Source: Phycisphaerae bacterium (lineage in GTDB: Bacteria > Planctomycetota > Phycisphaerae > SM23-33). Taken from it: DNA of 39,603 nucleotides. Below, piece by piece: positions 1 through 39,603 of this stretch. Under the pieces are notes generated by a model, which saw nothing but the letters and a program-made list of their open reading frames with translations, was not told where the DNA came from and made no database searches. A program made the translations under genes and the position numbers. The stretch lies in assembly GCA_021108335.1 (NCBI GenBank), contig JAIORC010000106.1, forward strand, positions 1 through 39,603, written 5' to 3'. Each line of letters starts with the position of its first letter. Positions within the stretch are counted from its first letter, which is position 1.

Positions 1-754
1 CAGCCATGTCGTCCATCGCGACGGCAAGTACGCCTACTTCGTCGCGCCGGTTCAAGCCGCTGCGAGCCTGTAAATCGCCACCGGCCAGGCGACGGGTTAC
101 ATGCACCAGCCGGCGTATCGGATACACCAGCACCCGGTTGATAAGCACGTATCCAAGCGGAATGGCGAAAAGCGCAATCCACACAGCCGCGTATAAAATC
201 TTCTGCTTTGCCTGAACCAATGCCCGCTTCGTATCGCTGATATCAAGAACCATACGAACCCCGCCGGCCAGTCGCTCCTTCAGCCAGACCTTGTCTCGCG
301 AGATAATCGGACGGGTGATTAAAACGTACCGGCCGTCATGGCGAGACAGATTCAATTTCGACGGCCCAGCCCGGAACAGCCGCTGCCATTGCTCCGTCTG
401 CCCGCTACGGGCAGCCGAAGAAACCACATGCCCCTCGGCATCGACAATGGCAACGTAGGGCACGGAATTTTTCTCGAACCTGACCATATCCCTGGTCAGA
501 TCGTCCAAGCAGTCCCATCGCTTGTCGCGGAGGTCGGTCTCGGCGGCGAAACTCAACGCCTTGCCCAACTGCTCGGCATGGACGTAGTTGTTTCGCCACA
601 CCATCTCCCTGACTGCCCGGTAATAGTACCACCCGCCGGCAGCGACGACAGCGACGATGACGCAAGTCAATACCAGGACAGACTTTATCTGTAGGCCAAG
701 GCCCGTTCGGCCCACCTGTTTTTTTTCGCCATTACCTCTTTTGTCCGTAACCAT
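1..754 (-). CDS. HAMP-domain membrane sensor protein, partial (continues beyond the window start)
   Basis: Manual reverse-strand translation from ATG at 754..752: MVTDKRGNGEKKQVGRTGLGLQIKSVLVLTCVIVAVVAAGGWYYY... then ...LYAAVWIALFAIPLGYVLINRVLVYPIRRLVHVTRRLAGGDLQARSGLNRRDEVGVLAVAMDDMA. Two TM segments flank an extracytoplasmic domain, followed by a P-I-R-R-L...GGDL...DEVG HAMP pattern. No stop before the window edge; not in the ORF track. Confidence 0.8.
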   Translation of the reverse strand, partial: MVTDKRGNGEKKQVGRTGLGLQIKSVLVLTCVIVAVVAAGGWYYYRAVREMVWRNNYVHAEQLGKALSFAAETDLRDKRWDCLDDLTRDMVRFEKNSVPYVAIVDAEGHVVSSAARSGQTEQWQRLFRAGPSKLNLSRHDGRYVLITRPIISRDKVWLKERLAGGVRMVLDISDTKRALVQAKQKILYAAVWIALFAIPLGYVLINRVLVYPIRRLVHVTRRLAGGDLQARSGLNRRDEVGVLAVAMDDMA

Positions 755-1004
755 CGCACCGCCTTGACGGATTTCCCGCGCAGGGAAACCCCGAATCAGC
801 CCATTCAGTAAACGGGCATTGCAGGAACACACGGAGACCTCAAAAACCCCTACTCCAATAGAAACTTTATGATACCAATCCGCCAAACGCGAATTTCACG
901 GGAATTTTTTTAAGAGAACCTCCGATGAGGTGGGTACCCCCCAGGGGGCTCGTTACGAATTCTATCATGACCATCGTTGTCAGGTGGGCGTTTACATCTC
1001 GTAT

Positions 1005-1889
1005 TCAGCGGCGACGGCGGCGGCGAAGCAATACGCCAATCCCGCCAATGGTCACCAACGTCAGCGTAGCCGGCTCGGGAACAACCGCACCGCTGAGAAA
1101 ATCATCATATGAACTGAGGCGAACTCCATAATTGTTCTTGTAGGAAGAAGGATGCCAATAACTCCTGCCGTCATACCCGGTATAAGCACTCAAAGCCGCG
1201 ACTTTCCAGACACCGTTGTCTTTAATGAACCAGCCGCCGCCTGAATCCCATTCGGCTATGGCACAATCATGAGAAGACGCTATATCAAAATCATCAATAA
1301 GTACATCAGAAGTATATGAGCCGTAAACTAAGTCATCTTGCGCACTGTCAACCCTGTTTGTTCCCCACCGTTGGGTCTGGTTGTCGCTGCCAGACCAGGT
1401 ATAATAATTCGAGCCTGTAGCGCCCCTGCCCTTGCCGAATCCGCCGATTACAATATCCTTGGAAGATTCGTCCGTTGCAGTGTACCACTGGACAAAATTC
1501 GTCAAATTGGCGGCTCCACCGCCGTTGGCGAGGGTTTTTTCGATGCGACAGACGCGCAAATCCGCTAAACCATCTGCCAAGGGTTCATTCGAGATTTCCG
1601 CAACAACATACTGGACTCCGCCGAAATATACGCTGGTCCCAATGCTATAACCTTGGTGCCGGGTGGTTATAATGTGATTTGTGACGCTCCAGCCATCTTT
1701 CCCTACCGCCACGCAGGAACCGTTGATGAGCCATCGGCCGACCACGGCATCGTTAGGCTTATCGCTGGGAGCATCGGCATCGTTATGCAGAACAATCCCC
1801 CAAGCCGGCGAAATCAGAACCAGGCAGACGAGCGGAGCGATAAGCAACGCTTTACGGCTGAAACGCGTGAACGACATAGACATAGACAA
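1005..1889 (-). CDS. PEP-CTERM sorted trypsin-like serine protease-family protein
   Basis: Signal peptide; candidate triad H (ITTRH), D (LADLRVCRI), S (WDSGGG); C-terminal VPEPATLTLVTIGGIGVLLRRRRRR. Confidence 0.75.
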   Translation of the reverse strand: MSMSMSFTRFSRKALLIAPLVCLVLISPAWGIVLHNDADAPSDKPNDAVVGRWLINGSCVAVGKDGWSVTNHIITTRHQGYSIGTSVYFGGVQYVVAEISNEPLADGLADLRVCRIEKTLANGGGAANLTNFVQWYTATDESSKDIVIGGFGKGRGATGSNYYTWSGSDNQTQRWGTNRVDSAQDDLVYGSYTSDVLIDDFDIASSHDCAIAEWDSGGGWFIKDNGVWKVAALSAYTGYDGRSYWHPSSYKNNYGVRLSSYDDFLSGAVVPEPATLTLVTIGGIGVLLRRRRRR

Positions 1890-2085
1890 CTCCTGTTAAT
1901 TCCCAAAAAGGACCAAGCGAGCGTCAAACTATCTCCTCCACACATATGAACTTTTCTGTCGGCTGTCAGAGATGAGCAAACCCGAGCCGACGAGCAATAA
2001 GCCATTTAACTTAACTTCAGTATATCTTATGAGTTATCTTATGGCAAGCAAAAACCTGTCGCGATGGCGTTTGATTTAGTGGATA

Positions 2086-4269
2086 ATGGCGAATGATATG
2101 GAAGATTTGCAACTTATTGCGACAACGACAGCCGGCCTTGAGGCGTGCGTCAAGCGGGAGCTTCTGGAATTGGGCTTCCCCGACGTGAGGGTTTATTCGC
2201 CCGGGCGTATTCTTTTCCGGGCTGGGCTTGAGGGCCTGGTGCGTGCGAACCTGTGGCTGCGGACGGCGGAGCGGGTTCTGTTGGTGATCGGCTCATTCGA
2301 CGCCAGCGACTTCGGCGAGCTGTTCGACCGCACCCGCGAATTACCCTGGCAGCAGTGGATTCCCGCCGACGGGAAATTCCCCGTCCAAGGCCGCAGCCAC
2401 AAAAGCCAGCTATCCTCCGTGCCCGCCTGCCAGAAAATCGTCAAGAAGGCAATCGTCGAGAATTTGCTAGCCGCCCACGGGACAAGCGAATTGCCCGAAA
2501 CCGGCGCGACGTACTCCGTCGAAATCGCGATACGCGAAGATGTCGCCATGCTCACCATCGACACGTCCGGTGCCGGCCTGCACAAACGCGGATACCGCGC
2601 CGCAGCCGGTCCTGCCCCGCTCAAAGAGACCCTCGCCGCGGCTATGGTGCAACTGAGTTTCTGGAATCCCGACCGCCCGTTGATCGACCCGTTTTGCGGC
2701 AGCGGTACGATTCCCATCGAGGCTGCGCTGATCGGCAGAAATATCGCACCGGGGCTGAACCGACCTTTCGCAGCCGAAGAGTGGCCCGCGATTCCGAACC
2801 ATCACTGGCAAAACGAGCGCCAGAACGCCCGCGACCTGATCAAGCCTTCCCTGCCGTTGCGGATTATCGGAACCGACATCGAGCCGAAGGCGCTGAGCCT
2901 TTCCAGCCATCACGCGGAGCTTGCGGGGGTCGCCGGCGATATTCATTTTCAGTGCAGCCCGTTCGACGAGTTGACGACCAGCCGCGAGTACGGCTGCGTA
3001 ATCTGCAATCCGCCATATGGCCGCCGGTTCGAAAAAGGCCCGGAGATCGCGGCAATTTACCGGTCGATGCCCGATGTTTTCCGAAGGCTCAAGACATGGT
3101 CGTTCTACGTGCTGACCAGCGTAGACCTGGAGGCGACTCTGGGCCAATCCGCCGACCGTCGCAGGAAGTTGTACAACGGCAGAATCGAGTGTACGTACTA
3201 CCAGTTCCACGGCCCGCGACCTCCGAAAAACTCCGCCATCCTGCAGGAGCATCCTCCACAATCGCCGGAACAAGACGATCAAGCCGAAGAAAAACCGGCA
3301 GCTGCGTTTGGCGGATTGAAAATAAACGCCTCGGCCCAGGTAGACATGTTCGTCAATCGTCTGCGGAAGAACGCCCGGCACCTGCGTCGCTGGCCGGACA
3401 AGGGGATTACCTGCTACCGCCTCTACGACCGCGACATCCCGGAGATTCCCCTCGCGGTGGACATTTACGAAGGCCGGCTGCACATCGCCGAATACGAAAG
3501 GCCCCATGATCGCACGCAAGCCGAGCAGGCCGACTGGATAGACCTGCTGGCGAAAGCTGCCGGCGAAGTGCTCGACATTCCGCGAAAAAATATCTACGTC
3601 AAGCGACGCCAACGCCAGAAGGGAGCTGAGCAGTACCGCAAATTTTCCCAAACCGCCAGCGTCTGCACGGTTCACGAGGGCGGATTGAAGTTCGAGGTAA
3701 ATCTCTCGGACTACCTCGACACCGGCTTGTTTCTGGATCACCGGGTTACCCGCGAGATGGTTCGCAAAGCCTCCCCCGGCAAGCGGATGCTGAACCTCTT
3801 CGCCTACACCGGAGCGTTTTCGGTATACGCAGCCGCCGGCGGGGCAGCAGCGACGAAGACGGTAGACCTCTCGAATACGTATCTCGACTGGGCCGGGCGA
3901 AATCTCCTGGCCAACGGCTACGAAGGCCCGCAACATAAGCTCGTGCGGGCCGACGCGATGAAATTTCTGCGCGAGCATGCGCCGGGTGAACATTATGATA
4001 TCGCGGTAATCGATCCGCCGACGTTTTCCAACAGCAAAGGAGCCCAGGACATCTTCGACGTGCAACGCGATTACCGCGAGTTGCTCCTGACTACGGCAAA
4101 GCTCATGCCAGCCGGCGGCGTGATCTACTTCTCCACGAACTTCCGCAGGTTCAAGCTCGACCCGGATACGCTGGCCGGCCTTGACGTCCGGGAAATTTCC
4201 CGCCAGACCATCCCCGACGATTTCCGCAACAAACGCATCCACCGCTGCTGGCGGATGACCGTACGGTAA
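2086..4269 (+). CDS. rlmKL: Bifunctional 23S rRNA (guanine) methyltransferase RlmK/RlmL (THUMP + two methyltransferase domains)
   Basis: N-terminal LQLIATTTAGLEACVKRELLELGF, FCGSGTIPIEAALIGRNIAPG, CNPPYGRRFEK, C-terminal LFLDHRVTREMV / LNLFAYTGAFSVYAAAGGA / DPPTFSNSK; 727 aa. Confidence 0.93.
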   Translation: MANDMEDLQLIATTTAGLEACVKRELLELGFPDVRVYSPGRILFRAGLEGLVRANLWLRTAERVLLVIGSFDASDFGELFDRTRELPWQQWIPADGKFPVQGRSHKSQLSSVPACQKIVKKAIVENLLAAHGTSELPETGATYSVEIAIREDVAMLTIDTSGAGLHKRGYRAAAGPAPLKETLAAAMVQLSFWNPDRPLIDPFCGSGTIPIEAALIGRNIAPGLNRPFAAEEWPAIPNHHWQNERQNARDLIKPSLPLRIIGTDIEPKALSLSSHHAELAGVAGDIHFQCSPFDELTTSREYGCVICNPPYGRRFEKGPEIAAIYRSMPDVFRRLKTWSFYVLTSVDLEATLGQSADRRRKLYNGRIECTYYQFHGPRPPKNSAILQEHPPQSPEQDDQAEEKPAAAFGGLKINASAQVDMFVNRLRKNARHLRRWPDKGITCYRLYDRDIPEIPLAVDIYEGRLHIAEYERPHDRTQAEQADWIDLLAKAAGEVLDIPRKNIYVKRRQRQKGAEQYRKFSQTASVCTVHEGGLKFEVNLSDYLDTGLFLDHRVTREMVRKASPGKRMLNLFAYTGAFSVYAAAGGAAATKTVDLSNTYLDWAGRNLLANGYEGPQHKLVRADAMKFLREHAPGEHYDIAVIDPPTFSNSKGAQDIFDVQRDYRELLLTTAKLMPAGGVIYFSTNFRRFKLDPDTLAGLDVREISRQTIPDDFRNKRIHRCWRMTVR

Positions 4270-4300
4270 TAAAACGCATCGGGTGGCTAAGATTAATGTT

Positions 4301-4661
4301 TTGGGTGGCATGGCTTGCTTGCAAGCCATGTGTTTTCGATTTCCCACGATGTCGGGTGGCATGGTCAGCGGCAAAGCCGATGGCCATGAAAGATAGATAC
4401 ACGATGGCAGATAGCCTCAGTTTCTGTTTGCAAAAACATAACGCATTGGGTGGCATGGCGACACCGAAGGGGTCGCCATGAAGGATGTCGCAGAAATTGT
4501 GAATCGATCTTTCATGGCTATCCCGCAAAAAACGCGGGCTAACCATGCCACCCGACATCGTGGGAAATTGTACAAGCTTGCCCCAAGGGAGTTACAAACT
4601 TGTGCCACCCGCCTGTATCATTGGACCCGTATTCGCGGCGGCCTGGGAAGGCCGCCGCGCT
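4301..4661. repeat. Modular palindromic repeat locus R1 (composite, nested)
   Basis: Contains CATGGCTTGCTTGCAAGCCATG, outer 23-nt perfect inverted arms 4343-4365/4542-4564, GGCGACACCGAAGGGGTCGCC, CCCGCaaaaaaCGCGGG-type hairpin, and CGCGGCGGCCTGGGAAGGCCGCCGCGCT. Confidence 0.9.
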
Positions 4662-4755
4662 GGAGGTATGTTCCCGTTCCCCACGTGGGTGAACCTGCCT
4701 TCGGCAGAACCACCCACCCTACATTTTTTGCGGGTCAAAGCCCTGTGCGAGATTT

Positions 4756-5649
4756 TTACCGCCGTCGTTTTTGTCGCAGCAGTAGTGGGGCGGCTATTGT
4801 GAGAATTAAGAGCGTCGCCGGTTCGGGCGTGGTTATGATATCTCCGATCTGGTCATCGTACCAGCTCAGGTCGGCGGCGTAGGAGCGGTTGCCGTACACG
4901 GCTGTGTCATAGGGTTGGCCGCTGTGTATGCTCCTGGCCATCAGCATCCCGCTCAACTCCCAATTGCCGGTGGAACTGTTATAGTAAAACAATCCGCCAC
5001 CGGAATCGCCGTCGACCAACTGCATCTCGTCGTCGCCCTGGCCGCCGTACCGGTCGAAATCCATTCTCAGGGCACGGGTTGAGCCGTAGCCGACATCAAT
5101 GGTACTGGTACCGTCAATGTCATTCTCGCCCCATCGTTTCTCCCTGCCGGCATCGTACTCGAACCCTCGATAGGCGGCTGAACCCTGCTGCTCCTCCCAT
5201 GAACTGTTCCACCAGGTCTGATCGGCTTCGCGATTCCGCCCACAGCCGATGGCTACCACATCCGAACCATTGGACGGCCTGGAACTGCTGATGGTCAAAT
5301 CCACCACGTCGTCGGGAGTTTCCTCGATCCGGAACATGATTATATCGACCAATTCGCCGGGGCTGCCGGGGGCGTGGAGGCGAACCGAACTGCCCGCTAC
5401 CGCCGAATAGTCCGTCCCGCCGAAATTGACCGACCCGGCTCCGACGTGGGCGGCTGTCATTACCCAGTTGTTGCCCAGGTAGACGGCGCTACCGACACCG
5501 CGCTGGCCCACGTTCGCCCAGCCCGGATCCGCAGCCGGGGCCGACGTGTTACCGGTTCCGTCCCCGCCGCGAATAACCACCGCAGCAGCAGGGGCCGCTA
5601 CCAGAAAAATACCCAATAAACCCGTCAAAATCAGTTTGGACGCAGACAT
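4756..5649 (-). CDS. PEP-CTERM sorted trypsin-like serine protease
   Basis: VMTAAHVG, IIMFRI, VDGDSGGGLF catalytic motifs; C-terminal TPEPATLLILTIAAPLLLRQKRRR; N-terminal signal. Confidence 0.82.
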   Translation of the reverse strand: MSASKLILTGLLGIFLVAAPAAAVVIRGGDGTGNTSAPAADPGWANVGQRGVGSAVYLGNNWVMTAAHVGAGSVNFGGTDYSAVAGSSVRLHAPGSPGELVDIIMFRIEETPDDVVDLTISSSRPSNGSDVVAIGCGRNREADQTWWNSSWEEQQGSAAYRGFEYDAGREKRWGENDIDGTSTIDVGYGSTRALRMDFDRYGGQGDDEMQLVDGDSGGGLFYYNSSTGNWELSGMLMARSIHSGQPYDTAVYGNRSYAADLSWYDDQIGDIITTPEPATLLILTIAAPLLLRQKRRR

Positions 5650-5872
5650 GATATCTCCTTGAAAAATGCTGATAGTGAAACTTTATTCCCGGCCGAATGC
5701 ATCATGGTTGTATTTCCCGATAAATGGTTGTTATATACATACCGCGGTCTATATTTGATGTCATAAAATAGATACGTTTGTATGTTTATCTCGCGGATTT
5801 TCTTTTATTGCGACGGCGAAGGGCGTCCCCCCCGCCTCGTTGAGCACGGGCGACGCCCCATTCCTTGAGCCG

Positions 5873-6568
5873 CTACGTTCGCCGTCGTCTGTTTCGCTGC
5901 TTCAGTATCAGCCCCAGGCCGCCCAGACCTATCAGGCACATGGTTGCCGGCTCCGGTGCGCACTGCACGCCGCCGAATGTGTTGGAGAACTGGGACACGT
6001 AAGCCAACCCTCCATAGTAGCCCGTTTGCAGGAAGATACCGGTGTTCACGTAGAACTCGTTGACGGAGCCAAATATCTCCGAGTCGCCCAGGATGTCATC
6101 GCCAAGGCCCTCCTGAAGCAGATGCTCGGCGAGCACCTCGGAGTCAGGATCGCCGGGCAGGCCATCGTACAGATTCTCATCCATCACCCAATAGCCGTCG
6201 CCGGTAACAAACGAAGACGCGATCGCCAAGTCGCTGCTGCTTATGGTGTAACCCTCAGCCAATGTAACTTTATAGCTGATATTACTTGATGTAACCGACC
6301 ATGGCGTGGCTCCGGTGGACCAGAGGCTGTTGAAATTCACGGTCATGCCACCGTCGGCAGTCTCCTGGAAGGCGAGGTCAATCTGGTGCGCTTCCGGGGC
6401 ATAACCCAGGGAGGACGATCCCTGTACGGAAAAGTCGCTGAACGTGAAATTACCGATCGTTATGCTGCCACCGGAGTCCATGACGTCCTGGATTGTCGTC
6501 CCGGCGGCAATGCCGCTGGTCAACGCCATCACGATCATAATCGAAAGATTTCTGCATAATGTTTTCAT
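5873..6568 (-). CDS. PEP-CTERM domain protein of unknown function
   Basis: Start chosen at ATG 6568 (MKTLCRNLSIMIVMALTSGIAAG signal peptide) rather than the ORF-track start 6757; C-terminal APEPATMCLIGLGGLGLILKQRNRRRRT. Confidence 0.75.
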   Translation of the reverse strand: MKTLCRNLSIMIVMALTSGIAAGTTIQDVMDSGGSITIGNFTFSDFSVQGSSSLGYAPEAHQIDLAFQETADGGMTVNFNSLWSTGATPWSVTSSNISYKVTLAEGYTISSSDLAIASSFVTGDGYWVMDENLYDGLPGDPDSEVLAEHLLQEGLGDDILGDSEIFGSVNEFYVNTGIFLQTGYYGGLAYVSQFSNTFGGVQCAPEPATMCLIGLGGLGLILKQRNRRRRT

Positions 6569-6917
6569 GGTGATACCTCCTGTCTTGAACCTGAATAGAC
6601 TTTTGTGTCTCTGAACCTGAAAATCGAGCCTTCCCAAACTCCGCGTACTTGCGGATTTCCGATACCTGACTCGCCCGATCAAACCAGCCAATAAACTGTG
6701 TTTCATGTGATTGCTCCTTTCCTTTTCCCGCGGCGAAAATAACTTGTCGGACAACACAAGTTAAATATATACGCTTGTCTTTATTCTGTCAAGGAGAAAA
6801 TAGACAATTGTATATTTTCTTTTCAGGAGAGCAGAGCGAGTGCTTACGCAGCGCGACGGTCTTCCCAGGCTGCCGCGGCACAGGTTGCACCGGGCGTATA
6901 ATACTTTCCAGATGTTT

Positions 6918-7152
6918 GGGTGGCATGGCGACACCGCAGGGGTCGCCATGATTGGCCCAGAAAAAAATGTCGGGTGGTCCCCTGGGGAAAAGATAGATAC
7001 ACGACGGCGGATGGTATGTTGGGTGGTCTTGAGGAAGGACGGCGTAGAAATTGTGTATTCATCTTTTCCCCAGGGGACCACCCGACATCGTGGGAAATTG
7101 CGCGCGGTGGCCTTCGCAGGCCACTACGGCACAGGTTATAAACCTGTGCCAC
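6918..7152. repeat. Modular palindromic repeat locus R2 (composite)
   Basis: GGCATGGCGACACCGCAGGGGTCGCCATG at 6922-6950; 36-nt inverted arms 6967-7002/7053-7088 (2 mismatches); GCGCGGTGGCCTTCGCAGGCCACTACGGCACAGGTTATAAACCTGTGCCACC. Confidence 0.9.
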
Positions 7153-7171
7153 CTATTCCGTGCGATGTAAT

Positions 7172-7205
7172 AAAAAAAACCCGCGAGCCGGGCAGGCCTC
7201 GCGGG
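7172..7205 (-). terminator. Intrinsic terminator downstream of flgL (minus-strand flagellar arm)
   Basis: Minus strand reads CCCCGCGAGgcctgccCGGCTCGCGGGTTTTTTTTA: GC-rich stem followed by 8 T. Confidence 0.8.
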
Positions 7206-7234
7206 GTGGATGGAGATAGAGAGTATTTGTTTGC

Positions 7235-8650
7235 TTACCTCATATAGTCCAGCAGTGTCATCGATATTACTTTGGACGTCGCCAGCAGCGACATGTTGTA
7301 CAGTGTTTCGGTTCTCGCCAGGTCTGTGGCTACGTCTACGATGTCGGCTTGTTCTATTGCGTCGGCTTTTGCGCCGGCGTGATATTTGAGATTGTCCAAG
7401 GTCGATCTCAGGCTGTCCAGCCCGCCCAGTCTGCCGCCGATTATCGTAGACCGCTGGACGAATCCGGTGCGGATCGCGTCAAGCGAGTCGAGCGAGCGTG
7501 TCATGGCCTCGCTCTGTGCGGCATCGTCGAGGTTGTTGGTGTTGAGCATCAGGTCGCGGACGTAGATGAGGGTATTGAACAGGTCATACGTTCCGGGAAT
7601 CCGCACCGCCTCCAGGCCTTCGTGGCGAATGTTCTGGGCGTCCACGTAGAGTATGCCACCGTCGGAAGTGTTGACGATGAGGTTGCCGTCGGCATATGCC
7701 GCTGCGTCGAGGGTGGTGGCGGTATGGCCGTCGATGGAAATTTCGCCCTCGCCGGTCATCACGTAAACGCCGTTGACCAGCCCGCCGGTAGTATCGACAT
7801 GGACGACCGTGCCGTCTTCACTGGTCAATACAAGATTGGTTTCCGTGCCGTTGAAGGTCTCCACAGGCCCGGAACCCAACTGGATGGTGTTGCCGCCGGC
7901 GATGGTCAGGGCGTAGTTGCCGAGTATGGTATCCTGGTCGGCGTCGGTGCCGGCGGCTACGTTGCTGGCGGGGGGATAGGTCGTGCCGGTGCGGTTTACC
8001 GTCATCCACAGGTCGCCGCGGGCGCTGGCTGTGCCCGAACCCACCGCCGCCCCGGTATCGCCGTAAAACGCCGGCGCTTCCCGCACATTATTGCGAAAAA
8101 TGCGGTCGCCGACCAATTGGCCGGAATAGTTGACGCCTGGGCCTACCGGGATGGGCCTTTCCTCGTAGCTGCCTTGGTAGTCCACCGATACGATCCGATT
8201 ATTTTCCCACTGGATGTTGTAAGCCGGGCTGGTGCTGTTCGCCCCGGCGAAGATGTACCGCCCGAGTACCTTGTGATTGGCCATCGAGGTAGCCTGCTCC
8301 AGCAGTTCGTTGACTTCCTCGGCGATGGATGCGCGGTTGTCGGCTGCGTATGTACCGGAGGCGGACTGGTTTAACAGCACGTTCACCCGATTCGCGATAT
8401 CGGAGAGCGTGTCCATGGCGTTGGCGCCTTCCTGCAGGCTGAGCTCGACTTCACCGATATTGTCGAAGTAGTTTTCGTAGTCCGAGATTGTCCCCCGCAA
8501 GCTCAGAATCTGATAGGCGTCGGCGGGGCTGTCTGATGCGCGGATTACCCGCGAGCCGGTGGAAATCTGCTCCTGGAGCATGGTCATCCGATTCACGTGG
8601 GTTCGAATGCCGTACATTGCGTTGTTGTAAATAGCGCCCCAGCTTCCCAT
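7235..8650 (-). CDS. flgL: Flagellar hook-associated protein 3 (hook-filament junction)
   Basis: MGSWGAIYNNAMYGIRTHVNRMTMLQEQISTGSRVIRASDSPADAYQILSLRG, flagellin-like N-terminus; C-terminal LARTETLYNMSLLATSKVISMTLLDYMR; follows flgK. Start set at ATG 8650, preceded by AAGAAGG. Confidence 0.9.
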   Translation of the reverse strand: MGSWGAIYNNAMYGIRTHVNRMTMLQEQISTGSRVIRASDSPADAYQILSLRGTISDYENYFDNIGEVELSLQEGANAMDTLSDIANRVNVLLNQSASGTYAADNRASIAEEVNELLEQATSMANHKVLGRYIFAGANSTSPAYNIQWENNRIVSVDYQGSYEERPIPVGPGVNYSGQLVGDRIFRNNVREAPAFYGDTGAAVGSGTASARGDLWMTVNRTGTTYPPASNVAAGTDADQDTILGNYALTIAGGNTIQLGSGPVETFNGTETNLVLTSEDGTVVHVDTTGGLVNGVYVMTGEGEISIDGHTATTLDAAAYADGNLIVNTSDGGILYVDAQNIRHEGLEAVRIPGTYDLFNTLIYVRDLMLNTNNLDDAAQSEAMTRSLDSLDAIRTGFVQRSTIIGGRLGGLDSLRSTLDNLKYHAGAKADAIEQADIVDVATDLARTETLYNMSLLATSKVISMTLLDYMR

Positions 8651-8657
8651 GATACTA

Positions 8658-8775
8658 CCTTCTTTCTTACAAAAGAAAACCTGCAAAGGGTGCCATGCTT
8701 CTGCTTGCAGAAGCATGCTGCGGAAATCGCGTGGGCGGGAGCACCCACCCTACAAATAACCTTCTTTCTTACAAA
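8658..8775. repeat. Repeat locus R3 upstream of flgL, bounded by 16-nt direct repeats
   Basis: CCTTCTTTCTTACAAA at 8658-8673 and 8760-8775; inside GGTGCCATGCTTCTGCTTGCAGAAGCATG and GTGGGCGGGAGCACCCACCCTACA. Confidence 0.85.
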
Positions 8776-8779
8776 CGTC

Positions 8780-10795
8780 CTACAACAGTTGCATCAGCGA
8801 TTCGAGGGCCTGATCCTGTACGCTGATGAATTTACTCATGGATTGAAACATTCGTTCGTAGATTATCATTTGTGCAGCCTCTTCGTTCGGGTCCACGCCG
8901 GAGACTTCGTCGCGCTGGTTGGCGAGCTGTTGCATAACCGCGTCGGACGCCTTGAGCCGTGAGTCTCGCACCATCGCCTGCTGGCCGATGTCGGAAACCC
9001 AGTCGTAGTGGTAATTCGCGATGGTCGTATTGCCCAGGTTCGCCAGCGAAGTCTGGCCGATTTCCGCCATCCGCTGAATGTTGAAACTGTCGAACCCGTC
9101 AGGCCCGACCGACGTGGCGATCAGGTGCGGGTCCTCGTAGAACTCCTCGCGAAGTTCGATATCCGTCGCGCCCGTGCCGGTGAAGAACGTATTCATGCCC
9201 GCAGCCACCAGAAAGCCGGACGAATCGCTGCTGTTCCGCCCGGTTATGTGGAACACCTCCCCGTCGTTCAGCACGCCGGTGGAGAATGTCAGAACCATGC
9301 CGTTTTCGATTTCCAACTGATCGCCGACGGCGTATCCCTGTCCGACGTTGAGAGTTTTGATTACTTCGCCGGCGGCGTTTCGCACCTCGATGGACAGGCC
9401 GTCGGTAATGCCGATCTCGCCGTCCGCCGGTGCGGCGGGGTTGGTTATGGTGAAGGTGTACTGCTGGTTGTCAGCCGAGAAAAGTCCGCTGATTCCCACC
9501 GTCGGGGCGTCCACCCCGCCGCCGGTGCCGGCCAGCACGAGCGGGTCGGTGGCGTCGGTGGTGTAATCCGGCACGAAGTCCACCTTGTAGTCGTTGTTCA
9601 TCTGGATTCGCAAAGCCATGTTCGCCACGGACGCCACGATAGTATTGGCTGGGACGCCGCCGACGCCGTTGATGGCGTTGATCTTGCCGATAATCATGTT
9701 CAGCGTGTCGGTATGGAGGATGTTGATTTCATGCACCGACGCCTCGCCGTTGGCATCGGTCAGGCGTATGCCCAGCGTTCCGTCGGTTACGGTCGGCCAA
9801 TCCCATTCGCCGACGGTTGAGCTGGTGTCGACGGCTATCCCCGACATCTCGGTGAACGAGCCGGCCCGGCCGATTCCCTGGGCGTGATGGCTGTTGATCT
9901 GCAACATAAGCTCCTTGGCCATCGTGTCCAGGCGGTTTTGCAGGTCGGGAATAATGTCATTGTGCAGCGTAATCAGCCCGCCGACCTCGCCGCCGTTGGC
10001 AGTGGTGTCGAAGTAGCTCAGGCCCTTGGCTCCGACGCCGATCAGGTCGCTGCTGGTCAGGCCGATTTCCAATTCCATGAACTGCTGCCCGACGACCAGC
10101 GGGTTTCCCCACGCCTGGACGTTGGTTTGCGAGGTGGCGCCGCTGACGTTTGAGATGTATATGTCAGCCATCTGGGCGATTTCCACGATGGCCTGGTCTC
10201 GCTGGTCTTTCAGCAGGTTGGCGGAGTTGCCCCGCCGCATGGACAGGTCGATTTCATAATTCAACTGCGCGATGTTTTCGCTGCGGACGTTGATCTCGCC
10301 GACAATCTGCTCGGCATGTTGGCGTATCTGGGTTTTCATCTGCGCCAGGAACTCCGATGCGCTTCGCAGTTCCCTGGTCATCGAGTCAGCCGTCCAGACG
10401 GTGCTCTGGGCGTAGGCCAGGCTGTTGGGGTCGGCGGTCAATTGGGTAAGCGCGCCGAAAAAGTCGTCGAGGGTCTGGGCAATCTGGTTGCCTTCCACCT
10501 TGCCGAGTACCGCCTCGATACTGGTCAGGGCGGACAGTTCCTGTTCGAGCTGCCCGTGAATCGGTTGTTGGCGGAGATGCTCTCGCTCCAGCAGCAGGTT
10601 GTATGACCGCTGCACGCCGACAATCTCCACTCCACCGACGGAAACTCGCGTGTTGGCACTTCCCAACTCCAGCGGCGCGAGCTTCAGTTGCTGGCGGTGA
10701 TAGCCTTCCGTGGTGGAATTCGCCAGGTTCGTACCTATCAATTCGAGAGCGCGCTGGGCGGCTCTTAATCCGGTAAGGCCTATCGAAAAATTCAT
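8780..10795 (-). CDS. flgK: Flagellar hook-associated protein 1
   Basis: MNFSIGLTGLRAAQRALELIGTNLANSTTEGYHRQQ; C-terminal EEAAQMIIYERMFQSMSKFISVQDQALESLMQLL. Start set at ATG 10795. Confidence 0.92.
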   Translation of the reverse strand: MNFSIGLTGLRAAQRALELIGTNLANSTTEGYHRQQLKLAPLELGSANTRVSVGGVEIVGVQRSYNLLLEREHLRQQPIHGQLEQELSALTSIEAVLGKVEGNQIAQTLDDFFGALTQLTADPNSLAYAQSTVWTADSMTRELRSASEFLAQMKTQIRQHAEQIVGEINVRSENIAQLNYEIDLSMRRGNSANLLKDQRDQAIVEIAQMADIYISNVSGATSQTNVQAWGNPLVVGQQFMELEIGLTSSDLIGVGAKGLSYFDTTANGGEVGGLITLHNDIIPDLQNRLDTMAKELMLQINSHHAQGIGRAGSFTEMSGIAVDTSSTVGEWDWPTVTDGTLGIRLTDANGEASVHEINILHTDTLNMIIGKINAINGVGGVPANTIVASVANMALRIQMNNDYKVDFVPDYTTDATDPLVLAGTGGGVDAPTVGISGLFSADNQQYTFTITNPAAPADGEIGITDGLSIEVRNAAGEVIKTLNVGQGYAVGDQLEIENGMVLTFSTGVLNDGEVFHITGRNSSDSSGFLVAAGMNTFFTGTGATDIELREEFYEDPHLIATSVGPDGFDSFNIQRMAEIGQTSLANLGNTTIANYHYDWVSDIGQQAMVRDSRLKASDAVMQQLANQRDEVSGVDPNEEAAQMIIYERMFQSMSKFISVQDQALESLMQLL

Positions 10796-10797
10796 GG

Positions 10798-11316
10798 TTA
10801 TATCTCCGTGTCCACCAGGCCGGTACTGTCTCGCCACGGGCTTGCCCCGCCGACGCCGTAGGTCGTAACCGTTTCGTTGTTGGGCAGCAGACCTTCCAGA
10901 AGCATACGATTGATTCTGGCACTTTCGCTGAGAAGCAGGGCGGTATCGAGATGTTTTCGCTTGAGCTTCTCGGCCAGCAGGATAATCTGTTGGCGTTTGT
11001 ATTCCACTTCGGTGGCCAACGGCTGGTCCAGATTGTCGCTCAGCATCGAGAGTTTCAGCTCTTTCGGGTCGCATTCCAGCGATTTCGCGAGGATAATCCG
11101 CAGGGCTTCGAGTTGGGTATCCAGCTCGGCCTGATCTTGCTGCGAGTTGGCCATTTCTTCCAGCAGGGTTTCCAGGGCGGGGTTGTCGCGATGCAGGATT
11201 GCGTCGTACAGGCTGTCGAATTGCCGGCAGCGGATGTGCAGCAGGCCGATTTCCTCGTCCAGCAGGGACAATAACTCCCCAGCCATTTCGTGCAGTTGCG
11301 AATTGTTCTCTTTCAT
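10798..11316 (-). CDS. flgN: FlgN-like flagellar export chaperone
   Basis: Small helical protein directly upstream of flgK: MKENNSQLHEMAGELLSLLDEEIGLLHIRCRQFDSLYDAI...ARINRMLLEGLLPNNETVTTYG. Confidence 0.75.
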   Translation of the reverse strand: MKENNSQLHEMAGELLSLLDEEIGLLHIRCRQFDSLYDAILHRDNPALETLLEEMANSQQDQAELDTQLEALRIILAKSLECDPKELKLSMLSDNLDQPLATEVEYKRQQIILLAEKLKRKHLDTALLLSESARINRMLLEGLLPNNETVTTYGVGGASPWRDSTGLVDTEI

Positions 11317-11506
11317 TGTAATAGCCTTACTTTTCGTAAAATTCGGTTTTGGGCGGACGATATCCGCTCCATGTCTGTTGTCGCCATCGCGGGTTGGCAG
11401 CCATTTGTTTCTTCCGTTTCATCCGCCTGCGTTGCGGTGTATTCCCATCATTCCGTCCCTGGCGATGTTTTCCGTTATTCGCCATTTTCTTACTCCGTCC
11501 TGTTCT

Positions 11507-11650
11507 TGTGCCACCAATCTATTTCAAGATATCTGTAGGTTATGCAACTTGTTGCATAACCTACGCGCTGCTCTTGCGGCGAGCGGTTCAGCCAGCCGCC
11601 ATGCACAGGTTACAAACCTGTGCCACCAATCTATTTCAAAATGTCCGTAG
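11507..11650. repeat. Repeat locus R4 between flgN and flgJ, bounded by 32-nt direct repeats (29/32)
   Basis: tgtgccaccaatctatttcaagatatctgtag and tgtgccaccaatctatttcaaaatgtccgtag; perfect palindrome GTAGGTTATGCAACTTGTTGCATAACCTAC at 11535-11564. Confidence 0.85.
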
Positions 11651-12008
11651 TTGCGTTTGTTGCATCCGGGTCGATGTTTGCCATTTGGCAGAAATCTCTG
11701 TACAGGTCCTTCGCCAGTCCGATTCCGCCGTTATCAGCCATTTCCTGTGAGAGGAACTGCCAGAAGAGGCCTTGTACCTGCTTGGTGGTTGCGTCGGACA
11801 GGAAGCCCGAGTCCGGCACGGTTTTCTGCATTTCGTTCATGAGGATATTTATCAGTACGCTTTCGAAGTTCTGGGCGGCCTTCTTCAGTTGCTCCGGTTC
11901 GGACGGCTGGCCGTTGAGCTTGGCCCTTTGCTCCATCAGGAGTCTCAGCGGGTTAAGCCCGCCGGTCGGGCCGGTCGAAATCGAAATGCCTGTAATCGGT
12001 TCGCTCAT
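11631..12008 (-). CDS. flgJ: Rod-binding (FlgJ N-terminal type) protein, no muramidase domain
   Basis: LKKAAQNFESVLINILMNEMQKTVPDSGFL...FWQFLSQEMADNGGIGLAKDLYR; 125 aa, between flgI and flgN. Confidence 0.85.
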   Translation of the reverse strand: MSEPITGISISTGPTGGLNPLRLLMEQRAKLNGQPSEPEQLKKAAQNFESVLINILMNEMQKTVPDSGFLSDATTKQVQGLFWQFLSQEMADNGGIGLAKDLYRDFCQMANIDPDATNATTDILK

Positions 12009-12016
12009 GTCAATAC

Positions 12017-13108
12017 CTATTGAATTACCAGGTCGGCCTGGAGTGCGCCGGCCTTCTTGAGGGCTACGAAAATGGCAATCATGTCCCGTGGGGTCAGGCC
12101 CATGGCGTTGAGCGCCTCAGCCAATTGCGTAACCGTCAGCGTTTTGGGCACAATGTGCATGTTGACCTTCTTTTCGACGACTTTCAGGCTGGTGCGGTTA
12201 TATCTTTCGGTTGTTCCGCCGTCTCCGAAGTTGCCCGTCGGCTGGGATATATATTCCTTTTCCTCGGTGGTGATGGTGAGGTTCCCGTGGGTAATGCCCG
12301 TGGTCGAGATGGAGACGTTCTGCCCGACGATTATCGTGCCGGTTCGTTCGTTGATTACCACGCGGGCCGGCTGATCTACCTTGACGGACAGCAGCCCGAT
12401 TTTCTCGATGAAGGCGTTGACCTTCTTTTTCGTAACGGTTTTCGGCACTTTGATTCTGATGGTGCCCGCGTCGGCGGCGTGGGCGATGCCTTTGGCGATG
12501 GTGTTGGCCTGCTTTGCGATTCGCTCGGCTGTGCTGTGGTCGGGATTTTTCAGCAGCAGGGTGATTTCCCCTTTTTCCACGACGTTGGCCAGCTCCTCCC
12601 GCTCGACGGTCGCCCCGTTTGGAATAGACCCAGCCGTCAGATGTCCCGACGTAACCGACGCGTCCGCGCCGGAAGCGCCGAAGCCGCCCAGTACCACCGA
12701 GCCTTGGCCGACGGCGTAGGTTCGCCCGTCGGCGGCTATCAGGGATGTCATCAGCAGCGTTCCGCCCTGGAGGCTGCTCGACGAGCCTATCGTCGCGACG
12801 TTGATGTCGATTTTCTGTCCGACACGGTCGAAAGGCCCAAGCTCGGCGGTTACGAACACGCTGGCGACGTTGGCGGCGTCGATGTCGGCGGCGTTGAAGG
12901 TGATATTCATCCGCCGCAGCACGCTGGCGACCGCCCGCTTGGTAACGTTGGAGTTGTCGCCCGTGCCGTTAAGGCCGATTACCAGCCCATAGCCGTACAG
13001 CGGATTGCCCCGCTCGCCCTTGACCGTTACGATGTCCTTAACCCGCTCGGCCCGGGCAAGACCCGCGATAACCAGCACCAGTACAAACAATATCATTCCA
13101 CGTCGCAT
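12017..13108 (-). CDS. flgI: Flagellar P-ring protein
   Basis: MRRGMILFVLVLVIAGLARAERVKDIVTVKGERGNPLYGYGLVIGLNGTGDN...; C-terminal ALNAMGLTPRDMIAIFVALKKAGALQADLVIQ. Start set at ATG 13108; the ORF-track extension to 13372 reads through a palindromic repeat. Confidence 0.93.
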   Translation of the reverse strand: MRRGMILFVLVLVIAGLARAERVKDIVTVKGERGNPLYGYGLVIGLNGTGDNSNVTKRAVASVLRRMNITFNAADIDAANVASVFVTAELGPFDRVGQKIDINVATIGSSSSLQGGTLLMTSLIAADGRTYAVGQGSVVLGGFGASGADASVTSGHLTAGSIPNGATVEREELANVVEKGEITLLLKNPDHSTAERIAKQANTIAKGIAHAADAGTIRIKVPKTVTKKKVNAFIEKIGLLSVKVDQPARVVINERTGTIIVGQNVSISTTGITHGNLTITTEEKEYISQPTGNFGDGGTTERYNRTSLKVVEKKVNMHIVPKTLTVTQLAEALNAMGLTPRDMIAIFVALKKAGALQADLVIQ

Positions 13109-13134
13109 AATTACTCCCCAAATAGTTTGTTGTC

Positions 13135-13365
13135 GGTGGCACAGGTTTGTAACCTGTGCAAATTCCCACGATGTCGGGTGCCGTGCTTCCCCGGAAAAAC
13201 ACATGGCTTGCAAGCAAGCCATGCCACCCAAACCATCAATGTTGGGTGCCATGCTTCTGCTTGCAGAAGCATGTAATTGCATTTTTCCAAGGGGCCACCC
13301 AACTTCCATCTTAGCGCGGTGGCCTTCCCAGGCCACCGCGGCACAGGTTGCAAACCTGTGCCACC
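13135..13365. repeat. Repeat locus R5 between flgI and flgH
   Basis: Outer inverted GGTGGCACAGGTT...AACCTGTGCCACC; inner CATGGCTTGCAAGCAAGCCATG, GGTGCCATGCTTCTGCTTGCAGAAGCATG, and a 53-nt block at 13313-13365 identical to 22578-22630. Confidence 0.92.
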
Positions 13366-13388
13366 CAACCATTTATTCAATTGTCATG

Positions 13389-14051
13389 TTAAAACGGATT
13401 AATCAGGTTCCATATCCGCATCATCCAGCCGTTGTTGAGATAGTGGTTCTCCCGCCCGCGGTCGGTAAATACCAGGTGGAAATTGGCTACCCGCGTGCTG
13501 GAGACTATATTGGTCGCGTCGATATCGCTGGGGCGTACGATTCCGCTGGCCTGGATCGTCAGCTTGTTGCCGCTGAACTCCCGCACGCGTTTGCCCAGCA
13601 CCAGCAAATTGCCGTTGGGCATGACGTCTTCGACGACGACGGTGATTTTGTCGGTGTATTTGTAGGTGTTTTTGTGGTCGGCCTTGCCGGTTAAATTGCT
13701 GGCGTTGGTGGAGCTGTAATCCCAGGTCGGCAGCGTAAAGACTTCTCCGAATCCCCAGTTGCCTTTCTTGCCGAGGCCGGGAAACAAGTCGCCGAAAGTG
13801 AAGCTGCCACTGCCGCTGCCGCTGTCGCCGGCGGTTTTGCTGTTGGTGTTGCCCTTTTTGGTGTCCACCGTGCCGTCTTCGGAAATCTGGATAGTCAGTA
13901 CGTCGCCGATGCCGGACGCCTTGTCGTCCCGGTAGATGTTGGTGTGGGCGGTGCGCTTCCATGTCTTAGCCACGATAGAACCGCCCGGCGACGCCTGGGC
14001 CACCAGCAGCACAACCGACGCCGCGATAATCCATAAATTCACGTATTTCAT
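13389..14051 (-). CDS. flgH: Flagellar L-ring protein
   Basis: From ATG 14051: MKYVNLWIIAASVVLLVAQASPGGSIVAKTWKRTAHTNIYRDDKASGIGDVLTIQISEDG...GNLLVLGKRVREFSGNKLTIQASGIVRPSDIDATNIVSSTRVANFHLVFTDRG. Confidence 0.9.
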   Translation of the reverse strand: MKYVNLWIIAASVVLLVAQASPGGSIVAKTWKRTAHTNIYRDDKASGIGDVLTIQISEDGTVDTKKGNTNSKTAGDSGSGSGSFTFGDLFPGLGKKGNWGFGEVFTLPTWDYSSTNASNLTGKADHKNTYKYTDKITVVVEDVMPNGNLLVLGKRVREFSGNKLTIQASGIVRPSDIDATNIVSSTRVANFHLVFTDRGRENHYLNNGWMMRIWNLINPF

Positions 14052-14065
14052 GATGTGTACCTCTC

Positions 14066-15061
14066 TCAGCGCGTCAGTGGGATGACTTCGCCCGACTTGT
14101 CCACTTTGGCGATGATGATTTTTTTGGAGTCGATGTTCCGCACGCGGATTTTGTCTCCGATTTTTCCGTTCTGCAGTGCTACGCCTCGCGTCGTGATCTT
14201 CCAGCCCTTGCCTCGAATTGCGATGAGGACGGCTTCGTTGCGCTTGACGCGTATTACGGGCTTGGCCGCCTTCAGCATATTTGGCGAGATGACCGCGCCC
14301 TTCGCGATGGCTTTGCGGGTAAGGCCCCCGAAGGGCGACCGCCACTTGCCGGTGGGCCTGCGCTCCACGATGGTGGATTCGATTTTCACGTTTTGCGGGG
14401 TGATTGCACTGCCGGCTGAGATGTCCCGCATGGCGACAACCCGCTGGGACTGGTACGTCAGCTTGAAATGCACCATGCGGCTGGCGATGGTCTTTTTGCC
14501 CGCCACCGCCGAGATAATCACCCGCAAATGTCCCGCCGGCGATTTTTCGTCTATCGCCATCAGCAGTTTGCAGTTGTTCGACTTCGCCAGGTACAGGGGT
14601 GTGGGCTTCTTCGACACCCGCCAGAATACGCCCTTGCTGGCGATGCGTTTCTGGAGATATTCCGTCGCCGCGTTGGCAAGGTCGTCGCTGGAGTAGTCGT
14701 TGGTGTTACGGCTGAGCCGGATTTCCGCTGCACCGGTCAGCAGCACCTTCGGAGGCCTAAAGCCCTCGCTCGCCAGGCGAGCCTGGATGGTCTTGCGGGT
14801 AAGCACGAGCACTTCGCCGGGGAATGGCGCCCGGCCCATCGGCAGGGCGGAGACTTTCGCCGCGAGTTTCCCGTTTCGCCCGGAGATGTGCGCGATGTCG
14901 TCCATCGTCAGGCCGGCCGAGGTGATGGTTTTGGTCCGCGGCAGATAGATGCGGACAGCCGTCTGGTTTTCGACGTCTTCTGAAGATCCGAAAATCTCCG
15001 CCGCCAGCATCGTCAGCGGTATAAGAATAACCAGGAGGATTCGTAATTGTCGTGTAGTCAT
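14066..15061 (-). CDS. flgA: Flagellar basal body P-ring formation protein FlgA (SAF-type C-terminus)
   Basis: C-terminal RVVAMRDISAGSAITPQNVKIESTIVERR...RNEAVLIAIRGKGWKITTRGVALQNGKIGDKIRVRNIDSKKIIIAKV; between flgH and flgG. Confidence 0.87.
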   Translation of the reverse strand: MTTRQLRILLVILIPLTMLAAEIFGSSEDVENQTAVRIYLPRTKTITSAGLTMDDIAHISGRNGKLAAKVSALPMGRAPFPGEVLVLTRKTIQARLASEGFRPPKVLLTGAAEIRLSRNTNDYSSDDLANAATEYLQKRIASKGVFWRVSKKPTPLYLAKSNNCKLLMAIDEKSPAGHLRVIISAVAGKKTIASRMVHFKLTYQSQRVVAMRDISAGSAITPQNVKIESTIVERRPTGKWRSPFGGLTRKAIAKGAVISPNMLKAAKPVIRVKRNEAVLIAIRGKGWKITTRGVALQNGKIGDKIRVRNIDSKKIIIAKVDKSGEVIPLTR

Positions 15062-15079
15062 GGTGTTATCTCCTTAGCT

Positions 15080-15868
15080 CTAACTGATGAGTCTGTTGGC
15101 GGTGGAAAGCATTTCGTCGCCGGCCTTGATTGCCCGCGAATTTATCTCGTATGCCCGTTGGGCGTTAATCAGGCGGACAAGCTCCGTAACCATCTGCACG
15201 TTGGAGCGTTCGAGGAAGCCCTGCTCCAGCGTACCAAGCCCGCTTGAGCCGGCGTTGCCTGTTACCGCGTCGCCGGATGCGCCGGTTGCGTTGAAGAGGT
15301 TCTCGCCCTGGCTGGACAGCCCGGAGGGATTGGCGAACCTGGCAAGCTGAAGCTGCCCGACTTCCTGTGGCGTCGTGTCCGCCCCAGCCAGTACCGACAC
15401 CGTCCCGTCCTTGCCGATGGCAATCGTTCTCCAGTCGGTGGGAATCGTAACCGACGGTTCCAGCAGGTAGCCGCTGGCGGTAACGAGGTTGCCGTCAGCG
15501 TCGATTCGCAACGAGCCGTCGCGGGTGTATTGCGTCGAGCCGTCCGACATGGAAACCTGGAAGAATCCGTCGCCCTGGATGGCGATGTCAAGGCTTCGCC
15601 CGGTGTTTTCCAGCTCGCCGGGGGTGAAAACCTTCAGTGTCGACGCAGCCTTTACGCCGCTGCCGATCTCCAGGCCGGTCGGGGAATTCACGCCGGATTC
15701 GACTGCCGAGCCGGCTTCGCGGATCTTGACGTACATCAAATCCTGGAAGTCCATCTGGCTGCGTTTGAAGCCGGTCGTATTGATGTTGGCGAGGTTGTTG
15801 GCGATGACGTCCACAATCTGCTGCTGGGCGGCCATGCCTGTCGCCGCGGTTGAAAATGCTCGTAACAT
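15080..15868 (-). CDS. flgG: Flagellar basal-body distal rod protein
   Basis: MLRAFSTAATGMAAQQQIVDVIANNLANINTTGFKRSQMDFQDLMY; C-terminal LINAQRAYEINSRAIKAGDEMLSTANRL. Confidence 0.95.
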   Translation of the reverse strand: MLRAFSTAATGMAAQQQIVDVIANNLANINTTGFKRSQMDFQDLMYVKIREAGSAVESGVNSPTGLEIGSGVKAASTLKVFTPGELENTGRSLDIAIQGDGFFQVSMSDGSTQYTRDGSLRIDADGNLVTASGYLLEPSVTIPTDWRTIAIGKDGTVSVLAGADTTPQEVGQLQLARFANPSGLSSQGENLFNATGASGDAVTGNAGSSGLGTLEQGFLERSNVQMVTELVRLINAQRAYEINSRAIKAGDEMLSTANRLIS

Positions 15869-15925
15869 GGTTCAATCTCCTCATCCGAATCCTCATATAA
15901 AATGTCGGCGGATATTCCGCCCTCT

Positions 15926-16666
15926 CTATCCCGAAGCCACTCTCAAAAGGCTTTGTAATCGTTCATCATGCGAGTTCATGCTTTTGACGCCCGCCTCGTA
16001 CAGGCGGCTGACGCGGATCAGTTTTACCAGTTCCTCCACAGCCGATACGTTTGCCAATTCCTGGTAGCCCTGGTGAATGTTGATGTCGCTGGCGGGCTTG
16101 GGTTTGGTTGTCGGCGGTGCGGCGAAGCACCCAGCCCCTATCCGCTTGAGAATGCTGACATCCTCGAATTCGACGACCTTCAGTTTGCCGAGGTCTTTAT
16201 CGCCGGCGGAGATGGTTCCATCGCGGGCGATGTTTAGTTTCGACAGGCCGACCGTGTTGGGCACGCTGATAGGCCCGCCCTTCCCGGCGACGTTTCGCCC
16301 CAGTCCGTCCACGAGGCTGCCCTTGTCATTTACCCGGAACGCCCCGTTACGCGTATAGAACGGCCCTTGGGCGGTTTCAATCACGAAAAACCCCTTGCCC
16401 TCAATCGCGACGTCCAGCTTTCGGTTGGTCTGGTTCAACGGGCCTTGCGTGAAATCCAACGCGATTTTGTTCAGGATGGTGCTGATATTGCCCGCGCCGT
16501 CCATGCCGCCCGCGTTTCCCATAGCCTGGGTCATTGCGTGATGAAACCTGCTGACCTGCCGCTTATAGCCGACGGTATTGGCGTTGGCGAGGTTGTTGGC
16601 GATTACCCGGTACTGCTTCGTCAAGGCTGCCAGACTTGGGCCTGTTATTTCCATGGCGTTGGACAT
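15926..16666 (-). CDS. flgF: Flagellar basal-body rod protein FlgF-like
   Basis: QYRVIANNLANANTVGYKRQVSRFHHAMTQ; IEGKGFFVIETAQGPFYTRNGAFRVNDKGSLVDGLG; C-terminal LIRVSRLYEAGVKSMNSHDERLQSLLRVASG. Confidence 0.85.
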   Translation of the reverse strand: MSNAMEITGPSLAALTKQYRVIANNLANANTVGYKRQVSRFHHAMTQAMGNAGGMDGAGNISTILNKIALDFTQGPLNQTNRKLDVAIEGKGFFVIETAQGPFYTRNGAFRVNDKGSLVDGLGRNVAGKGGPISVPNTVGLSKLNIARDGTISAGDKDLGKLKVVEFEDVSILKRIGAGCFAAPPTTKPKPASDINIHQGYQELANVSAVEELVKLIRVSRLYEAGVKSMNSHDERLQSLLRVASG

Positions 16667-17895
16667 TATTTTGCCTCACTTTTTTTACTTGTTGTAGCGC
16701 CCGCTTGTTCTTTCCACTTTTTATCCGCAGCCAACGCCGCTATGTTGAGCCGGCGCTTGGGCGGATTTTCCTTTTCCTTTACGCGACGCAGGTGTTCCTG
16801 TTGCGTCGCGGCGAAGTTTGTCGCCGAGGCCAGTTTCGATATCTCAGCCTGCGTTATGCCCACGCATTCGGCGACGAGGTCTTTCATTGTCCGGTCGGGA
16901 TTGTCCACCCGGCGGATTTTCGCCACCGCGTAGACCACCTCCCCGTCGCGGATTCCCGTAACGACCAGCACGCGGTCGCCCGGGTGGACGGCGAGGTTGG
17001 ATCGCAGTTTCAGGCCAGGCCCGGCAAGTTGTATCAGCTGTGCGTCAGACCATTGCGGCGGGGCGACTTCCTTTTCGGAGTGAAGGAAATCGTAGGTGCA
17101 GATTTTCGCGGGGAAGTGAACCGAAACCCGCACGAAACGCCGCTGGTTTATCATTCTGCCTTCTTCGTCGTGGGCCAGGATCACTCGTCCCTTATCGATC
17201 GCCACTACCGGCGCGTCGAATTCCCACAATGCCCGTCCGTCGAAATGGCGAATCCGCCACGACTCGCCGGGCTTGGGGTCGGCACCGGCCAGCGGGGCGA
17301 TGGAAATCTTGTCGTTGTCCGCCTGCAGGACGATGGCGAGGAATTCCTCCGGTTTGTCCGGCGGCAGCACCTTGATGCGGGTATTGGCGGCAATCTGCCG
17401 GCTGCCCAGCGGGTCGTCTTCGTTGGAGGACGACTGCATTCCCAGCTTCCGCCGCAATTGGCTGATCCGCACGTTGATTTCCATCCGCCGCTCGTTCGGC
17501 AGATTGCAGAATTCCTCGCTGGTGAGATAATTTTGCGAGCCGTTACGGAAGTCTGTTTCGCTCGTGAAGATGGCCTTGTAATTGCCGGATAAATCGGCTT
17601 GTTTTGCCAGTTCGAACAGCAAGTTGCATTCCTCCTCGCCAAGGCCTTCCTTGCCGGCGGTTCGGCGGAAGTCGGCTTCGAAAAAGACCGTCCGCATGAG
17701 GTATTTCCACATATACACGCTCAGGCTTATCAGGACAATTATGCCGACAGCCACGCCGGCTAGCAGTATCAGGGTCATGGGGTAGTCGTATTCCGGGGCA
17801 CTGCGGACGGATCGCCAACGCTCGTGGGCGGAGCTTTGGCCCAGAAGGCTGAGTATCTCGACAAAATGTCCCGCGTTAATCATCTCTCTATCCAT
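16666..17895 (-). CDS. Membrane-anchored PilZ-domain-like protein (candidate c-di-GMP-responsive flagellar regulator)
   Basis: Start set at ATG 17895 (MDREMINAGHFVEILSLLG...); one TM (MTLILLAGVAVGIIVLISLSVYMW); NQRRFVRVSVHFPAKI resembles PilZ RxxxR, followed by DAQLIQLAGPGLKLRS. Sits between flgF and flgE. Confidence 0.65.
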   Translation of the reverse strand: MDREMINAGHFVEILSLLGQSSAHERWRSVRSAPEYDYPMTLILLAGVAVGIIVLISLSVYMWKYLMRTVFFEADFRRTAGKEGLGEEECNLLFELAKQADLSGNYKAIFTSETDFRNGSQNYLTSEEFCNLPNERRMEINVRISQLRRKLGMQSSSNEDDPLGSRQIAANTRIKVLPPDKPEEFLAIVLQADNDKISIAPLAGADPKPGESWRIRHFDGRALWEFDAPVVAIDKGRVILAHDEEGRMINQRRFVRVSVHFPAKICTYDFLHSEKEVAPPQWSDAQLIQLAGPGLKLRSNLAVHPGDRVLVVTGIRDGEVVYAVAKIRRVDNPDRTMKDLVAECVGITQAEISKLASATNFAATQQEHLRRVKEKENPPKRRLNIAALAADKKWKEQAGATTSKKSEAK

Positions 17896-17909
17896 TGATA
17901 CCGCGGTCT

Positions 17910-18009
17910 GGTGGCACAGGTTTGTAACCTGTGCGGTCCGGCACACAGGCTTGCCCCCCAAGGAGGTTGCATCCCGTGCGGTTTGGTGGCACAGGTTTGC
18001 AACCTGTGC
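17910..18009. repeat. Repeat locus R6 between the PilZ gene and flgE (two copies in direct orientation)
   Basis: GTGGCACAGGTTTGTAACCTGTGCGGT and GTGGCACAGGTTTGCAACCTGTGC. Confidence 0.9.
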
Positions 18010-18017
18010 TATTCCCG

Positions 18018-19730
18018 TTACCGGATCAGTTGTGTCAGTTCCCGCAGCATTTCATTTGCCACCTTTATGGTTCTCGCATTGGCCTGGTAGCCGTTCTGGG
18101 CCTCGATCAATTTTACGAATTCCTCGGCAACTTCCACGTTGGACTTCTCGACCGCTCCACCGTGGATTACGCCCGCTCCGCCTTCGGTCGCTTTATTCGC
18201 TACCGGATCGCCGGAGTTCGCGGTCGGCTCGAAGTAGTTTCCGCCCACGGACTTCAAGCCGGCGGAGTTCTGGTACGTCGCTATTTTCAACGCCGCCAGG
18301 TCGCGGCGGATGCCGTTGGTGAACACGCCGACGAGAATTCCCTCGCGGCTGACGGACATTGTGGACAGCCAGCCGGCTGAGTATCCGTCCTGACCGTTGC
18401 TCGCCGCGGTGCTCGGCCCGCCGAACTGCGTCAAGCCGTCCAACTCGCCCAACGTACCCAGATCCAGGCGGATGCTCCGTATGTTTCCGGGGTCGCTGTC
18501 GACGAATTCCAGCTCGATGTTCATACCGTTGGCGTCGCCGACCACTGCATGCATGTCGCCGAAACTGCCGTCCGTCTGGAATGTAATGCCGGTAATCTTC
18601 CGGTCGTGTACCGTTGTGTTGCCGCCGACGGTCTTGATTACGAAGTCCCACGTGTTGGCGTAGTCGTCGCGACGGATGAAACTACCCGCCAACGTGTAGC
18701 TGTTGCCCTGCGTGTCGTAAATTTCGACGTTGACGGACTTTTCAATCTCGCCACCGGCGACCAGAATGTCGAATTGTATGGGCATTTCTATATCAACGCC
18801 GCCAGCGGTGGCGTCGGTAAACGTCATCGAGGCAATATACGCCTGACTGTAGCCGGCGTTGAGGTCTTCCAGGCGAATCTCGCCGTTGATAATCTTGGCG
18901 ACCGAAGCGTCCACGCCGCCGACCTGGTACATCGCCGTAATCGCGTCGAGCATGTCGCCCATCGTATCGCCGAGGCCGCCATGGCTTAAGGCGTTGTACG
19001 TATACACGCCCGGGGCCACTACGGTTCCGTCCCGCGTCGTGCCGGTTAGCGTTATCGTGTCGCCCGTCGCCAGCAGGCCGCCGGTAAGCTGGTCGAGGTC
19101 TGTGAGGTAGGTCGCACGCGATGCGACCGTTCCGCTGCCGGTGGTGTACTTCAGCCCGCTGGTCAGCAGGTTTATCGTCGGGGCCATCTGGTTGCCGGAG
19201 AGGTTGCCCGCAAAGCCGATAGTCTCGGTCGTCCTCGCCGGTAAGGCGATGTCGTACGGAATGCGGATGTCGTTGGACGTCGGGTCCTGGAAACCCTCGG
19301 CGACGCCCTCGTTACCGATACGCTGCACGCGATAGCCGGTCGTCGGATCGACCATGTAATACTGCGAATCGACCGCGAACTGCCCCACGCGAGTGTAAAT
19401 GTCGCCCAGGCCGGTGTTTAACGTGAAATACCCCGAACCTTCCAAGGCCATGTCCATCGGGTTGCCCGTATATTGCAGCGACCCCTGGCCCATGTTGCGG
19501 TCGACGCTGCCGACGATCACGCCGTTGCCGATCTGCATCGGGTTCGTGCCGCCGAGGTTCGCCGTCGGGCTGGACGCTTCTTTGAGCGTCTCGCTCAGAA
19601 GTTCCTGGAATGTTACACGGCTGGATTTGAACGCGACCGTGTTGATGTTGGACAGATTGTTGCCGGCTACGTCGATCATGCTCTGGTGTGCCTTCAACCC
19701 GCTGACGCCTGATAACATTGCATTACTCAT
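18018..19730 (-). CDS. flgE: Flagellar hook protein
   Basis: MSNAMLSGVSGLKAHQSMIDVAGNNLSNINTVAFKSSRVTFQELLSETLKEAS...; C-terminal KSNVEVAEEFVKLIEAQNGYQANARTIKVANEMLRELTQLIR. Confidence 0.93.
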   Translation of the reverse strand: MSNAMLSGVSGLKAHQSMIDVAGNNLSNINTVAFKSSRVTFQELLSETLKEASSPTANLGGTNPMQIGNGVIVGSVDRNMGQGSLQYTGNPMDMALEGSGYFTLNTGLGDIYTRVGQFAVDSQYYMVDPTTGYRVQRIGNEGVAEGFQDPTSNDIRIPYDIALPARTTETIGFAGNLSGNQMAPTINLLTSGLKYTTGSGTVASRATYLTDLDQLTGGLLATGDTITLTGTTRDGTVVAPGVYTYNALSHGGLGDTMGDMLDAITAMYQVGGVDASVAKIINGEIRLEDLNAGYSQAYIASMTFTDATAGGVDIEMPIQFDILVAGGEIEKSVNVEIYDTQGNSYTLAGSFIRRDDYANTWDFVIKTVGGNTTVHDRKITGITFQTDGSFGDMHAVVGDANGMNIELEFVDSDPGNIRSIRLDLGTLGELDGLTQFGGPSTAASNGQDGYSAGWLSTMSVSREGILVGVFTNGIRRDLAALKIATYQNSAGLKSVGGNYFEPTANSGDPVANKATEGGAGVIHGGAVEKSNVEVAEEFVKLIEAQNGYQANARTIKVANEMLRELTQLIR

Positions 19731-19797
19731 GGTTCGTACCTCGCTATATTCTTATTGTGAAAAATCGTTATGTATTTCTTTGTGCGGCGGTGCGGTT

Positions 19798-20208
19798 TTA
19801 TGTCGGCTGCGTTACCTCTTTTATGGCGACGATCTCGCCCAGCGAAACCGTGTGGGCGTTGACAACCACTTTCGCGTCGCCGTCCACCAGTTTTGCTTCC
19901 GTAACCACGCCGCTGACGGATTCCGTGGAGGGCATCCCATCGCCGCCTATGGGGAAGAAGGTAACTTCCTTGCCGATCAACTCCCCAGCCTGCACCATTC
20001 CGAAATTCTGCAGGAGCGTCGAGAAGCTGGAATTGACGTTCTCCATCTGTTCCAGTTCCGCAAGGGCAGCCATCTGTAGCGTCATGTCGTGATTATCCAT
20101 CGGTTCCATCGGATTCTGGTTGGACAACTGTGCCGCCAGCAGCTTGAGGTAATCGTTTCGGATGCTGGATGCTGACGTTGTCGAGGATATTGCTGGTATC
20201 GCGCTCAT
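19798..20208 (-). CDS. flgD: Flagellar hook assembly (scaffold) protein, short form
   Basis: DYLKLLAAQLSNQNPMEPMDNHDMTLQMAALAELEQMENVNSSFSTLL...GKEVTFFPIGGDG; between fliK and flgE. Confidence 0.9.
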   Translation of the reverse strand: MSAIPAISSTTSASSIRNDYLKLLAAQLSNQNPMEPMDNHDMTLQMAALAELEQMENVNSSFSTLLQNFGMVQAGELIGKEVTFFPIGGDGMPSTESVSGVVTEAKLVDGDAKVVVNAHTVSLGEIVAIKEVTQPT

Positions 20209-20218
20209 ATGTCTGCTC

Positions 20219-22210
20219 CTAAATCATTACGTTTAACGAATTTGCCGACACGTATTGCCTGTCCCACGCGGCTGGGTCTTCGGCGTCGAGATAGTTTTCA
20301 TAGGCGACTTGGCCGCTGGTTTCCTGCCGGGCACCCCGGCCTTGCCCTTGATTCGCGCTGGAGTCGAACATGTTGTACGCGTTCTGGGCGTTCGTACCGC
20401 CGTCGCGCCACTGGTTGGTGTTGTTCATCTGGAAATTCAGGTCTTTTACGGATATGCCGGCTTCGTTGAGTTTCGCCAGCAGCGACGGCGCTTCGCGATT
20501 AAGCTCCACCAGCGTGCGGGTGTTTTCCACCTCGATTACGCCTGTCAACTGGTCGCCGTCGGCGCGGAAGTTGATACGGACTCTGCCGAGTTCCGGCGGG
20601 CTGAGGTTTACGGTCATTTCCTCGCCGAGATCGTCGCGGTGCAGTTGGATGTGTGCGGTAATCTGCTGTGCCGGCGTCGCCGGAGCAGCAGGAGCGCCCG
20701 GGGCCGGGGCCGAGACAGCTGCCGTTGAAGCTACAGCGCTCGTCTCGGGGGCCCCGGCGGGGTGCAAATTCGTTGCCTCGTCCAGACTGTCGAATGCCGC
20801 CGCTCGCGTTTCGGCGGGTTTGACTCGTGCTTCCCGCGTGGCTGCGGCTGGCCGGTTTTGCCTGGCGGCGGTCGTTGCCGCGGTGGCGGCTGTTGGGGTC
20901 GATGTTGGCGTAACAGGTTCCGGCGTAATGACTTTGGGCGAATTGGCGGCGGTGTTCGCGTGGGTTTTGTCGGTGTCGGTGGCTGCGGCGGTTTGGTTAT
21001 CGTTTTTCCCACCGGCTGCGGCGATGGCGACGGTATTTTCGGGATTTTTCGCGACGGCCTGTGCTTTGCCGGGCCGATTGGCTTGGGCGACGGCCTGGAG
21101 CTGCCCGGCGAGTTGGGCGACCTGCCCAGCGGTTTCGGTGCTGGTGGTAATCGCGGGTTCAATGGTGCTGGCGGTTTTGGCAGTCGTGGCGTTGATATCC
21201 GCGTTATCCACGTTGAGATTTTTACCACCGGCGGCGGATTGTCGCGGCGTCGGCGGGGTCGAATTTCTGATTGATTGGATGATCTTGCCGAGGGTTTTTA
21301 TTTCCGTCCGGCTCAGGCCATCCTGAGCAGCTTCTTGAAGGAACGCCTGCACCTTGGGATGAGTCATTATCGCCGGGCCTGGCTGGCTTGGCTGGCGGGG
21401 AATTACTTCTTCACCGGCGATTGGCTTTACCGGGGCTGCGACGGGTAATCCGTCGGGGGCCTGCCTGATCGGTCGGATTTCGGCAGCGGTCGCCGTCGAG
21501 AATTTCCCGGCTGCTTTTTCGCCGACGGGCATATTTTTCGTCTTCGTGGCGTTTTTGCCGGCATTGATTTCGATGGCCTGCGGTGCGGCGGGGTTTTTCG
21601 CTGTCGGCTGGGCTGGCTGCCCGGCGGGGGCTTTCGGGTTCGGGCCGACCGGAGCGGGTTTACCGTCCGCGGGTTTGATGACGGCTGCTTTAACTGTTTT
21701 GCCCGGCAGGGGTTGAGTAGCATTGGCCTTTTGCGGCCTTTTTGTCGGGCTGGTGATTTTCTGCAAAGCCCCGGCAACCGTTTTTTTACCGTTTCCGAAC
21801 GCTTTTTTGCCCGCTATCTTGAGAGGCTTGATTTCGCCGGCGGCTGCCAACAGGGCGGGCTGTTGGGCGGTGGCCTTTTGTAAATCCGCGCCGGAAAGCA
21901 GGTTGGCAATGGCAGCCTTGAAATCGGCTGGGGTTTCCCGCTGTTCGGAATGTTCCGCCGCGGCGATGGGCTGCGTGTCCCCGGTCTTGGATTCGCCCTT
22001 GCGGTCGGTTTTGGGTTCTGGCTTGGAGCCGGTTCTGGGTTCGGGCTTGGGGGTTTCTTTGTCCCTCCTGCCGGGCCTGGGTTCGGGGGCGAGTGGTCTG
22101 GCTTCGTCGTAGCCGCCGGGGGACTGGCGGCGGTCGGGGCGGTTTCCCAAATCCCCAGCCTTCGCCGGGGCGGGATTGATAAGCAAATTGGCTAAATTCA
22201 TCGGTGTCAT
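20219..22210 (-). CDS. fliK: Flagellar hook-length control protein
   Basis: Long Ala/Pro/Thr-rich N-terminal region, then EEMTVNLSPPELGRVRINFRADGDQLTGVIEVENTRTLVELNREAPSLLAKLNEAGISVKDLNFQMN (Flg_hook-type C-terminus). Start taken as ATG 22210; the ORF-track start 22225 is TTG. Confidence 0.85.
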   Translation of the reverse strand: MTPMNLANLLINPAPAKAGDLGNRPDRRQSPGGYDEARPLAPEPRPGRRDKETPKPEPRTGSKPEPKTDRKGESKTGDTQPIAAAEHSEQRETPADFKAAIANLLSGADLQKATAQQPALLAAAGEIKPLKIAGKKAFGNGKKTVAGALQKITSPTKRPQKANATQPLPGKTVKAAVIKPADGKPAPVGPNPKAPAGQPAQPTAKNPAAPQAIEINAGKNATKTKNMPVGEKAAGKFSTATAAEIRPIRQAPDGLPVAAPVKPIAGEEVIPRQPSQPGPAIMTHPKVQAFLQEAAQDGLSRTEIKTLGKIIQSIRNSTPPTPRQSAAGGKNLNVDNADINATTAKTASTIEPAITTSTETAGQVAQLAGQLQAVAQANRPGKAQAVAKNPENTVAIAAAGGKNDNQTAAATDTDKTHANTAANSPKVITPEPVTPTSTPTAATAATTAARQNRPAAATREARVKPAETRAAAFDSLDEATNLHPAGAPETSAVASTAAVSAPAPGAPAAPATPAQQITAHIQLHRDDLGEEMTVNLSPPELGRVRINFRADGDQLTGVIEVENTRTLVELNREAPSLLAKLNEAGISVKDLNFQMNNTNQWRDGGTNAQNAYNMFDSSANQGQGRGARQETSGQVAYENYLDAEDPAAWDRQYVSANSLNVMI

Positions 22211-22257
22211 ATCTGCGGTTCTCAAAATATCTGGACAAACCCAGACGCCAAAACAGA

Positions 22258-22273
22258 TGCAAAGCCTGTGCCA
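22258..22273 (-). promoter_or_regulatory. Sigma54 -24/-12 promoter for the fliK arm
   Basis: Minus strand TGGCACAGGCTTTGCA: GG-N10-GC spacing, matches the TGGCAC-N5-TTGCA consensus; about 50 nt upstream of the fliK ATG. Confidence 0.7.
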
Positions 22274-22456
22274 TTGGAATAATCTGAATATCCCGAAAGC
22301 TCTAAACCCTTATTGCCAATGCAGTAACGGCGATAATTCTTTTGGGATCGACTTTTTACGGCATTTTTGTGGCGGTGTAAAACCGGATAACGTTTCCGGG
22401 CGACAGGCAGAAATCTCCGGTTTATTTTGGCAGCCCGTCTGGGCAAAATTACCGTT

Positions 22457-22630
22457 TTGGGTGGCATGACGACAGGTGGCACAGGTTTGTAACCTGTGCA
22501 AATTCCCACGATATCGGGTGGCATGGAAACCCCGTTGTTTTTGTGGTGTAGCCATGATCGATTCCGCTTACGCACCCAGCGCGGTGGCCTTCCCAGGCCA
22601 CCGCGGCACAGGTTGCAAACCTGTGCCACC
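22457..22630. repeat. Repeat locus R7 between the divergent flagellar promoters
   Basis: GGTGGCACAGGTTTGTAACCTGTGCAAATTCCCACGATATCGGGTGGCATGG ... 53-nt block AGCGCGGTGGCCTTCCCAGGCCACCGCGGCACAGGTTGCAAACCTGTGCCACC. Confidence 0.92.
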
Positions 22631-22781
22631 TGATTTCCGATGAGACAGCGCAAATTACTGAACGTTGGATGCATAAAAACAGTACGCGCCTGGCTGGTTC
22701 GCTGGGAGCGAGGTCGGCTGAAAATCCCTGATTTCTCTTAAATTGCAGGGCGGCTCCGAGTATTCCGGCTTTTGCGATGTT

Positions 22782-22797
22782 TGGCATAGAGGTTGCA
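22782..22797 (+). promoter_or_regulatory. Sigma54 -24/-12 promoter for the plus-strand flagellar arm
   Basis: TGGCATAGAGGTTGCA: GG-N10-GC spacing, one mismatch to TGGCAC-N5-TTGCA; about 70 nt upstream of ATG 22869. Confidence 0.7.
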
Positions 22798-22868
22798 CAA
22801 TATAGCCTGAGTGTCGTCTGGCGTTGCGCAGTCAGCGGTTTCTGCTCGCGGAAAGGTAATGAGGAACG

Positions 22869-25223
22869 ATGGCCGAGGAAAAACAGGAAAAATCAGCATC
22901 GAAGCCGGCGGGGAAATCACCCCGCAACGGTCAGATATTTTTGCTGAAGGTCTTGTTGGTACTGAATATGGTGCTGATTTCCCTGGTGGTGTGTGTGGTG
23001 CTGGGGTTGATTCCCAAGCCGACCCTGCGGGCCTCGACAACGCCGCCCCCGCAGCCAAAGGGGTACGACTTCCAGCAGAAGCATCATGCCGCCAAGCCAG
23101 TTCCGGGCAATCTGCCCCCCACCGCCAATACTCTGGCTGCGAAGATCAAGCCGGTTTCCTGGCGGCAGGCGGAGGAGGCGTTTCACGGCGATGATTATAC
23201 CGTAGCTGCGGAGATGTTCGGGCAATTGGTTATCAATCACCGCCACAAGCCCGCAGATTCGCTGGTTTGCGATTATTTTCTCCTGCGGCAGGGTCAGAGC
23301 CTCCTTCGGCTTGGCAGGAATACCGAGGGGGTTGCATTGCTGGAGACGTTGACGCATAGTCATTCGCCGATAATCTGTGCCGTCAGCGAATACGAGCTTG
23401 GGCGGGCCGAGCTTGGGCTGGGCAAGTACCTCGTCGCACGCAGCCGGGCGTATCGGGCGATTGGGGCATTGGGGGGGCTGGAGAGGCCGATTCCGTTGGA
23501 GCGGGATTGCTATTTCCTTATCGCGAGGGCACTTACGGAAAAGGTTCGCAGCTACAAATCCAACCGCAAGTTCGTCCGCTGGCCCGACAGGCCCTCCGGC
23601 GATCCTTTCAAGGGGCTGAACAAGACGACGCTGCGTAAGCTGTTGGCCGAGGGCAAGGGGCTGCTGAGTCCGTCCGCGTTAGGCCCGGAGCTTACGATTC
23701 GCCCCAAGCCGCGGCTGCCTGGCCGATGGGAAATCAACGCCCTGGAGATGAAGGTCGAGGAATTGCTGAATCAGTTCGGGCATAAATCCGGCAGGGACGT
23801 CAAGTGGGGGCAGGTTAATCGGAAGGTTCGCGGCAGGGCTGTGAGTTTGCATTTCCGGTCGGTGTCTTCGCAGATGCTTTGCGAGGTGGCTGCCGGCATG
23901 ACGGGGTTGATCGGGCGGTTTACGCTGGAGAAGCTCTTGGTGTACGACCCCGCTGGCGAGGGGTCGGTCGCGAAGCAGAGCAAGCTGATTACCAACGAAG
24001 CCGTTTCGGTCTGGCGACGGTTTTTCTATCGATATCCGAAGGACAGCCGCATTCCGCTGGGGCATTTCGGCCTGGCGGCTATCAGCGAGTGGAACGGTTT
24101 GAAGATTGCCGCCGTCCGCGAGTACCAGATACTGGCGGGGCGGTTCGAGCGGTCGCCGGTCGCGCCGGAGGCGTTGCTGCGGTGTGCGAAAATCAAGATC
24201 GACTTGCTGAACTATACCGGCGCGAAGGGCGACCTGTTGGATATGATGGATCTGTACCCCAACCACCCGGGTATAGACGATATTTATTTTCTGCTGGGTC
24301 GGGTCAACGAGATGGCCGGCCAGTTTGACACGGCGGCACAGACGTTCGAGAATCTTTATCATCGGAATCTATCGATAAAATCACGGAAGCTGGCGTGTTT
24401 GGGGGCAGGGCGATGTCATTACAGCCGGCAGAAATATGCGATGGCGTCGAAGTGGCTGGCGCGGTATGTGGCGGGATTTTCCGAGCCGAATCCCAACAAG
24501 TACGCCTCGGCGTATTTCATGCTCGGCAAGTCCGAGGCTGCCCAAGGGCATTGGAAGGTCGCCGAGCAGGCGTTTTATCGGGGGTTGCTGGGCAATCCCG
24601 GGGCAGATATCCGCATTCCCACGATGATGGAGTTGGCCAGAGTCAACGCCAGCCAGGAGAAATTCATCATGGCCTTGGGAGTGCTGGAGAAGCTCAGTTC
24701 CGAGAAGCTTTCGCCCGCCCAAGCTACCAAAAAAGTGGTGCTGACCGCCGAGGTGTTTCGCGCGGTCGGGCTGGCGGACAAGGCCCGTTCGCTGTTGCGG
24801 ATGGAGTTGGGGGCAGTCAAAGACCCCGAGCAACGCGGCAGGCTGGCTGTGGAATTGGCCCGGTGCCACATGGCCTACGGCGACAACAAATCGGCCCGGA
24901 CACTGCTGACGCAAATTCTGCCGACTATCGGAGCCGGCAGAACGCTGCTGGACGCCACGACACTGCTGGCCGAGGCGTGCCTGAAGTGCGACGAGCCGGC
25001 CCAGGCGTTGAGCCTCGGCGAAAAAGTTCTCTTATCCAACCCACCGAAAGACATCGCCCGACGCGTCCGCCAGGCGATGGGCGAGGCATATCTTGCCAAA
25101 AAGCAGTATGAAAAGGCGGCGTTGATGTTTTCGGGAATGGATCAGGATAAAACCAAGACTAAAGCTAAGAAAGCCCCGGCGGGCAAGGCTGTGGCGGCTG
25201 GGCAGACGGGAGAGTCGAAATGA
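22869..25223 (+). CDS. Large membrane-anchored tetratricopeptide-repeat-type protein, first gene of the plus-strand flagellar arm
   Basis: N-terminal TM (IFLLKVLLVLNMVLISLVVCVVLGL) followed by repeated helical TPR-like segments (EAFHGDDYTVAAEMFGQLVINH..., VNEMAGQFDTAAQTFENLYHR..., KSEAAQGHWKVAEQAFYRGLLG...). Confidence 0.7.
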   Translation: MAEEKQEKSASKPAGKSPRNGQIFLLKVLLVLNMVLISLVVCVVLGLIPKPTLRASTTPPPQPKGYDFQQKHHAAKPVPGNLPPTANTLAAKIKPVSWRQAEEAFHGDDYTVAAEMFGQLVINHRHKPADSLVCDYFLLRQGQSLLRLGRNTEGVALLETLTHSHSPIICAVSEYELGRAELGLGKYLVARSRAYRAIGALGGLERPIPLERDCYFLIARALTEKVRSYKSNRKFVRWPDRPSGDPFKGLNKTTLRKLLAEGKGLLSPSALGPELTIRPKPRLPGRWEINALEMKVEELLNQFGHKSGRDVKWGQVNRKVRGRAVSLHFRSVSSQMLCEVAAGMTGLIGRFTLEKLLVYDPAGEGSVAKQSKLITNEAVSVWRRFFYRYPKDSRIPLGHFGLAAISEWNGLKIAAVREYQILAGRFERSPVAPEALLRCAKIKIDLLNYTGAKGDLLDMMDLYPNHPGIDDIYFLLGRVNEMAGQFDTAAQTFENLYHRNLSIKSRKLACLGAGRCHYSRQKYAMASKWLARYVAGFSEPNPNKYASAYFMLGKSEAAQGHWKVAEQAFYRGLLGNPGADIRIPTMMELARVNASQEKFIMALGVLEKLSSEKLSPAQATKKVVLTAEVFRAVGLADKARSLLRMELGAVKDPEQRGRLAVELARCHMAYGDNKSARTLLTQILPTIGAGRTLLDATTLLAEACLKCDEPAQALSLGEKVLLSNPPKDIARRVRQAMGEAYLAKKQYEKAALMFSGMDQDKTKTKAKKAPAGKAVAAGQTGESK

Positions 25224-26011
25224 TACGGTGGATTCCCCTGATTCTGATTGCATGCGTGCTGCTGTGTGCGACTCTGGGCATTGGCGCGGAGAAGCTTTCC
25301 GTCGCGGCCCGGGAGAGCAAGATGATGCGTGAGGCGTTTGCGCCGCCGGAGATGGACGACGCCGAGGCGCGGCGGATGCGGGACCTGGTGGCGAAACTCA
25401 ATGCGATGTCCCTGCCGGCCAGCAGGCAAGCCCGGCCGGCCAAGGCGCATGTCGAACCGGAACCGGAATCCGAACCCGTCAAGGCGGCGGTACCAACTCC
25501 CAAGCCGGCCCCGGCGAAGCCGACGATTTCCCCGGAGGTTCTCAAGCAGTTGCAAACCACGCTGCCGGAAGCAGTTTCCGATCCGATGAGGTTGGCGGAT
25601 ACGTTGCTGGCTAGCGGGCACAGGCAGGAGGCGTTGGTGTTTTACAAGTATTGTTACGAGCGAACGCAGGACACCCGCCACCGCAGTTGGCTGTTGTACC
25701 AAATGGCCCAGTGCCAGATGGTTCATAAGCCTTCCGAGGCGAGAAAGTTGTTGCGGCAGTTGATTTCTGAATATCCGGACAGCCGTTGGAGCCAACTGGC
25801 TGCGGTGCATGTGAGTGTTCTTGAGTGGATGGAGGAGAATCGTCCGCAGAAATTTCTGGCGGACGTGGGGAAGGAATTGGATGGGATGATGGAGAGTAAG
25901 GGTTCGATGACGCCTCGAACCGGCAAGCGGTCCGTCGGTTCGAGGCAGGCTCGTCCGGCTGCAAAGAAGGCAGCGAAACCGGTTGCGAAAAAGCGGGATA
26001 AAGGCAAATGA
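25220..26011 (+). CDS. Secreted/anchored TPR-like protein of unknown function
   Basis: N-terminal signal MIRWIPLILIACVLLCATLGIGAE; ADTLLASGHRQEALVFYKYCYERTQDTRHRSWLLYQMAQCQM helical repeat; ATGA overlap with the upstream gene. Confidence 0.6.
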   Translation: MIRWIPLILIACVLLCATLGIGAEKLSVAARESKMMREAFAPPEMDDAEARRMRDLVAKLNAMSLPASRQARPAKAHVEPEPESEPVKAAVPTPKPAPAKPTISPEVLKQLQTTLPEAVSDPMRLADTLLASGHRQEALVFYKYCYERTQDTRHRSWLLYQMAQCQMVHKPSEARKLLRQLISEYPDSRWSQLAAVHVSVLEWMEENRPQKFLADVGKELDGMMESKGSMTPRTGKRSVGSRQARPAAKKAAKPVAKKRDKGK

Positions 26012-27441
26012 CTGAAAACATACCACAAAATGTCCTGATTGTTCAGGTTGCCGGCGGCGGGAATCGCGTGATTCTCGAGACGTTGGCGGGCCGGGGCGTC
26101 CGTGGGATGGTCGCCGGCGACTCCAAGGCCGTCGAGGCCCGGTTGAGTGGGACCGGCCCGTGGGGTATGGTGTTTGTGGGCATGGGCAAATCCCGGTGGA
26201 CGAGCGACCTTATCGCCCGCCTGCGCAGCGATCAGCCGGAACTGCCGGTAGTCGCCGTCGGGCCGGAGGGCGACGTTCCGATTGCGGTGGATGCGATGCG
26301 GCTGGGGGCCAGCGAATATATTACCTATCCGATAGACCGCCCGGCGTTGGAGGCTTTGTTGGACAGGGTGCTGCCGAATCACGAAGTCGATTTGGCGGCG
26401 GTCGCCCAGGAGAACAATTGCTGCCTGTATCGCCTCGCCGGGGCAAGCAAGCCGCTGCTGGATACGATTCGCCTTGCCCGGCAGGTCGCCCCGAGCACCA
26501 TGCCGGTGCTGATTGCCGGCGAAAGCGGCACGGGCAAGGAACTGCTGGCCTGGCTGCTGCACCAGGAATCCAACCGGCGTAAAAATCCGTACATCCGCGT
26601 TAACTGTGCCGCACTGAGCGAAAACCTGCTGGAAAGCGAGTTGTTCGGGCACGAGCGTGGGGCGTTTACCGGGGCGTATGCCCAGCGGAAGGGCCGGTTC
26701 GAGCTGGCCCATCGCGGTACGCTGCTGCTGGACGAAATTTCCGAAACAGGCCCGCGATTACAGGCGGAGTTGCTCCGCGTGCTGGAGCAGCAGGACTTCG
26801 AGCGTGTCGGCGGCAGCGAGTCGATCAACGTCAACGTTCGGGTAGTCTGCACGTCCAACCGGGATCTCGCCGAGGAGGTTGAGGCCGGCAGGTTCCGTCG
26901 CGATTTGTACTATCGTATTCGCGGGGTGCAGTTGCGGATGCCGCCGCTACGGGAGCGGCCTGAGGATATCGCGGCGTTGACGTGGCATTTCGTGAACCTT
27001 TACGCCGGCGAGACGCGGCGGAACATCACGCGGCTGGACGACGAGATGTTGCAATTGTTCGGGCGATACGATTGGCCGGGCAATATCCGCCAGCTCCGCA
27101 ATGTGATTCGTACAGCCCTGGTGCTTGGCAGCGGCCAAACGCTTTCGTTGGACGGGGCAGAGCAACTGCAGGCGGAATTGCAAACGCCCGGATTGACGTT
27201 GAGCGGGGCAGGCGACGACGGTAACAGCGACGGCGACGACAAAAACACCCTGAGCCTGCAGGATGTCGAGCGGCAGGCGGTACTGGAGGCTTTGCGACAG
27301 ACGAATTCGCACCAGGCCAAGGCGGCCCAACTATTGGGGATTTCCGATCGGACGCTGCGGGAGAAAATCCGCCGTTACCGCCGGGACGGGCAACTTGATT
27401 TGACGGGAGAAGAAAAATGGGCGGCACAGAGAGCATCGTAA
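26008..27441 (+). CDS. Sigma54-dependent transcriptional activator (NtrC/FlbD/FleQ class) with degenerate receiver domain
   Basis: Walker A GESGTGKE, GAFTGA loop (ELFGHERGAFTGA), LLLDEISE, C-terminal Fis-type HTH (NSHQAKAAQLLGISDRTLREKIRRYRRDG). Confidence 0.92.
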   Translation: MTENIPQNVLIVQVAGGGNRVILETLAGRGVRGMVAGDSKAVEARLSGTGPWGMVFVGMGKSRWTSDLIARLRSDQPELPVVAVGPEGDVPIAVDAMRLGASEYITYPIDRPALEALLDRVLPNHEVDLAAVAQENNCCLYRLAGASKPLLDTIRLARQVAPSTMPVLIAGESGTGKELLAWLLHQESNRRKNPYIRVNCAALSENLLESELFGHERGAFTGAYAQRKGRFELAHRGTLLLDEISETGPRLQAELLRVLEQQDFERVGGSESINVNVRVVCTSNRDLAEEVEAGRFRRDLYYRIRGVQLRMPPLRERPEDIAALTWHFVNLYAGETRRNITRLDDEMLQLFGRYDWPGNIRQLRNVIRTALVLGSGQTLSLDGAEQLQAELQTPGLTLSGAGDDGNSDGDDKNTLSLQDVERQAVLEALRQTNSHQAKAAQLLGISDRTLREKIRRYRRDGQLDLTGEEKWAAQRAS

Positions 27442-27779
27442 GCTATCTCGAAGCGGGGTTGAACACTTCGAGCCTCCGCCGCAGGGCGATCGCGCACAAT
27501 ATCGCCAATCTCAACACGCCGGGCTTCCGCCGGAACGCCGTGGAGTTCGAGAAACTGCTGGCTGAGGCGATGGAATCGCCGTCCGGCGTGGATTTCGAGG
27601 AGATAAGGGGGCGGCTGCATAAGCCGATGAATACGCCGGTAAAGGGCAACGGCAACGACGTGAACCTTGAAGTGGAGGTCGGCGAATTGATCAAAAGTTC
27701 AGGCCGGCACAAGACTTACCTGCGGCTGTTGAACAAACTTTACAAGCAGATGGAAATGGCTATGCGGGACCAGTTCTGA
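27417..27779 (+). CDS. flgB: Flagellar basal-body rod protein FlgB
   Basis: LNTSSLRRRAIAHNIANLNTPGFRRNAVEFEKLL; followed by flgC. Overlaps the regulator gene by 25 nt. Confidence 0.9.
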   Translation: MGGTESIVSYLEAGLNTSSLRRRAIAHNIANLNTPGFRRNAVEFEKLLAEAMESPSGVDFEEIRGRLHKPMNTPVKGNGNDVNLEVEVGELIKSSGRHKTYLRLLNKLYKQMEMAMRDQF

Positions 27780-27789
27780 GGGCTGAATT

Positions 27790-28200
27790 ATGAGCGACAT
27801 GAACGTATCACCGGTGGACATCGCGATTTCGGGGCTTCGCGCCCAATCCAAGAGCATGAACGTTATCGCCAACAACATTGCCAATGCCCAGACGACGAAC
27901 GTCGGCAACGGCCAACCTTTCCGCCGACAGATGGTGCGGTTCAGCGCAGCTATTGGCGACGAGGCGCTTTCCGGCGTGGATGTCGGCGAAGTTGTGCCCG
28001 ATATGGCCGGCGAGATGAAGCGGATGCTGATGGCTGGTCATCCCGACGCCGACGCTGACGGATACGTTACCATGCCGAACGTTTCGGTGCCGACGGAAAT
28101 GATGCACATGGTTACCGCCACTCGCGCGTACCAGGCGTCGGCGGCGGTGCTTAAGAGGTATCAGGATATTACGGACACCACATTGGAATTACTGCGATAA
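27790..28200 (+). CDS. flgC: Flagellar basal-body rod protein FlgC
   Basis: SPVDIAISGLRAQSKSMNVIANNIANAQTTNVGNGQPFRRQMVRF; C-terminal MMHMVTATRAYQASAAVLKRYQDITDTTLELLR. Confidence 0.93.
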   Translation: MSDMNVSPVDIAISGLRAQSKSMNVIANNIANAQTTNVGNGQPFRRQMVRFSAAIGDEALSGVDVGEVVPDMAGEMKRMLMAGHPDADADGYVTMPNVSVPTEMMHMVTATRAYQASAAVLKRYQDITDTTLELLR

Positions 28201-28214
28201 GCGAGAGGTGAATC

Positions 28215-28526
28215 ATGGCTGGGATAAATCCAGTATCGAACATTCGGGTTTCCATGCCGCAGATGCGTCCGACGACGATGCCCGGAAAGGCGAAAGAGGC
28301 ACCCAAGACCGATTTCGGCGACGTGTTGCGGTCGTATATCGACGGTACGGACGAGAAGCAGAAGGCGGCGGCGACGGCGATTCGCGACCTTGTTGCCGGC
28401 AAAACAACCGACGTGCTGCCGGTCGTCAACGCCGTAGCGAAGGCGGACTTGAGCTTCAAGATGCTCATGGGCGTCAGGAATAAGATGATCGAGGCCTACA
28501 AGGAAACCATGCGTATGCAGATTTAG
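28215..28526 (+). CDS. fliE: Flagellar hook-basal body protein FliE
   Basis: DFGDVLRSYIDGTDEKQKAAATAIRDLVAGKTTDVLPVVNAVAKADLSFKMLMGVRNKMIEAYKETMRMQI. Confidence 0.9.
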   Translation: MAGINPVSNIRVSMPQMRPTTMPGKAKEAPKTDFGDVLRSYIDGTDEKQKAAATAIRDLVAGKTTDVLPVVNAVAKADLSFKMLMGVRNKMIEAYKETMRMQI

Positions 28527-28542
28527 AGAAAGGAAGAGTGTT

Positions 28543-28605
28543 GGTGGCACAGGTTTTCAACCTGTGGCTGGGTGGCCGAAGCACAGGTTACAAACCTGTG
28601 CCACC
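28543..28605. repeat. Repeat locus R8 between fliE and fliF
   Basis: GGTGGCACAGGTTTTCAACCTGTGG ... GCACAGGTTACAAACCTGTGCCACC. Confidence 0.9.
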
Positions 28606-28632
28606 AGGACGGTGGAAGAGTAGAGGGTTACG

Positions 28633-30156
28633 ATGTCTAACATACTTGGCAATTTGAAAGCGGTTTGGAATCAGGCTGGTCCGGTCCACCGCATGACGCT
28701 GATCGGGATTGTGCTTGGATTCGTCCTGGTGGCGGGGTTGCTGGTGTATTGGGCCTCCCAGCCTGACCTGGCGCTGCTGTACGGTGGGCTTTCCAGCCAG
28801 GACGCCGCCCGCATATCCGACAGGCTTCGCGACGAGGACATTCCGTTCAAGATTCGCGACGGGGGCACGGCGATACTGGTTCCGTCCGACAAGGTCTACG
28901 CGCTGCGGTTGATGATGGTCAACCAGGGCCTGCCGGAAGGCGGCAACGAGGGCTACAGCATTCTGGACAACAGCGAGTTGGGCATGAGCCCCTTCAAGGA
29001 GAGCGTGAATTACATTCGGGCCATCGCCGGGGAATTGAGCAAGACGATCAAAATGATGGATGGCGTAACCGCTGCCCGGGTGCAGGTGGTTTCCGACAGG
29101 GGCAATCGTCTCAGCCGTCGCAGCCAAGACGCCAAGGCGTCGGTGTTCATCAAAACCGGTAGCGGGCGGAAGCTAAGTGCCGCGAATGTCGCGGCGGTAA
29201 CGAATCTCGTAGCTGGTGCGGTTCCGGGCGTAACTCCCGAGAAGGTAAAGGTTATCGTCAACGGCAAAACCGAGGCCGGCCTGGCGAAAGACCCCCTGAC
29301 GGCGGTTAGCGGCAACCTGCTGAATTACAAGATGAAGATGGAGAGATACCTTTCCGAGAAGGCGGAGCAGCAGCTTGCGATCGTGCTCGGGCCGGGCCGA
29401 TGCAGTGTGCGGGTTGACGTGGCGCTTTCGACGGCGACTACTCAGAGTACCGAGAACAAGATCGATCCGACGGGGTACGAGATTGAGACGGAGACCAAGA
29501 ACAAGGCTGTTACCGGCGGCGGGCGGGGCAACTCTTCGCCGGGCGGTTCGACGAAGGACAAGACCGAGAAGATCAGCTATGAGCGGTCGCGTACCGTTAC
29601 GCAGAAGGTGGACAGCCCCGGCAGGGTTGAAACCAAGGCGGTGGCGGTGTTCGTAGACCTTTCGGCTGCGGCTGGCGGGGGCGAGGAAGGTAAAGCCCCG
29701 GCGAAGAAGCTGGCTATCAAGGATATCGAGGAAATCGTGCGTAACGCCATCGGCCTGAATTTGCAGAAGGGCGATTCGATAAAGGTCGTGGACGTGGCGT
29801 TCCAGTCCGTGGCGGCGACGGATCAGGACACGTCCGTCGAGGAGGCGGGGATGTTCAGTTCGGACTTTTTGCTGGAGATAGCCAAACGCAGTTCGCTGGG
29901 TCTGCTGGTAATCGGGATGTTGGTGGCGTTCAAGATTTTAAGCGGCAGGAAGGCCAAGGCTGTCGCGGCGGAGTCTTCGGGCGAGGGGGAATCGAGCGAG
30001 GCTGGCGGCGGTGGTGGTGGTGGCGCTGCCCGCAATATTGCTTTGAAGGGTGCGGACAAGCAATTGCGGTCGAAGATTGTGCGGACGTTGCAGTCCAACC
30101 CCAGTGAGGTAAAGCAGTTGTTCGTTTCGTGGATCGAGAGTAACAGCGGCAAGTAG
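28633..30156 (+). CDS. fliF: Flagellar M-ring protein
   Basis: DLALLYGGLSSQDAARISDRLRDEDIPFKIRDGGTAILVPSDKVYALRLMMVNQGLPEGGNEGYSILDNSELGMSPFKESVNYIRAIAGELSKTI. Confidence 0.95.
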   Translation: MSNILGNLKAVWNQAGPVHRMTLIGIVLGFVLVAGLLVYWASQPDLALLYGGLSSQDAARISDRLRDEDIPFKIRDGGTAILVPSDKVYALRLMMVNQGLPEGGNEGYSILDNSELGMSPFKESVNYIRAIAGELSKTIKMMDGVTAARVQVVSDRGNRLSRRSQDAKASVFIKTGSGRKLSAANVAAVTNLVAGAVPGVTPEKVKVIVNGKTEAGLAKDPLTAVSGNLLNYKMKMERYLSEKAEQQLAIVLGPGRCSVRVDVALSTATTQSTENKIDPTGYEIETETKNKAVTGGGRGNSSPGGSTKDKTEKISYERSRTVTQKVDSPGRVETKAVAVFVDLSAAAGGGEEGKAPAKKLAIKDIEEIVRNAIGLNLQKGDSIKVVDVAFQSVAATDQDTSVEEAGMFSSDFLLEIAKRSSLGLLVIGMLVAFKILSGRKAKAVAAESSGEGESSEAGGGGGGGAARNIALKGADKQLRSKIVRTLQSNPSEVKQLFVSWIESNSGK

Positions 30157-30172
30157 CTTGTTACGGATGAAA

Positions 30173-30231
30173 GGTGGCACAGGTTTGTAACCTGTGCAGC
30201 TTACGGCCACAGGTTGCAAACCTGTGCCACC
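30173..30231. repeat. Repeat locus R9 between fliF and fliG
   Basis: GGTGGCACAGGTTTGTAACCTGTGCAGCTTACGGCCACAGGTTGCAAACCTGTGCCACC. Confidence 0.9.
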
Positions 30232-30247
30232 AAAGGGATGGTGAATT

Positions 30248-31258
30248 ATGGCGGCGATAACGGGAACCAAGAAGGCGGCGATGCTGTTGATGTCGTTGGA
30301 TCCGGCCAGTGCCAGCGAGTTGTTGAGCGTGGTCAAGCCGGACACGGCTACCGAAATCGCCACGGAGATGGCCTATCTCAACGGTACGGGCGCCGAGGAG
30401 GCCGAGCAGAGCAGTCATCATATAATCCAGGAGTTCAGCACGCTTTTGACCGGTGGCGAGCAGGATTGGGGCTTGGGGTTCGTCAAGCAGATGCTGGAAA
30501 GTGCGATGGGCTCCGAGCGGTCGGCCAAGGCGTTCGAGGAGGTCAAGCAGCGGCTTGATTATCGCGATCCGTTCGCGTCGATTCGTGGGGCGAATTTGTA
30601 TGAAGTTGCTGCTGCCCTGGAAGGCGAGCCGCCACAGGTACTTTCCCTGGTGCTGGCGGAGTTGCCGGCCAAGGCTGCGGCGGAACTGTTGGGGCTATTG
30701 GAGGATGAGGAGCGAAACGAGGTAATCCGCGGGATGGCTGGGGCGACAAACGTCTCTATCGAGGCGAAGGTGCGTGTCGCCTCGGTAATCAAGGAGCGGC
30801 TGACGGAATTGCGAAAGGGTGGCGGCTCGGCGGGTGGCGGGAATCTCCGCGAGCAACAGATTCGCAAGGTGTCCGTCCTGCTGCGTGGCCTGCCGCTGGA
30901 AACGCGAAACACCATGACCGCCAACATCAAGGAGCAGGACGCCGAAACCGGCGCGCTGGTCATGAAGATGATGGTTACCTGGGAAGATATTATCGCTATT
31001 GACGGGCGGGCGTTGCAGGAGGCGTTGCGGCAGGCCGACCCGCGGAAGCTGGCGCTGGCGATGTTGAATATCGATCAGCGGACGGCGGACAAAATTAAGA
31101 CGAACATGTCCGAGTCCGGGCGAAATATGGTTTACGAGGAGTCGCTGCTGATTTCCACGCCCAAGGCCAAGGACATTACCGAGGCCCGCGAGATGTTACT
31201 GGCGGATTTGCGGGAGCTTAACGAAGCCGGCATGTTGGAATTCGAGGGAGACGATTAG
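30248..31258 (+). CDS. fliG: Flagellar motor switch protein FliG
   Basis: TKKAAMLLMSLDPASASELLSVVKPDTATEIATEMAYL...; C-terminal MKMMVTWEDIIAIDGRALQEALRQADPRKLALAMLNIDQRTADKIKTNMSE. Confidence 0.93.
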   Translation: MAAITGTKKAAMLLMSLDPASASELLSVVKPDTATEIATEMAYLNGTGAEEAEQSSHHIIQEFSTLLTGGEQDWGLGFVKQMLESAMGSERSAKAFEEVKQRLDYRDPFASIRGANLYEVAAALEGEPPQVLSLVLAELPAKAAAELLGLLEDEERNEVIRGMAGATNVSIEAKVRVASVIKERLTELRKGGGSAGGGNLREQQIRKVSVLLRGLPLETRNTMTANIKEQDAETGALVMKMMVTWEDIIAIDGRALQEALRQADPRKLALAMLNIDQRTADKIKTNMSESGRNMVYEESLLISTPKAKDITEAREMLLADLRELNEAGMLEFEGDD

Positions 31259-31879
31259 ATGGTTCAGCCAGTTACATTGCGGATATCCATGCCGTTGGGG
31301 CAAGTGGGTGTCATCGGAGCCGAAGAGGAGAAAACGCCCGAGCAGGAGATGGAGGCGATGCAGGCGGAATTCGACGCCCGGCTTCAGCAGGCGCGGCAGG
31401 GGATGGAACTCGAGCGTGCACAGTTGGTTCGCAGCGGCGAGGCGCTGGCGGCGGCTGGGCTGGGGATAGAGGAGCTTCGCGGGCAGCTTATCGAAGAGAT
31501 AAAGCGGGCGGCGGTGGATCTGGCGATGACCATCGCCCGGAAGGTTCTGGCCCAGCGGGTCGAGGCTGGGGATTTCGATATCGATCCGATAGTGGCAGAG
31601 GCGATTGGGAACCTTCCGCCGCAAGGCGAGATCGTCGTCCGTCTCAGCGGCGGCGACCTTAAGCGGTGCGGATTGGCCAGCCAGGCCAAAGATGCTGTTG
31701 GCGGGCGGATTCGATTCGTCGCCGATCCGGGTGTTTCGCCGGGCGGCTGTGTCGTGGAAAGTGTCGAAGGACGCGTGGAATCTTCGGTGGTAGATTCGCT
31801 GGAGCAGGTGGGAAAGACTATCGGAGCGGAAGATTCGCCGGAGCGGGCTAAAAAAACTATTGGGCCGGAAGAAGAGTGA
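31259..31879 (+). CDS. fliH: Flagellar assembly protein FliH-like
   Basis: Position between fliG and fliI; charged coiled N-terminus (EEEKTPEQEMEAMQAEFDARLQQARQGMELERAQL) and C-terminal LIEEIKRAAVDLAMTIARKVLAQRVEAGDFDIDPIVAEAIGNLP. Confidence 0.8.
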   Translation: MVQPVTLRISMPLGQVGVIGAEEEKTPEQEMEAMQAEFDARLQQARQGMELERAQLVRSGEALAAAGLGIEELRGQLIEEIKRAAVDLAMTIARKVLAQRVEAGDFDIDPIVAEAIGNLPPQGEIVVRLSGGDLKRCGLASQAKDAVGGRIRFVADPGVSPGGCVVESVEGRVESSVVDSLEQVGKTIGAEDSPERAKKTIGPEEE

Positions 31880-33273
31880 TGAGCGTATTGGATATGACAT
31901 ACTGTCATTCGCGTCTGGAGCGGCTTGAGCTTCGGCCTTGCCAGGGGCATGTTGTGGCGGTTACGGGGCTGACGCTGGAATCGAATGGCCCGCCGGTCGG
32001 CATGGGCGAGCTGTGCGACATTCGCCTTTCCGACGGGCGTTCGATTGTGGCGGAGGTTGTTGGCTTCCGTGACGAACGGCGGATTCTCATGCCGCTGGAG
32101 GGCGTGGAGGGTATCGCCCCGAAGGATCGCGTCATAGCCCGCCGGCAGCCTCGGACGATCTCGCTTGGGCAGGGCGTGTTGGGGCGGGTGATCGACGGAC
32201 TGGGCAGGCCTATTGACGGTAAAGGCCCGCTGCCGGAAGGCCAGACGCGGACGCTGGATAACACGTCGCCGGCTCCCATGACCCGCCGGCGAATCACCGA
32301 ACCGCTGCCGCTTGGAATTCGCTCAATGGACGGGGTGAGCACCGTCGGCAAGGGCCAGCGTATGGGAATTTTCGCCGGCAGCGGTGTCGGCAAGAGTGTG
32401 CTGCTGGGCGAGATTGCCCGCGGCAGCCAGGCTGAGGTGAACGTAATCGCGCTTGTTGGCGAGCGTGGGCGGGAGGTTCGCGAGTTTATCGAGGAGAATC
32501 TCGGCCCGGCCGGCCTGGCCCGCAGCGTGGTGTGTGTCGCCACCAGCGACGCCTCGCCCATTCAGCGGGTGAAGGTGGCGTTCCTGGCGATTACCATAGC
32601 GGAGTTTTTCCGCGACCAGGGCAAAGACGTGCTGTTGATGATGGACTCGATAACGCGATTCGCCCACGCCCAGCGGGAGATAGGGCTTGCTGCCGGCGAG
32701 CCGCCCACCACCAAGGGCTATTGCCCCAGCGTTTTCGCCCTCATGCCGAAGTTGATAGAGCGGCTGGGCTGTGCCAGTCGTGGCAGCATTACCGGGATTA
32801 TCACCGTGCTGGTGGACGGCGACGACATGTCCGACCCCGTGGCTGACAACGTCCGGTCGCTGCTGGACGGGCACGTGGTGCTGTCTCGCAAACTTGCGGA
32901 GCAGGGACATTACCCGGCAGTGGATATTCTCGGCAGTATCAGCCGGCTGATGAACTCGGTTACCACGCCGGAACACCAACTGGCTGCGCGGCGATTCAAG
33001 GCGATCTACTCCACCTATCGCGATGCCGAGGATTTGATAAACATCGGCGCGTACGCCGCCGGCAGCAACCGGCGGATCGATCTGGCGGTGGAGTTGATCG
33101 AATGCGTGCGGAGTTTTCTGATCCAGGAATGCGGCGAGGAATGTTGGCCGATGGAGACGGTTGCCGGGCGATTGTGCGAAATCACGCGGCAGTGGGATTT
33201 TTTCCCGGCTGACAAGCAAAGCCTGGCGACGACGGCGATTTCGTCGGAGCAGGCGGATGAAAGGACGAAATGA
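31876..33273 (+). CDS. fliI: Flagellum-specific ATPase FliI
   Basis: GIFAGSGVGKSVLLGEIARG Walker A; LLMMDSITRFAHAQREIGLAAGEPPTTKGYCPSVFALMPKLIERLG. Start may be GTG 31876 or ATG 31879. Confidence 0.95.
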   Translation: MMSVLDMTYCHSRLERLELRPCQGHVVAVTGLTLESNGPPVGMGELCDIRLSDGRSIVAEVVGFRDERRILMPLEGVEGIAPKDRVIARRQPRTISLGQGVLGRVIDGLGRPIDGKGPLPEGQTRTLDNTSPAPMTRRRITEPLPLGIRSMDGVSTVGKGQRMGIFAGSGVGKSVLLGEIARGSQAEVNVIALVGERGREVREFIEENLGPAGLARSVVCVATSDASPIQRVKVAFLAITIAEFFRDQGKDVLLMMDSITRFAHAQREIGLAAGEPPTTKGYCPSVFALMPKLIERLGCASRGSITGIITVLVDGDDMSDPVADNVRSLLDGHVVLSRKLAEQGHYPAVDILGSISRLMNSVTTPEHQLAARRFKAIYSTYRDAEDLINIGAYAAGSNRRIDLAVELIECVRSFLIQECGEECWPMETVAGRLCEITRQWDFFPADKQSLATTAISSEQADERTK

Positions 33274-33743
33274 TGCGGTTTCACTGGCCATTACAGCGAC
33301 TGCTGGACGTAACCGATATGCGGGCGCTGGCGGTCAAGGCGGAACTGTTCGACCAGTCGTGCAGAATCGCCAAAGGCCGGGAGGAAATCCACCGCCGCGA
33401 GCACATGCTGGAAATGATGCTGGACGATATGGGCCAAATCGGTATTGCCGAGCGGATGGCGAGGCAGGAAACGATTATGAAATGTTATTACTACGAGCGG
33501 AACGAGATATCCAAGGTGCAGTGCGGTGTCGATGAATTGACTGTCCAGTGGGAGCAGACGAGGCAGAAGCTCGCCGGCTTGCAGGCCAGGATTGACACCC
33601 TCGATAAATTGCGGGACGAAGCCGGCAAGGAGTTTCGGCGGCTTGAAGATTTGCAGCAGCAGCAGCAACTGGATGAGGCGTACCAGGTTACTTTCGCACG
33701 GAAGGTGCAAAATCGCAACAAGGGACTTTTAACCGTGAAATAG
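33270..33743 (+). CDS. fliJ: Flagellar FliJ-like coiled-coil protein
   Basis: FHWPLQRLLDVTDMRALAVKAELFDQSCRIAKGREEIHRREHMLE...; immediately downstream of fliI. Confidence 0.72.
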   Translation: MMRFHWPLQRLLDVTDMRALAVKAELFDQSCRIAKGREEIHRREHMLEMMLDDMGQIGIAERMARQETIMKCYYYERNEISKVQCGVDELTVQWEQTRQKLAGLQARIDTLDKLRDEAGKEFRRLEDLQQQQQLDEAYQVTFARKVQNRNKGLLTVK

Positions 33744-33789
33744 AGGCTGGTATGGATTCTTGAGGTTGACGGATTAATGGGAGCGAGTC

Positions 33790-34455
33790 ATGAAGAAAAT
33801 AATTACGATCGTCGTGTTTGTCGTGCTGGCTGGGGCCAGTTTTGGAGTTTCGTTCATGGTGTCGCAGGGGGTTATCAAGGCCAATCGTCCCGGCAAGCCC
33901 AAAGAGGTTGACCCCACGGCAGCGACTGTTGAGACGAAGTTGCTGAATGGGATGGCGGCAGCCAGTTCTACTCAGATGAGGCCCAAGGAAACGCAGTTGG
34001 ATGAGTTGATCCGCGAGCTTCGTGCCAGGACGCAGCAGCTTGATCGGCGTAAACGCGACCTGGACGAGCGGGAAAGACGGCTTGCTATGGCGTCGGATCA
34101 GTTGCAGAGGCAGAGCGAAGACCTGGAGAAGCTCCGGATAGACCTGGTTGCTGCGATGACTCCGCTGAAAAACGCGCGGAAGCAACTGCTCAAGGGTCAC
34201 GTGATGATAAAGGCCCAGGAGGTACGCAACCTCCAGAATACCGCAAAGATGTATGCCAAGATGGACCCAGCCAATGCGGCGAGGATTCTTCTGGAGATGA
34301 TAAAGAACAGGCAGGCGGACTCGGCGACGAAGATTATCCGCTTTTTGCCGGAGAAGAGTTGGGCGGCCATCATGGACGAATTCAAGGAGATGGGCCCGGC
34401 GATGGAGATTATCCAGAAGCAGTTGAAGGTGATACAGGAAAACAGGCAGGGATAA
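33790..34455 (+). CDS. MotE-like / MgtE-N-domain flagellar protein
   Basis: N-terminal TM, coiled coil, then QNTAKMYAKMDPANAARILLEMIKNRQADSATKIIRFLPEKSWAAIMDEF. Confidence 0.72.
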   Translation: MKKIITIVVFVVLAGASFGVSFMVSQGVIKANRPGKPKEVDPTAATVETKLLNGMAAASSTQMRPKETQLDELIRELRARTQQLDRRKRDLDERERRLAMASDQLQRQSEDLEKLRIDLVAAMTPLKNARKQLLKGHVMIKAQEVRNLQNTAKMYAKMDPANAARILLEMIKNRQADSATKIIRFLPEKSWAAIMDEFKEMGPAMEIIQKQLKVIQENRQG

Positions 34456-34539
34456 TTTTTAATATGGTATGGGCAGCGTGTGTAGGCGTTGCCTTGAATT
34501 ACCGGGATTTTGCGGCGAAAGACAGGCAGGGATAGAAAA

Positions 34540-35310
34540 ATGGACATCGGAACAATAATAGGGATCGTGGCTGGTTTTGCCTGCGTTGGCATTTCCGTGA
34601 TTTCCGGTGGAGACGCGGCGATGTTCGTCAACATTCCGTCGATAATGATCGTCGTGGGCGGGATGGTTTCCACCACGCTGATTCATTTTTCGCTCGGGCA
34701 GGTGATAAAAATCACAACCGTCGTCAAGAAGACGATTTTGTATAAATTGCCCACCGACGGAGAGGTGATTCAGAAGATGGTGAATTTCGCAGCTATTAAC
34801 CGCCGGGACGGTTCGCTGGCTTTGGAGAAACATATCAAGGAGGCTGGAGACAAGTTCTTCATCAAGGGGTTGCGTATGGTTGTGGACGGGCTTGGTGAGG
34901 ATGCGATTGAGAGGCAGTTGGGCATGGAGATTGACAACCTCCAGCAGCGTCACGCTATCGGCAAGCAGATTCTGGAATTCATGGGCGCGTCGGCTCCGGC
35001 GTTCGGCATGATCGGGACGCTGATCGGCTTGGTGCAGATGCTCGGTTCGTTGAGCGATCCGTCGGGCATTGGCGTCGGTATGGCTACGGCGTTGATTACG
35101 ACTTTTTACGGTGCGATTCTAGCGAATCTGGTTTTTATCCCACTGGCTGGGAAGTTGGGGATGCGTTCCAAGGGCGAGTCGGCCTTGCGGGAGATGATTG
35201 TCGAGGGCATTCTGGGCATCGTTGCCGGAGATGCTCCAACGGCGGTGCGGGAACGCATGCAGACGTTCCAGTCCACCGGTAAGCGGGTCATTGTTAAACC
35301 CAAGATATAA
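34540..35310 (+). CDS. motA: Flagellar motor stator protein MotA
   Basis: MDIGTIIGIVAGFACVGISVISGGDAAMFVNIPSIMIVVGGMVSTTLIHF...GMIGTLIGLVQMLGSLSDPSGIGVGMATALITTFYGAILANLVFIPLAGKL. Start chosen at 34540. Confidence 0.93.
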   Translation: MDIGTIIGIVAGFACVGISVISGGDAAMFVNIPSIMIVVGGMVSTTLIHFSLGQVIKITTVVKKTILYKLPTDGEVIQKMVNFAAINRRDGSLALEKHIKEAGDKFFIKGLRMVVDGLGEDAIERQLGMEIDNLQQRHAIGKQILEFMGASAPAFGMIGTLIGLVQMLGSLSDPSGIGVGMATALITTFYGAILANLVFIPLAGKLGMRSKGESALREMIVEGILGIVAGDAPTAVRERMQTFQSTGKRVIVKPKI

Positions 35311-35344
35311 GGATTTGAAGACTTAGACGGAAAGAAAACACGTT

Positions 35345-36004
35345 ATGCCTCGTGACAAGAAAGAGAGAAAAGAAGACGGACCACCTTCCCAGGCCTGGAT
35401 CGTAACATTCAGCGATTGCATGACGCTGTTGTTGTGCTTCTTCGTCCTGCTGATGACGTTTTCTTCTTTCGAGGAGGCGAAGTTCAGCCAGTTGGCTGGG
35501 GCGTTCCAGAGTAAGAGTTACGACGCGCTGGAACATAACCCCCGCATGCAAAAGAATTCCTACTTCGACCGTCCATATCGCGCGAACGAAGTCGAGGAGG
35601 GCAGTGCGGTTCCTACCGACAGGCCGAAACACGACAACCCGCCCCGGCCACCGCTGGAAATGCTGGACGTGGATATGGATAAGGATTGCACGATCTTTTA
35701 CCTGCCCAGCGGCGAAGTTTTTTATGCACGCGGGCACGTGCTGACCCACTCCGCGCGGGAATTCTGCGACGTCCTTGCGGAATTCCTGCGGGAAAAACCC
35801 TGTCGCGTGGTAATCGGCGAAACAAGCAACCGGGAGGCTGAGAGCTTCCGGCGATCCTGGGCGATCATGCGATACCTGATTACCCAAAAGCGTATTGCCT
35901 CCCGGCGGTTCAGTATCAATGCGGAGGCTATCGCCTCGCCCGAGCGGTTCGGCGACAAGGCGGTTGTGGCGGTGAGCCTAGTGAACGTGAAAATCGAGGA
36001 ATAA
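35345..36004 (+). CDS. motB: MotB-like stator protein 1
   Basis: PPSQAWIVTFSDCMTLLLCFFVLLMTFSSFE (TM with conserved Asp), C-terminal divergent OmpA-like region. Confidence 0.82.
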   Translation: MPRDKKERKEDGPPSQAWIVTFSDCMTLLLCFFVLLMTFSSFEEAKFSQLAGAFQSKSYDALEHNPRMQKNSYFDRPYRANEVEEGSAVPTDRPKHDNPPRPPLEMLDVDMDKDCTIFYLPSGEVFYARGHVLTHSAREFCDVLAEFLREKPCRVVIGETSNREAESFRRSWAIMRYLITQKRIASRRFSINAEAIASPERFGDKAVVAVSLVNVKIEE

Positions 36005-36027
36005 CCGGATGTGCGGGCCAATGAATA

Positions 36028-36747
36028 ATGGGTAGAGAAAGAAAAAAACTCGAAGAAGAACCAGACGAAGTACCAGCCTGGATTATCTCCTTCACGGACA
36101 TGATTACGCTGCTGCTTGCGTTTTTCGTTTTGCTCCAGGCGTTTGCGCACGAGCAGACGCCGGAGCTGTTTTTCGAGGGGCAGGGTTCGTTTCGCCGGGC
36201 GATCAAGGGTATGGGTATACCGCGGTGGTTGTACGGCAAGAAAAAACGGGTCAAGCGGAGTTTTTACGTGAACAAATACCCCGCCGAGCCGGACAAGGAA
36301 AAGCGGAAGAACAGGCCTATTCTCAACGCCAACCGGCAGAGGCTGCAGCGGATGTTCCAGAAATTGAAGGAGGAGACCCAGAGCGAATCCGGCAGCATGC
36401 TGCGTACGATTCGGGTCGAGGCTATGCCGATTAAATTCTCGCCAGGCTCGGCGGAACTTGACGCCCAGGCCCGCAGCAGCCTGGACAACCTGGCGGTGGA
36501 GCTGAGTTCCAACCCGCCGGCCAAACGCAGCGCGGTGTATTTAATCGGGCTGGCGCCAGACGCGTCCAGCCCGCAGAAGCAGTGGGTGTTGTCCGGGCGG
36601 CGGGCAAGGGCGGCGGAACGATACCTTCGCGAAAAAATAGTGGATATGGACAGGAACTGGACCCTGCACGCCTGGGGAGGAGGCCGACAGTTCGGCAGCA
36701 TTCCCAAAGGCTCGTATGTGGGGCTTGTGATTATGGGGAGCGGGTGA
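36028..36747 (+). CDS. motB: MotB-like stator protein 2
   Basis: VPAWIISFTDMITLLLAFFVLLQAFAHEQ (TM with conserved Asp); OmpA-like KFSPGSAELDAQARSSLDNLAVEL...WVLSGRRARAAERYLRE. Confidence 0.85.
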   Translation: MGRERKKLEEEPDEVPAWIISFTDMITLLLAFFVLLQAFAHEQTPELFFEGQGSFRRAIKGMGIPRWLYGKKKRVKRSFYVNKYPAEPDKEKRKNRPILNANRQRLQRMFQKLKEETQSESGSMLRTIRVEAMPIKFSPGSAELDAQARSSLDNLAVELSSNPPAKRSAVYLIGLAPDASSPQKQWVLSGRRARAAERYLREKIVDMDRNWTLHAWGGGRQFGSIPKGSYVGLVIMGSG

Positions 36748-36830
36748 AAAACGGGAAAAACAGGAACCGGGAACCAGGAACTGGGAACCGGGAAAACGAA
36801 AAACGGGAACACCGGGAACCGGGAAATATT
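36748..36830 (+). repeat. Purine-rich degenerate GGGAACCGGGAA tract upstream of fliL
   Basis: aaaacgggaaaaacaggaaccgggaaccaggaactgggaaccgggaaaacgaaaaacgggaacaccgggaaccgggaaat, beginning right after the motB2 stop codon. Confidence 0.9.
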
Positions 36831-36847
36831 GCATAAGGATATAAATC

Positions 36848-37423
36848 ATGGCGGAAGAAGAAGACAAAACTACGGAAGAATCGCAGGAAGACGAAAAGGA
36901 TTCGCCCAAGGGAAAGTCCAAGGCCTCCAAGGGCGGCGGGGGAATGCTCATGAAGGTGATGATGGGCGTGGTAATCATAGCCCTCGGCGGCGGTGCCGGT
37001 CTTGGTGCGGCGATATTCATGGATGGCGAACCATCGGCAGTCGAGACGGATGAGGACGAAGACGAGGACGATGCGCTGGCTGGCGGCGGGCTTGCGGGCG
37101 ATGAATACGAATATTACGAATTCGAGCCTTTGACCGTCAATCTCAATGTCCAGCAGCAGGATCGATACGTCAGGGCGACGGTGCTGCTGGGGATTACGAA
37201 GAAGAACAACGAGAAGGCCACCGCGCTGCTCGAAAAGAACAAGGTTTTTCTGAAGAACTGGCTGATGACTTACCTTGCCGGCCATACGTTGGACCAGGTC
37301 AAGGGGCGAAAGAACCTCGTGCGGATTCAGCGGGAGATTTGCGAAAGTTTCAACCAGCAGCTCTGGCCGAACAAGAAACCCCGGATCGACCACGTGCTGT
37401 TCAAGGAATTTGCGATCCAGTAA
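36848..37423 (+). CDS. fliL: Flagellar basal body-associated protein FliL
   Basis: Single TM (MGVVIIALGGGAGLGAAIFM), acidic linker, YYEFEPLTVNLNVQQQDRYVRATVLLGI...LMTYLAGHTLDQVKGRKNLVRIQREICESFNQQLWPNKKPRIDHVLFKEFAIQ. Confidence 0.88.
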   Translation: MAEEEDKTTEESQEDEKDSPKGKSKASKGGGGMLMKVMMGVVIIALGGGAGLGAAIFMDGEPSAVETDEDEDEDDALAGGGLAGDEYEYYEFEPLTVNLNVQQQDRYVRATVLLGITKKNNEKATALLEKNKVFLKNWLMTYLAGHTLDQVKGRKNLVRIQREICESFNQQLWPNKKPRIDHVLFKEFAIQ

Positions 37424-37446
37424 TCGTCCGTAAAATTTAGATAGAT

Positions 37447-37527
37447 GGTGGCACAGGTTTGTAACCCCCATGGGGCAAGCCTGCGGCGTTTGCGGGACGT
37501 ATGCACAGGTTGAAAACCTGTGCCACC
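37447..37527. repeat. Repeat locus R10 between fliL and fliM
   Basis: GGTGGCACAGGTTTGTAACCCCCATGGGGCAAGCCTGCGG...GCACAGGTTGAAAACCTGTGCCACC. Confidence 0.9.
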
Positions 37528-37551
37528 AGGCGGAAAGGGTATTACGAAACA

Positions 37552-38514
37552 ATGAGCGCGAACGCGGACAATTTGGCGGATAATTCACAGGATACGGCAT
37601 TGTGGTCGCTGCTGGCTTCGGTGCAGGGGCAAGGTTCCCGGCGGGTGCAGAATGACGCCGAGGCGGACGTGTACGATTTTCTCATGCCGCACCGGTTTAC
37701 GCCGGCCCAGCGGGAGCAGGTGGATGATTTTGTCGAGTTGGCTACACGGAAGCTCACAGCGGCGATGTCTGCAGTGTTGCGTGGGCCTTTCCAGGTGGCG
37801 GTACAGTCGATTCGGGAGGAATACGCCGACCGGATCGAGCCGGCCGGCAAGTGTTACTACATGCCCCTGATGATTAACGGGAATGTAAAGGGATATCTGG
37901 AAATGCCCGTCGGAACGGCTGTCGCGTTGGTAACTCAACTGCTGGGCGGTATCGTTGGCGGCGAGGTAGACGACGACCGAAAACTCTCCTCGCTGGAGAG
38001 CAATCTGCTGCTGGACATGGCTGGCAAAATGGTCGAGGCTTTCGGGGCGGCCTGGCAGGAGTGCGGCGGGGCGGCGATGGAGCTTCAGCACGCCGTCTCG
38101 AATACCATTATCGACGTGCCGGGCGAGGAAGAAATTACTGAATTCTGCCGGCTTGGATTCCAGCGGGCCGATACGGATGAGGGGATGGCATTCTCGTTCG
38201 TGCTGCTTTCGCGGATGCTGGAGCCGATTGGGGGATATGTCCGGCCTGCCAAGCTGACCGCCGAAGAGGCCCGGTGGGAAGTGCTCGGCCATCTCGACCG
38301 CGTGCCGATGTTGGTAAAGGTGCGGCTGGACCCGGCGGAGGTGGCTATGCGGGATATCGCCACCCTCGAAGCCGGCGACGTGATGCTGCTGAAAACGCAG
38401 GTCAACCAGCCCATCGAAATGATAGTTTCCGGCAAGACGATAATGAAAGGCCTGCCCGTACAATATAAAGGCATGTACGCACTGCAAATACGGGAATTCG
38501 CCACGGTGGACTGA
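37552..38514 (+). CDS. fliM: Flagellar motor switch protein FliM
   Basis: FLMPHRFTPAQREQVDDFVELATRKLTAAMSAVLRGPFQVAVQSIREEYADRI...; C-terminal SpoA-type VPMLVKVRLDPAEVAMRDIATLEAGDVMLLKTQVNQPIEMIVSGKTIMKGLP. Start set at ATG 37552; upstream residues in the ORF track are repeat-encoded. Confidence 0.88.
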   Translation: MSANADNLADNSQDTALWSLLASVQGQGSRRVQNDAEADVYDFLMPHRFTPAQREQVDDFVELATRKLTAAMSAVLRGPFQVAVQSIREEYADRIEPAGKCYYMPLMINGNVKGYLEMPVGTAVALVTQLLGGIVGGEVDDDRKLSSLESNLLLDMAGKMVEAFGAAWQECGGAAMELQHAVSNTIIDVPGEEEITEFCRLGFQRADTDEGMAFSFVLLSRMLEPIGGYVRPAKLTAEEARWEVLGHLDRVPMLVKVRLDPAEVAMRDIATLEAGDVMLLKTQVNQPIEMIVSGKTIMKGLPVQYKGMYALQIREFATVD

Positions 38515-38632
38515 GAAAACGGGAACCGGGAAACAGGAAAAACGGGAACCGGGAACTGGGGAAAAACAGAAACCGGGGAAAACGGAAAACAAGAAACGGG
38601 GGAACTGGAAGTGGGAATTGGAAATTGAGAAT
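38515..38632 (+). repeat. Purine-rich degenerate GGGAACCGGGAA tract upstream of fliN
   Basis: gaaaacgggaaccgggaaacaggaaaaacgggaaccgggaactggggaaaaacagaaaccggggaaaacgg..., starts right after the fliM stop. Confidence 0.9.
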
Positions 38633-38668
38633 TGGGTGGCATGGCGACACCGTAAGGGGTCGCCATGA
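38633..38668. repeat. Repeat locus R11 between fliM and fliN (single module)
   Basis: TTGGGTGGCATGGCGACACCGTAAGGGGTCGCCATG. Confidence 0.88.
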
Positions 38669-38703
38669 GGGATGACGGGAAATATTACATAAGGATATAA
38701 ATC

Positions 38704-39120
38704 ATGGCTGAGGAAGAACAGACAACCGAACCGCAGGAGAATGCCGAGGCCGTCGAGACCGAGGCCACCGAGGCTGTCGCCGACAAGTCTGTGGAGGTGC
38801 AGGATGCTCAATTGCCCGAGGGTGCTGCCGGCTCCCAGGGTGCCGGCGGCGGGCAAATTGATATCCTGCTGGACACGACCATGCCCGTGGAGGTACGGCT
38901 GGGCGACGTGGAGCTGGAAGTGCGGGACCTGCTGCAAGTATGCCCGGGGTCGATAATCACGGTGGAAAAGCAGGTCGGCGAGCCGCTGGATATCTACCTC
39001 AAGGGCATCCGTTTCGCGACCGGCCAACTTGTCATCGCCGGCGAGACACTCGGCGTGCGGGTAACGGAAATTTTGCCCAGGCCAAGCGCAGCCCCAGCGG
39101 CGGAACCGGCAGCGGCGTAG
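38704..39120 (+). CDS. fliN: Flagellar motor switch protein FliN
   Basis: IDILLDTTMPVEVRLGDVELEVRDLLQVCPGSIITVEKQVGEPLDIYLKGIRFATGQLVIAGETLGVRVTEIL. Confidence 0.93.
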   Translation: MAEEEQTTEPQENAEAVETEATEAVADKSVEVQDAQLPEGAAGSQGAGGGQIDILLDTTMPVEVRLGDVELEVRDLLQVCPGSIITVEKQVGEPLDIYLKGIRFATGQLVIAGETLGVRVTEILPRPSAAPAAEPAAA

Positions 39121-39144
39121 AAAACGCGTAACAGTAGCGCATAG

Positions 39145-39195
39145 GTTATGCAGTTTGCTGCATAACATTGGGTGGCACGGCTCCTTGGGGGCTGT
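39145..39195. repeat. Repeat locus R12 downstream of fliN
   Basis: GTTATGCAGTTTGCTGCATAAC (cf. 11539-11560) followed by TTGGGTGGCACGGCTCCTTGGGGGCTGTG. Confidence 0.75.
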
Positions 39196-39280
39196 GTAGA
39201 ATTACGTGGAAATGTGCCGGGAAATTGTCCGGATTATTGCATAACAACGGCATGGAGAGGATTTCTACCATAAGGTGAAG

Positions 39281-39324
39281 GGCGATTAAGCGGAATTGAG
39301 CACTCTGCTTATCGCCTTTTTTTT
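39281..39324 (+). terminator. Intrinsic terminator downstream of fliN
   Basis: GGCGATtAAGCGGAattgagcacTCTGCTTATCGCCTTTTTTTT: near-perfect stem then 8 T. Confidence 0.75.
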
Positions 39325-39407
39325 GCGCTGATTTTGCCCGAAGTTTCGAGTAAACTGGCGTTTTCGCGTGTTTTTGTTTATTTGAGCAGACTAAGGAGCG
39401 CCGCATA

Positions 39408-39603
39408 ATGTCAATAGAATCCTCAACGAACCCCCTCGTCGTTTTGTTATTCCTTACAGTCTTGGCATCCTGCTGTCTGGCGGAAGAATTATTTACCGAG
39501 GGATCTATCACTTACACCGGCGGGCCTTACAAAAACGAAGTTTTCAGATATGAGCTTTTGAAGCCGGAGAAAATCGAGAAGGGCAAAGTCTATCCGCTGG
39601 TAC
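39408..39603 (+). CDS. Secreted protein, partial; possibly an alpha/beta-hydrolase-type esterase (continues beyond the window)
   Basis: ATG 39408: MSIESSTNPLVVLLFLTVLASCCLAEELFTEGSITYTGGPYKNEVFRYELLKPEKIEKGKVYPLV, a signal peptide with possible lipobox; the '..LLKP..KGK.YPLV' lead-in is typical of secreted esterases. Confidence 0.5.
   Translation, partial: MSIESSTNPLVVLLFLTVLASCCLAEELFTEGSITYTGGPYKNEVFRYELLKPEKIEKGKVYPLV

Follow-up and report, generated by a model that had tools for sequence, protein, structure and literature searches.

R1 and R2, two composite elements located in a 39,603-nucleotide stretch of Phycisphaerae bacterium DNA (this whole stretch, as analyzed, is called the window here), are in all probability RAYT-linked non-autonomous repeats of the REPIN/BIME kind. 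The hairpins in their slots are replaceable, and the transposase encoded on L016, a 1.8-kb contig of the same genome, is their likely mobilizer; our own probability for this reading is roughly 0.87. The unusual feature of the family is its modularity, that is, hairpins of different families stand in one slot while the flanks on both sides are constant.

The earlier note on this DNA described R1 and R2 as one constant backbone with two variable stem segments, X and X', which change together and stay complementary. The sequences and coordinates quoted for both loci are correct. The arms of R1 (4339-4369 / 4538-4568) are 31 nt long and 97% complementary, those of R2 (6967-7002 / 7053-7088) are 36 nt long and 94% complementary, and both elements reach further out, through ends of the AATTTCCCACGATRTC type, R1 to about 4338-4570 and R2 to a right end at about 7100 (Table 1). 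The slots of R1 hold hairpins A and B, with an internal D, and those of R2 hold C and C. The CATGG outer arm was rightly recognized in R1, but X is really the whole of the 29-nt hairpin A; X' is the 35-nt hairpin B, a different one, and only the outer CATGG and CCATG arms of A and B cross-pair. X of R2 is a self-complementary 11-mer, TCCCCTGGGGA, which is present in both slots. In the internal third slot most copies have GGGTGG-TTTTGAGAAA, and R1 has GGGTGG followed by hairpin D (4454-4480) instead. The fold prediction that the earlier note had proposed gave structures far stronger than shuffled sequences, for R1 as DNA (-78.2 kcal/mol, z -12.7) and as RNA (z -12.9) and for R2 as DNA (-43.3 kcal/mol, z -11.2), and R1 shows two alternative folds, a long hairpin and a clover. 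Hairpin A alone folds at -11.5 kcal/mol (z -4.6), and palindrome C alone has a stem of only about 4 bp. R1 had no match in plasmid and phage collections, and a literature search by hairpin words gave only unrelated chance matches among the matches listed.

Table 1. Features of R1, R2 and adjoining repeats (positions in the window)
Feature	Position	Strand	Remark
R1, read as a complete non-autonomous REPIN/BIME-like element	4338..4570	+	end-hairpin A-scaffold-hairpin B'-end
Outer end module U1 of R1, GATTTCCCACGATGTC	4338..4353	+	conserved block CAATTTCCCACGATRTC 5' of hairpin B
R1 left slot head GGGTGG, REP-like	4354..4359	+	
R1 left slot: hairpin A, 29 nt (X of the earlier note)	4360..4388	+	
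R1 scaffold S...S'	4389..4512	+	124 nt against the usual ~79; insert and hairpin D inside
R1 internal third slot: TTGGGTGG and hairpin D replacing TTTTGAGAAA	4446..4480	+	
R1 right slot: hairpin B, 35 nt (X' of the earlier note)	4513..4547	-	
R1 right head CCACCC and outer end GACATCGTGGGAAATTG	4548..4570	-	
Hairpin F, GGGTGG-headed, adjoining R1	4309..4330	+	
R2 left flank: hairpin D and linker U2 (ATTGGCCCAGAAAAAAATGTC)	6924..6971	+	
R2	6972..7100	+	GGGTGG-C-scaffold-C'-CCACCC-U1'
R2 left slot: palindrome C (TCCCCTGGGGA)	6978..6988	+	
R2 scaffold, 78 nt	6989..7066	+	
R2 right slot: palindrome C	7067..7077	-	
Hairpin H adjoining R2	7130..7148	-	family H also flanks RAYT in leuS

The scaffold is indeed common to R1 and R2, and the limitation to two loci, which the earlier note had named as a ground for abandoning its idea, was not found. 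The scaffold 16-mer AAAGATAGATACACGA occurs in 114 places of the 3.78-Mb genome (up to 2 mismatches) and its reversed control in 0, so the copies are not a matter of chance and not restricted to R1 and R2. The copies studied come from 81 loci of this genome (0.98 Mb together), which were picked mostly for holding copies, and the counts from them describe a non-random sample. About 90 of the sampled copies show the constant backbone with exchangeable stem segments. The general copy reads outer end (often AATTTCCCACGATRTC, U1)-GGGTGG-left hairpin-AAAGATAGATACACRAYGG...TTGGGTGGTTTTGAGAAAGG...GAAATTGTGAATCGATCTTT-right hairpin-CCACCC-outer end; left slots carry hairpin A, E, C or D and right slots B, C or D. 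Every slot hairpin is self-complementary, most pair with themselves, and most recur at many other sites beside other sequence (A 60 and B 55 times in the sampled loci). The head is GGGTGG on A, B, C, D, F and H, and GGGTGC on E, G and some copies of C. No empty left or right slot, with the head abutting the scaffold, occurred in the sampled loci. An open reading frame spans 18 of 59 copies with 150 nt on each side, counting potential frames only, so an extragenic position, as expected of REPs, may not apply to every copy. Apart from three single matches with 2 mismatches, the scaffold is missing from 149 relatives, none of them of the same genus. As for hairpin D, among the 35 family members searched it is confined to the genome of the window except for one perfect copy in the relative G025 (L139, contig C54:123915-123946).

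The connection with a transposase is provided by an intact element of 730 bp at L016:233-962, whose order is U1-GGGTGG-B-AAAGATAGACACACAATTTC-RAYT ORF (183 aa)-CATTGTGTGTCTATCTTT-A'-CCACCC-U1'. Its ends match the ends of R1 at 70/78 and 63/73 aligned positions, which makes non-autonomous derivatives of it (REPINs) the best reading of R1 and R2. The encoded protein scores over the cut-off of NCBIfam NF047646 REP_Tyr_transpos (83.5 bits vs 80) and slightly below that of Pfam Y1_Tnp (22.4 vs 23). With a profile of 11 relatives, the top solved relative was E. coli TnpAREP 4er8 (3.6e-11); H59-x-H61 and Y138, the tyrosine at the catalytic position, are invariant in the 11 relatives and W116/Q117 are invariant or nearly so. 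The L016 RAYT thus has the features of a REPtron: it is a Y1 HUH transposase of the REP-associated group, and inverted REP-type hairpins (B, A) which are repeated in the genome flank it. What speaks against the derivation from a RAYT is the head, which is GGGTGG or GGGTGC and not the canonical GTAG; on the wider pattern GT[AG]G, GGGTGG includes GTGG, and GGGTGC, as on E, G and some C, does not fit. The short stem of palindrome C on its own also counts against it. Further, the two ends of the L016 element carry different hairpins (B and A), but in most of the other RAYT elements inspected the two hairpins are near-identical.

Four further RAYTs are present in the genome with hairpin families of their own, namely G (L094), K (L095), E (L141/L154) and H (L153), and the five RAYTs in all adjoin five hairpin families (A/B, G, E, H, K). 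Of 299 genomes of the class, 108, the source genome included, contain relatives of the L016 protein (E 1e-10 or better), and a GTDB scan with the same protein gave a single distant locus at 28% identity. Inverted hairpins headed GGTG/GGGTG lie on both sides in 25 of 28 RAYT loci inspected, against 0 of 1400 shuffled flanks; across genomes the sequence of the RAYT hairpin varies and the head is kept. The RAYT hairpin of one relative belongs to a 36-member family in that genome, and a second genome contains 18 similar hairpins. The H-flanked RAYT (L153:2998-5898, minus strand, contig C213) is fused in frame to leucyl-tRNA synthetase in a 966-aa frame, with NF047646 at residues 67-197, the LeuRS editing domain at 250-389 and then the rest of leuS; the contig stops at the H repeats and so shows leuS without its N-terminal part, and a mis-join is possible. 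Hairpin H (GGTGGCACAGGTTTGTAACCTGTG) occurs in 13 places of the window, from 7130 to 37522, and in more than 100 copies each in this genome and in the relative G023.

Within constant flanks the hairpin in the slot differs between copies. Between linker U3 and scaffold S stand hairpins A (9 copies), C (2), D (4) and E (13), between linker U2 and the same scaffold A (17), C (5) and E (1), and between U1 and scaffold S' B (33) and C (14). There are 38 pairs of copies, overlapping and so not independent events, in which the hairpin family differs while the upstream 16 nt and the downstream 40 nt are each at most 2 nt apart; R2 forms such pairs with L027 and L043, the upstream 16 nt being identical and the downstream 40 nt having 1 difference. 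That every slot change is one-sided, by a crossover moving all upstream DNA, was considered and rejected, because U2 and U3 each precede several hairpins followed by the same scaffold. Hairpin E of the left slot belongs to a different RAYT of this genome (L141/L154), which means that exchange crosses REP families. The scaffold subfamily agrees with the slot type for 26.7 of 39 nearest neighbours, where 17.1 are expected, so the slots are mostly inherited and occasionally switched.

The part of the earlier note that does not survive is the tracking of X by X'. In the 54 copies with both slots readable, complementarity is exact in 3, each with one palindrome in both slots; 4 have one hairpin family in both slots, all of them C/C; and 22 have outer arms complementary over at most 1 nt, as in the combinations E/B, A/C and C/B. 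The independence of X and X', which that note had accepted in advance as evidence to the contrary, is thus largely what the 54 copies show. Pairing is nevertheless commoner than under random re-pairing, with a mean outer complementary run of 4.06 nt vs 2.75 permuted (p 0.0002) and 3 exact matches vs 0.7 permuted (p 0.015), and the excess comes mostly from A with B, both ending in CATGG/CCATG, and from C with C. Co-variation is not the rule, and the residual association can reflect shared descent; since the copies are related by descent, the excess of matching outer arms is no evidence of selection.

A 15-nt palindrome, CYTGCCCCNNGGGGG, interrupts at least six repeat types that have uninterrupted versions elsewhere, its hosts being A|S, B|S', H, I, K, F, F2-like and C-like hairpins and one tandem repeat. 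Palindromes of the form CCCC-W-GGGG are enriched (162 vs about 20). For 38 entries, some of them overlapping matches of a single site, the joined flanks occur uninterrupted elsewhere, and 30 of these inserts are exactly 15 nt; in the control, random 15-nt cuts near repeats gave 3 matches in 3000. The anchor C[CT]TGCCCCNNGGGG has 40 sites, 18 of them with empty versions. In this genome the exact 15-mer pattern has 76 occurrences; four species of one related genus have 4-14 each, and outside this genome and that genus there are 0-4. Small dispersed repeats (SDRs) of cyanobacteria are very short palindromes that break up other repeats. The 15-nt insert is like them in being a short palindrome inside other repeats, but it is of unrelated sequence and, at 15 nt, smaller. 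SDRs are named in PMC3116915. One copy of CYTGCCCCNNGGGGG lies in the window at 37465-37479 (minus strand), and its left neighbour is usually GG genome-wide. In the same part of the window a 51-nt stretch at ORF starts is duplicated (36820-36870 / 38676-38726, 88% identity), each copy lying close to GGGAAC-type tandem repeats.

Several other explanations bear on these results. Selection may keep a long folded RNA or DNA (a terminator, an mRNA stabilizer or a gyrase site), with compensatory changes pairing X and X'. The strong predicted folds of both elements, the position of R1 between convergent genes (2086-4269, plus strand, and 4756-5649, minus strand) and the slight excess of matching arms over random pairing agree with this; yet it is improbable in view of the many copies with non-complementary outer arms and the very few exact ones, the 0 matches to Rfam across the whole window, and the presence of each hairpin as a shared repeat at many further sites. 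The strong selection for a long folded structure invoked by the earlier note is also unneeded, as the elements correspond to non-autonomous RAYT copies. Equally improbable is the same note's other idea, inverted-repeat copying, in which palindrome correction within a single copy changed both arms together: C/C copies do share the C variant at both ends, such as TCCCCTAGGGA twice in L022, but this accounts for at most 4 C/C copies and most copies differ between their slots.

A stronger contender, possible though still not the favoured one, is that palindrome C arrived by insertion of the 15-nt mobile palindrome beside A or B, which was then lost, with no exchange at all. Copies with A plus 15 nt and B plus 15 nt exist in L020, L021, L026 and L079, and the 15 nt splits H, I, K, F, F2 and a tandem repeat, each uninterrupted elsewhere; the A-plus-15-mer copies suggest one route for C into the slot. 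However, the C slots are mostly TCCCCTGGGGA and not CCCCCAGGGGG, and hairpins D and E in the slot are left unexplained. An artefact of assembly or binning, by which repeats were mis-joined, might be suspected in a draft of 409 contigs with several copies at contig ends; it is very improbable indeed, as full copies with unique flanks, R1 and R2 included, lie deep in long contigs and the scaffold copies carry distinguishing point changes.

On the reading of R1 and R2 as RAYT-linked repeats, two inverted GGGTGG-headed hairpins (REPs) would surround a short linker that comes from the ends of the RAYT element. Single-stranded DNA of each head-plus-hairpin would be bound by the HUH/Tyr transposase of L016, which would cut and join beside it. 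Several RAYT/REP families with like heads live side by side in this genome, so that hairpins can substitute for one another in the slot while the linkers remain unchanged; the probable route is template switching or gene conversion at the shared heads, or else RAYT-catalysed strand exchange. The homology of the ends to the RAYT element, the inverted hairpins, the link of RAYT and hairpin across the class and the different hairpins in one slot between constant flanks are observed; mobilization in trans, the single-strand mechanism, the route of exchange and the lack of a host function are what we infer. A further idea, which we hold only tentatively, is that in this lineage whole REP hairpins are cassettes: RAYT strand exchange, or template switching provoked by the hairpins, would actively put the hairpin of one family in place of another's and preserve both flanks, and a 15-nt palindrome would insert precisely into the hairpins of many families.

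REPINs are inverted REP pairs with a short spacer, present in many copies as RAYT-tied families, which form long-hairpin and clover folds (PMC3116915, Bertels and Rainey 2011). R1 and R2 share with them the paired inverted REP hairpins, the short spacer, the many dispersed copies, the alternative folds and the end homology to a RAYT of the same genome, but differ in the head (GGGTGG/GGGTGC, not GTAG), in having several hairpin families per scaffold and in their longer ends (U1). BIMEs are mosaics of alternating inverted REPs and linkers (PMC2817692, PMC8266576), as is the family of R1 and R2; unlike in BIMEs, the linkers here are common to eight or more types of hairpin, of which some have a RAYT of their own. 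In TIRtrons, RAYT genes lie between longer inverted repeats with a common TIR motif, GGGGWSAS (PMC3733652, 2013); the L016 element likewise has a RAYT gene with longer flanking inverted repeats, but with REP-like-headed hairpins inside them. Comparable too are the REP-SLS composites, which in Pseudomonas number in the hundreds and join degenerate GTAG-1 units to unrelated stem-loops (PMC3733652). The TnpAY1 subclasses described in 2018 (PMC6006769) have the HuH, WQ and YIHxNP motifs, as this RAYT does (D/E-H-V-H, FWQ, YIHANP), but none is listed there with exactly this motif set and GGGTGS hairpins; class 3, which occurs in Planctomycetes, differs in its Y motif and carries a CnGA foot. The 2018 scheme permits GTGG heads and does not permit GGGTGC. 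A change of GTAG to GTGG shifted the cleavage by one TnpAREP to CC sites (PMC8266576), so the head may select the cut site in the elements of this genome too.

R1 and R2 are apparently known in kind, as RAYT-linked repeats, but unusually modular. This genome bears on the diversification of REPs and on the recognition between RAYT and REP, in that several RAYT families with like heads coexist in it and their hairpins stand in identical flanks. Such natural substrates, differing in the hairpin alone, make directly testable what head and stem each contribute to recognition, and likewise the route of REP replacement.
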